NCBI GenBank assembly: GCA_021372515.1
Contig: JAJFUG010000005.1
Coordinates: forward strand, 1-53,868
Length of the DNA: 53,868 nt
Direction: 5' to 3'
DNA from: a bacterium
Lineage (GTDB): Bacteria > Gemmatimonadota > Glassbacteria > GWA2-58-10
Shown here: piece by piece, positions 1 through 53,868 of the stretch
Position numbering within the stretch: the stretch's first letter is position 1
Layout: each line of letters begins with the position of its first letter
Position numbers and translations under genes: made by a program
Notes under the pieces: model-generated
Told to the model about the DNA's origin: nothing
Database searches by the model: none
Seen by the model: the letters and a program-made list of their open reading frames with translations, nothing else

Positions 1-813
<813 letters not shown>

Positions 814-902
814 CGTTTTTCCTCGGCTGACTTCCGTTCGGCAGCCGGCCCGTGGTCGGGCCGGCCGTGCGTGAAATCGGTCCCCGGGCGCCGCCGGAGC
901 GT

Positions 903-1505
903 TCAGCCGCGGCATTCCCGGTAAAGGTCGTTTTCCTGAATGTAGCGCGCCACCGGCTCAGGCACCAGGTAGCGTAGCGAACCACCCTGCGCGCTGAGCG
1001 AGCGCACGAGGGTGGAAGAGATATCGATCAGCGGCATGCGGACCCATTCGACCCGCAGGTCCGGCATCTTGCGCTCGACCACCTGGCGGGCCTGCTCCGT
1101 GCCTGGCCGCTCCAGGCCGGCGATCCGGCAGGCCGCGGTGATCCGGCGCCAGTCTTTCCAGGTGTCGAAATCGACCAGGTTGTCGGCACCCACCACAAGA
1201 TAGAGTTCATCCTCGGCTGCCAAGCGGGCACGCACCGCGCACACCGTGTCCACGGTGAACGAGGCCCCCCCGCGCTCGAGTTCATCCAGCAGGATGTCGA
1301 AACGGGGGTTGCCCTTTATCGCCAGGCGGAGCATGTTCACCCGATGAGCGGATTCGCTGATATTCCGGGTGAACTTGTGGGGCGGAGCGGCCGCCGGGAC
1401 GAACAGCACGCGGTCCAGGCGAAGGCTTTCGGCCGTGCACTCCGCGCCGATAAGGTGCCCGAGGTGCACCGGGTCAAATGTGCCGCCGATCAGGGCGATC
1501 CGCAC
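903..1505 (-). CDS. nadD: Nicotinate-nucleotide adenylyltransferase NadD
   Basis: The enzyme joins nicotinate mononucleotide and ATP to make deamido-NAD in NAD biosynthesis (cytoplasm). The 200-residue length fits the family. The N-terminus [17 protein letters not shown] carries the nucleotidyltransferase GxFxPxHxGH motif, and ISSTLVRS near residue 170 is the ISSTxxR phosphate-binding motif. It lies 19 bp after the BamD-like gene and 89 bp before secA on the same strand, so it is probably co-transcribed with them. Many bacteria put nadD next to obgE/rsfS; neither is seen here. Confidence 0.95.
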
Positions 1506-1524
1506 CGCGCGTCCCTCCGCTTGC

Positions 1525-2370
1525 TCAGTTGGGTGAGTTGGGTGCGGTGGTCGTATCCGACGGGGCGCTGTCCTCGGGCTGGCCCCTGGGGGTAGCGGGC
1601 GTGGTCGAGACAGCCCCGCCGCTCAGCGGCTCCTCGGTCTGGCCGCAAATCAGCTTGCTGTACTCGTTGTCCGGGAATTCGGCGCACAGACGGTCGCGGG
1701 CATCCTTGGCATCGTCCGGATACCCCATCCGCCGGCTCGAAATGTACAGGTGGTAGAGCGCCGCCGGCACCACCGACGCACTCGGATAGGCCTCCAGCAC
1801 GCTTTTCAGATAGATGATGGCCGAGTCGTACAGCTTCGCGTCGAAATAGAACTTGGCCGTATGGTATTCTTTCTGGGCCAGACGGTCCTTGAGCAGGACC
1901 TCGTGCGCCTTGGCCGTATCGGCGTACTCGGTGTTCGGGTACTTGGAGAGCAGGTTCTCGATCGTCTCCATGGCCTTGAGCGTCTCGGTCTGGTCGCGCT
2001 CGAAACGACGGCTCTGCTTTTCGTAGCTCAGGGCGGCCTTGAACAGCGCCACGTCGGCGAAACGGCCCTGGGGGAACTCACGGTTCAGGCGTTCGAACTC
2101 ATCCGCCGCCAGCACGTAATCCTCGTTCAGGAAATACGAATCGGCCAGGTAATAGCGGGCGTGCTCCACCAGGTCGCTGCCGGGGTACTTGTAGATGATC
2201 TGCTTGAGTGCGTCTATCGCCTTGGAATAATCCTCTTTCTGATACAGGTCGTAAGCATTCTCGTACTCACCCTCCGGCGTGGGCGCATACTGGCGCTTGG
2301 CCCCGCAACCGGCCAGTGAGGCCAGCAGGGCGCAGAGGGCTATCGATCCAAAAAGCCGGTCCATCCTCAT
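1525..2370 (-). CDS. bamD: BamD-like outer-membrane assembly lipoprotein (TPR)
   Basis: A 281-residue lipoprotein with signal peptide and lipobox LAGC (Cys22 from the first ATG). It is followed by about five TPR-like helical repeats, for example the segments around YDLYQKEDYSKAIDALKQII and YYLADSYFLNEDYVLAADEF. Length, lipobox and repeat register match BamD, the periplasmic lipoprotein of the BAM complex that inserts beta-barrels. The C-terminal 35 residues are low-complexity (Pro/Thr/Ser). Two ATGs six bases apart (2370 and 2364) both have a purine-rich site upstream, so the start is uncertain by two codons. It sits between another TPR lipoprotein and nadD. It could be a generic TPR lipoprotein (YbgF/CpoB-like), but BamD fits best. 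Confidence 0.8.
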   Translation of the reverse strand: MRMDRLFGSIALCALLASLAGCGAKRQYAPTPEGEYENAYDLYQKEDYSKAIDALKQIIYKYPGSDLVEHARYYLADSYFLNEDYVLAADEFERLNREFPQGRFADVALFKAALSYEKQSRRFERDQTETLKAMETIENLLSKYPNTEYADTAKAHEVLLKDRLAQKEYHTAKFYFDAKLYDSAIIYLKSVLEAYPSASVVPAALYHLYISSRRMGYPDDAKDARDRLCAEFPDNEYSKLICGQTEEPLSGGAVSTTPATPRGQPEDSAPSDTTTAPNSPN

Positions 2371-2413
2371 CCTTTTCCCCTTCCGTTAACCATCCCACGG
2401 CTCGCGGGCGCGA

Positions 2414-3343
2414 TCATTCCGCCTTTTTCTTCGTGTCTATTTCAAGTATCCGTCGACGGGCCAGGTCGGCGATGCGTTCCTTGTAGTAATAGCGGTTGAG
2501 CTTTAGCACCTGGCGGTAGGCTGCGCGCGCCTCCTCGAAGCTCTCCTGTTTCAGCAGGATCTCGCCGCGCAGGAAATAGGCGTCATCCACGTAGTGCTGC
2601 GGCTGCCCTGAATCGATTATCTGGTCCACATAGTACAGCGCCTGGTCCAGTTCCTCTTTCTCGAACAGCTCCGAGGCCAGCGGCCAGCAGCAGTTGCCGC
2701 GGTGCCAGAGCGCCTCGGGGGCGTGCGGGTCCTGCGGGTAGACTGTCAGGAACTGGTCGAAATAGAGGAACGCGTTGGACCAGTCCTGCTGCTTCTCATA
2801 GCACTCGGCCAGATGGAACAGGTACAGCGGCCGGTTCTCCAGGCTCAACTCCAGCGGCAGCCCGCGCTGAAAATAGCCTATCGCCTGCGAGTAATCCCCC
2901 GCCGCGTAATAGAACTCGGCCAGATCGAAAAAATACGGCCCCAGGCTGTAGTTCGGAGCGATACGGAGGATTTCCTCCAGGGCCTTGACCTTGGTGGCGT
3001 TGTCCCCGGCCTGGCCCCGCTCGATTGCGATCTGGAAATAATCCAGCAGCACCGAGGAGTCGGGCTCGGCGTCCAGGGTGCTGAAATAGCGGTCCAGGTA
3101 GCTCTTGGCCTGGAAGAAATCGCTCTTCTTGACGTACACCTTGCCGATCTTGCGCACCAGCTCCGGAGTGACCCCGCGGATACGCTGGGCCATCAGGTAC
3201 TCGGCCAGGGCGTCATCGTAGGAGCCGCTCAACATGTACTTGTCGCCGCGCCGCTCGTGGTCGGCCGACCCGTCCCCGCAGGCGACAGCGCCCAGCCCGA
3301 GGCAAACGGCGAGAGTGATGAGGAGCCTGCTGATCCATTGCAT
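2414..3343 (-). CDS. TPR-repeat lipoprotein
   Basis: A 309-residue protein with signal peptide and lipobox AVAC (Cys22), so probably anchored in the outer or inner membrane facing the periplasm. The body is a run of TPR-like repeats (SGSYDDALAEYLMAQ, AGDYSQAIGYFQRGL, QQDWSNAFLYFDQFLTVYP, QESFEEARAAYRQVLKL). It is the first gene of the minus-strand set with the BamD-like gene 43 bp downstream, and its promoter probably lies at 3425-3453. An envelope-assembly scaffold role is inferred only from repeat type and neighbour. Confidence 0.8.
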   Translation of the reverse strand: MQWISRLLITLAVCLGLGAVACGDGSADHERRGDKYMLSGSYDDALAEYLMAQRIRGVTPELVRKIGKVYVKKSDFFQAKSYLDRYFSTLDAEPDSSVLLDYFQIAIERGQAGDNATKVKALEEILRIAPNYSLGPYFFDLAEFYYAAGDYSQAIGYFQRGLPLELSLENRPLYLFHLAECYEKQQDWSNAFLYFDQFLTVYPQDPHAPEALWHRGNCCWPLASELFEKEELDQALYYVDQIIDSGQPQHYVDDAYFLRGEILLKQESFEEARAAYRQVLKLNRYYYKERIADLARRRILEIDTKKKAE

Positions 3344-3424
3344 CCGTTCCGTCCCCGGCCTTTGGTTACGCTGTCCGCCCCGGAGTGTCCCAAGCAGTGT
3401 ACGGCGCTTGGAGCGGCAAAATAA

Positions 3425-3453
3425 AAGCTAACCTCCGACAGGAGAAGTGTCAA
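3425..3453 (-). promoter_or_regulatory. Candidate sigma70-type promoter for the TPR/bamD/nadD/secA set
   Basis: On the minus strand a perfect TTGACA (3453-3448) is followed after 17 bases by TAGCTT (3430-3425), a weak -10. It lies 80-110 bp upstream of the first gene of the set at 3343. The -35 is convincing, the -10 less so. Confidence 0.4.
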
Positions 3454-3539
3454 CGCTTTTAATTCCGCAAGCGCCGTGGCTTGCGGCTTTGCGCCCGCCG
3501 GAGGGCCGCGCCGGGCGGCCCGCGGCAGTGTCGGCGGCC

Positions 3540-3568
3540 TTGACAGCCGCCGGGGCCGGGTTCATAAT
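3540..3568 (+). promoter_or_regulatory. Promoter for the anti-sigma-like gene
   Basis: TTGACA at 3540-3545, a 17-base spacer and CATAAT at 3563-3568 (5 of 6) give a near-consensus housekeeping promoter. The predicted start of transcription is around 3575, about 60 bases before the ATG at 3634. The 290-bp gap 3344-3633 also holds a hairpin (CCGCAAGC / GCTTGCGG at 3465-3486). Confidence 0.65.
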
Positions 3569-3633
3569 ATAGCCGACCCGCGGCCACATTGTGAACATCG
3601 CACCGGAACAGTCAGCCAGAAAGCGTCCCCGCG

Positions 3634-4761
3634 ATGCCCGATACCTGTCCGGAACTGAAAGGCCTGCTCGCCCAGGTGGAGGGCCGCGACATCCCCTCCG
3701 ACCTGCGCGCCCCCATCGAGGCCCACCTGGAAAGCTGCCACGCCTGCCGGGCCGATTTCAACCGTTTCCTCAAGATCGGCAACATCCTGCAGCGTACGGT
3801 CTACGGCAACCCGAACGAGGACAGGTACATCAGTTACCTCAGCCACCTGACCGGCAGGCGCATGCGCTGGAGTTCCATCCCCCGTACCTGCAAGCCGCCC
3901 GAGAAAGACCGCCGCATGCTGTTTCTTCTGCTCAAGGTCTTCATCGGCTTCCTGGTGGCCGCGGCCGCCGGGGCCTCGCTGGCGGTGATCCTGGGGCGTA
4001 CCGGCATGCTGGGCCGCAAAACGGAAATCGTGCAGGTCGACTCGCTCGACGCCCCGGCCGGACCGTTCCGTATCGCCGGGAGCCAGGAAACGGACAGCGC
4101 CGTGGCGGTCACGGCAGCTCCGTCCGACACCTCTTTCCCGCTGCCGGATTCGGTCAGCCCGGGCCGGGTGCTGGAGGCGCTCAACAGCCGGACCGAGCGC
4201 GATAGCGGCCTCGCCCCCGCCGACTCGGCCGGTCTCAAGGCCATGCAGGCCGAACTGGGGGCGCTGCGCGACGCCCTGAGCCGTAACCCGCGCGACGCCG
4301 ACCTTCAGCGGCGCACGGTGGAAAAGTCGCGCCAGGTGCTGGAGGAGAAACGCCGCCTGGGGCTGAGCGCCCAGGTGAAAGATTACTACAACCTGGGCTG
4401 GGCTCACTACCAGGGCCATGAGTTCCGCCAGGCCTTGCTGGTCACGGCAGACGGCCTTCAGAGCGTGAAAATCGGCCCCACGGAATATCTGCACTACCTG
4501 AAAGCCATGAGCCACTACCAACTGGCCAGCCGTCTGCTCAACCCCCTGCCGGCCGACACCTCCTCGAATGACGGGGCCCGGGTGAAAGGCGCGGTGCTGC
4601 GCTCGCAACTGGATGCGGATGCCCGCCGTCAGGCGGTGGGCGAGCTGCGGCGCGCCAGCGAGGAATTCAGCGCCATGCTGGGACGGCCCGAGCTGGAACC
4701 GGTGGCCCGCGGCTGGATATTGAAACTCAACGATCAGATCGCCGCTGTCACCACCCCCTGA
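3634..4761 (+). CDS. Zinc-finger (anti-sigma-like) single-pass membrane protein with C-terminal helical repeats
   Basis: A 375-residue protein. The N-terminus has the HxxxCxxC zinc-binding arrangement of anti-sigma factors (His31, Cys35, Cys38, with Cys5 upstream). A hydrophobic segment at about residues 95-121 (MLFLLLKVFIGFLVAAAAG onward) is a single membrane pass. The remainder is Pro/Ser/Asp-rich linker and then helical, TPR-like sequence (residues 245-375, around YYNLGWAHYQGHEFRQALLV). This is the layout of zf-HC2 transmembrane regulators, which hold a sigma factor in the cytoplasm while sensing outside. No sigma factor gene is adjacent, so partner and signal are unknown. A good promoter at 3540-3568 precedes it. 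Confidence 0.7.
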   Translation: MPDTCPELKGLLAQVEGRDIPSDLRAPIEAHLESCHACRADFNRFLKIGNILQRTVYGNPNEDRYISYLSHLTGRRMRWSSIPRTCKPPEKDRRMLFLLLKVFIGFLVAAAAGASLAVILGRTGMLGRKTEIVQVDSLDAPAGPFRIAGSQETDSAVAVTAAPSDTSFPLPDSVSPGRVLEALNSRTERDSGLAPADSAGLKAMQAELGALRDALSRNPRDADLQRRTVEKSRQVLEEKRRLGLSAQVKDYYNLGWAHYQGHEFRQALLVTADGLQSVKIGPTEYLHYLKAMSHYQLASRLLNPLPADTSSNDGARVKGAVLRSQLDADARRQAVGELRRASEEFSAMLGRPELEPVARGWILKLNDQIAAVTTP

Positions 4762-4821
4762 TCCCCCTGCGGCTTACATCCGGCTTGCCTTTTTTGTTCC
4801 AGGCTGTTATTTATTCCAACC

Positions 4822-5535
4822 TTGAAAACCGGCATTGTTTTGTCAGAGAAAGGATACCATCACCCGGTGCAGGACACGGTGTTCGAAAGATGGCGCGCGC
4901 GAGTGGAGCGCGGCCTGGCTCGTCTGGCTGGCAACGGCGGCCCGGCGGCCCAGCGGCAGCGGTTCGGGGAGTCCCTCGATCAGTCGCGCCGCCTGGCGGT
5001 GCTCGAGACCCCGCTGGCCCGGCTGTTCAACGGCCTGGGCGAGCTGAGCCTGAGCACCGGTTTCCAGGTGCTGGCCCTGATTTTGTTCCGCCGCGCCCGC
5101 GGCCTCGACCCGCGTGACCCGTTGCCGGTGGTGAACGTCTCAAGGGCCCGGCTCAGCCTGGCCAACCGGTTCCTGCTGCGCGCGCCGGCCAGCGGTGCGG
5201 TGGCCTACAACCTGGGGCTGGGACGGGAAGACCTTGACACGCTGCTCGGAAGGGCGCGCCTGCCCGAGGCCCGCCTGGTCGAGGCCACGGTGCTCAAGCG
5301 CCGCATCGAGGACCGTCTGGAGCTGTGGAAAGACATCCAGTCCGGCGAGGTCAAACCCGCCGAGGTACGAGAGATACTGCGCGGCGAGGACCGCGAGCTG
5401 CGTCCGGTGCTGACCGGCAAGCTGCCCAGCCTGACTGAACTCGAAAAGCTCGAACCGGCGCGAACCGGTTTCTATTACCGTCAGTACCGCGAGCGGCAGA
5501 AACAACACAGGGAGCGCCGTCCGGGACAACGATAG
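4822..5535 (+). CDS. Conserved-looking protein of unknown function
   Basis: A 237-residue soluble, highly charged protein that I do not recognise. It is predicted mostly helical (FERWRARVERGLARLAGNG, LVEATVLKRRIEDRLELWKD) with a basic C-terminal tail (RQYRERQKQHRERRPGQR). It has no signal peptide or clear membrane segment. The longest reading starts at a TTG at 4822; an in-frame GTG at 4867 follows AGAGAAAGG by 13 bases and may be the real start. It lies 60 bp after the anti-sigma-like gene on the same strand and ends just before a strong terminator, so the two probably form a two-gene unit. Confidence 0.65.
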   Translation: MKTGIVLSEKGYHHPVQDTVFERWRARVERGLARLAGNGGPAAQRQRFGESLDQSRRLAVLETPLARLFNGLGELSLSTGFQVLALILFRRARGLDPRDPLPVVNVSRARLSLANRFLLRAPASGAVAYNLGLGREDLDTLLGRARLPEARLVEATVLKRRIEDRLELWKDIQSGEVKPAEVREILRGEDRELRPVLTGKLPSLTELEKLEPARTGFYYRQYRERQKQHRERRPGQR

Positions 5536-5570
5536 CCACCTCATCTTAACAGAATCGGGGTATCGTGACG

Positions 5571-5602
5571 GGCGGCCGGGGGGCCGCCTTTTTTCTTTTT
5601 CG
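5571..5602 (+). terminator. Rho-independent terminator after the unknown gene
   Basis: GGCGGCC (5571-5577) pairs with GGCCGCC (5582-5588) around a four-G loop and is followed by TTTTTTCTTTTT. It closes the 3634-5535 transcription unit. Confidence 0.85.
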
Positions 5603-5863
5603 GGAGTCGGAGGCCGTTTCCGAGGTGGAAACCCTCCGCGAAACGCAGAGAAAACCGGGCCTGCCAAGCGTTCAACGACAGACTCAGGAGGGCTTACTGC
5701 TTTCAGACCATGAATTTGCACAATCGGCTCATTTTCAGTATCTTTAAGGGCTGCCGACGGTAGATCACCTGTCCGAGTGCAGTCCTCCACGAGAAAATGA
5801 CTGAAATCAAGCGGCTCAAAGATTGAGCTTCAACCTTGAATCCCAAGCAACGAGGAGGTGTAA
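5603..5863 (+). promoter_or_regulatory. Leader region of pckG with a weak candidate promoter
   Basis: This 260-bp non-coding stretch before PEP carboxykinase holds one plausible promoter: TTGCAC at 5716-5721, a 17-base spacer, and TATCTT at 5739-5744. The match is modest. No riboswitch or operator stands out. The translation start at 5864 is marked by the strong site GAGGAGG at 5852-5858. Confidence 0.35.
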
Positions 5864-7672
5864 TTGTCTGCCCCCACCAAACACAAGAAGCTGTTGTCCT
5901 GGGTGGATGAAATAGCGCGGATGACCCGCCCCGACCGGATCGAGTGGTGTGACGGCTCTCAGGCGGAGTACGACCGTCTGACCAAACTGATGACCGACGG
6001 CGGGCTGGCCGTGCGCCTGAACCCGGAAAAGCGCCCTGACAGCATACTGTTCCGCTCGGACGCCTCGGACGTGGCCCGGGTGGAAAACCGCACCTACATC
6101 GCCTCCCGCACCAAGGAGGAGGCCGGCCCGACCAACAACTGGATCGACCCGGTGGAGCTCAAGGCCACCCTGCGCGGGCTGTACGAGGGCTGCATGGCCG
6201 GCCGCACCCTGTACGTGATCCCGTTCTCCATGGGGCCGATCGGCTCGCATATCGCCAAGATCGGGGTGGAGATCACCGATTCGCCCTACGTGGTGGTGAA
6301 CATGCACATCATGACCCGCGTGGGCGACTCGGTGCTGAAAGCGTTGGGTGCGGACGGTGAGTTCATCCCCTGCCTGCACTCGGTGGGCAAGCCGCTGGCC
6401 CCGGGGGAGTCGGACGGCGCGAAATGGCCCTGCGCCCCGCTGGACCGCAAGTACATCTCGCATTTCCCGGAGGAGCGCACGATCTGGTCCTACGGCTCGG
6501 GCTACGGCGGCAACGCACTGCTGGGCAAGAAATGCCTGGCTCTGCGCATCGCCTCGGTCGTGGCGCGCGATGAGGGCTGGCTGGCCGAGCACATGCTGAT
6601 CCTGGGGATCACCAACCCCGAGGGCCGCAAGAAATACATCGCCGCGGCGTTCCCCTCGGCCTGCGGCAAGACCAACCTGGCCATGCTCATCCCGAGCATC
6701 CCGGGCTGGAAAGTGGAGACCGTGGGCGATGACATCGCCTGGATGCGGTTCGGCGCGGATGGCCGCCTGTACGCGATCAACCCGGAGACCGGCTTCTTCG
6801 GCGTGGCCCCCGGCACCTCGATGGACTCCAACCCCAACGCCATGCTCTCGGTCCAGCGCGACACGATCTACACCAATGTCGCCCTGACCGCGGACAAGGA
6901 TGTCTGGTGGGAGGGCATCGGGCACCCGGCGCCGGGCAAGCTGATCGACTGGACCGGCCAGGAATGGGAAGCCGGAGTCAGCGAAAAGCCCGCCGCGCAC
7001 CCCAACGCGCGTTTCACCGCCCGGGCGGCGGGCTGCCCGGTGATCGACCCGGCCTGGGAGGACCCGGCCGGCGTGCCGATCAGCGCGATCCTGTTCGGGG
7101 GACGGCGTCCCGGGGTGGTCCCCCTGGTGCACCAGGCCCGCTCCTGGACCCACGGCGTGTTCATGGGTTCGATTGTCGGCTCCGAGATCACCTCGGCCGC
7201 GCTCGACCTGAAAGCCGGCACGGTGCGGCGCGACCCGTTCGCCATGCTGCCGTTCTGCGGCTACAACATGGGCGACTATTTCCGCCATTGGCTGAAAATC
7301 GGCGGCATGACCAGCGCCGACAAGCTGCCCTCGATTTTCTTCGTCAACTGGTTCCGCAAGGCCGCGGATGGCCGCTGGCTCTGGCCGGGCTACGGCGAGA
7401 ACAGCCGCGTGCTCAAGTGGGTGTTCGAGCGTTGCGATGGCAACGGGGCGGCCCAGGAGACGCCCATCGGCTGGCTGCCGGCCGCTGGAGCGATCGAGCC
7501 GCCCGCCGGGGTGAGCCGCGAGGACATGGCCGAGCTGCTGAAAGTGGACCGCGAGGGCTGGCTGCGCGAGATCGATTCGGTCCGCAGCGAGCACTACCCG
7601 AAATTCGGCGCCAAGCTGCCCGCCGAGTTGCTCACCGAGCTGGACAGCCTGGAGAAGCGGCTCAAAGCCTGA
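5864..7672 (+). CDS. pckG: Phosphoenolpyruvate carboxykinase (GTP)
   Basis: This enzyme converts oxaloacetate plus GTP to phosphoenolpyruvate, CO2 and GDP, the entry step of gluconeogenesis in the cytoplasm. The 602-residue length fits the GTP-dependent family. The kinase loop FPSACGKTN lies at about residues 263-271, and other family segments are [32 protein letters not shown]-type (here [14 protein letters not shown]) and [15 protein letters not shown]. The start is TTG at 5864, five bases after GAGGAGG, with no better ATG. The gene is monocistronic between the 5571 terminator and the 7695 hairpin. It indicates growth on acids, amino acids or similar substrates. Confidence 0.97.
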
Positions 7673-7694
7673 GCTTTACTTGGATGACGATAAA

Positions 7695-7727
7695 AAGTAG
7701 GGGCGGGTTTTTAACCCGCCCCTACTT
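7695..7727. repeat. Perfect 15-bp palindromic hairpin (GTAGGGGCGG family)
   Basis: AAGTAGGGGCGGGTT at 7695-7709 pairs perfectly with AACCCGCCCCTACTT at 7713-7727 around TTT. It can act as a terminator after pckG, although the following CTTGTTTCG is a poor T-tract. The GTAGGGG...CCCCTAC ends mark a dispersed palindromic repeat type, also seen at 42140-42191. Confidence 0.75.
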
Positions 7728-7750
7728 GTTTCGAGGAAGGGATTGAACCT

Positions 7751-7777
7751 GTAGAGGCAGGCCCCTGTGCCTGTCTC
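7751..7777. repeat. Second, imperfect GTAGAGGCAGG-type hairpin
   Basis: GAGGCAGGC pairs with GCCTGTCTC (8 of 9) around CCCTGT. It begins with GTAG like its neighbour 40 bp upstream and probably belongs to the same repeat superfamily. Its position fits the 3' end of both converging transcripts (pckG and the minus-strand lipoprotein). Confidence 0.55.
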
Positions 7778-7807
7778 CACCTGTATCCACCCGTCGGAAA
7801 ACTGATA

Positions 7808-8326
7808 TTATCTCCCCATTTCTTCAACTGTTACGTTAACTCCGGGCACCGACGAAGTAATCTTCACCGTTTCCTCAGTAGAACCATCAATCGTCACCTG
7901 AATCTGATCGCTTTCTGTGGGGACCAGACTTGTACTTTGTTTGACAAGTTCAACGGAAACACTTTCCGGCCTGAGATTGTACCAGGAACCGGTTGCAGCG
8001 TCGACAACGACTCCGACAAGACCGGTCAGGACAACATCCAGCACGATTATTCCAGCGCTGGCTGTCTTTCTGATCTCAATTTTCTTAGATTCATAACCTT
8101 CTTTTGAGAAAGTCAAAACATAATTTTTGTTCCGCGCCAACTCCAGCGAGGTCGGCGTAGTCTGCTCCATCCCGTCCGGTTGAATTGCCAACCTTGCGTC
8201 CGGGCTGCACATTACTGCAATATGCTGATTCGAGCCCTTAAAAATAACTCCACAACCAGCGCCAAAAACAATTACCACCATCATAACAGCACATGCAAAA
8301 GCATTAAGCGCGCCAATTGCTTTCAT
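7808..8326 (-). CDS. PEGA-like lipoprotein
   Basis: A 172-residue protein with signal peptide and lipobox ending at Cys25 (FGAGC). Residues 45-90 resemble a PEGA surface domain (TTPTSLELARNKNYVLTFSKEGY then KKIEIRK). A glycine/valine-rich hydrophobic stretch (IIVLDVVLTGLVGVVVDAATG) and a Val/Thr-rich tail follow. The same order occurs in small bacterial lipoproteins of unknown role. The gene and its upstream flank are clearly lower in GC than the surroundings, which could mean acquisition. An ATG preceded by GGGGAGGG sets the start. Function unknown. Confidence 0.75.
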   Translation of the reverse strand: MKAIGALNAFACAVMMVVIVFGAGCGVIFKGSNQHIAVMCSPDARLAIQPDGMEQTTPTSLELARNKNYVLTFSKEGYESKKIEIRKTASAGIIVLDVVLTGLVGVVVDAATGSWYNLRPESVSVELVKQSTSLVPTESDQIQVTIDGSTEETVKITSSVPGVNVTVEEMGR

Positions 8327-8575
8327 AAACCCTCCCCAATAATGTAAGACCCTTTACAGAAAAAGATTAAGGTTGGCACAGCACAGTTCAAACCTAATCA
8401 CAATAGACACGACATGTCAAGTTAAATGTTTTTTGAATAGTAAAGAACATGTTTTGATTTTTGCATTTGATTATAATTTATTATGTTATACCAATAATGA
8501 TTCTTTTTGTGGGCAATCCATTCTAAAGGAAACAGGTGGGAACCGCTGATTTGAGGTCCAAGTGTCGATTTTTTC

Positions 8576-8604
8576 TTTACAGCCCGCCGCCGCCGGTCTA
8601 TATT
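8576..8604 (+). promoter_or_regulatory. Strong candidate promoter for the small membrane-protein pair
   Basis: TTTACA (8576-8581), 17 bases, TATATT (8599-8604): both boxes match 5 of 6. The predicted start is about 8611, 37 bases before the ATG at 8648. The rest of the 321-bp gap 8327-8647 is AT-rich and shows nothing else I can identify. Confidence 0.7.
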
Positions 8605-8647
8605 CGATCAGACATTCGCCAATCCACGCCCTCTGGGAGATAAGCCG

Positions 8648-8965
8648 ATGAGCGCACCGTCCCCGGAACATGTCCAGGCCCCGAGCTATCCCGAGTGGTC
8701 ACGGGAGGACCTCGTGGCCTCAATCCTCGCCGCACTCAGCTATTTCAACATCCTGGGCGGAATGGCCCTGATGCTGCTGAACCAGTGGAGCGGCTACCTG
8801 CTCACGATAAACGCCGTGGCCTGTGCGGTCGGGATGTTCGTGATCATTGACCCCAAGCTCAAGCGGGTCAGCGAGGATTACGAGAAAAAGCAGAAAATGT
8901 ACCTCGCGGAGCTGGACAGTATCGTGGAGTGGGGTGAGGTCTCGAACCGGGAGGGCAAAGCCTGA
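8648..8965 (+). CDS. Small two-segment membrane protein
   Basis: A 105-residue protein of unknown function. Two hydrophobic segments (about residues 24-44, LVASILAALSYFNILGGMALM, and about 50-70, YLLTINAVACAVGMFVIID) are followed by a charged helical tail (RVSEDYEKKQKMYLAELDSIVEWGEV). The start has GGGAGA upstream. The stop codon overlaps the next start in TGATG, so the following 40-residue gene is translationally coupled. The pair has its own promoter (8576) and terminator (9123). Confidence 0.7.
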   Translation: MSAPSPEHVQAPSYPEWSREDLVASILAALSYFNILGGMALMLLNQWSGYLLTINAVACAVGMFVIIDPKLKRVSEDYEKKQKMYLAELDSIVEWGEVSNREGKA

Positions 8966-9087
8966 TGGACCTGGAGATACTCAAGCCGATCGGTCATCCC
9001 AGCCTGGGCGTGATAATCCCGCTGGCAGTGTTCCTGTTCGCCAGCCTGCTCACCTGGCTGCTCTACCGTCATTTTTCGAAACAATAG
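8965..9087 (+). CDS. 40-residue single-pass membrane microprotein
   Basis: Encodes 40 residues starting MDLEILKPIGHPSLG, with a membrane segment VIIPLAVFLFASLLTWLLY and a short basic tail RHFSKQ. The ATG shares bases with the TGA of the preceding gene (TGATG), and a GGGAGGG site lies 10-16 bases upstream. A canonical terminator begins 36 bp after the stop. Coupling and the shared unit suggest a two-component small membrane complex. Function unknown. Confidence 0.7.
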   Translation: MDLEILKPIGHPSLGVIIPLAVFLFASLLTWLLYRHFSKQ

Positions 9088-9122
9088 CCGCGCCGGGCAG
9101 TCCCGGTGTGGAACCGCTCTGG

Positions 9123-9162
9123 CAACAGCTCCCGGCCTCAGGCCGGGGGCTGTTGTTTTTTT
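9123..9162 (+). terminator. Rho-independent terminator of the microprotein unit
   Basis: A 15-bp stem (CAACAGCTCCCGGCC / GGCCGGGGGCTGTTG, one G-T wobble) with loop TCA is followed by TTTTTTT. Its right half overlaps the last codons of the convergent phosphatase gene. Confidence 0.9.
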
Positions 9163-9935
9163 ATGCCCGCGGTCAGGGAATCGAAATGCTCGGGACGGCA
9201 GAACAGGATCGGCTCGGGCAGGCTCTTGTCGGCGCTCCAGAACGCGGCCGTGACCGGGGCGCCGTCCAGCGTGGCGATCCGCATGCCCCAGGCGCGGTTG
9301 ATCGCCAGGATCGCCGCGGCGTCCCAGAGGTAGACTTTCCCCTGCAGGGAGCCGGCGGTCCCGGCCCGTCCTGTCAACAGGCCGTGGTAGGCGGCGCTGC
9401 CCAGCGAGCGCACCTTGCCCGGGAAATCGATCCAGAAACAGCGGTGCACGTCCGAGGGCACGTACAGCACCGACTCGTTGTCCAGGGGCGCGGCGGCCTC
9501 AGCCGGGAACGGCTGGCCGTTGCGGCGCACCGTGCCCTCCAGGTCGGTGTAGACCAGCTCATCCAGCATAGGGCAGCACACCGCGCCCCAGACCGAGCGT
9601 CCGGCCTCGATCAGCCCCAGCGACACGGCCCAGACCGGCAGGCCCGCGGCGAACGCGCTGGTGCCGTCCACCGGGTCGAGCACCCAGGTCGGCCCGCCGT
9701 TCTCATGCGCCCCGGCGTAGCCTGCCTCCTCGCCCAGCACCTGGAAGCCGGGGGTGATTCCCGCCAGCCGCTTGCGCACCAGGGCCTCCACCGCCCGGTC
9801 GGCCGCGGTGACCACGGAATTGTCGTGCTTGCGCTCGGTGCGCACCTTGCCGAAATAGCTCAAAGCCAGGGCCCCGGCCTCGCGCATCAGGTCCAGGACC
9901 GTACTCTGGTCGAAATCAAGTCCGGTCAATCGCAT
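9138..9935 (-). CDS. Inositol monophosphatase-family phosphatase
   Basis: A 265-residue Mg-dependent sugar-phosphate phosphatase of the IMPase/CysQ/FBPase superfamily. Motifs are GEEAGY (metal-binding Glu) at about residue 69, VLDPVDGTSAF at about 84-94, and the C-terminal WDAAAILAINRAWG (WDxA motif). The substrate (inositol phosphate, PAP or other) cannot be read from the sequence. The 3' end is convergent with, and overlaps, the terminator of the microprotein unit. A minus-strand hairpin with a T-tract (9981-10004) lies in its leader. Confidence 0.88.
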   Translation of the reverse strand: MRLTGLDFDQSTVLDLMREAGALALSYFGKVRTERKHDNSVVTAADRAVEALVRKRLAGITPGFQVLGEEAGYAGAHENGGPTWVLDPVDGTSAFAAGLPVWAVSLGLIEAGRSVWGAVCCPMLDELVYTDLEGTVRRNGQPFPAEAAAPLDNESVLYVPSDVHRCFWIDFPGKVRSLGSAAYHGLLTGRAGTAGSLQGKVYLWDAAAILAINRAWGMRIATLDGAPVTAAFWSADKSLPEPILFCRPEHFDSLTAGIKKQQPPA

Positions 9936-9980
9936 TTTATCTCAACTCTCCCCTCTTTCGTAGCTCCCCAGTCTCGCATA

Positions 9981-10004
9981 AAAAAGGCCCGCAATCCACG
10001 GGCA
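9981..10004 (-). terminator. Hairpin plus T-tract in the phosphatase leader (possible attenuator)
   Basis: Read on the minus strand, GCCCG - seven-base loop - CGGGC is followed by CTTTTTT. No minus-strand gene ends here; the nearest minus-strand start is the phosphatase at 9935, about 45 bases downstream. It may terminate antisense or read-through transcription or act as a leader attenuator. The stem is short. Confidence 0.4.
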
Positions 10005-10118
10005 CATTCCCTCACCGGGCCGTCGGCGACCGGCTGCGGTCACTGTCCGCCCTGACTTGTAAAATAATGCCCCGGAGCTTACTTTTCAAATGAATCGACC
10101 GGAAAGGGAGGAGACGGA

Positions 10119-11096
10119 ATGCCGAGAATGTCGCCCCGCGAGCTGAAAGAACGCCTGAGCGGGCTTTTCACCGCCCACGGGCTGGAGCCGGAGGAATCCG
10201 CGCGCCTGGCCGCGATCCTGACTGAGACCGAGGCCGCCGGACGGCGCAGCCACGGGCTGATCCGGGTGCGCCCAATGCTCAACCACCTGGACAGGCGCGG
10301 CCACAGGCCGGGAGTGTGGCTCAGGACCATGCCGGTGGGGGCTTTGTATGACGGTCGCCAGGGGCTGGGATATTTAGTCGCCTGGCACACCGCGGCCAAG
10401 GCGGCCGAGCTGGCCGCGGCCTCGGGGATCGCCCTGGCCGGGGCCAGGGGCTGCACGCACACCGGGCCGATCGGCTATTTCGCCGGGATGTGCGCCCGGG
10501 CTGGGTTGGTCGGGATGTGTTTCGCCAACTGCTCGCCTTTCGCCGCCCCGTTCGGCGCGACAGAGGCAGTGCTGGGCACGAACCCCGTGGCTTTCGCTTT
10601 CCCGCGAAACGGCCAGGAGCCCTTGGTGGTGGATTTCGGGACCACGGCCGTGACCTACGGCGAGTGCCGGGTGGCGATAGCCGAGGGCCGCTCCCTGCCC
10701 GGGGGCGTGGCCCTGGACAGCGCGGGACATCCCACCACCGACCCGCAGGCGGCTATCGACGGCGGCACGTTGCTGCCGTTCGGCGCTCACAAGGGTTACG
10801 CCCTGGCCCTGGCCGTGCAGGTGCTGACCAGCGCGGTCATAGGCAGCGCGGCAGTGCCGGAGCCGGGCCAGGACTACGGATTGACCGTAATGGCGTTCAA
10901 GCCCGACCTGCTCGTGAGCCTGGAACAGTACGAGAGCAGCCTGGAGGAGCTTTCCGCGGCGGTGCACTGCGCGCGTCCGGCCGACCCGGCACGACCGGTG
11001 CGCCTGCCAGGTGAGGGGACCCTGAGCCGCAGGGCAACGGCCGTGCGCGAGGGTATCGACATCCCGGAGGCGCTATTAAGGGAGGTTTTCGGTTGA
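10119..11096 (+). CDS. Malate/L-lactate dehydrogenase family oxidoreductase (Ldh2)
   Basis: A 325-residue NAD(P)-dependent 2-hydroxyacid dehydrogenase of the MDH2/LDH2 family (malate, lactate, ureidoglycolate and sulfolactate relatives). Family signatures are RRSHGLIR near residue 46, GCTHTGPIGYF near 112, GTNPVAFAFP near 155, DFGTT near 175 and GAHKGYALAL near 225. It is somewhat shorter than the usual 340-360 residues. GGGAGGAG upstream supports the ATG at 10119. The substrate cannot be assigned; no pathway neighbours help. Confidence 0.88.
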   Translation: MPRMSPRELKERLSGLFTAHGLEPEESARLAAILTETEAAGRRSHGLIRVRPMLNHLDRRGHRPGVWLRTMPVGALYDGRQGLGYLVAWHTAAKAAELAAASGIALAGARGCTHTGPIGYFAGMCARAGLVGMCFANCSPFAAPFGATEAVLGTNPVAFAFPRNGQEPLVVDFGTTAVTYGECRVAIAEGRSLPGGVALDSAGHPTTDPQAAIDGGTLLPFGAHKGYALALAVQVLTSAVIGSAAVPEPGQDYGLTVMAFKPDLLVSLEQYESSLEELSAAVHCARPADPARPVRLPGEGTLSRRATAVREGIDIPEALLREVFG

Positions 11097-11133
11097 ACGG
11101 GCGTGGCACGGAAAGAGTGGAAGTCCTTGAGAC

Positions 11134-11162
11134 TTGACAGAAAGCGGGTCCGGCTTTAGATT
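11134..11162 (+). promoter_or_regulatory. Promoter of tRNA-Glu
   Basis: A perfect TTGACA (11134-11139), a 17-base spacer and TAGATT (11157-11162) predict a start near 11169, 28 bases before the tRNA. It follows the dehydrogenase gene by under 50 bp. Confidence 0.8.
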
Positions 11163-11196
11163 TCGCGTCTCGCAGGCATGAAACCGCAGCTTACGC

Positions 11197-11272
11197 GTCC
11201 CCATCGTCTAGGGGCCCAGGACTCCGCCCTTTCACGGCGGCAACAGGGGTTCGAATCCCCTTGGGGACGCCA
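11197..11272 (+). tRNA. tRNA-Glu (anticodon TTC)
   Basis: The acceptor stem GTCCCCA (11197-11203) pairs with TGGGGAC (11262-11268). The anticodon stem CCGCC/GGCGG encloses loop CTTTCAC with anticodon TTC at 11231-11233. A TTCGAAT T-loop is present, and the CCA end is encoded at 11270-11272. All arms fold without mismatch in the main stems. It has its own promoter and terminator, so it is a stand-alone unit. No integrase or att duplication is seen beside it. Confidence 0.97.
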
Positions 11273-11286
11273 AAGATATAGAGAAG

Positions 11287-11316
11287 GCCGCTGGGACACC
11301 CCAGCGGCTTTTTTTA
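11287..11316 (+). terminator. Terminator of tRNA-Glu
   Basis: GCCGCTGGG (11287-11295) pairs perfectly with CCCAGCGGC (11300-11308) around ACAC, followed by eight T residues. Confidence 0.92.
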
Positions 11317-11457
11317 TCGACATGCCGGGTTGTCAAAGGCAATCGCGGCCGGCGGATGGTGACTGTTCCGGTGTCTGGAGCTTGCCCCCCGTGGAAACGC
11401 TGCTCCTCCACGGTCCCGGCTTGACATTCCTCTGCCGGGCGAATTACCAGAATCGAC

Positions 11458-11486
11458 TTGACACTTCCATGCAACTTAATTATTTC
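11458..11486 (+). promoter_or_regulatory. Weak candidate promoter for the GH27 gene
   Basis: Two TTGACA hexamers occur (11421-11426 and 11458-11463). The second is followed after 17 bases by TATTTC at 11481-11486 in an AT-rich tract, about 70 bases before the start codon. The -10 match is poor, so this is tentative. Confidence 0.35.
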
Positions 11487-11555
11487 TAACTGTTTTACAA
11501 AATGCTCTAAAAACACAAAAGGCGCTTCACGGACGGCTTCTTCCCGGAGATTGAA

Positions 11556-12764
11556 ATGAAAAACCTGCTCTGGCTGCTGCTCGCGTTCTGTGTCTCAAAT
11601 GCATCCGCACAAAAATTTGATGGTTTGGCCAAGACCCCGCCGATGGGTTGGAACAGTTGGAATAAGTTCAACTGCGATGTGAATGAAGCCATGATCCGGG
11701 AAATAGCGGATGCGATGGTCAGCAACGGCATGAAAGAGGCAGGCTACCAGTATATCAATATCGATGACTGCTGGCACGGGGAACGCGACAGCCTCGGCTT
11801 CATCCAGGTTGACCCCGAGCGGTTCCCGTCCGGCATGAAAGCGCTGGCCGATTATGTCCACTCGAAGGGACTGAAATTTGGAGTCTACTCGGATGCCGGC
11901 TGGCAGACCTGTGCCGGCCGTCCCGGCAGCCGTGGCTATGAATACCAGGACGCGATGCGCTACGCGGAGTGGGGTGTGGATTACTTGAAATACGATTTCT
12001 GCAATACGGAGGGGCTGAACGCGGAGGGCGCATATATGACCATGCGCAACGCGCTTTTCAAAGCTGGACGCCCGATCGTATTCAGCATTTGCGAGTGGGG
12101 CAGCAACAAACCCTGGCTTTGGGGCAAAAATATCGGCAACCTCTGGCGCACTACCGGCGATATCGGAGTCGCTTTCGACGGGGATGTCGACCATGGCGAT
12201 TGGAAATCACTGGGTGTTTTGCACATCCTCGACCTCCAGGTCGAGTTGCGCCAGTACGCCGGACCGGGCCATTGGAATGACCCGGACATGCTGGAAGTCG
12301 GAAATGGCCTGACGGTCAGCGAGGACCGCGCCCATTTTTCCATGTGGTGCATGCTGGCGGCCCCGTTGATCTCGGGTAACGACTTGAGGAACATGCCCAA
12401 AGAGACCCTTGAAATACTGACTAATAAAGAGGCCATCGCCGTTAACCAGGACACTCTCGGAATACAGGGATTCAAGTATTCCTCGAACGACAGCCTTGAA
12501 ACCTGGTTCAAGCCTTTGGCCGGCGGCGACTGGGCCGTATGTTTTCTGAATCGTGGACTGACGTCCAAAACCGTTGAATTCTCGTGGATCGAGCATCCCA
12601 TATCGGATTCGCTTTCCGGAAGAGCGATTGATTTCAAGCAGGCGGCTTTCAAGGTCTACGATGTCTGGACGCACAAGGAGTGCGGCAAGACAGACAAAAC
12701 CTTCAAGGGCAGCATAGCCTCACACGATGTCATCATGCTGAGATTGAAGCCTCTAAAGAAATAG
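11556..12764 (+). CDS. Secreted alpha-galactosidase, GH27
   Basis: A 402-residue glycoside hydrolase family 27 enzyme that releases terminal alpha-galactose (or alpha-N-acetylgalactosamine). A signal peptide (to about SNASA, residue 18) sends it out of the cytoplasm. The catalytic barrel starts at TPPMGWNSWN (residues 27-36). YLKYDFC carries the nucleophile Asp147, and LWRTTGDI places the acid/base at Asp202. A C-terminal beta domain ends near residue 400. GGAG eight bases upstream sets the ATG. Base composition is lower in GC than the nearby genes. The next gene downstream is a TauE-type transporter on the same strand. Confidence 0.93.
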   Translation: MKNLLWLLLAFCVSNASAQKFDGLAKTPPMGWNSWNKFNCDVNEAMIREIADAMVSNGMKEAGYQYINIDDCWHGERDSLGFIQVDPERFPSGMKALADYVHSKGLKFGVYSDAGWQTCAGRPGSRGYEYQDAMRYAEWGVDYLKYDFCNTEGLNAEGAYMTMRNALFKAGRPIVFSICEWGSNKPWLWGKNIGNLWRTTGDIGVAFDGDVDHGDWKSLGVLHILDLQVELRQYAGPGHWNDPDMLEVGNGLTVSEDRAHFSMWCMLAAPLISGNDLRNMPKETLEILTNKEAIAVNQDTLGIQGFKYSSNDSLETWFKPLAGGDWAVCFLNRGLTSKTVEFSWIEHPISDSLSGRAIDFKQAAFKVYDVWTHKECGKTDKTFKGSIASHDVIMLRLKPLKK

Positions 12765-12949
12765 CAATCGGTTATGGCTTTGCGCTTGTTCAAGGAATTC
12801 CAGGGAATTTTCTATCCCTGGGCAGACCTCTGACAGATTCATTCCGCCGCCTTCCGGCCGGCATGATCTGAACCACTGTTGGGGCCTGCATTCAAATCTT
12901 GTTTCCTCACTCTCTGAATGGCGTGCCGATAAATGAAAGCCGAACAGTT

Positions 12950-13738
12950 ATGAACTGGGAAACGAATATCCTGCCTTTGCTGTTCACCAGTCTGGCTCTG
13001 AAAATATTCCTTCTGGCCCTGCTGTTCGAGGTAATCGATGCCGCGCTGGGTCAGGGTTACGGGACACTCGGAGCGCCTACCTTTATCCTGATGGGCTTCG
13101 ATCCCAAGGCCGTTGTCCCGGCAATCCTGATCTCCCAGGCCATCGGCGGGCTGGTCAGCGCGGTGTGCCACCACAAGTTCAACAATGTCGATTTTGGGCA
13201 CTGGCGCACCAACGACCTGAAAAGAGTGCTCTTCATAGCCCTGTTCGGCATCGTGGGGGTCACCATCTCCAGCATCCTGGGGATAAAACTGCCTAAAAGC
13301 ATCATGTCCGTCTATATCGGCCTGATGGTGGTGGTGATCGGGGCTATGGTGGTGAGCGGGATAAGGTTCAATTTCTCCTGGAAAAAGCTGGCCCTTATCG
13401 GCACGATAAGCGCGTTCAACAAGGGGCTGTCCGGGGGCGGCTACGGGCCCCTGGTGGCCGGCGGGCAGGTGGTGATCGGGGTGGACGGCAAAGCCGCGGT
13501 GGGGATTACGGATTTCGCCGAGGCGCCGATCTGCCTCACCGGCTTTGCGATCTGGACTTTTATGGGAGGGACGCCTCCTCTTGATTTAACACTGCCTATG
13601 TGTATCGGCGCGGGAATAGCCCCGCTTTTCGGCGCCTGGCTCACCTACAGGATACCGACCAAGCACCTCCGGTTCGTCCTGGGCGGGGTATTGTTATTGC
13701 TCGGGGTTTTGTGTCTTCTGAAGGTCATCAACCCATGA
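12950..13738 (+). CDS. TauE/SafE-family anion exporter
   Basis: A 262-residue polytopic inner-membrane protein of the TauE/SafE/YfcA family, implicated in export of sulfite or organosulfonates. About eight hydrophobic helices and an internal repeat are visible, with the family segments GQGYGTLGAPTFILMGFDP near the first helix and GLSGGGYGPLVAGGQVVIG near the middle. The ORF extends upstream to 12899, but the ATG at 12950 (MNWETN) is the first that begins right before the first helix; its ribosome site is weak. It ends 58 bp before a hairpin. The true substrate is unknown. Confidence 0.85.
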   Translation: MNWETNILPLLFTSLALKIFLLALLFEVIDAALGQGYGTLGAPTFILMGFDPKAVVPAILISQAIGGLVSAVCHHKFNNVDFGHWRTNDLKRVLFIALFGIVGVTISSILGIKLPKSIMSVYIGLMVVVIGAMVVSGIRFNFSWKKLALIGTISAFNKGLSGGGYGPLVAGGQVVIGVDGKAAVGITDFAEAPICLTGFAIWTFMGGTPPLDLTLPMCIGAGIAPLFGAWLTYRIPTKHLRFVLGGVLLLLGVLCLLKVINP

Positions 13739-13796
13739 ACCGGAAGCAAAGATTCAGGAACGCATAGAATAGTCTGATTCAGAAACATGAACAAAG

Positions 13797-13840
13797 GAAG
13801 CCGTCCGGCGCGCACAGAGCCGGGCGGCTTCTCTATTTGT
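13797..13840 (+). terminator. Probable terminator after the TauE-type gene
   Basis: GAAGCCGTCCGGC (13797-13809) pairs with GCCGGGCGGCTTC (13819-13831, one G-T pair) around a nine-base loop; the following TCTATTTG is a modest T-tract. Confidence 0.65.
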
Positions 13841-13931
13841 ACACTGGGAAGCGTTTTATTAGGGGTTGGTCAATATACGGCAGCGAGCTGTCCCCCACTC
13901 CGGTGGATGGACGGAACCTTCCCTGCGCGGT

Positions 13932-15122
13932 TCAGTCTGCTCCGCTAAATTCAAGCCACTGCCCGTTTTCGAGATAATAAACAGTCGAGGCTTTCTCGAT
14001 GAAAATATAATTGATACCCAGGTGATCGATCTGCTTGGGCGGCTCGTTGCCACCATAGTATTCGTAATGCTCCAGGATGTACTTCTTGTCCGCCGCAGCA
14101 ATAGTAATCCAGATGAAGGCTTTTCTTTTTTGGGCATCAGCTCCGGGCACGAAAAGATGTTTCAGGACCTCAAGCACCGTATCCGCCCTGCCTTCGGGAA
14201 ACATCAGAAGGAACTGAGTGGTGTCCCGAACCGCCAGCAGGGCAATGTCCGGCTCCCCTATGCCGTCAAAATCGGCTTGGACAACGTTGTCCGGGATGCT
14301 GTCCTCCTCGTAGAATGAAACAGGAATCTTGTAGCCTCCTTGCTCAAGCCAGTCGGCAACTGGAACAGGCAAAGTCGGGATGCCACGCGGAGCGATAAGA
14401 GCCGTGTCTATCGGGATGGTGCTCATCCTGAGCGAATCATCGGTGATCGAGCACCATTTACCCTGGCTGCAATAGTACCAGGTTCGTTTATCCTCATAAT
14501 ATGAGAAACGCTTATCCTGCCAATTGAGCAGAATCCCATCCAGAAAAACCGTGTCTCCATTTTCGGCCGTTACGAACGGCGGCGGCATATTCGTTTCACC
14601 GTAAAAGAAATAGGCATTCTCCATACTCATATCATCGAGCAGATCCACATACAGCAGTGAATCTCTCATATTACCCTCAGACTGATCTGTGTTGAGAGGC
14701 TTAGTCATGACGACAGCCGGTTCTGTTCCCGCAACTGAGTCGAATACAATCAGATCGAGGTTGATTCCTCTCAGAGCCAGCACGGCCCAGGCTCTTTGTC
14801 CGGGCTGGATAAACTGGCCCGACCTCACGTTATTCGTCTCGCCGTAATTCGGATATTGAGGGATCAGATAGCCGTTGCGGGTCAGCCAGGAACAGAATTT
14901 TTCCGGCAACTCGGGAAACGCCTCCGGCCGCAAGAGGCATACATACGCATGCGGTCCGCCCTCCTCGGAGAACTTTACCAGAATAGGGGAGGTATTCCTT
15001 ACTTCGGGCTTAGCCACCTCGGGCGGCGCAGTCTGTACCGTCGCAGGAGTGGGACTCTGTTGCTTTGTGGAGCACACAGCCAGACTGAGGACCAGTAGAA
15101 AAGCAGTTTTACGAAAAACCAT
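13932..15122 (-). CDS. Lipoprotein with an internal duplication, unknown function
   Basis: A 396-residue protein with a signal peptide and probable lipid-modified Cys17 (SLAVC), then a Thr/Pro/Gln linker. The body holds two related halves. The first starts at about residue 79 (WLTRNGYLIPQ, then a VRSGQF...WAVLAL segment). The second starts at about 258 (WLEQGGYKIPV, then VVQADFDGIGEPDIALLAV). Each pairs a WLxxxGYxIP motif with an acidic, FG-GAP-like strand segment. I recognise no named family. GGGAGG gives a strong ribosome site for the ATG at 15122. A promoter is visible at 15154-15183. Confidence 0.72.
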   Translation of the reverse strand: MVFRKTAFLLVLSLAVCSTKQQSPTPATVQTAPPEVAKPEVRNTSPILVKFSEEGGPHAYVCLLRPEAFPELPEKFCSWLTRNGYLIPQYPNYGETNNVRSGQFIQPGQRAWAVLALRGINLDLIVFDSVAGTEPAVVMTKPLNTDQSEGNMRDSLLYVDLLDDMSMENAYFFYGETNMPPPFVTAENGDTVFLDGILLNWQDKRFSYYEDKRTWYYCSQGKWCSITDDSLRMSTIPIDTALIAPRGIPTLPVPVADWLEQGGYKIPVSFYEEDSIPDNVVQADFDGIGEPDIALLAVRDTTQFLLMFPEGRADTVLEVLKHLFVPGADAQKRKAFIWITIAAADKKYILEHYEYYGGNEPPKQIDHLGINYIFIEKASTVYYLENGQWLEFSGAD

Positions 15123-15153
15123 ACCTACCTCCCTGGATTTGAGGATTGCAGTA

Positions 15154-15183
15154 AGTATAATTTATTACCTTTTCGCCGGTCAA
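15154..15183 (-). promoter_or_regulatory. Promoter for the duplicated-domain lipoprotein
   Basis: On the minus strand, TTGACC (15183-15178), an 18-base spacer and TATACT (15159-15154), each 5 of 6, sit 32 bases before the start codon. Confidence 0.65.
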
Positions 15184-15212
15184 CGTTTTTTTCTCTTTCC
15201 GCACAACCCGGC

Positions 15213-15241
15213 TTGACAACCCTCAAGCCGTCTTTTATCCT
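15213..15241 (+). promoter_or_regulatory. Promoter for the methyltransferase gene
   Basis: TTGACA (15213-15218), 17 bases, TATCCT (15236-15241, 4 of 6). It is divergent from the minus-strand promoter 30 bp away, and the next start codon is the GTG at 15295. Confidence 0.55.
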
Positions 15242-15294
15242 CAGCACTGTAATATTCTTTTCTTTTTACCCGGCCTATCCTCTTGGGATAAAAA

Positions 15295-15930
15295 GTGCTG
15301 AAAACCCTGTTTGGGCTTCTCGGCCTGTTCATTCTGGTCAGCCTCGCCTGGCGTCTGGCCTCCGGGCGGCGCTCCCTGCCCTGCCCGTCCTGGCTGCGCT
15401 GGCTGGTGGAGCTGGACAACCCGTTCTGCCGCACCGGCCGGGCGGCGGTGATCCTGTCGCGCCTGGACCTTCGCCCCGGCCTGGCCGTGCTGGATGCCGG
15501 CTGCGGCCCCGGGCGGCTGACCATTCCCGCGGCCGGGAGCGTGGGGCCGCAAGGACAGGTGACAGCCCTGGACATCCAGCGCGGGATGTTGGAGCGGGTC
15601 CGGGCCCGGGCGAGGGCCGAGGGCCTGGAGAACATAACCCTGATCGAGGCCGGGGCCGGCCAGGGCCGGCTGGAGCGCGGGCGGTTCGACCGGGCGCTGC
15701 TGGTCACGGTGCTGGGCGAAATTCCACAGCCCGAGGCAGCCCTGAAAGAGATTTTCGATTCGCTCAAGCCGGGAGGTGTGCTCTCTGTGACCGAGCTGAT
15801 TTTCGACCCGCATTTCCAGCCCCGCGGCAAAGTGGCGCGCCTGGCCGTATCGGCCGGATTCCGCCAGAGAGCATCCTTCGGCGGCAGTCTGGCCTACACG
15901 CTCAATTTCGAGAAACCCACGTCCGGCTGA
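15295..15930 (+). CDS. SAM-dependent methyltransferase, class I
   Basis: A 211-residue protein with an N-terminal hydrophobic helix (residues 2-19, MLKTLFGLLGLFILVSLAW) that may tether it to the membrane. A Rossmann-type methyltransferase domain follows. Motif I is VLDAGCGPGRLTIP (about residues 65-78), the acidic residue after strand 2 is in ALDIQ (about 90), and LKPGGVLSV follows (about 157-165). The substrate is unknown; the UbiE/arsM-like fold family is broad. The start codon is GTG. The gene lies 155 bp before the Tat-exported oxidoreductase on the same strand. Confidence 0.82.
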   Translation: MLKTLFGLLGLFILVSLAWRLASGRRSLPCPSWLRWLVELDNPFCRTGRAAVILSRLDLRPGLAVLDAGCGPGRLTIPAAGSVGPQGQVTALDIQRGMLERVRARARAEGLENITLIEAGAGQGRLERGRFDRALLVTVLGEIPQPEAALKEIFDSLKPGGVLSVTELIFDPHFQPRGKVARLAVSAGFRQRASFGGSLAYTLNFEKPTSG

Positions 15931-15939
15931 AAAAAACCA

Positions 15940-15968
15940 TTTTCAACCCGCCGCGCTGGTGCTATTAT
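15940..15968 (+). promoter_or_regulatory. Tentative promoter for the Gfo/Idh/MocA gene
   Basis: TTTTCA (15940-15945), 17 bases and TATTAT (15963-15968, 5 of 6) directly follow the methyltransferase stop codon. The -35 is weak. Confidence 0.4.
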
Positions 15969-16085
15969 CCGTAGGTGACAGCTTGACATCCCACCTGAGC
16001 CTCGCCGGGCCCACAGCGCGCCCGGCCCCGCCCAGAACCACCACGACCGGCCGCGCAGTAAACAGAGAGCAGAAGGAGGCGATGC

Positions 16086-17555
16086 ATGTCAAACGGGGAC
16101 AACCACATCTCAAGACGCAGCTTTTTCTTCTACGGCAGCCTGCTCGCCGGGGCGATCCCGGCGGCCGGGTTCGGCAGTGTGCCCTCCCTGAGCCGCCTGG
16201 GCTACAAATCCCCCAACGAGAAGCTGAACATCGCCTCGATCGGGGCCGGGGGACGGGCCGCCGGGGACATCGACGGCTGCACGTCCGAGAATATCGTGGC
16301 CCTCTGCGACGTGGATGACCGTCAGGCCGCCGAGACCTACGCCAAATTCCCGAACGCCAGGAAGTACAAAGATTTCAGGAAGATGCTGGACAAGGAGGGC
16401 CGGGGGATCGACGCGGTCATAGTCGGCACCCCCGACCACATGCACGCCACGCCCGCGATCTGGTGCATGGAGCGCGGTCTGCATGTCTACGTGGAAAAGC
16501 CCCTGACCCGCACGGTCTGGGAGGCGCGCCAACTGACCAAGGCCGCCGAAAAGTACAAGGTCGCCACCCAGATGGGCAACCAGGGCTACTCGAACGAGGG
16601 CACCCGCCTGGCCTCCGAGGTGATCTGGTCGGGCGAAATCGGCAACGTGACCGAGGTCCACGCCTGGACCAACCGTCCGATCTGGCCCCAGGGCATGAGC
16701 CAGGTCCCGGCCCCCGAGCCGGTCCCCGCCGGCCTGGACTGGGACCTCTGGCTGGGCATGGCCAGAATGCGGCCTTTCACCTCCGGCGCGGCCCCCGCGG
16801 GTGAGGCCGGGTTCTACCTGCCGTTCAACTGGCGCGGGTTCTTCGATTTCGGCTGCGGGGCGCTGGGCGACATGGCCTGCCATATCCTGGGCGCGCCGCA
16901 CATGGCCTTGCGCCTGGGACCGCCCACGAGCGTGGAGGTGGTGCGCCAGGAGGGCAAGAACGACCTGTCGTTCCCCAGCGCCTCGGTGATCCGTTTCGAG
17001 TTCCCGGCCCGCGGGTCGATGCCGCCGCTCAAGCTCACCTGGTATGACGCGATGAAAGACGTGCCCATGCGTCCGGCCGGAATCCCCGAGGATCAATTGC
17101 TTCTCGGCTGGGGTTTGGATGTGGGCCACGGGCTGGCGCCGCTCAAGCCCGAGCCCCCGGCCGACGGTGAAAAACCGCGCCGCCCGCCGGACCAGGCCAA
17201 CGGGGCCATTTTCATCGGCGACAAGGGCATCCTCACCACGGACAGCTACGCCGGCAACGTGCGCCTGCTGCCCGCCGAGCGGATGGTGGATTTCAAGAAC
17301 CCGCCGCGGTTCCTGACCCGCTCGCCGGGCCACCACCGCGACTGGATCCGCGCCTGCAAGGGCGGCGATCCGGCCTGCTCCAATTTCAGCGTGGCCGGGC
17401 CGTTCACCGAGTGGATCCTGCTGGGCTCGATCGCCCTGCATTTCGAGGGCAAGCTGCTCTGGGACGCCGAGCGCATGCGTTTCTCCAACAACAACGAGGC
17501 GAACAGGTATCTCAAGCCCGAGTTCCGCAAGGGCTGGGAGTTCCACACAGTCTGA
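16086..17555 (+). CDS. Tat-exported Gfo/Idh/MocA-family oxidoreductase
   Basis: A 489-residue NAD(P)-dependent sugar oxidoreductase. The N-terminus has a twin-arginine signal (SRRSFFF, Arg10-Arg11, then a hydrophobic stretch to about residue 30), so the folded, cofactor-loaded enzyme is exported. A dinucleotide-binding segment (ASIGAGGRAAGD, about 51-62), VGTPDHMH (about 118) and the conserved YVEKPLT (about 138) define the family. The C-terminal domain has insertions typical of Planctomycetes/FCB versions (GALGDMACHI). GAAGGAGG supports the start. Tat-exported relatives include GH109-like glycosidases that use NAD transiently, so a hydrolytic activity is possible. Confidence 0.88.
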   Translation: MSNGDNHISRRSFFFYGSLLAGAIPAAGFGSVPSLSRLGYKSPNEKLNIASIGAGGRAAGDIDGCTSENIVALCDVDDRQAAETYAKFPNARKYKDFRKMLDKEGRGIDAVIVGTPDHMHATPAIWCMERGLHVYVEKPLTRTVWEARQLTKAAEKYKVATQMGNQGYSNEGTRLASEVIWSGEIGNVTEVHAWTNRPIWPQGMSQVPAPEPVPAGLDWDLWLGMARMRPFTSGAAPAGEAGFYLPFNWRGFFDFGCGALGDMACHILGAPHMALRLGPPTSVEVVRQEGKNDLSFPSASVIRFEFPARGSMPPLKLTWYDAMKDVPMRPAGIPEDQLLLGWGLDVGHGLAPLKPEPPADGEKPRRPPDQANGAIFIGDKGILTTDSYAGNVRLLPAERMVDFKNPPRFLTRSPGHHRDWIRACKGGDPACSNFSVAGPFTEWILLGSIALHFEGKLLWDAERMRFSNNNEANRYLKPEFRKGWEFHTV

Positions 17556-17627
17556 GCCGGCTGTTTACCCCAGCGGGCTGATGCATGAGAAACTGCGCGT
17601 GATAGGCCCACGCTGGCAAAGCTGTTT

Positions 17628-17692
17628 CTTGCCTTACTCTCAAGTATACGGCAAGATAAAAGGACCTGTCCTTAGGGGCAGGTCCTTTTTCT
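17628..17692 (+). terminator. Double hairpin with T-tract between oxidoreductase and VIT1-type gene
   Basis: A TCTTGCC/GGCAAGA stem (about 17628-17656) is followed by AAAAGGACCTG (17658-17668) pairing with CAGGTCCTTTT (17679-17689). The second stem with its T-run looks like a normal terminator for the oxidoreductase. It lies only about 55 bases before the next start codon, so a role as leader attenuator for the transporter is also possible. Confidence 0.7.
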
Positions 17693-17745
17693 CTTATATC
17701 GAAGGTGGGAAAATCTCAGATCCGGTCTTTTTCAGGGAGAGGGCC

Positions 17746-18450
17746 ATGCCGTCTGCTGAGCATATCGAGAAGCATTTCACCGCCGGTGAAACCGTGCGCG
17801 ACATAGTTATCGGCATGTCGGACGGATTGACCGTGCCGTTTGCCCTGGCGGCCGGGCTTTCCGGGGTTGCCGCCTCGTCGGCAATCGTGGTGACCGCCGG
17901 GCTGGCCGAGATCGTGGCCGGCTCGATCGCGATGGGTCTGGGAGGCTATCTGGCCGCCCGCACCGACCGGGAGCACTACGAGAGCGAATTGCACCGCGAA
18001 TGGCGCGAGGTGGAGGAAGTCCCGGAAAAGGAGGCCGAGGAAGTGGCGGTTGTGTTCCGCGAGTACGGCCTGGCCGAGGAGCATATCACTCCGGTGCTCG
18101 ACGCCATGCGGTCGCGCCCCGAGGCCTGGGTCGATTTCATGATGCGTTTCGAGCTGGGGCTGGAAAAGCCTGTTCCCGGCCGCGCCCGGCGCAGCGCCCT
18201 GACTATCGCTCTGTCCTACATCGCAGGCGGGCTGATCCCCCTGGCGCCCTATATGCTTGTCCCCACCCTGGGCGAGGCGCTGCACTTTTCGGTGGCTTTC
18301 ACCCTGACCGCGCTGCTGGTCTTCGGGGCGGTCAAGGGCCATTTCACCGGGCTGAACCTCCTGAAAAGCGGCCTTCAGACCGCGGTCACCGGTGGGCTGG
18401 CCGCAGCCGCGGCGTTCTACATCGCGCACCTGGTGGGACCGGCCGGTTGA
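17746..18450 (+). CDS. VIT1/CCC1-family iron/manganese transporter-like protein
   Basis: A 234-residue integral membrane protein of the VIT1/CCC1 (DUF125) family, which moves Fe2+ or Mn2+ across membranes. The N-terminal segment GMSDGLTVPFALAAGLSG, the EIVAGSIAMGLGGYLA helix, a long charged cytoplasmic helix pair (residues 72-140, rich in Glu, the metal-binding part in homologues) and three C-terminal helices are in family order. The open frame extends upstream through the 17658-17692 terminator, so the ATG at 17746, preceded by AGGGAGAGGG, is taken as the start. Confidence 0.85.
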   Translation: MPSAEHIEKHFTAGETVRDIVIGMSDGLTVPFALAAGLSGVAASSAIVVTAGLAEIVAGSIAMGLGGYLAARTDREHYESELHREWREVEEVPEKEAEEVAVVFREYGLAEEHITPVLDAMRSRPEAWVDFMMRFELGLEKPVPGRARRSALTIALSYIAGGLIPLAPYMLVPTLGEALHFSVAFTLTALLVFGAVKGHFTGLNLLKSGLQTAVTGGLAAAAAFYIAHLVGPAG

Positions 18451-18523
18451 ATAGGGCAAGAACAGCAGGGGACGCACTACTCCGCGCCCCCGGCTCTACA
18501 TTCCGTTTATCACCGGCCGAACC

Positions 18524-19117
18524 TCAGCTCCCGAACTCCAGGCTCATCTCGCCCAGCAGAAGGATACTGGATTGCGGCATGCGCCGGGCCCGCAGGAACA
18601 GGTCCATCACTCCGGAGAAGTCTCCTGCCGCCACGCCCTGGCCGGTGAAAGTGTAATCGTGCAGCGGGGCGTAACCCACTGTGCCGCCGTGGTGCGCCAT
18701 GTACTGCGAGTCCTTCTCCTCAGGGGCGTAACCCTCAAGGCTCACTCCCTCCGGCACGGCGGAGAAAACCTTTTTCACCTGGTCGGCCAGCTCGCGGTTG
18801 TTCAGGTTGAAAGAGAACCCGAAATGCGCTCCGGTTATGTCCCTGACCTGGCTCACCTCCAGCCCGAGACAATCCCGGCAGGCCGCCAACGCCCGGCCGA
18901 AACCCTCGACCGCGCTTTCCTCCAGGCAGACATGCACGTAATTCTCCACCTCCAGCGCCTCCTTGACCAGCTCGGCCAGGGTGTCGCGGCGGATGCCGGA
19001 CTTGCGGTGGAAGAAATACCCGAAACTGCCGCCACACCCCGCGCGGTAGCCCAACAGAAAGCCCTTGACCAGCCCGAACGGCCCTGAGATCACCAGTTCC
19101 TTGAACCGCGTGCTCAT
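18524..19117 (-). CDS. Protein of unknown function
   Basis: A 197-residue protein that I do not recognise. It begins MSTRFKELVISGPFGLVKGFLLG and contains a Gly/Phe-rich segment (AGCGGSFGYFFHRKSGI), an alpha/beta body with two or three Cys (AACRDCLGL) and a C-terminal LRARRMPQSSILLLGEM. No signal peptide is evident. The longest frame would begin at 19219 inside a terminator; the ATG at 19117 with GGAGGG upstream is clearly better. It is convergent with the VIT1-type gene and lies downstream of the terminator of the small basic gene. Confidence 0.65.
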   Translation of the reverse strand: MSTRFKELVISGPFGLVKGFLLGYRAGCGGSFGYFFHRKSGIRRDTLAELVKEALEVENYVHVCLEESAVEGFGRALAACRDCLGLEVSQVRDITGAHFGFSFNLNNRELADQVKKVFSAVPEGVSLEGYAPEEKDSQYMAHHGGTVGYAPLHDYTFTGQGVAAGDFSGVMDLFLRARRMPQSSILLLGEMSLEFGS

Positions 19118-19202
19118 CTTGCCCTCCAGGAATGAGGATTTGTTGTCAGAAAGCCTCATCTCATTATAGGGCAAGGGGTGGCACTTTTTCCAGTGCCGGC
19201 AG

Positions 19203-19229
19203 AAAAAAGGGCGCCTCAAGGGCGCCCTA
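19203..19229 (-). terminator. Terminator of the small basic gene
   Basis: Read on the minus strand, AGGGCGCC - CTTGA - GGCGCCCT is followed by TTTTTCT. It ends the nrdJ/small-gene transcript ahead of the 18524-19117 gene. Confidence 0.85.
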
Positions 19230-19279
19230 AAAGAAATGAAATGTAATTCTGGAATGGGTGCGGCAGCTTTTCAACCTAA

Positions 19280-19390
19280 TTAATTAGGTGTTGAGCGTCT
19301 GTGACGCGTTACCCTAACCGGTCTACCGTTAACTTTCCGAGTGTACGGACGAACGGATACTATTTTACGACCATTGGTTGTTTTAGCCAT
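19280..19390 (-). CDS. 36-residue very basic protein
   Basis: The ATG at 19390 follows an almost ideal ribosome site (AAGGAGGTGATGCCAA). The product is 36 residues, begins MAKTTNGRKIVSVRPYTRK and ends RVTRHRRSTPN. It has about ten Arg/Lys plus His and no Asp or Glu. The pattern 'V.PYTRKvnGrpV.VtrHrRs.PN' looks like a conserved short motif rather than random coding; I recall similar V-x-x-(Y/H)-x-R-K-x-x-G...H-x-R patterns in small hypothetical proteins but cannot name a family. It lies 107 bp after nrdJ on the same strand and 50 bp before a strong terminator. A ribosome- or nucleic-acid-binding role is suggested only by charge. Confidence 0.75.
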   Translation of the reverse strand: MAKTTNGRKIVSVRPYTRKVNGRPVRVTRHRRSTPN

Positions 19391-19497
19391 TTGGCATCAC
19401 CTCCTTCCTACAACAAGTGACGCCTTCCCAGTATCTCATGACACGGGAATGCGGTTTTGCTACCGCACCCAAAAACGATTCTAATAAATCTCCCTTT

Positions 19498-22320
19498 TCA
19501 ACTGCAGCCGCTGGTGTCACCGCAGGCCGGGCAGGTGTAGCAGGAGCCGCGGCGCTCCATCATACTGCCGCAGTTGGCGCAGTTGGGTGCATCCCCCACC
19601 AGGTCGAACTTCATCTGCTGCCCCAGCGTCTCCTCCTGACCGGACAGGCCCCGCGGGCGGCTCAGCTCCTCAAGCACCTCCTCATCCGCCTTGATCCGCC
19701 GGATGCCGATCGACTCCTGCTGCCCGGCGGTCAGAAAGCGCGAGCCCAGCCAGCGGAAAATGTAGTCCACCACCGACTTGGCCATCGGTATCTGCGGGTT
19801 GCCGGTCATGCCGCTGGGCTCGAAGCGCATGTGCATCATCTTGTCCACCAGCACCTCCAGCGGGGCGCCGTACTGAAGGGCGATGCTGGTGACTATTCCA
19901 AGCGAGTCGAGCAGGCCCGACAGGATCGAGCCCTCCTTGTGGATCAGGATGAAAATCTCCCCCAGCTTGCCGTCCGGATACATCCCGGCGGTGACATAGC
20001 CCTGGTGGCCGGCGATCTCGAACTTGTGCGTGATCGCCTGGCGCTCGGCGGGAAGGCGGCGGCGCTTGGGCACGGTTGCCACCTCGGTCGGGGCGCTGGC
20101 CTTTTTCTGGCTCTTAGTCTGCAGGGGCTGGCTGCGCTTGCAGCCGTCCCGGTAGATCGCGATGGACTTGAGCCCGCTCTTCCAGGCCTGCAGGTAGAGG
20201 CTCTCTATATCCTCCACCGTGGCGTGGGCCGGCATGTTGACTGTCTTCGAAATAGCGCCCGAGAGGAACGGCTGCGCCGCGGCCATCATCCGCACGTGGG
20301 CCTCGGGGCTGAGCGTGGTCACGCAGTCCGGCTGGCCCAGCGAGGTGGCGAACACCTTTTTCTGCGCCTCGGGCAGCTCGAAAGTCTCCAGGCTGCCGTG
20401 CTCGGCGATATGCTCCTCGGCGCGGCGGACAGTCTCACGGTCGAGGCCCATGTATTCCAGGCTCCGTCGCACCAGCGGGTTGACCAGCTTGAGCACGCTG
20501 CCGTCCACCACGTTCTTGTACTTTACCAGCGAAAGCTCCGGCTCGATCCCGGTGGTGACCGCGTCCATGAAGAAACTGATCGTACCGGTGGGCGCGAGCA
20601 GCGTAACCTGCGAGTTGCGGTACCCCTGCGGGTAGAGGCGCTCCACGCACAGACGGTCCCAGCTGGCGCGGGCCTGGCGCAGAAGGTTGCTGTAGAACAC
20701 GGGCGGCTCATCCTCCGGCTCGGTAAGATCGAGCAGGGCGCCGCGGTGCTTGTCCAGCACGTGGCACATCGCTTTCTCGTTCAGTTTCCAGGCGGCGAAC
20801 GGCCCCACCCGGCCCGCGATCCAGCCGCTGGTCTCATTGGCCAGGCCGTGCATCAGGGCGGTTAGCGCAGCGGTGATCTGCCGGCCCGGATCGGAATCAT
20901 AGGCCACCCCGTGGACCATCAGCATTGCGCCCAGGTTGGTGTAGCCCAGGCCCAGGGGACGGAAATCGAAGGAGTTGCGGGTGATGTCCTCGGTCGGGTA
21001 CTGGGCGAAGCCGCAGATTATCTCCTGGGCCAGGATCATCACACGCACGGTCTGGGCGAACTGGTCCACCCGGAACGAGCCGCGCCCGGCGACATAGTGC
21101 AACAGATTGATCGAGGAAAGGTTGCAGGCGCTGTCATCCAGGAACATGTACTCGCTGCACGGGTTGGAGGCGTTGATCCGACCGCTGCGGGGGCAGGTGT
21201 GCCACTCGTTGATCGTGGTGTCGAACTGGATGCCCGGGTCGCCGGTGATCCAGGCCGCCTCGGCGATCCGGCGGAACATGGCCCTGGCCTCCACCTCCCG
21301 GACCGTCTCGCCCGAGGTGCGGGACTTGAGGGACCATTTGCCGCCCTCCTCCACGGCGCGCATGTACTCGTCCGTGGCCCGCACGCTATTGTTGGCGTTC
21401 TGGTAGGTGACAGTGCTGTAGGCCTCGCCGCAGATCGAGTCATCGTAGCCCGCGTCGATCAGGGCGTGGGCCTTGCGCTCCTCGATCACCTTGCAGTCGA
21501 TGAACCGCTCGATGTCGGGGTGGTCGTCGTTCAGGATACACATCTTGGCCGCGCGGCGGCTCTTACCGCCCGACTTGATCGCCCCGGCGTTGGCGTCCAG
21601 CACTTTCATGAAACTCAACGGTCCGCTGGCCGTGCCGCCGGTGCTGAGCGGCTCACCCTCGGCGCGCAGGGTGCTGTAGTTGACCCCGGAGCCGCTGCCC
21701 CACTTGAATATCTGGCCCTCGGTCACGATCAGGCGGCTGATGTCCGCCATGTCATCCTTGACCGAGTTGATGAAGCAGGCCGAGGCTTGGGGCCGCTCGC
21801 CCGGCACTCCGATGTTGAACAGCACCGGGCTGTTGAAACAGGCCCGCTGGTGCAGCAACACGTATTTGAGCTCGGCGCGGAACGTCTCCCGCTCCTCCGG
21901 GTCCAGGAAATAGCCCGCCTCATCCCCCTTGAGCGCCACCGTGTCGGCCACCCGGTCGATAAGCTGGCGCAGGCTGGTCTCGGTGTACTGGCTCGATTTC
22001 TTGAAATACTTGCTGGCGGTTATCTTGCAGGCCGTGTCGGACCAGGCGGAGGGGAACTCGAACCTCTCGCCCTCGAAAATCACCCGTCCGCTGGCGTGGT
22101 CGGTGATTTTCACCGGGCGCTTGCCCCATTCCACGGTGGAGTAGACATCCTCCTCCGGCCGGGTGAACAGGCGCTCCAGGCGCTCCCCGTAGCGGAACGG
22201 TTCAGCCCCGGCTCCGGAATCCTCGTCTTTCGGGGCGCCGTTTGCCTGTTTCAGGCGGTTGATGATCCCTTGCTCCGCCCGGGCGGATTCGCCCTTGCTC
22301 CTCATATCGCCAACCTGCAT
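19498..22320 (-). CDS. nrdJ: Adenosylcobalamin-dependent ribonucleotide reductase, class II
   Basis: A 940-residue enzyme that reduces ribonucleotides to deoxyribonucleotides with a B12-generated radical, independent of oxygen. Signatures are RACFNSPVLFN (first active-site Cys region), WGSGSGVNYSTLR, NASNPCSEYMFLDDSACNLSSINL (active-site NPCSE), APTGTISFFMDAVTTGIEPE, and a C-terminal zinc ribbon CANCGSMM...CYTCPACG that re-reduces the active site. The open frame runs to 22440, but the ATG at 22320 with GGGGAG seven bases upstream, downstream of the promoter, is the start. Tandem NrdR boxes control it. No cobalamin riboswitch was recognised in its leader. Confidence 0.96.
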   Translation of the reverse strand: MQVGDMRSKGESARAEQGIINRLKQANGAPKDEDSGAGAEPFRYGERLERLFTRPEEDVYSTVEWGKRPVKITDHASGRVIFEGERFEFPSAWSDTACKITASKYFKKSSQYTETSLRQLIDRVADTVALKGDEAGYFLDPEERETFRAELKYVLLHQRACFNSPVLFNIGVPGERPQASACFINSVKDDMADISRLIVTEGQIFKWGSGSGVNYSTLRAEGEPLSTGGTASGPLSFMKVLDANAGAIKSGGKSRRAAKMCILNDDHPDIERFIDCKVIEERKAHALIDAGYDDSICGEAYSTVTYQNANNSVRATDEYMRAVEEGGKWSLKSRTSGETVREVEARAMFRRIAEAAWITGDPGIQFDTTINEWHTCPRSGRINASNPCSEYMFLDDSACNLSSINLLHYVAGRGSFRVDQFAQTVRVMILAQEIICGFAQYPTEDITRNSFDFRPLGLGYTNLGAMLMVHGVAYDSDPGRQITAALTALMHGLANETSGWIAGRVGPFAAWKLNEKAMCHVLDKHRGALLDLTEPEDEPPVFYSNLLRQARASWDRLCVERLYPQGYRNSQVTLLAPTGTISFFMDAVTTGIEPELSLVKYKNVVDGSVLKLVNPLVRRSLEYMGLDRETVRRAEEHIAEHGSLETFELPEAQKKVFATSLGQPDCVTTLSPEAHVRMMAAAQPFLSGAISKTVNMPAHATVEDIESLYLQAWKSGLKSIAIYRDGCKRSQPLQTKSQKKASAPTEVATVPKRRRLPAERQAITHKFEIAGHQGYVTAGMYPDGKLGEIFILIHKEGSILSGLLDSLGIVTSIALQYGAPLEVLVDKMMHMRFEPSGMTGNPQIPMAKSVVDYIFRWLGSRFLTAGQQESIGIRRIKADEEVLEELSRPRGLSGQEETLGQQMKFDLVGDAPNCANCGSMMERRGSCYTCPACGDTSGCS

Positions 22321-22347
22321 CAGAATACTCCCCACAGAGGTTTTTAA

Positions 22348-22394
22348 ACACCATATAGCGAAGCATTGTTTTGCATACATACTATATATAGTAT
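22348..22394 (-). promoter_or_regulatory. Tandem NrdR boxes upstream of nrdJ
   Basis: Box 2 is the perfect 16-bp palindrome ATACTATATATAGTAT at 22379-22394. Box 1 at 22348-22363 (ACACCATATAGCGAAG) matches the conserved core of the same consensus. They are separated by exactly 15 bp, so their centres are 31 bp apart, as known for NrdR operators. Box 2 covers the -10 of the promoter at 22381-22409, which fits repression by NrdR-(d)ATP. No nrdR gene is in the window. Confidence 0.82.
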
Positions 22395-22409
22395 TCTTGT
22401 CTTTATCAA
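22381..22409 (-). promoter_or_regulatory. Promoter of nrdJ
   Basis: On the minus strand, TTGATA (22409-22404), a 17-base spacer and TATAGT (22386-22381), both 5 of 6, give a start of transcription around 22374. This leaves a leader of about 55 bases before the ATG at 22320. Confidence 0.8.
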
Positions 22410-22513
22410 GAGCCGCGAAAAAATATATATAAAAAATCAAGTTACTTTCAGGCCAGGCTCTCGCTCCAGCCGGCCAGTCGGATACCTGCTCCCGACAACT
22501 TCCGGCGCCGTGA

Positions 22514-22552
22514 CAAAAAAAGCCGCACGGGCAACTCTCGACCCGTGCGGCT
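22514..22552 (-). terminator. Terminator of the DUF3857 gene
   Basis: Read on the minus strand, AGCCGCACGGG pairs with CCCGTGCGGCT around a ten-base loop, followed by TTTTTTG. It separates the DUF3857 gene from the nrdJ promoter. Confidence 0.9.
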
Positions 22553-22576
22553 TCAGTGTTCTCTGTCCCGGCCTTC

Positions 22577-24811
22577 TTACTTCTTCTTCAGGATAATCTC
22601 CGCATTCTCGGCATCCCGGATCTGCTTGAACAGGTTGGCGTAGCGGGTATCGTAGCTGCGGGCCGCGATATTCTGCAAACCCATGGAAAACTTGCGCTTA
22701 ATTTGCAGCTTGGCGCCGTCCGAGATGATGTTCCGGCTGTAAAAGAACCCCTTGGTGCGCAGCTCGAGCGGAGCGGGCAGGCTGTCCAAAACAGAGTAAC
22801 CGGCCGGCAGGGCCAGGTTGACCGTGCTCTCGAAATCCCCCATGTAGGGGACTACGACATTGTATTCGCGGGGCTCGCCGGTCAGGCGGCTGGTGAACGG
22901 GTCGGTGAGCACGGCGCCCTTGAGCGCCAGGTTGCCGCTCACCGCGCGCGCCGCACCCTTGATACTGACATCCGCGCTGACATTGAAACCGTCGGCGGGC
23001 TGCGTTGGATCATCGGCCTTGTAGCCGCCGGTGACGCTGAGGTTGTCGAACATGCCCTCGATACCGGCGGCCCAGGCGGCCTGGCTCCCGGCCTCGCCGG
23101 CCGCGGTCAGGATCTGCTTGACCTCGGCCGCCACATGGCCGGAGTTACTCTGCTTAAGCTGGCCGCTCAGCGTACCGTCCGCAGCCAGGGTCAGGCTGGC
23201 CTCGATCTCTTCCTTGCTTTTTTCGGGTTCGAGGATCGGCACCTCGGCGTTGACAAAAGTCACATCGTTCTCGCCGCTCTGGTTGACTATCGCCATCACA
23301 CCTTCCAGCGCCGGGTCGATATAGTCGGCCGGCATGGCGACCTCGCAGGCGGGCTGCCAGAACTTGAAGCGGCGGCTCGCCACTTCCAGGGCGATCAGCG
23401 GGCTGTCGAACTGGGTCTCGATGGTCAGTTTCATATCGAAAGCGCCGCGGTTGCGGCTCTTGGCGTAGGCCGGATAGACCGACAGGCCGTTGAGCTGCAG
23501 GGCCGACACCAGGAAGAAATTGATGTCATCGGCGTTGCCGGCCTTGGCGCGCAGGAGGTTGTCGGGGGTCTGCGGCTTGCTCGACCAGTAGAAAGCCTCC
23601 CATCTGTTGAGGTCGGGAAGCAACTTGATGTTCTTGCGCGCCCAGGACACCGCGGCGGTGACTTTCTCCTCGGGCGTGGAGGCCCCGGCGATGGCGGAGG
23701 CGATATCGGTTTTCGCCTGGCGCGCCTGACGTTCATTGGTCAGATAGTTCATGGTCATGCGGTGCAGCACGTGGTTCCAGCTCTGGCTGAAAAACGTGGG
23801 GCGCAGACGGTACTCGGTGTCGGTGTACTTGATAACGTTGACCGCATCGCGCATGAAGGCGTCGATCCGCGGCGAAATATCCATGTACGTGGCGACAAAC
23901 GGGACTTTGGCCGGATAGGCCGGCACCGTGTCGAGCGAGACCTCGAAATACTGGTGCCCGAAGAACTGCCATTTGTCCGGGCTGTCGGAAACATCGATGG
24001 TGCGCAGCTTGTTGCGCACATCCGTGTTGTACTGGGTCTCGATGTTGTTGAAACGGTCGTCCATCACCAGCGTGGGCTTGACCGAGAAATTGTTCGGCTC
24101 GTAAGAGAAATGCAGCATTTTCGAATTGCGCATGATGAAATTGGCTTTGAGCACCGGATACTCTTTCATGAACAGGAACCGGTCATACAGCACGGCGCGT
24201 TTCTGCTCCAGCTTGTATTCGTATTCCAGAACGCTTCCCACCTGCACGTCCGGGAAAGTGATCTCACGTATCTTGTAGGCTTTCTCGCGCTTGTCGTGCA
24301 GCACCGGGTTTTCGTTGATCTTGAGCAGGTCACCGGCGCTGGCGTTGGTGTTGAGTTCCTCGTTGCGCAACAGGTACATCGTGGTGCCCTGTTCCAGCGG
24401 ATAGACAAAATCCCGGTCCTGCCCGGCCAGATCGACCTCCCGCTCGGGAATGTCGTTCACCTTGGATATCTGGCCGTTGTTGATCGTGCGGGCCACCATG
24501 TCGACCACGCGGTTCTCGTAATAGATCGGAATCTTGACCGTGCGCAGCTTGGCGATGGCCGATTCCTTGAGGACTTTCAGCACGACATGCCGGGTGACAT
24601 TGACCGGGTTGATGATGCGGGACTGATCGGTGTCCTTCTCATCCAGAATATAGACCGCCTCGGCCTCCGGATAGGCGGCCGCAAGGTCCGCCGGCATGAT
24701 GATTTTCTTTTCCTGGATGAGCTGGTCGAGGTTGTCGGTCAGGGCCGCAGCATTCCCCGCCAGCACCACCAGAAGTGTCAGGACCGGAGCCAACACGCGC
24801 TTAAAAGCCAT
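22577..24811 (-). CDS. DUF3857 / degenerate transglutaminase-like exported protein
   Basis: A 744-residue exported protein with a signal peptide (to about NAAA, residue 23). It has a DUF3857 beta domain (about residues 60-300), a transglutaminase-like domain (about 330-470) and a C-terminal beta domain with LRTKGFFYSRNI (about 690). In active members the helical motif reads G-D-C-K-D; here it is GNADD near residue 423, so the catalytic Cys is replaced, and no His appears in the usual place (FDMKL). The protein is therefore probably a non-enzymatic, carbohydrate- or envelope-binding form. GGAGGG precedes the ATG. It is monocistronic, ending at a strong terminator. Confidence 0.85.
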   Translation of the reverse strand: MAFKRVLAPVLTLLVVLAGNAAALTDNLDQLIQEKKIIMPADLAAAYPEAEAVYILDEKDTDQSRIINPVNVTRHVVLKVLKESAIAKLRTVKIPIYYENRVVDMVARTINNGQISKVNDIPEREVDLAGQDRDFVYPLEQGTTMYLLRNEELNTNASAGDLLKINENPVLHDKREKAYKIREITFPDVQVGSVLEYEYKLEQKRAVLYDRFLFMKEYPVLKANFIMRNSKMLHFSYEPNNFSVKPTLVMDDRFNNIETQYNTDVRNKLRTIDVSDSPDKWQFFGHQYFEVSLDTVPAYPAKVPFVATYMDISPRIDAFMRDAVNVIKYTDTEYRLRPTFFSQSWNHVLHRMTMNYLTNERQARQAKTDIASAIAGASTPEEKVTAAVSWARKNIKLLPDLNRWEAFYWSSKPQTPDNLLRAKAGNADDINFFLVSALQLNGLSVYPAYAKSRNRGAFDMKLTIETQFDSPLIALEVASRRFKFWQPACEVAMPADYIDPALEGVMAIVNQSGENDVTFVNAEVPILEPEKSKEEIEASLTLAADGTLSGQLKQSNSGHVAAEVKQILTAAGEAGSQAAWAAGIEGMFDNLSVTGGYKADDPTQPADGFNVSADVSIKGAARAVSGNLALKGAVLTDPFTSRLTGEPREYNVVVPYMGDFESTVNLALPAGYSVLDSLPAPLELRTKGFFYSRNIISDGAKLQIKRKFSMGLQNIAARSYDTRYANLFKQIRDAENAEIILKKK

Positions 24812-25137
24812 CGAATCCCTCCAATACAGAAGTTATACGGAAGTGAAACGGTTCCCGGACGAGATCAGAATCAAGTCGACCCCCTTTCTCAAGCGACCGG
24901 AAGTCTTTGAAAAAGTACGGGCGATTAAGACCAAATCTCGGGCCACCTGTGGCCGAGTAAGCACATCGGGTGGATTAAAATATAAACCTGCGTTCGCTGG
25001 TATCGAAGCTAAACGGGCGGTCAGTTTCAGTTTCTTGCAGTAACCTAATTTACATTCGTTCGATAGAAAGTCAATCGAATGGATGGTTTTTGCAGCGCTG
25101 CGGAACGGACTGGACGGTATGCCTGCGGGAAGGATTC
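24812..25137 (-). promoter_or_regulatory. Leader of the DUF3857 gene with a possible promoter
   Basis: In this 326-bp gap one minus-strand candidate is seen: TTGACT (25074-25069), 16 bases, TAAATT (25052-25047). It would give a leader of about 230 bases. I see no stable structure, gene or repeat in the rest. Confidence 0.35.
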
Positions 25138-26112
25138 TCAATAACCGAACGAAACACTGAAAGTGATGCGACCCTCGTTTCTGCGCTCACCGTCAGCAAA
25201 TAGAAATACGGCCTGGGAGGCGGCCTCCAGGGTGAAAATGTCCCCCAACTCGGCGGTTACGCCGCCGCCGGGAGAGCACACAAGGTAACGCAACGGGCCG
25301 GCATCAACATCGCCCACCTGGTGACGGTAACCCACGGAGGTCTGAAAGAAAGGATAGATCCAGTAGCTGGACGGTTTGACATTGAAACGCGCGCCCAGGC
25401 CCCACTCGATGAAATCATCGTCCTGGCCGCGAGCGTCCCCCAGGCCGTAGACCGCATCCAGGCCCAGTTCCAGAACACCACGGCGGTCCACCTTACAGGC
25501 GACTCCCAGGCCGTAGAGGTCCTCCCCACCCCGGAAATACTTGCCCATGATGAAACGGTTGGACCAGCGGTAGAACCGCCCGCTCTCGAACCGGACCGGT
25601 GTGGTCATCTCCTGCCCCGCGGGTTGGGCGGCCATTTCCCCGGCCGGGGAGGCCTGCGGCTGCATCATTTCGGTTGAGGGTGTAAGGTTCCCAGGCGTGG
25701 AGACCTTGTCCAGCAGACGGTCCACCTGGCCCTCGATCCGGTACAGGCTGCCGTCCAGCGCGCTCACCCTGTTGCGCAGCACACTGATCTGGGTGTCGGT
25801 CAAGTCGCCGGCGCCGGCTTTCCGCCCGCCCGATCCGGCTGCGACCGCGGCCGGCGCGTTCGCGCTCAAAGCGCTGTTCTCGACCCAGCCCACCTCCACA
25901 GTACCGGGCATGCGCACCATCGACCAGCGGCCCTGTCCGCCCATCACCTCGACCGCCACCCCGGGCGCCAGGACATCCAGCACCACCGCGCCGGTGTCGG
26001 GACGGGCCAGGACAGAGGCCTGGCGGATGACTTTCATGCTCTGCTGGGCGTTGAGCCAGGACGGGACCAGGATAAAACAGAGAGTCAGGGCGAGTGCTTT
26101 CAGTATTTTCAT
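25138..26112 (-). CDS. SH3-domain outer-membrane beta-barrel protein
   Basis: A 324-residue exported protein with a signal peptide (to about NAQQ, residue 24). A bacterial SH3-like domain (residues 25-82: VIRQASVLARPDTG...WSMVRMPGTVEVGWVENS) comes first, then an Ala/Gly linker, a short coiled coil (DTQISVLRNRVSALDGSLYRIEGQVDRLL, about 105-135) and an eight-strand-like barrel (about 175-324). The last residues FSVSFGY end in an aromatic residue as BAM substrates do. Architecture suggests a barrel with a periplasmic peptidoglycan- or protein-binding tether. A larger relative with the same order lies at 38527-39936. No clear ribosome site is seen. Confidence 0.72.
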   Translation of the reverse strand: MKILKALALTLCFILVPSWLNAQQSMKVIRQASVLARPDTGAVVLDVLAPGVAVEVMGGQGRWSMVRMPGTVEVGWVENSALSANAPAAVAAGSGGRKAGAGDLTDTQISVLRNRVSALDGSLYRIEGQVDRLLDKVSTPGNLTPSTEMMQPQASPAGEMAAQPAGQEMTTPVRFESGRFYRWSNRFIMGKYFRGGEDLYGLGVACKVDRRGVLELGLDAVYGLGDARGQDDDFIEWGLGARFNVKPSSYWIYPFFQTSVGYRHQVGDVDAGPLRYLVCSPGGGVTAELGDIFTLEAASQAVFLFADGERRNEGRITFSVSFGY

Positions 26113-26232
26113 CGGTTGACCGTGTGAGGATTGTTGTTCGGTTCAGGGTATCTGACAGCTCTCTTTATAAGCAAGTTTCGAGCCATATCCTGCCAGAGTC
26201 GCTCCACCACCCGCTTGCAGCCGCCCCGGCCC

Positions 26233-26268
26233 TAAAAAGAAGAGGCGGCCCCGGGCCGCCTCTTTGTG
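26233..26268 (-). terminator. Terminator of the thioredoxin-NHL gene
   Basis: The palindrome AAGAGGCGGCCC / GGGCCGCCTCTT is followed on the minus strand by CTTTTTAGG. The opposite side has CTTTGTG, so weak two-way activity is possible. Confidence 0.75.
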
Positions 26269-26304
26269 TGTAAAATATTACATTGCAATTCATAACGTTG
26301 TCAT

Positions 26305-28296
<1,992 letters not shown>

Positions 28297-28422
28297 GGCC
28301 GCCTCCCTGGCGCAGTGTATGAAAGTCGCTGCTTCAATATGCACTATTTGGTACAGTTTGTACACCGGCGGGAAGGATGTGTTCGCCATGTTGTTTTCAG
28401 GCTTTATCAGCCGAGCGCAGGC

Positions 28423-30414
28423 TCAGTCGTAGAAATTCCAGGATATGCCGAACACGGCGCGCGGGGCGGCCAGGTGCAGGGGGTCGGTCTCGTTGTAGTA
28501 GTCGGCCAGGAGATGGTCCAGGCGGCCGTAGATCACCAGGTCGATGATCCGCACCGCGGCCGAGCCGCCCAGGTCCACCCGGCCGGGCTGCGTGAGGGAC
28601 CGGGACGCCTGCCCCGCCGGGATGAAACTGAACTCGCTGTCGTAGCGCAGCTCGGCGCGCAGGCTGTAGCCAAGGTCGCCGTGGAACATATCGCCCCCCA
28701 AGGCCAGGGTGGCGCTGTGGCTGCGCGCGGGAAGATATGGCACAGCACTGGGGGCATCGAACAGCTCTCTTCCCCGCAGCGTGAGGTCGAAACCCAGGAA
28801 TAGAGGGCTCTCCAGCACATATTCCAGCCCGGCGGCGCTGTAGTCCACCCGCAGGGGATTGGCGGGAAGAGTGAACGGGTCGGGGTCGAGCGGGTTGAAA
28901 CTGTGGTTGGAGACATTCACGTAGAGCGCCCCGGCGCTGAGCCGCGTGCGGGAGGCCAGGTTGAGGCTCATTCCGGCCCCGGCCCGGGTGATCCGTCCCA
29001 CCGGAATCTTCCCGGAGGCGGAGGTTTCATCCAGCGTGGCCAGGTCGAGCAGGCCCACCGAAAGCGCCTCGCGCGAGAGCGAGAGGTTGAAACCGGGCTT
29101 GTCGCCTGGCTGACGCGCCAGGCCGAGGCTGAACACAGGGGTGTTCTCGGTGCGGTCGGACAGACGGTAGCCGGCGGAGGCCTTGAGCGCCAGCCCGGCC
29201 GGAGCGGCCAGCGCGGCGTGGGCGGCCAGAAGGCGGTTTCGCAGCGAGCCTGCGGCCAGGGAGAGCTTGCGCGCGCGGTCGTGCTCCTCCTCGGCGCTCA
29301 GGCCCAGGAGTAGCGTTTCCGTGGCCCGGTGTTCCAGGTTCACTGCGTAGCCGTCCCCCACGCCCCCGGCGAACACCAGCGCTCCGTTGCCGTCGCGCGC
29401 TGGGTGCTGGCTGGAGCTGTGGCGAAGGGCCAGGCTGTAGCTGGTCTTTTGTCCCAGGCTCCCGGCCAGGGCGGCCTGCAACCAGGTGTTGTCCTGTTTC
29501 TGCCGTGGGAAAGAGCCGTTGGCCTTGCGCGTGTCGGCAAAGTAAAGCCCGTCGACACTCAGCAGCATATTGCGTCCCAGCGACTGCTCCAGGCGGGTGA
29601 AATACTGTATCTGCTGGTAATCGAACAGAAAGGCCTCGTCATCCTGCTGCACCTTGTTGATATCAACGTGCAGCGCCCCCCGTCCGAAAAGGCCGCGGCG
29701 CAGCCCTCCGCCCATGCGGTTGAGCTGGTAGGAGCCGCCGCTCAGCCCCATGCGCGAGACCGCGGGCGAGCTCTGCAGGGTCCGGCTCTGCAGCGCCAGC
29801 GAGGCCGCTCCGCCGTAGGCCCCGGCCAGGCTCCCGGCCTCGCCGTCCAGCACGGCAGCCCCCAGCACCTCCAGCGGCACGACACGGGTGTCGCAGCCGC
29901 CGGTCAGCGGATCGACCAGGGGCATGCCGTTGAGGCTCAGGCGCAACTGCGAAAACCCGGTCCCGAAAGCGCTCAATCCGGCCGGACGGCCGCGCCCAAG
30001 GCTGTCCATGGTCAGCAGGGACGGCCCCTGGTGCAGGATATCCTCCAGATACACGCCGCGCACGCTCTCCAGCTCGGCGCTCTCCAGGCCGTAGCTCCCG
30101 GAGGCCTGCGGGGCCGCGACCGTGGACAGGCCGCGGCTCAGGCTGTCCAGTGCGGTGGAGGGAAACCGGGAGACCCGCTCCAGGCTGTCGCGTCCGGCTT
30201 GCAGGGCAGTGCTGTCCGCGGGCAGGCCAGGGAGGCTGTCCGGCGCGGAAGGCGCGGGCAGGGTCGAATCCGCCGGCGTCTCAGCGGCAGAGGAATCCAC
30301 AACCGCGGCGGTGCTTTCAGCCGCCTGGGCGGCATAAGCCCCCCCGGCAGACAGGAGCAGCGGCACGAATGCAATAAGGGTAAGAAATCCGATGCGGTGT
30401 GAGAACGATCTCAT
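28423..30414 (-). CDS. TonB-dependent-receptor-like outer-membrane barrel
   Basis: A 663-residue protein with a signal peptide (MRSFSHRIGF onward, cleavage near AYAAQA). An Ala/Pro/Ser/Asp-rich linker is followed by a plug-like domain (about residues 115-230: VYLEDILHQGPSLLTMDSLGRG, RLSLNGMPLVDPLTG) and a long beta-barrel to the C-terminus. Strands show alternating hydrophobic residues. The end is NFYD rather than a terminal Phe. The short plug and absent TonB box fit TonB-receptor-like porins of FCB bacteria. It follows a lipoprotein gene by 59 bp and precedes the thioredoxin-NHL gene by 126 bp, so the three may be co-transcribed. Confidence 0.75.
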   Translation of the reverse strand: MRSFSHRIGFLTLIAFVPLLLSAGGAYAAQAAESTAAVVDSSAAETPADSTLPAPSAPDSLPGLPADSTALQAGRDSLERVSRFPSTALDSLSRGLSTVAAPQASGSYGLESAELESVRGVYLEDILHQGPSLLTMDSLGRGRPAGLSAFGTGFSQLRLSLNGMPLVDPLTGGCDTRVVPLEVLGAAVLDGEAGSLAGAYGGAASLALQSRTLQSSPAVSRMGLSGGSYQLNRMGGGLRRGLFGRGALHVDINKVQQDDEAFLFDYQQIQYFTRLEQSLGRNMLLSVDGLYFADTRKANGSFPRQKQDNTWLQAALAGSLGQKTSYSLALRHSSSQHPARDGNGALVFAGGVGDGYAVNLEHRATETLLLGLSAEEEHDRARKLSLAAGSLRNRLLAAHAALAAPAGLALKASAGYRLSDRTENTPVFSLGLARQPGDKPGFNLSLSREALSVGLLDLATLDETSASGKIPVGRITRAGAGMSLNLASRTRLSAGALYVNVSNHSFNPLDPDPFTLPANPLRVDYSAAGLEYVLESPLFLGFDLTLRGRELFDAPSAVPYLPARSHSATLALGGDMFHGDLGYSLRAELRYDSEFSFIPAGQASRSLTQPGRVDLGGSAAVRIIDLVIYGRLDHLLADYYNETDPLHLAAPRAVFGISWNFYD

Positions 30415-30473
30415 CCGGGTGCGGCCGGTTCGAAAGGGATGGAGCTGCCGGGGATGCCCAGGCCGGCAGTGTA

Positions 30474-31034
30474 TCACGGGACCCACGGAACGCCGTCGTT
30501 GCCGGTGGGTACATCGGTCACCGGCTTCACTCTTTTCCAGGTCTCGGTGTAGAGGACATTGCTCTGGGTGTAATTGAACCTGATCCAGTCCCAGTCCTTG
30601 TCGTACTCGCCGACATAGGCATAGCTGAGAGCGCCGTAGTAGAGTATCCCCACGTGATCGTCGCTGCGCAGCACGTAGCCCGAGTCGGCCAGGGAGGTGC
30701 TCCCGCCGTCCAGAGTGTAATCCCGTTTGAATGGATAGGCGTAAAGGTCGTAGCTGGCCGAGGCCAGGGTGTCCTCCGCCTCGACAAGCATCACCCCGCC
30801 GGTGGCGGACTGGTCATCGTAGGTGTAATTCACCCCGTCGCTGGTGGCGCTACGCTGGGTGAGATAGTAAGTCCCCCTGAGGCTGAAACCGGCCGGCAGG
30901 GTCCCGGCCAGGGGGTTGTCTTTGTCCGAACTGCAGGCCAGCGCCAGGAGCGCCAGCAGGGCTGTCAGCAGCAGGGCCGCTGCGCCGCGGCCCTTGCCGC
31001 GGTTGGATTCGGGGCTTAAATTGGCATTCGGCAT
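30474..31034 (-). CDS. Small lipoprotein, unknown function
   Basis: A 186-residue protein with a basic N-region, hydrophobic core and lipobox LALAC (Cys34), then a Tyr/Asp-rich, probably all-beta body (LRGTYYLTQRSATSDG, SYAYVGEYDKDWDWIRFNY). I recognise no family. GGAG precedes the ATG. Its stop lies 59 bp before the start of the TonB-receptor-like gene, suggesting a receptor/lipoprotein pair, but unlike SusC/SusD it is far too small to be SusD. Confidence 0.68.
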   Translation of the reverse strand: MPNANLSPESNRGKGRGAAALLLTALLALLALACSSDKDNPLAGTLPAGFSLRGTYYLTQRSATSDGVNYTYDDQSATGGVMLVEAEDTLASASYDLYAYPFKRDYTLDGGSTSLADSGYVLRSDDHVGILYYGALSYAYVGEYDKDWDWIRFNYTQSNVLYTETWKRVKPVTDVPTGNDGVPWVP

Positions 31035-31168
31035 GGCACACTCCGCAACAGTGGGGCCTGGAACACGTTTACCCGTGACGAACCGGCCGCCGCGGGCGAT
31101 GTCCCTGTTCAGCCAATTATACTCCCTTTGGAATCTAACGTTCCCTTTACAAAAAGCAAGTCAGCGGG
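31035..31168. promoter_or_regulatory. Divergent promoter region between the lipoprotein and lipA
   Basis: On the minus strand a perfect TATAAT lies at 31121-31116, toward the lipoprotein, but its -35 is poor. On the plus strand TATACT at 31118-31123 overlaps it and points toward lipA, also with a poor -35. Shared, opposed -10 elements are possible. Confidence 0.4.
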
Positions 31169-32077
31169 ATGCGAAAAAGAGAACACCTTCCCGAGTGGTT
31201 CCGCGTGCAGCTCCGCTCGGGCGAAAGCTTCAGCCGCCTGAGCCGCCTTCTGGCCGAGCGCGGTCTCAACACGGTCTGCCAGGGGGCGCGCTGCCCCAAT
31301 ATCTGGGAATGCTGGAACCACGGCACCGCCACGCTGATGATTCTGGGGGCGACCTGCACCCGCGACTGCCGTTTCTGCGGCGTGCCGCACAGCGCCGCTC
31401 CCGCCGCTCCCGACCCGGATGAGCCGGAGCAGGCGGCCGAGGCGGTCGAAAGCCTGAACCTGGCCTGGGCCGTGCTGACCAGCGTGACCCGGGATGACCT
31501 TCCCGATGGCGGTGCGGAGCATTTCGCGCGCACGGTGGCTGCGATCCACGCCCGCCGCCCCGCCTGCGGCGTGGAGATATTGATCCCCGACCTGCGCGGC
31601 AACCGGGACGCCCTGACCGCAGTGGCCGGTTGCGGCGCGCAGGTGATCGCGCACAACCTGGAAACCGTGCCGCGTCTTTACCCCAAGGCCCGGCCCCAGG
31701 CGGACTACGCCCTCTCGTTGGGCGTGCTCCGGGTGCTGGCGGAGATATCCGGGGGACGCTACCGGGTGAAAAGCTCTCTTATTCTGGGACTGGGTGAAAG
31801 CGAGGACGAGCTGGCGCGGGTGTTCGACGATCTGGCGGGAGCCGGGGTGAGCGCCCTGACCCTGGGGCAGTACCTTCCGCCCGGAAAGAAGCACCTGGCC
31901 GTGGAGCGCTACTGGAGCCCGGAGGAATTCGTGTCCCTGGCCGGGCGCGCCCGCGAGGCGGGGCTGGCGGATGTGGCCGCCGGGCCGCTGGTGCGCAGTT
32001 CCTACCACGCCCACGAGCTGGCCGGGAGCGACCTGCACTGCGACTGCGGAAGCACGAACACCGATAAAGCTATTTGA
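31169..32077 (+). CDS. lipA: Lipoyl synthase LipA
   Basis: A radical-SAM enzyme that inserts two sulfur atoms into octanoyl chains on lipoate-dependent enzymes. The 302-residue protein has the auxiliary cluster Cys37, Cys42, Cys48 (VCQGARCPNIWEC), the radical-SAM motif CTRDCRFC (Cys63, Cys67, Cys70), and the C-terminal RSSYHA with the Ser that ligates the auxiliary cluster. lipB is not adjacent. The 3' end overlaps the convergent metalloprotease gene by 8 bp. The ribosome site is not strong. Confidence 0.96.
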   Translation: MRKREHLPEWFRVQLRSGESFSRLSRLLAERGLNTVCQGARCPNIWECWNHGTATLMILGATCTRDCRFCGVPHSAAPAAPDPDEPEQAAEAVESLNLAWAVLTSVTRDDLPDGGAEHFARTVAAIHARRPACGVEILIPDLRGNRDALTAVAGCGAQVIAHNLETVPRLYPKARPQADYALSLGVLRVLAEISGGRYRVKSSLILGLGESEDELARVFDDLAGAGVSALTLGQYLPPGKKHLAVERYWSPEEFVSLAGRAREAGLADVAAGPLVRSSYHAHELAGSDLHCDCGSTNTDKAI

Positions 32078-35000
32078 GCAGCACCAGCTTGCGCGTGGCG
32101 CTGAACCCGGTCGCGCTCAAGCGGCAGAAATAGACCCCCGAGGGCAGCACCCTTCCTCCCGTGGCCGTACCATCCCATATCACAGTGTACGCCCCCGGCT
32201 CGTGCGCGCCCTGGGCCAGCAGGCGCACCCGCTGCCCGCGCAGGTCGAACACCTCCAGACGCACCGTGGCCGGTCCGCCCTCGGGCACGTAATAAGTGAT
32301 CGCGGTCGAGGGGTTGAACGGGTTGGGGCTGGCCCCGGCCAGGCTGTACTGGCGAGGCAGGGCGGTTTCGGCTGCTGCTTGCCGCACGGCCGCGCTCTCT
32401 GTCTCCCCCTGTCCGGGTATCCCGGCGAGCACTCCCAGCACGCGCACCCGTTCCAGGGACTGAGCCTCCAGGCTGACAATCTCTCCCCCGTTGAACACCG
32501 CATCCGAAGCCGACAAGTCGATCAGCACATAGAGCACACCACCGGCGCGGGTCTGCAGGAATCCGGCTCCGCGTGGGAGGTCCTTTCCCGGTGCGGCCAG
32601 GCCCGCGGCCTCCAGCTCGATCCGCATGAGACCCCCGAACCTCTCCCCGCCCGCGGCGGCCAGCACCGGGCAGCCCCCGCGTGACGACAAGCTCAACTCC
32701 GGGCAGCCGTTTAAGCCTTCCGCGGCCAGGACAGTGGCAGCGCGCGCCAGGGGATCATCCAGGGCCAGGCGGAACACCGCGGCGGCGTCGCTCAGGTCCA
32801 CCTTGCCATCCGCGTTCACATCCGCGGCGAAACGGGCCTGCTGGTCGTAGGAGGAGGGCCGGGCGACGCAGTCGATCGCTGCCAGGGCGTCATCGATCCG
32901 GATCAGGCCGTCGCGCACCAGGTCGCCGTGACGGGGCAGCAGGCTCAGGCGCAGCTCGTAGAAACAGTTGCTCCCGGTCAGGCTGCCCGGGTCGCCGTAG
33001 GCCACCGCGGCCTCCAGCAGACGCAGGTAGAGCGTGGCCCCGCGCGGGCTGACAAAGCTCTGGAACGGGTCCAGGCCGCTCTCGTCGTCGCTTTCCACCA
33101 CACGCCCGTCCAGCCCGGTGAAGCGCGCCCCGGTGGAATCGAACGCCTCGAAATAGGCATCCAGGCCCGAGACCGGCAGGAACGGCCGCGTGCTCGAGGC
33201 GTCCACGTCGATCACCACACTGTCGCCGCGGCGGACCTCGAAACGGAAGAAGTCGATGTCGTTGCGGTCTTTTGTCGAGGCGATTGTCCCCCGGATCGCG
33301 CTCAGGCCGTGGCTGACCGGGGGGTAGCCCACCGCGGGGAACACCGGGACTGCGTCCTGAAGGCGCTCGTTCGGCTCGAAGCGGTCCGCCCCCAGGCCGA
33401 ACACCGCGGGCAGGCTGCTGCGTCCCGAGTCGCTGAACGCGCTCAGTGAGAACCCGGCGGGGTTGGCGGGCAGCGAATCCACAGTGAGCACGGTGTCGCC
33501 GGGCAGGCTGAGGAAGACCAGCGTGGTGTCCGCCACCGGGGTCGCGGCCGCGGGCCAGACAAAGGCTCCGTGCACCCGACGGCCCTCACTGCGCAGGTCC
33601 AGCCGAACCGTGCCGCCCGCCGGGGCGAGTGTTCCCTGCCAGAGCCCCTCCAGCCCGGCGGAAAGACCACCGGCGGTCCGCCCGAGGTTGAGCGTACCTC
33701 CAGCCGGCCCGTGGCCGGAGAGCTTTTCCAGCGTGCCCAGCATACGGCCCCGGTCCAGGCGCAGGCCGCTGACCCGATAGAGCGAGCTGTCCCCGGCGGC
33801 CTCGTGACGCAGGAGTTGAAATTCCAGCCCGTCCTCCGCGCCGCTGTCCAGGGCCTCAATCAGTGAGGCCTCGGGGTAGGACTGGGCCGCGTTGCTGTAG
33901 CGCAATGAAATAGTGACCGGCTCGGCCGGGGCCCGGCCGCTCAGGCTCAGCGGCGGATGGAAGAAAAGTTGCACCGCCCGTGCTCCCGAAGCCGTGCGGG
34001 TCTCGACCAGGCGCGGCTGCGACAGCGGCTCCAGGGCGGACTCGCCCTCCAGTTCCAGGCCCATGCGCCAGCTCACGCCGTAGCCCATCACGCTGGTGAA
34101 CGTCTTGCCGCCATCCGCCGAGATGAACGACTCATCCACCTCCAGCTCGCCCTGTCCCGCCCCCAGCACGTCGATATTGTGAAATGCATTAAAACGCCCC
34201 TGGGGCGAGCGCACCACCAGCCACAGCGCGCCGTCCTGCGGCACCTCGACCGGGTAGGTGAACGGCAGCGGCCAGGAGCTTAGCAGGCTTCCGTCCCCGG
34301 CAAAATCGCGGATCACGGCCAGGGGGTGCTCCAGGTCCGGGCGCGAGGGGTCGGAGGGGTCGGTCCGGGCCAGGATTATCTCGGGCCAGACCACCTGCGC
34401 GCCCTCGGGCGGCGCGGTCACTGAGGCGAAATCGCAGGCCGCGCCCACGATCCGGTAGGGCGCGCGGAACACCTGCGGGAACTTGCGCGCAATCATATCG
34501 TTCGTGGAGGACTGGGCGCTGGAGGGCGAGCGGAGCTGGTTCACCGCCACGATATAGTCCCGCTCGCCGAACATCCGCCAGAGCCGCTCCCGCCCCTGCG
34601 GATAGTAGTTGGTGATGAATTTCACTCCCGAAACCGTCCCCCCGGCTCCCACCTCGACCGGCTCCCAGTCCAGCGGGTCGCTCTCACGTCCGCTCTCGCG
34701 CGCTCCGTTGTAGAACTCGTCCCAGATATAGTCCACATCGCCGAAACGGCTGACCAGGGTGTTGAACGCGTTGCGGTTGGTGCCGGTGGGAAGGTCGTCC
34801 ATGGGCTGAAGGCCCAGCACGTAGCGTCCGGGCGGAAGGCCGGGGATGCGGAAGCGCCCCCACTGGTCCGAGAACACGCCGATAGCGGTGGCGGCCCGGT
34901 GGTAGGCATCGATCAGGCTGCGGTAGGGCGCGCCCTCGGCCGAGAGTGCGACCACGAAATCCCCTCGCCCGGGGCCGCCGTCCGTGCCCTTGACCACCTG

Positions 35001-36431
35001 GCCCTCGATGGTCCCATAGCTGGAGCCGAACTCCGCGGTCGGATAGAGCATGGCCAGGGAGACCTTGTCATCCGCCTCCAGGCTGGTCATCGGGTTGCCG
35101 CTGCCGTCCGCGGCGTTGGGCAGGGCCAGGGAGAACATGGTGGGGGTGACATTCTTCCCGGATAGAGTTGTCCCCAGGTCGCGGATCGGGCTGTGCACCA
35201 GCCCGGCCAGGTGGCCGATCTCGTGGCTGAACACGGCCTGCATGCTGAGCGCGCCCGGGGTGTTGTCCACGGCGAAATCCACATCCGAGTAGGGGCCGCC
35301 CACATCCCAGCGCAGGTCGCAGTCGATGATTGTCCCGGCCTCCCAGACCCCTTCCGGGAAATCCGGGAAATCTATCTTCCCGTCCTGGTCCCAGTCCAGT
35401 CCCTCGGGGCCGACCCAGGTGCGGCGGGCCAGCACAAAGGGGCGCGCGCTGGCGATGGCGTCTTTCTGCACCCCGTGGATATACTCGCTGTCCGCGAACG
35501 TGATCACGTTGACCAGGTCGAGCTTGTGGTCCGGGATATCCCGGCGCTGCCCGGCGTACTCGAAGCGCATCCTGGAGCCCGGCACCGCGTTCCACTGCCC
35601 GAACGACCAGCTCAGGGCGGCCAAGGCCTGCTCCGGGGTGACCCCGTAGGGGCTCTTGCCGGCGATGGAGTCCGGGTCGAAATACCAGCGGACGCGCCCT
35701 CCCCGCACCGGGCCGTAATCGCGGCTCAGGTCCCAGAAAATGTCCACCGGGCGGTCGAGGATACGCGAGTAGCCAGCCTGCACGTTGCCCGCGGCAAGTG
35801 AGGTTGTCGAGGCGGCGCTCTTTTTCTTCCCGGCCTTTTCGACTGTATTCAGCGGGAGCTGCGGCGCCGCGGCCCCGGCGGGCAGGCTTTCCCCCAGGTA
35901 CGAGGCCACGCTGCGCAGGAACAGGGCGAGCGGCAGGGGACGGTCGGCGGGCCAGACATGGCCATCCGCGGCCAGGACCGGCCCGGCGGGCTCCACGCCC
36001 GGATTGACCCGCGGCAGGCCGTCCGCGTCCGGCTCCACGCGGTAGACCCCGGTGGCGAGGCCATCCAGCTCGTATTCCCCATCCGGCGAGTCCTTGAGGA
36101 ACAGCACCGCGGCCTCGCTCCGGCTGAACTCCGGCGCGCCCGGGACCACATAGGCCACCACGCCCACTGTCCCGCCCGGCACGCGCAGGCTCACAGTTCC
36201 GCCGCGGCCTTTCAGGGTCTGCATGGCGCTCAGGTCGTAATGGGTGTAGATACGTCCGTTCTCGGCGCTGCAGCGGGCGGAGAGAACCTTTCCGTAGATT
36301 ATGCAGTCGGCGGAGAGGGTCTGCTCGCGCAGCGTGGTCCGCAGCGGCTGGTCGGCGCGCAGGGCGGCAACGGACAAGAGCAGAGCCAGGACCGGGAGAA
36401 GGCGCAGGGTATTTGAGCCGAGGCGGGTCAT
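32070..36431 (-). CDS. Secreted metzincin metalloprotease with PPC, dockerin-like and FlgD-like C-terminal domains
   Basis: A 1453-residue exported protein with a signal peptide (to about residue 26). A matrixin-like catalytic domain spans about 215-460: the zinc motif HEIGHLAGLVH at residues 403-413 (three His plus Glu404) and a Met-turn at TPTMFSL (Met432). Beta domains follow, including a carboxypeptidase-regulatory-like segment (GRFRIPGLPPGRYVLGL). A PPC domain (about 1020-1140), a dockerin-like Ca-binding pair (about 1167-1233, DVNADGKVDLSDA) and a sorting-type end (about 1363-1453, NPFNPSTAI...SGVYFCRL...KLVLLK) complete it. The start overlaps the upstream stop in ATGA. It is probably surface-attached or released through a type IX-like route. 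Confidence 0.88.
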   Translation of the reverse strand: MTRLGSNTLRLLPVLALLLSVAALRADQPLRTTLREQTLSADCIIYGKVLSARCSAENGRIYTHYDLSAMQTLKGRGGTVSLRVPGGTVGVVAYVVPGAPEFSRSEAAVLFLKDSPDGEYELDGLATGVYRVEPDADGLPRVNPGVEPAGPVLAADGHVWPADRPLPLALFLRSVASYLGESLPAGAAAPQLPLNTVEKAGKKKSAASTTSLAAGNVQAGYSRILDRPVDIFWDLSRDYGPVRGGRVRWYFDPDSIAGKSPYGVTPEQALAALSWSFGQWNAVPGSRMRFEYAGQRRDIPDHKLDLVNVITFADSEYIHGVQKDAIASARPFVLARRTWVGPEGLDWDQDGKIDFPDFPEGVWEAGTIIDCDLRWDVGGPYSDVDFAVDNTPGALSMQAVFSHEIGHLAGLVHSPIRDLGTTLSGKNVTPTMFSLALPNAADGSGNPMTSLEADDKVSLAMLYPTAEFGSSYGTIEGQVVKGTDGGPGRGDFVVALSAEGAPYRSLIDAYHRAATAIGVFSDQWGRFRIPGLPPGRYVLGLQPMDDLPTGTNRNAFNTLVSRFGDVDYIWDEFYNGARESGRESDPLDWEPVEVGAGGTVSGVKFITNYYPQGRERLWRMFGERDYIVAVNQLRSPSSAQSSTNDMIARKFPQVFRAPYRIVGAACDFASVTAPPEGAQVVWPEIILARTDPSDPSRPDLEHPLAVIRDFAGDGSLLSSWPLPFTYPVEVPQDGALWLVVRSPQGRFNAFHNIDVLGAGQGELEVDESFISADGGKTFTSVMGYGVSWRMGLELEGESALEPLSQPRLVETRTASGARAVQLFFHPPLSLSGRAPAEPVTISLRYSNAAQSYPEASLIEALDSGAEDGLEFQLLRHEAAGDSSLYRVSGLRLDRGRMLGTLEKLSGHGPAGGTLNLGRTAGGLSAGLEGLWQGTLAPAGGTVRLDLRSEGRRVHGAFVWPAAATPVADTTLVFLSLPGDTVLTVDSLPANPAGFSLSAFSDSGRSSLPAVFGLGADRFEPNERLQDAVPVFPAVGYPPVSHGLSAIRGTIASTKDRNDIDFFRFEVRRGDSVVIDVDASSTRPFLPVSGLDAYFEAFDSTGARFTGLDGRVVESDDESGLDPFQSFVSPRGATLYLRLLEAAVAYGDPGSLTGSNCFYELRLSLLPRHGDLVRDGLIRIDDALAAIDCVARPSSYDQQARFAADVNADGKVDLSDAAAVFRLALDDPLARAATVLAAEGLNGCPELSLSSRGGCPVLAAAGGERFGGLMRIELEAAGLAAPGKDLPRGAGFLQTRAGGVLYVLIDLSASDAVFNGGEIVSLEAQSLERVRVLGVLAGIPGQGETESAAVRQAAAETALPRQYSLAGASPNPFNPSTAITYYVPEGGPATVRLEVFDLRGQRVRLLAQGAHEPGAYTVIWDGTATGGRVLPSGVYFCRLSATGFSATRKLVLLK

Positions 36432-37909
36432 TTGAGGAGCACCATCTTGCGTGTGATCGCTGTGCCGCCGGCGCTCAGACGGTAGAGATAGACCCCGGCG
36501 GGAAGGTCGCGGCCACGCTCATCGCGGCCGTCCCACTCCACCGAGTATGTCCCTGCCGCCCGCTCACCCGCGTCCAGGGTCGCCACCCGCCGTCCACCCA
36601 GGTCGAACACCTCCAGGCGCACCATCCCGGCCGCCTCCAGGCTGAACCGGATACAGGTGGAGGGGTTGAACGGGTTGGGTGCGTTCTGGTAGAGCGCAGA
36701 CGCGCGCGGCAGGCTCACCCCAGCCGACAAACCGTTACTTCCGGTCAGGGCCAGGAAGCGCGCGGCCTCCCCGCCCGGAGTATCGACACTCAGCCCGCCC
36801 TCCGGCCCCAGCCTCAGCGCGGAACCGTCCGGGAAAGCGAACCTCTCACCTGCCACTGCGGCCAGGGAGGCGGAGCTTTTCTCCCCCGGGCTGTCCGGGT
36901 CACGAGCGGGAGCCGGTATCACCTGGCGCAGAAGGCCGGCGAAATCCTGGTAATCCCCCAGCCACGCGCCGTCACCGTCCCAGTCCGCAGCGGCCAGTTG
37001 CGCCGGGCTGAACGCTGTGCTGTCCAGGACGCCGCGCACCAGGAAATACAGCACAAAGGCGTCCCGGTAGCTTAAGCTCCCGTCGCCGTCCAGGTCGCCC
37101 CGGCGGTTAAGACGGCGCACCTGGAGACTGTAGAACCGGTCGGCGGCGTTCTGGAAACTGCCACCCTCAAGGAAAGCGCGGTCGGCGACCAGGGCCAGGT
37201 AGCGGCCGGAGGCGTTCACCCGCGCGCCCAGGGGGACGCTGTCCTCGCGGTGGGCCAGCACCGCGCCGCTGGAGTCGAGCAGGCTAAGCGCGGGCGCGAG
37301 CGCGCTGCCCGAGCTGTCCAGCCCGGCCAGCACCAGCGAGACCGAATCGCCGGCCTGAAGCTCGAAGCTGAAGAAATCGAAATCCAGGGAATTGTCGATC
37401 ATCCCCTCGGCGGCAAACACACCCTGCGTGTCGGAGGAAAGCGCAACAGCCTTGTCCGGGCTGTCGTTGGGCTCGTTGGGATCGACAGCCATCAGGTGCA
37501 CCGCGGCGGAGGGAAGGCCGGCAACTGAGCCGGCAAGAAGCGAAAAAGTGAGGCTCAGGCGCCCGGCGGGCAGGCCGCTTAAGCTCAGCGTGCCGTCCGG
37601 CTCCAGGGGCACGCTCCATTCGGCGGCGAGGCTGCCGTCCGGGGCCAGGCTCCGCACGAACACGTTTTCCGGGAGAAAGGGCAGCCGGGCGCCGTCCGCC
37701 AGCGAGCCAGGCAGGCCCAGGCGCACGCTCAGCCCGTCCTTGCCGCTCTGCACCCGGAGCACTGACGGGGCGGCCGGAGGCGAGGAAAGAAATAGCTCGC
37801 CGCCCTGACGGCCGGGTTCGCGGCGCAGGGCATACAGGCTGCCCGACGAGGCAAAGCAGAGAGTCAGCAGCAGCGCGGAGACAGCGGCCCGCTGGGCGGG
37901 TGTCGGCAT
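36428..37909 (-). CDS. Secreted PPC/dockerin-like protein with FlgD-like C-terminal domain
   Basis: A 493-residue exported protein with no catalytic domain that I recognise. Signal peptide to about residue 24; a beta domain to about 140; a PPC domain (about 143-270, from DPNEPNDS through DFDFFSFELQAGDSVSLVL); a dockerin-like pair (about 274-332, GDLDGDGSLSYRDA and DWDGDGAWLGDYQDF); and an 88-residue NPFNPSTCI...RKMVLLK end that resembles that of the downstream protease. Its TGA overlaps the protease ATG (ATGA), so the two are made together. It may be a partner or propeptide-like anchor for the protease. The ribosome site is weak. Confidence 0.8.
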   Translation of the reverse strand: MPTPAQRAAVSALLLTLCFASSGSLYALRREPGRQGGELFLSSPPAAPSVLRVQSGKDGLSVRLGLPGSLADGARLPFLPENVFVRSLAPDGSLAAEWSVPLEPDGTLSLSGLPAGRLSLTFSLLAGSVAGLPSAAVHLMAVDPNEPNDSPDKAVALSSDTQGVFAAEGMIDNSLDFDFFSFELQAGDSVSLVLAGLDSSGSALAPALSLLDSSGAVLAHREDSVPLGARVNASGRYLALVADRAFLEGGSFQNAADRFYSLQVRRLNRRGDLDGDGSLSYRDAFVLYFLVRGVLDSTAFSPAQLAAADWDGDGAWLGDYQDFAGLLRQVIPAPARDPDSPGEKSSASLAAVAGERFAFPDGSALRLGPEGGLSVDTPGGEAARFLALTGSNGLSAGVSLPRASALYQNAPNPFNPSTCIRFSLEAAGMVRLEVFDLGGRRVATLDAGERAAGTYSVEWDGRDERGRDLPAGVYLYRLSAGGTAITRKMVLLK

Positions 37910-38041
37910 GGTCCGGTCGCGGATGGGGGTGGTCGTGGTCTCGGGGGGCCGCGGCAGTCATGACGGGGCCGCTTTGATTATACGCCAAGGCGGCCGGGCT
38001 GTCAATCCGGCGAAGCGGTGCGGAGGTTGAGCGGCAAGCGG

Positions 38042-38539
38042 TCAGGGCGCAACGGTGCGCTCGCGGGCCTCCCAGGCGCCGACCGTGAGGTCGCCCGCGA
38101 CCACGCTGCCGCTCATGAAGGAGTTCTCGGAGAGCAATCCCAGGTAGAGCACCGGTTCGCCCTCGTAGACCACCAGAGCGCCGCCGGCCAGGAGATTGAA
38201 ACGCAGGTCCGGCTTCTCGAATACCCCGTTGGCCAGGGCAAACGTGTCCCGGCGCACCGGCCCGGACAGCTCGATCCGCTCGCGCACCAGGTAGCTGCCG
38301 GACAGGGAGATCGGGTTGGGCTGGCTGAACACCAGGTAAATCGTCTCTGTCGAGCCCTCCCCGGCGACCGAGGTGAGCTGGCCTTTCCAGATGCCGCTGA
38401 GGGAGGAGCGGGTCAGGTTGGCCTCGCGCTGGACATCGAGAAGCTCCGAGGGCAGGGTGGAAAGGGTCCCCCCGCCGCAGGCCATGAATGTCAGGGCGGC
38501 CAGGGCCGCCAGCAGGCGGGGCTTTCTCAGAAGCGCCAT
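38042..38539 (-). CDS. Small lipoprotein, unknown function
   Basis: A 165-residue protein with signal peptide and lipobox FMAC (Cys21). The mature part is probably an all-beta lipocalin/META-like barrel (SGIWKGQLTSV, IYLVFSQPNPISLSGSYLV, LYLGLLSENSFMSGSVV). Its start codon lies inside the last codons of the SH3/beta-barrel gene (13-bp overlap), so translation is coupled. The two proteins probably meet at the outer membrane. No named family recognised. Confidence 0.7.
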   Translation of the reverse strand: MALLRKPRLLAALAALTFMACGGGTLSTLPSELLDVQREANLTRSSLSGIWKGQLTSVAGEGSTETIYLVFSQPNPISLSGSYLVRERIELSGPVRRDTFALANGVFEKPDLRFNLLAGGALVVYEGEPVLYLGLLSENSFMSGSVVAGDLTVGAWEARERTVAP

Positions 38540-39936
38540 GTCACCCCCCCGTGGATAGCCATGTTGGCGCTGGTCTTGGACTGGCGCTCCAGCAGCGCGC
38601 CCCCGGTTTCCAGCGCCCCGGTGACCTCGGTGCTGGTCACGATCCAGCTCGCCCCGGCCTCGAACGATATGCGCGAGAACAGGTGCTTGCCGATGGTCCA
38701 GCCGATCATCGGCCCCATCAGGTTGTCGGTGCGGCTCTTCCCAGCGGCCGTAGCCTTGAGTGTCATCCGTCCCAACCCCAGATGCAGATGGTTGTCGAAC
38801 TTTTTCAGGATCGGCACGGCCGCAGCGTTGACTTTCCAGGCCACGCCCAGGCTGAGCAGCGAGGCCTCGACATTCAGCGTATCCAGCCCGGTCAGCGGCC
38901 CGGGTATCTCCTGGTCCGGCCCCAGGGCGGAGACAGTTGGTACGCCGCTGAACCGCCCGAACTCGAACGCCAGCGTGGGAGTCAGGTCCACCTTGACCCC
39001 GATGCCTTTCAGCATGGTCGAGGCCAGGCCGAGCGCGGAGCCGAAACTCTGCTTGCGCAAACCCAGGACCAGCGAGGTGCGGTGTTTCAGGCTATCGTAG
39101 CTCCAGGGCGAGGGCCGGACCTGGATCATCCTGGCGCTGTCCCGCTCGGCCTGACGGCGCAGGGTGAGGGTCCGCAGAAGGTTCAGGTCGAGCCGGGCCA
39201 GGCTGTCGCGGCGCTCCAGGTCGCCAAGCAATCCGCTCAGCTCACGGTCACGCTGCTCCTGGCGGTCGGCGGCATCCCGAAGCTCCTGCACCTGTTGCAG
39301 GCTGTAGCGCGGCTGGATATAGAAGCCCACATCCCCTTTCCAGATCCAGCCGGTCGCACCGCTGGGCAGACTCACCTGGTAGAACTGCTCGGCCTCGGAC
39401 ACGATGTCGAACACCTCGCCGCGGTAGACCCGGGCCAGGAGCTGTCCCTCGGAATTGGGGAAAGCCCGGATGGCGCTCTCGCCGGCGAGCACCTCCACCT
39501 TGCGTCCCTGCCAGCGCTGGCTGATCTCGCTGCCGGTGACCATGTACTCCATATCGTGGGTGCGCTCCACACCATACGAGATCACCCAGCCGTTCCGGCG
39601 GTTGTCGGACGGGCCGAACACTATCTTGTACCAGTTGTCCTGTTCCTCGGAGACTCCCACCACGCTGTTCTGCGGCAGGTACTTGATGATGCTGTCGGTG
39701 AGGGACTGCCCGGCGTAGACCGGGATCAGACGCAGCTTGACCTTGAGGTTGAAGCCGATATCGACGTTGATCTGGCCGGGTTGCGGGCCACCGTGGGCCA
39801 TGGTGTCGGCGGAGGCGGCGGTGGTGTCGGCTGACAGCAGCTCACCCTGGGCCGCGAGACTGCCACAGAGGACAAGGAGCAGGCACAACACCATCCCGGC
39901 CGACTGACACAGAATCCTGGCTATATACTTGGGCAT
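38527..39936 (-). CDS. Outer-membrane beta-barrel protein with two SH3-like domains
   Basis: A 469-residue exported protein. The ATG at 39936 follows GGAAGG; the longer frame to 40059 is not needed. The signal peptide ends near SLAAQ (about 30). Two SH3-like domains follow (about 75-130, IPVYAGQSLTDSIIKYLP, and about 150-210, VEVLAGESAIRAFPNSEGQL...WIWKGDVG), then a coiled-coil segment rich in Arg/Glu/Leu (about 220-275), then a barrel ending GGVTWRF with the C-terminal Phe of BAM substrates. It repeats the order of the 25138-26112 protein with an extra SH3. It overlaps the next lipoprotein gene by 13 bp. Confidence 0.75.
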   Translation of the reverse strand: MPKYIARILCQSAGMVLCLLLVLCGSLAAQGELLSADTTAASADTMAHGGPQPGQINVDIGFNLKVKLRLIPVYAGQSLTDSIIKYLPQNSVVGVSEEQDNWYKIVFGPSDNRRNGWVISYGVERTHDMEYMVTGSEISQRWQGRKVEVLAGESAIRAFPNSEGQLLARVYRGEVFDIVSEAEQFYQVSLPSGATGWIWKGDVGFYIQPRYSLQQVQELRDAADRQEQRDRELSGLLGDLERRDSLARLDLNLLRTLTLRRQAERDSARMIQVRPSPWSYDSLKHRTSLVLGLRKQSFGSALGLASTMLKGIGVKVDLTPTLAFEFGRFSGVPTVSALGPDQEIPGPLTGLDTLNVEASLLSLGVAWKVNAAAVPILKKFDNHLHLGLGRMTLKATAAGKSRTDNLMGPMIGWTIGKHLFSRISFEAGASWIVTSTEVTGALETGGALLERQSKTSANMAIHGGVTWRF

Positions 39937-40055
39937 CTGGGCCTTCCCGATTGTCCCCGCGAGCGTTCCCGGACCCGGCCGGCCGTGCCCTGACTGAGCA
40001 CCGGCCCGGACGCAATCCGGCCCTGGTTTCCACTTACTATATCGGCAGCGGGCGG

Positions 40056-40955
40056 TCATACTTTCGTTTTGCGGAACGCCGCGCCGAGGGCCCGCGACAG
40101 CGCAACGGGGAGTCCGAGCATAAACCTAAGCCCCAAGGCCAGATACAGGACCACGCGGGCCGGGGCCTCCCGCAGGCCGCCGTGGTGCTTGCGTATATAC
40201 TGGCAGGCGGTGAAATTGAGGTCCCAGAGACGGCCCAGTGGGCGCTGACTGCTGCTCACGGCCCGCAGGTGCTGCACCCTCACCGCCGGGTGGTAGTACA
40301 GCTTCCAGCCCCCCTCGCGCGCCCGCCGGCACCAGTCTAAATCTTCGGCGTACATAAAAAACCGCTCGTCCAGGCCCCCCACAGTCTCCAGGGCCGCGCG
40401 CCGGATGAGCATGAAACTGCCGCTCAGGCTGTCCACCTCGATTGTCCGTTCGGCCGGGACTTGGCCGTAGATGTGTCCGGCGAAAAGACGGCTGGAGGGG
40501 AAAAGCATGTCCAAGGCCAGGCTGCGGCAGAGCATGCCCCAGGCCGAGGGCTCGCGGCGGCGGCAGCCGCGCTGGAGACGGTTGTCACTCCCCAGGATCA
40601 TCGGTCCCACCGCGGCGGCCTCCGGGTGCTCCGCCAGAAATGCGAGCAGCGGCCCCAGCGTGTCCGCACTGAACCGGGCGTCCGGGTTGAGCAGCAGCAC
40701 GAACGGGCTGGAGCGGTCGGTCTGCGCCAGACCCTGGTTCACCGCAGCAGCGAACCCGCGGTTGTCCGGGTTGCGGATCACCCGCAATCCCGGCAGGATC
40801 GGCTGTGCCGTCTCCACCGAGCTGTCGATGCTGGCGTTGTCCACCAGGACCACATCCAGGTCCAGGCCCGGATGGCAGCCGGACAGGCTCTCCAGGCAAT
40901 TCCGAAGCGCCTGACCTGCGTTCCAGTTGACAATCACCACCGGGATTCTGTCCAC
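40056..40955 (-). CDS. Family 2 glycosyltransferase (rhamnosyltransferase-like)
   Basis: A 299-residue GT-A fold enzyme that transfers a sugar from a nucleotide donor, probably in cell-surface glycan assembly. VIVNWNAG at the N-terminus, VDNAS (38-42), NRGFAAAVNQG (65-75), NPD (90-92, metal-binding position) and MYAEDLDWCRRARE (201-214) fit the WbbL-type rhamnosyltransferase group. A hydrophobic, basic C-terminal segment may bind the membrane. The start is GTG at 40955 with GGGAAAGG upstream. It is an orphan here: no other glycan genes are adjacent. Confidence 0.88.
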   Translation of the reverse strand: MDRIPVVIVNWNAGQALRNCLESLSGCHPGLDLDVVLVDNASIDSSVETAQPILPGLRVIRNPDNRGFAAAVNQGLAQTDRSSPFVLLLNPDARFSADTLGPLLAFLAEHPEAAAVGPMILGSDNRLQRGCRRREPSAWGMLCRSLALDMLFPSSRLFAGHIYGQVPAERTIEVDSLSGSFMLIRRAALETVGGLDERFFMYAEDLDWCRRAREGGWKLYYHPAVRVQHLRAVSSSQRPLGRLWDLNFTACQYIRKHHGGLREAPARVVLYLALGLRFMLGLPVALSRALGAAFRKTKV

Positions 40956-40994
40956 GCCGCGCCTTTCCCAGGCAGAGAAGCGTTGCCGGCCGGC

Positions 40995-41936
40995 TCAGGG
41001 CCGGACAAACTCGTGCTCCGGGTCCTTGACGCTCAGCACCGGGCAGGGGGCCTTGCGCACCACGCGCTCGGTGGTCGAGCCGATAATCATGTATTCCAGC
41101 CCGGTCAGGCCGTGCGTGGCGATCAGGATCAGGTCGATCTCGTGGCTCTTGGCGTAGTTTATTATCTCGACAAATGGCTTGCCGCTGGCCACATCGCAGG
41201 TGAAATCGATCTGTCCGCGCAGGTCGTTGTAGACAAACTCGTCCAGGGCGTCCAGGGCCCGGTCGCGCAGGCCCTTGTCCAGGTCGAACGGGGTTTCCTT
41301 GTCCACGAGGTAGAACGCGGGGTGGATCCGCTGCTCGAACACGTGCAGCACGTGCAGCCTGGCGTGATACTTTTCGGCCAGGGAGACCGCGTAGGGCAGG
41401 GCCTTTTTCGAGTACTCCGAAAAATCGGTCGGCAGCAGGATGTTCTTGATCTGGCTCAGTTCCCGCGTGTGGGGGGCGTGGTGGCGCACACTCAGCACCG
41501 GGCAGTCGGCCAGGCGCACCACCTGCTCGGTGGTGCTGCCGAACAGGAAATGTGTCACCCCGGTGCGGCCGTAAGTGCCCATCACGATCAGATCGGCCTT
41601 CTCCTCCTCGGCCACCCGGATGATCTCCTGGTAGGGCGAGAACCCGCGGGTGACAACCTTGCGTATCTTGAGGTTGCGGTCGGCGTGGTTTGCGATCAAC
41701 CGGTCGATGTGCTCGTGGGCCTTGCGCTGAAGCTCGTCCTCGTATTTCTGGGCGTAGTCCTCCATCTTGCCGAACTGCTCATCCGGCGAGACCCCGCCCT
41801 CCTGGTACAGGCTCAGCACGTGCATCATCAGCACCTCCGAGCCGAACTCCTCACCCAGCATCACGGCATAGCGCAGGGCATCCTCGGCCGATTCGCCGAA
41901 ATCGGTGGGATACAGGATTTTGTCGAGCTTAATCAT
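40995..41936 (-). CDS. Tandem universal stress protein (two UspA domains)
   Basis: A 313-residue cytoplasmic protein with two UspA domains (about 1-150 and 165-313). Each ends with a nucleotide-binding Gx2Gx9GS/T loop (GTYGRTGVTHFLFGST and THGLTGLEYMIIGST). Such proteins bind ATP or AMP and support survival under stress. The ATG at 41936 follows AGGAG; a longer frame to 41963 is unlikely. It has a 39-bp gap to the glycosyltransferase downstream on the same strand. Confidence 0.9.
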   Translation of the reverse strand: MIKLDKILYPTDFGESAEDALRYAVMLGEEFGSEVLMMHVLSLYQEGGVSPDEQFGKMEDYAQKYEDELQRKAHEHIDRLIANHADRNLKIRKVVTRGFSPYQEIIRVAEEEKADLIVMGTYGRTGVTHFLFGSTTEQVVRLADCPVLSVRHHAPHTRELSQIKNILLPTDFSEYSKKALPYAVSLAEKYHARLHVLHVFEQRIHPAFYLVDKETPFDLDKGLRDRALDALDEFVYNDLRGQIDFTCDVASGKPFVEIINYAKSHEIDLILIATHGLTGLEYMIIGSTTERVVRKAPCPVLSVKDPEHEFVRP

Positions 41937-42139
41937 CTTGGACGCTCCTGTAACGGTGGACAACCGGGCAAAGATAACAACTGATTTCGATATCTTACGA
42001 CCACTTTTACACCGCTATATATGCGGGCCTCTTACCGGGTGTAGATGCCTGATAAAGTGCCCTTTCCCCCTGCGGCCGCCAGGCCCCTGTGGGGGCCGCG
42101 TAGAGTAATTGTCCGCTTGGCCGAAGCCCTTTTGTTCAT

Positions 42140-42191
42140 GTAGGGTCGCACCCGCGTGTGCGACCGGGCGGACACATGGGTCCGCCCCTAC
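42140..42191. repeat. Dispersed palindromic repeat with twin hairpins
   Basis: Between inverted GTAG and CTAC ends lie two perfect 8-bp-stem hairpins: GGTCGCAC/GTGCGACC (42144-42165) and GGGCGGAC/GTCCGCCC (42166-42187). Translated across, the repeat gives the peptide pattern GRTHGSAPTG that contaminates many databases as a false protein. It sits in the 316-bp gap 41937-42252, downstream of hypE. No coding function is expected, and the rest of the gap shows only a GCGGCC/GGCCGC inverted pair near 42075-42103. Confidence 0.82.
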
Positions 42192-42252
42192 GGGGTTTTC
42201 CACTCACCGCGGTTTGAATGCAGCACTGTATAACACACGAAACGGATCACTG

Positions 42253-43293
42253 TCAGCAGATGCGCGGCAGAAGCTCATCCCCCAGCGGGACCACCATCCT
42301 GCGGCCTCCCACCAGGGTGCGCACCGTGACCGCCCGCGGGCGCGACTCGCTCAGGACGCCGATCAGGGCCGCCCGGGCCGCCCCTGCCCCGCGCAGGGCC
42401 TCCAGGGCCCGCTCCGCCTGCTCCGCGGCCACTATCGCGGTCAGCACGCCCTCGTTGGCCAGGAACAGCGGGTCGAAACCCAGTATCTCGCAGGCGCCGC
42501 GCACTGCCTCCAGCACCGGGATATCGGCCTCGGTCAGCTCCACGGCCAGGCCCGAGCGGGAGGATATCTCGTTCAGCACACCGGCCAGACCGCCGCGGGT
42601 GGGGTCGCGCATCATCCTCAATCCCGGGCAGGCGGCCACCAGCGCCCCGGCCTTGGAAGCAAGGGGCGCGACATCGCTTTCCAGGGCGGTCTCCAGGCGA
42701 AAACTTTTACGCGCGGCCAGGATCGCGACACCGTGGCTGCCCACCGGGCCGCTCACCAGCACCCGGTCGCCGGGGCGGCACTTTTCTGGTCCCAATTCCA
42801 GGCCCGCCGGCAGCACGCCGATCCCGGCCGTGTTGATGAAAATCCGGTCCGCCGCGCCGCGGGCCACCACTTTCGTGTCCCCGGTGACAAGCATCACCCC
42901 GGCCTCGGCCGCGGCCCGGGCCATGGAGTCGAGTATGCGCTCCAGGTCGGCCAGGGGCAGGCCCTCTTCCAATATGAGCCCGGCCGAGACCCAGCGCGGC
43001 TCGGCCCCGGCCATCGAAAGGTCGTTCACCGTGCCGCAGATGGACAGATAGCCGATATCCCCGCCCGGAAAGAACACCGGGTCGATCACGTAGCTATCGG
43101 TGGTGAAAGCGATCCGCTCGCCGCTGCCCAGGCCCAGCACTGCGCTGTCGCCCAATTGGGCCAGAAGCGGGTTGCCCAGCCGCGGCAGGATAGTCTCGCG
43201 GATCAGCCGTCCGGTCACCTCGCCGCCGCTGCCGTGCGCCAGACGGATGAGTTTTTCCTCTGTGTTCACAAGCCTGTCACCCGCCCCGCTCAT
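42253..43293 (-). CDS. hypE: Hydrogenase maturation protein HypE
   Basis: HypE dehydrates the carbamoyl group passed from HypF to a thiocyanate on its C-terminal Cys, giving the cyanide ligands of [NiFe]-hydrogenases. The 346-residue protein has LAHGSGGEVTGRLI near the N-terminus, ATP-binding/PurM-like motifs (VSGPVGSHGVAILAAR) and MRDPTRGGLAGVLNEI. It ends in PRIC with the required terminal Cys. The start overlaps the preceding stop in ATGA; GGGAAGG supports it. No hypABCDF or hydrogenase genes are nearby, which is unusual. Confidence 0.92.
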   Translation of the reverse strand: MSGAGDRLVNTEEKLIRLAHGSGGEVTGRLIRETILPRLGNPLLAQLGDSAVLGLGSGERIAFTTDSYVIDPVFFPGGDIGYLSICGTVNDLSMAGAEPRWVSAGLILEEGLPLADLERILDSMARAAAEAGVMLVTGDTKVVARGAADRIFINTAGIGVLPAGLELGPEKCRPGDRVLVSGPVGSHGVAILAARKSFRLETALESDVAPLASKAGALVAACPGLRMMRDPTRGGLAGVLNEISSRSGLAVELTEADIPVLEAVRGACEILGFDPLFLANEGVLTAIVAAEQAERALEALRGAGAARAALIGVLSESRPRAVTVRTLVGGRRMVVPLGDELLPRIC

Positions 43294-45404
43294 CGGCGCA
43301 CCTTCCCGGCGGGCGGAGTCCAGGCCCCGTGCGCGCTCACCCAGTCCCACATCTGGCCTGCCTGTTCCACCGCGGACGGGATATCCTCCTCGAACATCAG
43401 GCGGCGGGCCACCAGGGCCTCGGCCGCCTTGCGCACCGCCTCCAGGTACACCCCCCGTCCCCGGTAGCGCTCCTCCAGGCTCTTGCGCCCGTCCCCCAAA
43501 CGCTTCCTCTCCTCGCGGGTCGCCGGGAACGGCAGCCAGGCCCCGCTCAGACGGACCGCGCGGGTGTTGTCCACCCGGTCGAACCAGGCGGGGTAGTTCC
43601 AGCCGGTATAGCTGGCCAGGGGCTCCGCAGCCAGCGGGGTGGCGATCCCGGACTTCTCGTTGCCGTCCTCCCCCACTGCGGGCACCAGCACCGGGTAGAG
43701 CTCGCCCGGCACGGGCAGAGCATTATCCAGGATGCCTTGCGCAAAACGCGGCCCCCAGTCGAAACGCGGGTGCAGCTCCACCAGGGCCGGGGCGGCAACG
43801 CCTTTCATTGACGGGAACCCGAACTCCTCCAGAGCCACCAGTTCGCCCGCCTCCAGGCGCGGGTAACTGCTCTCGGGCGGCAGCTCTCCGTCGGTGACCC
43901 AGCGGGCCAGGTCCTCCAGCAGCGGGGCCTCGACCAGATCGGGGTTGTTGGGGTTGGGCGGAAGGTAGAAGCCCGCGGACTCGGCCGGGTGGCCCTCCAC
44001 CAGCGGGGCGTTGCCGTGGGAGGTGCCACGGATGAGGTAGATACGCACGTTGTCCGGAACTGGCAGGTCTTTCGCGCCCCGGGTGTCCACATGGGTCAGG
44101 GCCGCGCCGCTCGACCAGTACTCGGCCGAATGGTGGACGTAGAAAGTCCTGGGGCGGTATTTATCCGGCACATCGCACTGGAGGCAGCCGGAGGCCCCGC
44201 TCAGGGCGTCCTCGCTGCGGCTGTCGGCAAACGGGAACTCGAACTGCGGGTAGAAACCCCAGGCCCGCGAGGGCTGGGCGAAGCGGTAGTTGAAGAACCC
44301 GCGGCGGCAGCCCGGTACGTTGGAGAACACACCATCGAACACCACCGAGTCGTTGAGCGCGGCGTTGAAGCCCTGGTACACGAAGTCCCGCAGGAACCGT
44401 CCGCACTGGCTGGAGCCATAGGCGAGCGTATGAGTCACAGCACTGGCCTTGGCCGCGGTAAGCAGCGGGTTGAGCGTGTCCGCGCTACGCAGGAACCCGA
44501 CCAGATCGCGCACCGCGGTGAACCCGAGGCCCATGAGCGGGCTGCGGCTGGGACGGTAGCGCACGGTGTAGAGCTTGCCCGGCTGGAACCCTGGGGAATA
44601 GACCACGCTGGTGCTGTCAGTCAGGGTGTCAGCGTTGACAATCCGCGCGAAACGCCAGTCGCCGCGCGGGACAACAGTGCCCGGGTCGGCGTGGCTTTCG
44701 TGCACGCGCATCTCGGCGGAGGCGGCGGAGTCGGCCAGCACAGGGAGGACCTCGTGGTTGGGGTCGGCCAGGGAGGACTGGTACAGGCCCGGTCCGCCCT
44801 CGATCTCGGCCAGGGCCTGGCCCGGCATGGCGATCCCCTCATGCTTGGCGTCGGGGGCGTAGAGCTTGAGCCGCTCCGGGGTGTCGACAAGGTCGGCCTG
44901 CCAGCCCGAGAAAGCCAGGCAGAACCCCTGCTTCATCAGCCTTGCCAGGGGCTCGGCGCTGCCGGTGGGGCCGGAGGCCAGGGCGGCCCAGGGCGCGGGG
45001 TCGGCCAGACGGGTGTCGAAATTGCCGCGGTTGACCACGGTATAGAGCAGGGCCCCGTTGGCCCGGGCCAGGTCCACCGGCTTGACAATCACGAACTCGG
45101 CCTCGTAGCGCACTCTTCCATCCAGCCCGGCGGCGTACACCAGGTCGGTCACGCGGGTGTTGTGGCTGTCCACCGGGTCCAGCACGTAGCTCACCCGTCC
45201 GAACAGCGCCTCATACTGTCCCGCGCCGCCGAACGCGATCCCCTCGCCCAGCAGCACCCGGCGCTCGACAGTGAACCCGCTCACCCCGGCATAGCCCTGG
45301 GCGCCGGGCTTGCCCTTGCCGCAGCCGGAAACGAGCAGGGCCAGAAGCGCCAGGACCGGTAATAGACTTAGAATCGGGTGCAGCTTGCGGCTTGGTCCGG
45401 TCAT
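43290..45404 (-). CDS. Abhydrolase_10-family lipoprotein (alpha/beta hydrolase domain)
   Basis: A 704-residue predicted lipoprotein (lipobox LVSGC, Cys28) of the Pfam alpha/beta hydrolase domain family 10. The nucleophile elbow is probably AYGSSQCGR at about residues 328-336; the NxPxCRRGFFNYRF and WFDRVDNTRAVRLSG segments are also family-like. The substrate is unknown; relatives are annotated as esterases. The stop overlaps the hypE start (ATGA), so a lipoprotein hydrolase is coupled to a cytoplasmic maturase. GGAGAG sets the start. Confidence 0.82.
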   Translation of the reverse strand: MTGPSRKLHPILSLLPVLALLALLVSGCGKGKPGAQGYAGVSGFTVERRVLLGEGIAFGGAGQYEALFGRVSYVLDPVDSHNTRVTDLVYAAGLDGRVRYEAEFVIVKPVDLARANGALLYTVVNRGNFDTRLADPAPWAALASGPTGSAEPLARLMKQGFCLAFSGWQADLVDTPERLKLYAPDAKHEGIAMPGQALAEIEGGPGLYQSSLADPNHEVLPVLADSAASAEMRVHESHADPGTVVPRGDWRFARIVNADTLTDSTSVVYSPGFQPGKLYTVRYRPSRSPLMGLGFTAVRDLVGFLRSADTLNPLLTAAKASAVTHTLAYGSSQCGRFLRDFVYQGFNAALNDSVVFDGVFSNVPGCRRGFFNYRFAQPSRAWGFYPQFEFPFADSRSEDALSGASGCLQCDVPDKYRPRTFYVHHSAEYWSSGAALTHVDTRGAKDLPVPDNVRIYLIRGTSHGNAPLVEGHPAESAGFYLPPNPNNPDLVEAPLLEDLARWVTDGELPPESSYPRLEAGELVALEEFGFPSMKGVAAPALVELHPRFDWGPRFAQGILDNALPVPGELYPVLVPAVGEDGNEKSGIATPLAAEPLASYTGWNYPAWFDRVDNTRAVRLSGAWLPFPATREERKRLGDGRKSLEERYRGRGVYLEAVRKAAEALVARRLMFEEDIPSAVEQAGQMWDWVSAHGAWTPPAGKVRR

Positions 45405-45511
45405 CGGTCAAGCTCTCCGTTGACAGAGGTGGTGTACCAGGGAAACCCGCGGGCGCACGCTGACTAATAATACGCTCACCGGGTGGCGGCAGGCAAGACA
45501 GACGGTCCGGT

Positions 45512-48088
45512 TCAGACCGCGTAGCCCCGCAGGATGGCGTTGAACAACAGTTTGAACGTGCCCCAGCTCTGAGCTCGGCTCTGCGGCCCGAAACCGAACA
45601 GGATCACATGACCCTTGCCCAGGCTGACATCCACCACCGCGGGCTGGCCCTGGACGGCCTTGGCCCCAACCACCCAGCCGCTGATCAGCGGGTCAGCCGC
45701 GGCGTAGGAGGCCACCACCCGACGGTCCAGCTCCACCGTGGGCGGAATGAACGTCTCCAGCAGGACACCGTCCGCCCAGAACGCCGCCGCACTCTGCGGC
45801 ATGCCGAACCCCACCGGGTCGCGGGTGTCCACCTCCAGGCGCAACAAGGATCCGGGGCAGAAAAACTCGCCCTCGAATGTCTTGCCCTTGGCCTCGCGCA
45901 CAGGCAGGCCGAACTCCTGCAACGGAAGGGCGCAGGCCTCGCGCAGCGCGATCAGGACTCCGCCCTCGCGGACGAATTCCTCCAGGTTCTTCACACCGTC
46001 CTTGCCTATCCCGCCGCAGTACTCGGGGGGACGGCTTCGCAGGCCCCAGCCAGCGGCCTCCGGGCCCGCGCCGGTTATCATCTCGTCCTTGCCCAGGCTG
46101 GGCAGGATTATGACCTCGTAATCGCGGCGAAGGCCGCCCTTTTTCGTCCGCTCGTTGGTCAGACGGTCCCAGTCGAAGCCGAAGCGGTCGAGGGTGTAGC
46201 GGGTCCAGCCCTCATCCTCGCTGGCGACCCAGCCACGGTAGAGGCCCACCCGCCCGCGTTTGAGCGGGAACTTGTAGCCCGCGGGCAAGGCGCCCACCGG
46301 GGTGAACACCACCCGGCAGGAGTCGGCCACGCGGCCGAGCACCCGTTCGGGGCCCTCGACCAGCAACGCCCCGGCGCTCCAGCGGCGGTCCGCGGCGCTC
46401 ACCTCCTCGGCGTAGCGCTCCACGCGCACACGCTGATCCAGCAGCATGTTCAGGGCCAGATAAGTGTTGCAGTCGCGGCTGTCGAGCAGGGCCAGCCCGC
46501 CGGCGGAGGCGGCCTCGGCCTGCGGGGCGCCCTTGAGCTGGGCCAGCTCGGCCTCGAACGGCTCCGTCAGTTCATCCACCCGCACGCCCATCAACGGGCC
46601 CAGGCTCCAGGCAGCGTTGTCGTAGGGCTGCTTGGGCGGGCCGCCGGGGTACTCGCGCAGGTCGGGATAGGGCTTCACCTCCAGCATGTCCTTGATGAAC
46701 CGTCCATAGGGCTGGCCGGTCTTGAGCACCACCGTGTTCTCGGGGTAGACCCGTCCCCCGGCGCTGAACGGCTCCGTGGCGCGCTGGATCTCGCAGTGGG
46801 TGCGGCCGAAGATTTCCAGCAGACGGGCCACCGCGCCGGGGTCGTCCTGCCGTGGCGGGATCGCGTAGGCGTAGGGCGCGCCGTGCTCGGGAAGCTCCAC
46901 CGCCTCGGCCGCCATGTGCTCGAAATTCCGCAGGAACTGCTCGCGGTGCCTGGAGGCGCAGTCGATCATCGCCCGCATGGCCACGAGCTGGTAGTCGATT
47001 ATGTCGCGCAGACGCCACCAGCCGCCGGGCCAGGGGTCGATGAAATTCATCTGGCGGGCGTACTCGGGCAGTCCCTCGGCCCCGGTCAGCTCGGAGCGCT
47101 CCACGTACAGCGGGGTGGCGATCCGCGCCGAGGCGGTCTCGGTCAAGAGAGCCGTGATATTGTGCTGGGTGGCGTTGGGCCGCACGCTGCCCTGATACCA
47201 GCCCGAAAACATGGCGTTGTTGATCACCCCGCTCTTGCCGGAGGCGGCCAGGCAGTATTTCATGTAGGAGCCAAGCACCTCGATCTGCTCCCAGACGAGA
47301 CGCGGGTTGTTCGGGTTGGGCGGGTCGTAGAACGGCGGGACAAACATCCGCACGCTGCTGGAGCCCATCTGGTGGACATCCAGCAGCACCTGGGGATGCC
47401 AGGAGCCGTACATCACCTCGACCAGGGCGCGGGTCTCGGCCAGGTTGAGGAAAAACCAGTCGCGGTTGTTGTCGTGGCCGGAGTACTGATGGTAGAGCCA
47501 GGGCAGGTCGCCACCCTCGTAGGGCGTGCCCACGAAGCGGTCGTAGTAGTCCACTATCATCTGCTGGCCGTCCGGGTTGGCCGTGGGCACGATCATCACG
47601 ACCACATCCTGCAGGGCGCGCTCGATCACCGGGTCGGTGCCCGCGGCCAGGCTCCAGGCCAGCTCCAGGGCGGTGTTGGAGCTGGCGATCTCGTTGCTGT
47701 GCTGGTTGCAGAGGAACAGGACAAACACCTTGCCCTCGGCCACCAGCGAGTCGACCGCGGCCCCGGAGAGTGTGCGCGGGTCGGCCAGACGGCGAACGGC
47801 GGTGCGGTGGGCGTTCAGCCGGGCCATGTTCTGTTCGGTCGAGATCACGGCCATATTGAGCGGCCGGCCCTGGGTGCTCGTGCCCACCTGACAGTAGAAT
47901 ATCCGTTCCGACTCCTGGTCCAGCTTGGTCAGGTAGCCGTCGATCTCCTCCAGCCCGGCCAGCTTGCGGTCCGCGCCCAGGTGGTAGCCCAGGTAGTCGT
48001 CCGGCGAGGTCAGGGCCGCGGCCCGCCGCGGGCCCAATCCGGTTGAAAGGATTACCGACAGAAAGATCACCCTGAGTCTGAGGCTCAT
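45512..48088 (-). CDS. Exported M14-family zinc carboxypeptidase with C-terminal GATase1-like domain
   Basis: An 858-residue exported protein beginning at 48088 (MSLRLRVIF), after GCGGAG; the open frame extends 300 bp more without a ribosome site. Signal peptide to about AAALTS. In the M14 domain the zinc site is HSNE (about residues 128-131), LLDVHQ (about 236) supplies the second His, and the catalytic Glu is in LLTETAS (about 317). The C-terminal half (about 600-830) resembles a beta-galactosidase trimerisation / class I amidotransferase-like domain (FVREGGVLIAL). It acts in the periplasm or outside on peptides. It is divergent from the DUF4091 gene. Confidence 0.88.
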   Translation of the reverse strand: MSLRLRVIFLSVILSTGLGPRRAAALTSPDDYLGYHLGADRKLAGLEEIDGYLTKLDQESERIFYCQVGTSTQGRPLNMAVISTEQNMARLNAHRTAVRRLADPRTLSGAAVDSLVAEGKVFVLFLCNQHSNEIASSNTALELAWSLAAGTDPVIERALQDVVVMIVPTANPDGQQMIVDYYDRFVGTPYEGGDLPWLYHQYSGHDNNRDWFFLNLAETRALVEVMYGSWHPQVLLDVHQMGSSSVRMFVPPFYDPPNPNNPRLVWEQIEVLGSYMKYCLAASGKSGVINNAMFSGWYQGSVRPNATQHNITALLTETASARIATPLYVERSELTGAEGLPEYARQMNFIDPWPGGWWRLRDIIDYQLVAMRAMIDCASRHREQFLRNFEHMAAEAVELPEHGAPYAYAIPPRQDDPGAVARLLEIFGRTHCEIQRATEPFSAGGRVYPENTVVLKTGQPYGRFIKDMLEVKPYPDLREYPGGPPKQPYDNAAWSLGPLMGVRVDELTEPFEAELAQLKGAPQAEAASAGGLALLDSRDCNTYLALNMLLDQRVRVERYAEEVSAADRRWSAGALLVEGPERVLGRVADSCRVVFTPVGALPAGYKFPLKRGRVGLYRGWVASEDEGWTRYTLDRFGFDWDRLTNERTKKGGLRRDYEVIILPSLGKDEMITGAGPEAAGWGLRSRPPEYCGGIGKDGVKNLEEFVREGGVLIALREACALPLQEFGLPVREAKGKTFEGEFFCPGSLLRLEVDTRDPVGFGMPQSAAAFWADGVLLETFIPPTVELDRRVVASYAAADPLISGWVVGAKAVQGQPAVVDVSLGKGHVILFGFGPQSRAQSWGTFKLLFNAILRGYAV

Positions 48089-48293
48089 TGTCCGCTCCGC
48101 TTTGACCGGCGCTCCCATCCCGGCTTTATGAAAGGGGAAACCGGGGATTGAAAATGAAATGTCGCAACTGAGCCACAGCGTGTCAACAGGTTTTTCTTGG
48201 TCCGCTACCCGAAACTCTTGCCCCCGGCGGCGGGCGGCGTGTACTTTATAGACCCTGATCGGTGACATTTCCAAACCCTCCCGCGGAGAAACC
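48089..48293. promoter_or_regulatory. Divergent region between the M14 and DUF4091 genes
   Basis: On the minus strand TTGACA (48186-48181), 17 bases, GACATT (48163-48158) points to the peptidase. On the plus strand TTGCCC (48218-48223), 18 bases, TACTTT (48242-48247) points to the DUF4091 gene. Both -10 boxes are weak. Confidence 0.35.
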
Positions 48294-50210
48294 ATGATTC
48301 GCCAAGCCACACTGCTGTCGTTCCTGCTGGCCCTGAACGCATTGCTCTCAACCGCGGCCGCCCAGAGCGGCGAGGACTGGTCGGTCACCGTCCTGCCCGC
48401 CTCGGTGCGGCTGGACCTCTCCAGCGGACGCTTGCTGGACAGCCGTCCCGAGACCTATAAGATGAAATCCCTTGATGGGGTGCTCCAGAAAAACTGGGTC
48501 TACGACGGCGCCAAGGTGTTCCTGGCGGCGGCCCGCGGCGAATATGTCTCTTTCCAGGTGGTCCTGGAGCGCAAGAGCGAGAGCGCACTCAAGGATATAA
48601 TTGTCAGGATGGAACCGTTCCGCTGCCAGGAGTTCAGCCTGGCCGCCGAGCCGGAGCTGTTCCTGGAATGGGCGGTCGAGGTGAAAGAGGTCTCCACCGG
48701 GTACGAGCGCGCGAGCCTCGGGGCCGGCTGGTACCCGGACGCCCTGGTGCCGCTCGGCTGCGTGCAGATGGACATCGCCGGGATGAGCCGCCTGAGCTGG
48801 CCCCTGGAACTGCCAGATTTCCGTAACCGGGTGGACAACCAGAAATATCTGGTCGTCTGGGTCGACCAGTTCGTGCCGTTCGAGCGGGTGGGCGCGGCCC
48901 CCGGAGTCTACACCAGCCGGATAAGCGTAAAGGTGGAGGGTGTGGAGAAAGTGATCCCGGTGGAGCTGACAGTCTGGGATTTCGCCATCCCCCGCGAGAA
49001 CCGTCTGGCCGGCAACCTTCAGCACGAGGGTTTCCTGCGCAGCATGGACCCGCGCCAGGAACTCCAGGTCTACCAGCTTTTCAAGCGCCACCGCGTGGTC
49101 CCGGCCGACCCGACCTATGTGCCCAAGATCGAGGTCGGCTCGGGCGGTGAGGTAAAAATCGACTGGGCCCCGTTCGACCAGCGGTTGCAAAAGTATTTCA
49201 GCGGCGAGGCTTTCAGCGAAAAGTACGGCTACAGCGGCCCCGGCCAGGGCGAACCCATCGAGCAGTTCATGCTGCCGTTCGATGTCTACGGCAAGTACGA
49301 CACCCGCGGCTGGCCGGATATCGGCAAGCCGGATGTGGAGCGCAAGCCCGAGAACCGCAAAATCTACATCGAGGCGATCCGCCAGGTGCGCGAGCACATC
49401 CTGGGCCTGGTGGACCCCAAGAAAATCCGGCTGATAGTCTACCTGAACGGCCTGGATGAGAGCTATTTCCCCGAGGCCTGGGACCGCATGGACTACTACG
49501 GGAAAATGTTCCACGAGTATTTCCCGGAGGCTAAGTACCGGGTGGACGGCAGCTATCCGAAAGAGGCGATGGAGGTGATCCACGACGCCATCGACTACTG
49601 GTGCTGCCACACCATCGGCTACGACATCGAGACCATCAAGCAGTACCGCGCCCTGGGGGTGACCGACTGGCTGTACGGCCCCATGCTGTACGAGCGGGAG
49701 GAGAACGGCTGGTGCGGCAGCAGCACGTTCATGGACCTGCCCCTGGTCAGCGAGCGGGCCATAAGCTGGGCCTGCTGGAAATACGGCACCCTCACCTGGT
49801 GTTCCTGGGGCATCGGCAGCGGCTGGGACTATGGCTGGTACAACAGCGAAACATGGAAGGACTATTTCCGCGACCACGGCGCCGGGCCGCTCAGCTACCG
49901 GCGCTACAACGGCAACGCCCTGGGAGTGTACGCACCGGGGATCGTGCCGAACGTGGACATCCCCTGCGCCACGCTGCGGCTCAAGGCCATGCGCGACGGG
50001 GTCGAGGAGTACGAGTTGCTGCGCCTTCTGTCCGAAACCGACGGCAGCCACGCGCGCGCGGACAGCGTGGTGAACGCGATTGTCAAGGAACCGTTCGGCA
50101 AGAAATCCATCGGCAACCTGGATGTCTGGAGCTACGACCCCGAGGCCTGGGACCGGGCGCACGACAGCCTGGGCGGGATGTTGGACGCCGCTATCAGCGG
50201 AAAAAAATAG
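48294..50210 (+). CDS. Exported DUF4091 / GH123-like glycoside hydrolase
   Basis: A 638-residue exported protein (signal peptide to about STAAAQ, residue 24). An N-terminal beta-sandwich (about 25-225, ending in VPVELTVWDFAIP-type sequence) precedes a TIM-barrel-like domain. The conserved C-terminal segment PCATLRLKAMRDGVEEYELLRLL is the DUF4091 hallmark. Family relatives include GH123 beta-N-acetylgalactosaminidases and other exo-glycosidases; possible catalytic acids include LNGLDESYFP (about 383-392). GGAG supports the ATG. It opens a plus-strand group with DUF4922 and DUF2961 genes. Substrate unknown. Confidence 0.83.
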   Translation: MIRQATLLSFLLALNALLSTAAAQSGEDWSVTVLPASVRLDLSSGRLLDSRPETYKMKSLDGVLQKNWVYDGAKVFLAAARGEYVSFQVVLERKSESALKDIIVRMEPFRCQEFSLAAEPELFLEWAVEVKEVSTGYERASLGAGWYPDALVPLGCVQMDIAGMSRLSWPLELPDFRNRVDNQKYLVVWVDQFVPFERVGAAPGVYTSRISVKVEGVEKVIPVELTVWDFAIPRENRLAGNLQHEGFLRSMDPRQELQVYQLFKRHRVVPADPTYVPKIEVGSGGEVKIDWAPFDQRLQKYFSGEAFSEKYGYSGPGQGEPIEQFMLPFDVYGKYDTRGWPDIGKPDVERKPENRKIYIEAIRQVREHILGLVDPKKIRLIVYLNGLDESYFPEAWDRMDYYGKMFHEYFPEAKYRVDGSYPKEAMEVIHDAIDYWCCHTIGYDIETIKQYRALGVTDWLYGPMLYEREENGWCGSSTFMDLPLVSERAISWACWKYGTLTWCSWGIGSGWDYGWYNSETWKDYFRDHGAGPLSYRRYNGNALGVYAPGIVPNVDIPCATLRLKAMRDGVEEYELLRLLSETDGSHARADSVVNAIVKEPFGKKSIGNLDVWSYDPEAWDRAHDSLGGMLDAAISGKK

Positions 50211-50220
50211 AGCGGGTGAT

Positions 50221-50243
50221 ATGGTCACGGCACACGTGACCAT
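50221..50243 (+). other. Hairpin after the DUF4091 gene
   Basis: ATGGTCACG (50221-50229) pairs with CGTGACCAT (50235-50243) around a five-base loop, 10 bp after the stop. There is no T-tract, so intrinsic termination is unproven. Confidence 0.5.
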
Positions 50244-50248
50244 TCCAT

Positions 50249-50393
50249 ACACACCCCGTCGGCTTGCGCCGCCACCCCTCTTATTAGAGGGGACTGAATG
50301 CGCCGTACTTTGGCCGCATAGCCAAATCATGGGCAAGGGTGGCTTTTCTCCCCTCTTGAGAGGGGTGCCCGCGAAGCGGGCGGGGTGTGTAAT
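50249..50393. repeat. MITE-like inverted repeat, about 145 bp
   Basis: The left end ACACACCCCGTC... with CCACCCCTC and the right end GAGGGGTGCCCGC...GGGGTGTGT are inverted copies of each other (about 35 bp, several mismatches). Each arm has its own small hairpin (GGCTTGCGCC, CCCGCGAAGCGGG; ACCCCTCT...AGAGGGG). The middle (50295-50340) is AT-richer and unique. No transposase is present. Similar elements are, from memory, common in FCB and other draft genomes. Confidence 0.65.
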
Positions 50394-50489
50394 GTCTGGG
50401 CCCCGGTTGCAAGGTTCTTGTACATGGGCATGCTATTCTTTTAACTAACCATCGTAATTTCCGCGCAAACGCGCTCGAGGTAATAGCAC

Positions 50490-51506
50490 ATGGCATGGGA
50501 CAACAAACCGGGCGAGGGGCCGGACTGGCCGGAGCGCCTGTTCCCGGAAGCGCTGGCAATCCTGGACAAGCAAGGCCCGGAAAAAGGGCTTCTGCCGGCC
50601 ATCCAGGCTCTCTACGCGCATCAGGTAAGGTTCTGGGCCGAGCTGAAGGAAGCTCTCGAAAGCTTCGAGAAAGTGCAGGTGCGCGAGGTGCCGGTGACAG
50701 GCTGTCCGGTGCGGCTGCAGTTCAACCCGGCCCGGGCGGCCAGTGTGAGCGCCCCGGTCTCGGCGGAGGCGATCAAGGCGCGGCCCTGTTTCCTCTGCGC
50801 GGCCAACATGCCCGCGGGCCAGCTCGGGTTCCAGTTCGGGCCGGGACTGGTGGCGGTGGTGAACCCGTTCCCCATTTTCCCGAGCCACCTGGTGGTGCTC
50901 TCGACCGAGCACCGTCCGCAGAGCGTGACCGGCACCTTGGGCCCCATGCTCGATTTCAGCGCGGCCAGCGGGTTCAGCACGCTTTACAACGGACCGGGCA
51001 GCGGAGCCAGCGCCCCGGACCATTTCCATTTTCAGGTCGCTCCGGTGGGAGCGATGCCGTTCGAGAACGAGGTCCTGGGCCTGGGTAGCGAGCGCGAGGG
51101 TGTCTTTGTCCGCCCCGGCCTGCCCCAGCGGCTCTATCTCCTGAGCCGGAGCCGGGAGCGGACGCTGGAGTTGTTCGAGGCCCTGGCCGATGAGTTGAGA
51201 GGCCTGACCGGTCGGAGCGAGCCGGAGCTGAACCTGGCCCTTGTCCCGCGGCCCGGGATGGCCCCGGCCGTGGCCGTGCACCCGCGCGGCAAGCACCGTC
51301 CGGACTGCTACTATCTGGAGGGCGAGGCGCGACGGATGGTCAGCCCCGGCTCCTGCGACATGGCCGGGCTGGTGATCCTTCCCCGGCGGAGCGATTTCGA
51401 GCGTCTGGACGGGCCCGCGCTGGAGGCGATCTACCGCGAGGTCGGCCTGCCCGGGGCGCAGTACGATGAACTCTGCCAGCGCGTGGGCGCCATGCCCCTG
51501 CCCTGA
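50490..51506 (+). CDS. DUF4922 HIT-like nucleotidyltransferase/hydrolase
   Basis: A 338-residue cytoplasmic protein. A CxxC pair (ARPCFLC, Cys100/Cys103) and the HIT motif DHFHFQ (His178-x-His180-x-Gln182) following YNGPGSGASAP match DUF4922, distant kin of Ap4A phosphorylase, GalT and GDP-galactose phosphorylase. Enzymes of this fold transfer or split nucleotide-sugar or dinucleotide phosphates through a covalent His. GAGGT lies 13 bases before the ATG. It sits between two exported glycosidase-like genes on the same strand, which suggests handling of a released sugar phosphate. The reaction is not known. Confidence 0.8.
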   Translation: MAWDNKPGEGPDWPERLFPEALAILDKQGPEKGLLPAIQALYAHQVRFWAELKEALESFEKVQVREVPVTGCPVRLQFNPARAASVSAPVSAEAIKARPCFLCAANMPAGQLGFQFGPGLVAVVNPFPIFPSHLVVLSTEHRPQSVTGTLGPMLDFSAASGFSTLYNGPGSGASAPDHFHFQVAPVGAMPFENEVLGLGSEREGVFVRPGLPQRLYLLSRSRERTLELFEALADELRGLTGRSEPELNLALVPRPGMAPAVAVHPRGKHRPDCYYLEGEARRMVSPGSCDMAGLVILPRRSDFERLDGPALEAIYREVGLPGAQYDELCQRVGAMPLP

Positions 51507-51594
51507 GGCCTCCCCTGCGCTGTTCACGGCATAAAGTCATAAGCTATGACATCCCCTGCTTGTTCCGGACCCACTTTCCCAAGGAGCGCAAGCC

Positions 51595-53553
51595 GTGGAA
51601 ACAATCAAATCCATCCATCTCAGGCTGGCCTTTCTGATCGGTTTGTCCCTCCTGGCGGTCCTGTCCGGGGCGGCCCTGGCCCAGAACCCGGTGGCCCCGG
51701 AGCACAGTTTCGAGCTGGCCCGCAGACTGTACGTGGATGACCTGGCTTTCCCGCGGGATTACCGGGCCGGCAAGTACACGGCCTACGGCAACCCCACGCT
51801 GGGCGGCCAGAAAACCGTGGTCGAGCTGAGCGGACCCGGCGTGCTCACCCGTCTCTGGACCACCCAGATGCACGACTCCGATCTGGTGAAACTGTTCATC
51901 TACGTGGATGGCTCCGCCGAGCCGGTGCTGGCCGGACCGTCGCGCGAGCTGGCCGCCGCGGCCCAGGGCCTCAGCAGCCCCGCGGCGCCCTGGGGCGGGT
52001 TCCTGGACGGCAAGAGCGTGAGCCTCTACCTGCCCATCCCGTTCAGCAAGAGCCTGCGTATCGACGCCCAGTACGAGCAGGACCTGCTGGACGGCCCCTA
52101 CTGGCAGGTGGACTATAAGAAATGCCCGGTCAGCGCGCCCATTGCCTGGAAACAGGTGAACGGCAGCGACGGCATACGGATTGTCCCAGCCGGAGAGACC
52201 GAAGCCCCGACGGCAGTCCAGAAAAGAACTATGAAGACCGTGGCCCGCGAGGTGCGGGCCTCCGCCTGGCCCGCCGATATCCTGATCGACGGCCCGGCGG
52301 TCATCCGCGCCATCCATATCAACAGCAACTACCTGAACCAGCTCCTGCTGCGCATCGCATTTGATGCGCCCGGCGGCTACGGCGACCCCAACCGGCGCAT
52401 GGACCACGTGGATTTCCAGGTGGATGCCCCGCTCAAGTATCTGGTCTCCGATTTCAAGACCGCGCCGCTGGAGCTGAGCGGCACCACGGCCTCGCTCTAT
52501 TTCCCGATGCCGGTGCGCAGGCAGGCCCTGCTCCAGCTCCAGGTGATCATGGAGGAGCAGAGCTTCCACGAGGGGGTCGCGGCCACGGTGACAGTGGAGT
52601 ACGAGCCCGACCCGGCGGGCCTCGACAGGATGTACTATTTCCACGCCCAGGCCAACACCGCGGTGGGTGACGGCTACGAGGATGTCGAGGTGCTGAGCGC
52701 GCGGGGCAAGGGGCATTTCGTGGGGGTGAACCTGTTCGACACGAGCCATGACCACGGCGGCGGGGACAACATTTTCTTCGACGCCGGCACGCCCACGGCC
52801 GGGCAGCTCCACGGCATCTGCGGCGAGGACTATTTCCACCACGCCTACATGCGGACCGGGGTAAGCGCCCCCTATGTCCACTGCCCCACCCACAGCGCCC
52901 GGACCCGTCAGCACATCGAGCTGCCCATCCCGTTCGAGGACTCGTTCACTTTCGACTGGGGCGTGTTCAAGGGGGTGATGCCCAAGGCGGTGGCGTTCTG
53001 GTACCAGAAAGAGCTGACCTCGAAGGAAACGAAGGATTTGACCTACACGGTGAGCGGGCCGTTCCGTCTGGAGCAGTTCGGCAGTCTGGCTCCGGGCAAG
53101 GCCCTGCCGGACTCGGTCTACATCCGCAAGACCGACAAGACCTTTGCGCGTAAGCTCTGGAGCCAGAGAGCCCAGAACGGGTTCGTGGAGCTCTGCCACG
53201 CCTACCGTCAGTACGCCAACACCATCCCGCCCTCGCCCGGCGACCTGGAGTTCGACTGCTGCTATTTCGCCGAAACCCGTATCTGGGCCGCCCGCGCCGC
53301 GGAGACTATGTTCCTGGTCGGCTGCGATGACCGCATACAGGTCTACCTGAACGGCAAGCTTCTGGGTGAGAACCCCGGCCGCCAGGAGCCCGATCCCTAC
53401 CGTCAGTTCACGCTCAGTGGCAAGCTGAACGCCGGAGAGAACCGGGTGCGGGTGGTGCTGGCCAACACGACCAATTTCAACTGGAAATGGACCGGGTTCA
53501 GCCTCTGTCTGCAGAACGACCTGGGTGAGGGGCAAATGATGTATATGTATTGA
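51595..53553 (+). CDS. Exported DUF2961 (GH172-like) protein
   Basis: A 652-residue exported protein, start GTG at 51595 with AAGGAG eight bases upstream, signal peptide to about ALAQ (residue 30). The N-terminal and central beta-barrels (GKYTAYGNPTLGGQKTVVELSGPGVLTRLWTT through the YFPMPVRRQALLQLQV segment) match DUF2961, the family now classed as GH172, with enzymes that cleave or synthesise fructofuranose and arabinofuranose linkages. A C-terminal jelly-roll ligand-binding-like domain (about 540-650, GCDDRIQVYLNGKLLGENPG...GENRVRVVLANTTNFNWKWTGF) is probably carbohydrate-binding. The gene ends at a terminator. Confidence 0.83.
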   Translation: METIKSIHLRLAFLIGLSLLAVLSGAALAQNPVAPEHSFELARRLYVDDLAFPRDYRAGKYTAYGNPTLGGQKTVVELSGPGVLTRLWTTQMHDSDLVKLFIYVDGSAEPVLAGPSRELAAAAQGLSSPAAPWGGFLDGKSVSLYLPIPFSKSLRIDAQYEQDLLDGPYWQVDYKKCPVSAPIAWKQVNGSDGIRIVPAGETEAPTAVQKRTMKTVAREVRASAWPADILIDGPAVIRAIHINSNYLNQLLLRIAFDAPGGYGDPNRRMDHVDFQVDAPLKYLVSDFKTAPLELSGTTASLYFPMPVRRQALLQLQVIMEEQSFHEGVAATVTVEYEPDPAGLDRMYYFHAQANTAVGDGYEDVEVLSARGKGHFVGVNLFDTSHDHGGGDNIFFDAGTPTAGQLHGICGEDYFHHAYMRTGVSAPYVHCPTHSARTRQHIELPIPFEDSFTFDWGVFKGVMPKAVAFWYQKELTSKETKDLTYTVSGPFRLEQFGSLAPGKALPDSVYIRKTDKTFARKLWSQRAQNGFVELCHAYRQYANTIPPSPGDLEFDCCYFAETRIWAARAAETMFLVGCDDRIQVYLNGKLLGENPGRQEPDPYRQFTLSGKLNAGENRVRVVLANTTNFNWKWTGFSLCLQNDLGEGQMMYMY

Positions 53554-53581
53554 GAGTAGGCAGTTGTAAATCGTCTTAACA

Positions 53582-53614
53582 ATGGGGGCACGGCGTGCCG
53601 CGCCCCACATTTTT
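53582..53614 (+). terminator. Terminator after the DUF2961 gene
   Basis: TGGGGGCACGGC and GCCGCGCCCCA (about 53583-53607) form a stem with one bulge and a mismatch, followed by CATTTTT. Its GGGGCACGGC...GCCCC core also resembles the dispersed palindromic repeat seen at 7.7 and 42.1 kb. Confidence 0.75.
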
Positions 53615-53762
53615 GTCCCCCACCGGTATTCCGGCCCCAGCTCCCTTTGGTCCTTTCGGGCAAGACCAGCTTTGTCCGGTTAGGAGCTTGCAGTTTGAAG
53701 CTGACCGTCTCATTTCTGCTTTGGTTTCGGCCCAGTAGTGTCCGGTTAAGGTAGAAAAAAAG

Positions 53763-53836
53763 CGGGCTAACCCTATTTCTTATTAGATTTGAAGCGCCAA
53801 CCGCAAATCTGAATAAGAAAACAGGAGGTTAGCCCG
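53763..53836 (+). promoter_or_regulatory. Hairpin overlapping the transposase ribosome-binding site
   Basis: CGGGCTAACC (53763-53772) pairs perfectly with GGTTAGCCCG (53827-53836). Inside, TTTCTTATT pairs with AATAAGAAA, and AGATTTG pairs with CAAATCT with one bulged G. The Shine-Dalgarno site AGGAGG (53823-53828) lies half in the stem and half in an internal loop, with the ATG directly after the stem. In a long read-through transcript this would hide the start, as known for IS10 and IS50. Confidence 0.7.
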
Positions 53837-53868
53837 ATGACAAGGAATACAGTATTCGGTCAGGTTAT
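53837..53868 (+). CDS. Transposase, first ten codons
   Basis: Only MTRNTVFGQV is visible before the edge. AGGAGG eight bases upstream makes the ATG convincing. The sequence is similar to the N-terminus of IS4-family transposases with a DUF4372 domain (pattern VFxQL), a family guess from ten residues. Confidence 0.55.
   Translation, partial: MTRNTVFGQV

What the first reader, a model, noticed from the sequence alone, without database searches (positions are those of the whole stretch)
19280..19390. 36-residue basic peptide gene downstream of nrdJ
An almost perfect ribosome site, ten or so Arg/Lys, no acidic residue, and a strong terminator 50 bp after the stop mark a real gene below usual length cut-offs. 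Its repeated V-R/T-x-x-x-R-K and H-R-R-S motifs suggest a conserved fold or nucleic-acid contact. It could be a ribosome-associated or transcription-related microprotein.
Basis: partly seen in the sequence, partly recalled or inferred. Interest (0 to 1): 0.65.

Follow-up and report, generated by a model that had tools for sequence, protein, structure and literature searches.

The report
Travelling mini-gene with self-locking mRNA
A real 36-amino-acid gene, jumped in beside nrdJ, belongs to an unstudied family carried by phages and scattered over many bacterial phyla, and its messenger RNA appears built to fold shut so that little peptide is made until something opens it, which is how bacteria usually handle small toxins.

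Summary
The 36-aa ORF (19280-19390, minus strand) is a real, selected gene, but not an nrdJ-linked housekeeping gene. It matches PHROG_21154 (E 7e-11, function unknown). I found about 60 loci (48 distinct proteins in the first set) in Marinitoga and Lacticaseibacillus phages, clostridial prophages, a Synechocystis plasmid, and Bacillota, Bacteroidota, Chloroflexota, Cyanobacteria and Actinomycetota genomes. The consensus is MAKT..GKKIVpVKpYTr..G.kVxgHRRSTPN. All 190 pairs of 36-codon members show purifying selection (pN 0.19, pS 0.79). It is absent from 60 relatives. Two family members keep the nrdJ/231-aa junction without it: recent acquisition.

New observation: in "short-type" members, the window's included, the mRNA's predicted 5' end (3-8 nt after a -10 box in 10 of 12) is complementary to the 3' UTR, so a stem closes over the ORF. 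It exceeds shuffles and 250 neighbour-gene controls. Among four homologues, six of ten pairs changed on both sides with none broken. It was predicted and found in two held-out members. Folding predicts an occluded Shine-Dalgarno, as in the type I toxin aapA3.

Best reading: a mobile, self-silenced, probably growth-inhibitory basic beta-meander peptide. Toxicity is untested; an antisense RNA was sought and not supported.

The parts
19280..19390 (-). 36-aa basic mini-protein ORF (PHROG_21154 family)
19478..19483 (-). putative -10 hexamer TAGAAT, 6 nt before the 5' arm
   Evidence: local p 0.016; -35 weak
19459..19471 (-). 5' arm TGGGTGCGGTAGC, predicted first nucleotides of the mRNA
   Evidence: (p 0.005)
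19255..19267 (-). 3' arm GCTGCCGCACCCA in the 3' UTR, 13-bp complement of the 5' arm
19450..19467 (-). local hairpin TGCGGTAGCAAAACCGCA, exclusive with the long-range stem (predicted metastable state)
   Evidence: folding of growing transcript
19393..19424 (-). hairpin GGCGTCAC..GTGATGCC that holds the Shine-Dalgarno
19400..19404 (-). Shine-Dalgarno GGAGG
19203..19228 (-). intrinsic terminator
19498..22440 (-). nrdJ, upstream neighbour; not functionally linked
18524..19117 (-). downstream neighbour (conserved gene of about 200 aa, own promoter-like site at 19192-19163); adjacent to nrdJ in relatives G001 and G004 without the mini-gene

Best explanation
It is a horizontally moving, autonomous mini-gene (a phage 'moron' by arrangement) that makes a 36-39-residue, strongly basic beta-sheet peptide, kept under tight post-transcriptional lock in the short-type branch. 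Transcription starts at the 5' arm. While the RNA is being made, local hairpins cover the Shine-Dalgarno; once the 3' UTR is out, the 5' end pairs with it and closes the message over the ORF with the Shine-Dalgarno still hidden. Translation would need trimming or refolding of an end. Such a double lock is known from type I toxin mRNAs (hok, aapA), so the peptide is most likely growth-inhibitory when made, acting on a nucleic-acid or ribosome target, and useful to phages, plasmids and hosts as a maintenance, exclusion or defence factor. Shown here in silico: gene, family, selection, acquisition, UTR-UTR stem with covariation. Predicted: occlusion and the switch. Inferred: toxicity, target, benefit.
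For: Family. Selection: pN 0.19 vs pS 0.79, 190/190 pairs. Acquired: absent from 60 relatives and from the nrdJ/231-aa junction of G001 and G004; GC 0.46 in a 0.63-0.65 context. Phage-cargo layout: opposite strand to near neighbours in Marinitoga, Caloranaerobacter and Lacticaseibacillus phages, or behind HTH repressor + M78 peptidase in clostridial prophages. Stem: 12/51 members p<=0.05 and 6/51 p<=0.01, against 16/250 and 2/250 neighbour ORFs (Fisher 6e-4, 4e-4); concentrated in non-Bacteroidota short type, 9/18; held-out test 2/2 short, 0/5 long. Covariation: 100% of cells paired, 6/10 pairs changed on both sides, slid controls <=43% paired. 5' arm 3-8 nt after a -10-like hexamer in 10/12. 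Folding: Shine-Dalgarno largely paired in full-length and 3'-truncated RNA; in L048, L012, L053, L054 the 5' arm first pairs with the Shine-Dalgarno region, the logic shown for aapA3 (PMC6733600). Broken copies occur in nature (L015 frameshift, L032 truncation).
Against: No toxicity data. The peptide is not hydrophobic, unlike most type I toxins. Antisense promoters are not enriched (4/50 vs 7/150 at p<=0.05) and none is seen in the window, though L062 and L076 have near-consensus ones. The stem is missing in Bacteroidota and in the prophage long type, so the lock is not universal. A generic anti-Shine-Dalgarno test over the family was not convincing (6/51 at p<=0.05). The window's Shine-Dalgarno hairpin would hold without the 3' arm. 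TSS positions are predicted.
Confidence: 0.42

Rival explanations
1. Anti-phage or superinfection-exclusion peptide that is not itself toxic: a moron that blocks a competing phage, with the folded mRNA as an infection-triggered switch.
For: Sits in phage cargo positions; next to CBASS (L050, L057), type I restriction (L052), IetS (L060), RmrA/M78 (L074) genes; variable defence cargo round a conserved 370-bp core in Algoriphagus.
Against: Defence-neighbour enrichment is only moderate against random stretches of the same genomes (381 vs 220 model hits, not a clean statistic). No PADLOC model for the peptide. No defence gene adjacent in the window.
Confidence: 0.25
2. Ribosome-associated or RNA-binding accessory protein that modulates translation without harm.
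For: Basic; beta-meander model; weak similarity of the first 19 profile positions to uS14 type Z (E 0.5); weak Foldseek hits to ribosomal proteins and HU arms.
Against: All similarities are at chance level. Distribution is patchy (4/399 in a phylum sample, two of them already known) and on phages and plasmids, unlike a ribosomal part.
Confidence: 0.13
3. Phage lysogeny-module regulator: a small DNA-binding peptide that works with the cI/ImmA pair.
For: Conserved order HTH repressor, M78 peptidase, mini-gene in clostridial prophages; basic beta peptide.
Against: Short-type members, the window's included, mostly have no such partners; 300-500 nt separate it from the M78 gene.
Confidence: 0.12
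4. The inverted repeat is the terminal repeat of a tiny non-autonomous transposon rather than an RNA stem.
For: The gene moves between replicons and inserted between nrdJ and its neighbour.
Against: Arms share no common end sequence between members, no obvious target duplication seen by eye, arms start just after -10 boxes, compensatory changes among homologues.
Confidence: 0.05

Closest known systems
PHROG_21154 (phage protein family, function unknown)
   Same: Full-length profile match, E 7e-11.
   Different: PHROGs records it as a viral family of unknown function; here it is also in genomes of five or more phyla and on a plasmid, and short-type members have a covarying UTR-UTR stem.
aapA/IsoA type I toxin mRNA (Helicobacter)
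   Same: Predicted 5'/3' long-distance pairing, Shine-Dalgarno occlusion, earlier metastable hairpins (PMC6733600).
   Different: AapA toxins are hydrophobic membrane peptides with an antisense RNA (general knowledge and PMC6733600); this peptide is basic and hydrophilic and antisense is not supported.
hok/Sok (fold-back inhibition)
   Same: Metastable 5' hairpin, then an inert full-length fold with a hidden Shine-Dalgarno (described in PMC6733600).
   Different: No overlapping reading frame or Sok-like RNA found; unrelated peptide.
ralR/ralA (Rac prophage type I pair)
   Same: Prophage-borne, non-membrane toxin under RNA control (general knowledge; listed).
   Different: RalR is a 64-aa DNase; no sequence match.

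Membership tests
PHROG_21154 | profile match over most of the model | tested here: met
   E 7.2e-11, profile positions 11-46 of 47
Type I toxin-antitoxin | small ORF (under about 60 aa) with own promoter and terminator | tested here: met
   36-39 aa; terminator; -10 boxes (window -35 weak)
Type I toxin-antitoxin | toxin mRNA folded inert by 5'/3' pairing with hidden Shine-Dalgarno | tested here: met
   in silico only, short type:
Type I toxin-antitoxin | antisense RNA antitoxin from the opposite strand | tested here: inconclusive
   no family-wide enrichment of antisense promoters; none in the window; strong single cases L062, L076
Type I toxin-antitoxin | hydrophobic membrane-spanning toxin (typical, not universal) | tested here: not met
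   11 K/R of 36, no hydrophobic run
Type I toxin-antitoxin | toxicity on expression, neutralised by the RNA | not testable with these tools
   needs expression experiments
Known small ribosomal proteins | match to a curated family and near-universal presence in the clade | tested here: not met
   no Pfam or NCBIfam match; absent from 60 relatives
Known anti-phage defence proteins (PADLOC) | profile match | tested here: not met
   no match up to E 1

The most novel reading that the evidence does not exclude
A new class of mobile toxin-like genes: a basic beta-meander peptide (not a membrane peptide), spread across many phyla by phages and plasmids, whose mRNA carries its own double lock of a 5' arm that first masks the Shine-Dalgarno and then switches to the 3' UTR, with no need for an antisense antitoxin in most members.
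Probability: 0.3. Interest if true: 0.82.

Novelty: new variant of a known kind. Interest (0 to 1): 0.6.

Why it matters
Genes this short are often left unannotated (no listed gene in the Lacticaseibacillus phages and the plasmid), so a family shared by phages, plasmids and chromosomes of many phyla has no name beyond a PHROG number. If the locked mRNA reflects toxicity, it would extend the type I toxin logic to a hydrophilic, folded peptide and give defence islands and prophages a new small effector; if not, it is still a clear natural case of 5'/3' UTR pairing with covariation that can be tested directly.

Tried and rejected
Pfam and NCBIfam (no match), Rfam (no relevant match). Fixed position after nrdJ: rejected. 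Terminal-inverted-repeat transposon: disfavoured (arms share no sequence). Family-wide anti-Shine-Dalgarno complement in the 3' UTR: 6/51 at p<=0.05, not convincing. Antisense promoter enrichment: none. E. coli K-12 homologue: the family search 'rings' in an E. coli control genome, but DLP12, Rac, Qin and e14 hold none by profile; left open. Foldseek against PDB and BFVD: nothing at E<=0.001; the best small viral hit, 40-aa H0092 of phage VT2-Sa (probability 0.97, TM 0.65), was not followed because that record is a Shiga-toxin phage. Literature searches found no paper on this family, but the library is open-access only.

Full report
Observation. The ORF at 19280-19390 (-) reads MAKTTNGRKIVSVRPYTRKVNGRPVRVTRHRRSTPN, with 11 Lys/Arg, no acid, a strong Shine-Dalgarno and a terminator about 50 nt after the stop. 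All of this is as described.

Family. There is no Pfam or NCBIfam match, but a full-length match to PHROG_21154, function unknown (E 7e-11). tblastn finds it at 64% identity in two Marinitoga viruses, and in a Helicobacter heilmannii prophage, Lacticaseibacillus phages and a Synechocystis plasmid. Pattern scans gave 24 and later 35 viral loci (overlapping sets) and 31 species genomes: Bacillota, Algoriphagus and other Bacteroidota, Chloroflexota, Cyanobacteria and an Actinomycetota MAG. The invariant residues are M1, T4, K9, V11, V13, H30, R32, S33, T34, P35; the C-terminus RSTPN/D/K/R nearly always ends the protein. Two branches exist: short (MAKTxxGKK, about 36 aa; the window's) and long (MAKTKSSxRGxxxKK, 39 aa; mostly prophages of Bacillota). 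It is rare: 4 of 399 genomes in a phylum draw, two of them already known.

Selection. Among 20 distinct 111-nt ORFs, mean pN is 0.19 and pS 0.79, with pN < pS in all 190 pairs; among close Algoriphagus and phage pairs dN is a small fraction of dS.

Origin in this genome. No copy in 60 relatives. In two family members, G001 and G004, nrdJ is followed by the same 231-aa gene without the mini-gene. GC drops from about 0.64 to 0.46 at the insert. The position after nrdJ is incidental.

Context elsewhere. In Marinitoga, Caloranaerobacter and Lacticaseibacillus phages it lies on the strand opposite to its near neighbours, as autonomous cargo does. In clostridial prophages it follows an HTH repressor and an M78 (ImmA-like) peptidase. 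On chromosomes several copies adjoin defence genes: CBASS HNH-SAVED (L050), E1-E2/JAB (L057), type I restriction (L052), IetS (L060), RmrA/M78 (L074). Random stretches of the same genomes also gave PADLOC hits (381 vs 220 model hits; the control is dominated by a Cas1 gene), so I claim only a tendency.

The mRNA. A search for complementarity between the 100 nt upstream and the 60 nt downstream found arms in many unrelated members: window TGGGTGCGGTAGC/GCTGCCGCACCCA, Marinitoga TTGGGAGTGCAG, L053 GGATCCCGCGC, L062 GGCACGGCAACCC, L076 a perfect 30-mer. 12 of 51 distinct members reach p<=0.05 and 6 reach p<=0.01 against dinucleotide shuffles; 250 neighbouring genes give 16 and 2 (Fisher 6e-4 and 4e-4). 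By branch: 9/18 short-type outside Bacteroidota, 1/10 Bacteroidota, 2/24 long-type. Members fetched later served as a held-out test: both new short-type sequences have the stem (p 0.005, 0.025), none of five distinct long-type ones has. In a MAFFT alignment made on sequence alone of four homologous short-type transcripts (L048, L012, L054, L053) all ten pairs are kept in every sequence with letters, six with changes on both sides; sliding the partner by one column drops pairing to 43% or less. Four sequences is a small set, and they were chosen because each has the stem, but the signal is clean.

The 5' arm starts 3-8 nt after a -10-like hexamer in 10 of 12 members (window TAGAAT, 6 nt), so it is the predicted 5' end of the RNA. 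Minimum-energy folds close the message over the ORF. In L048, L012, L053 and L054 the 5' arm first pairs with the Shine-Dalgarno region and, in the full transcript, moves to the 3' UTR while the Shine-Dalgarno pairs elsewhere; in the window, L061, L062 and L076 a local hairpin holds the Shine-Dalgarno throughout. In the window the 5' arm first forms a TGCGG/CCGCA hairpin, exclusive with the long stem. These are predictions, not probing data.

Peptide. AlphaFold2 with 44 sequences gives a four-strand meander (strands 9-13, 16-20, 23-27, 30-34), mean pLDDT 86.5, pTM 0.41. Foldseek gives no significant match. A related stretch, VLPYIKSDGTKVSGHTKNAPN, lies inside a 345-aa Vibrio phage protein.

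Reading. Sequential hiding of the Shine-Dalgarno and 5'/3' closure is described for aapA3 and hok, where the product is toxic (PMC6733600; see also PMC11228461). That, the patchy mobile distribution and naturally broken copies (L015, L032) make a growth-inhibitory product the best guess. Against membership in type I toxin-antitoxin: the peptide is not hydrophobic and antisense promoters are not enriched (4/50 vs 7/150). I therefore say it works like a type I toxin mRNA, not that it is one.

Noticed in passing
L050, L051, L055-L058 around 4795-5175: In Algoriphagus/Arthrospiribacter only about 370 bp round the mini-gene is shared by all six loci; upstream and downstream cargo, some of it defence-like, is shuffled independently, as at a recombination hot spot.
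   Followed up: partly
L093:1634-2671 (Vibrio phage 1.202.O AUR95180.1): The mini-gene's core motif appears inside a 345-aa phage protein of unknown function (profile E 0.005).
   Followed up: no
L067 and L072, about 20-40 nt after the mini-gene stop: The mini-gene is followed by another tiny ORF, MYKTGQKPGKGTYIC.../MSYKTGEKPGKGTYMCKKCG..., which looks like a YjzC-type zinc-ribbon mini-protein (from memory, untested).
   Followed up: no
L062 and L076, 3' side of the ORF: Near-consensus antisense promoters (TTGACA-17-GATAAT; TTGACT-17-TATAAT) point back over the 3' arm in these two members.
   Followed up: partly
window 19192-19163 (-): TGGAAA-18-TATAAT promoter-like site for the 231-aa gene downstream of the insert.
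   Followed up: no
L015 around 4000; L032 around 3990: Naturally broken mini-gene copies: a frameshift near the KK motif and a 5' truncation with an intact 3' UTR.
   Followed up: partly
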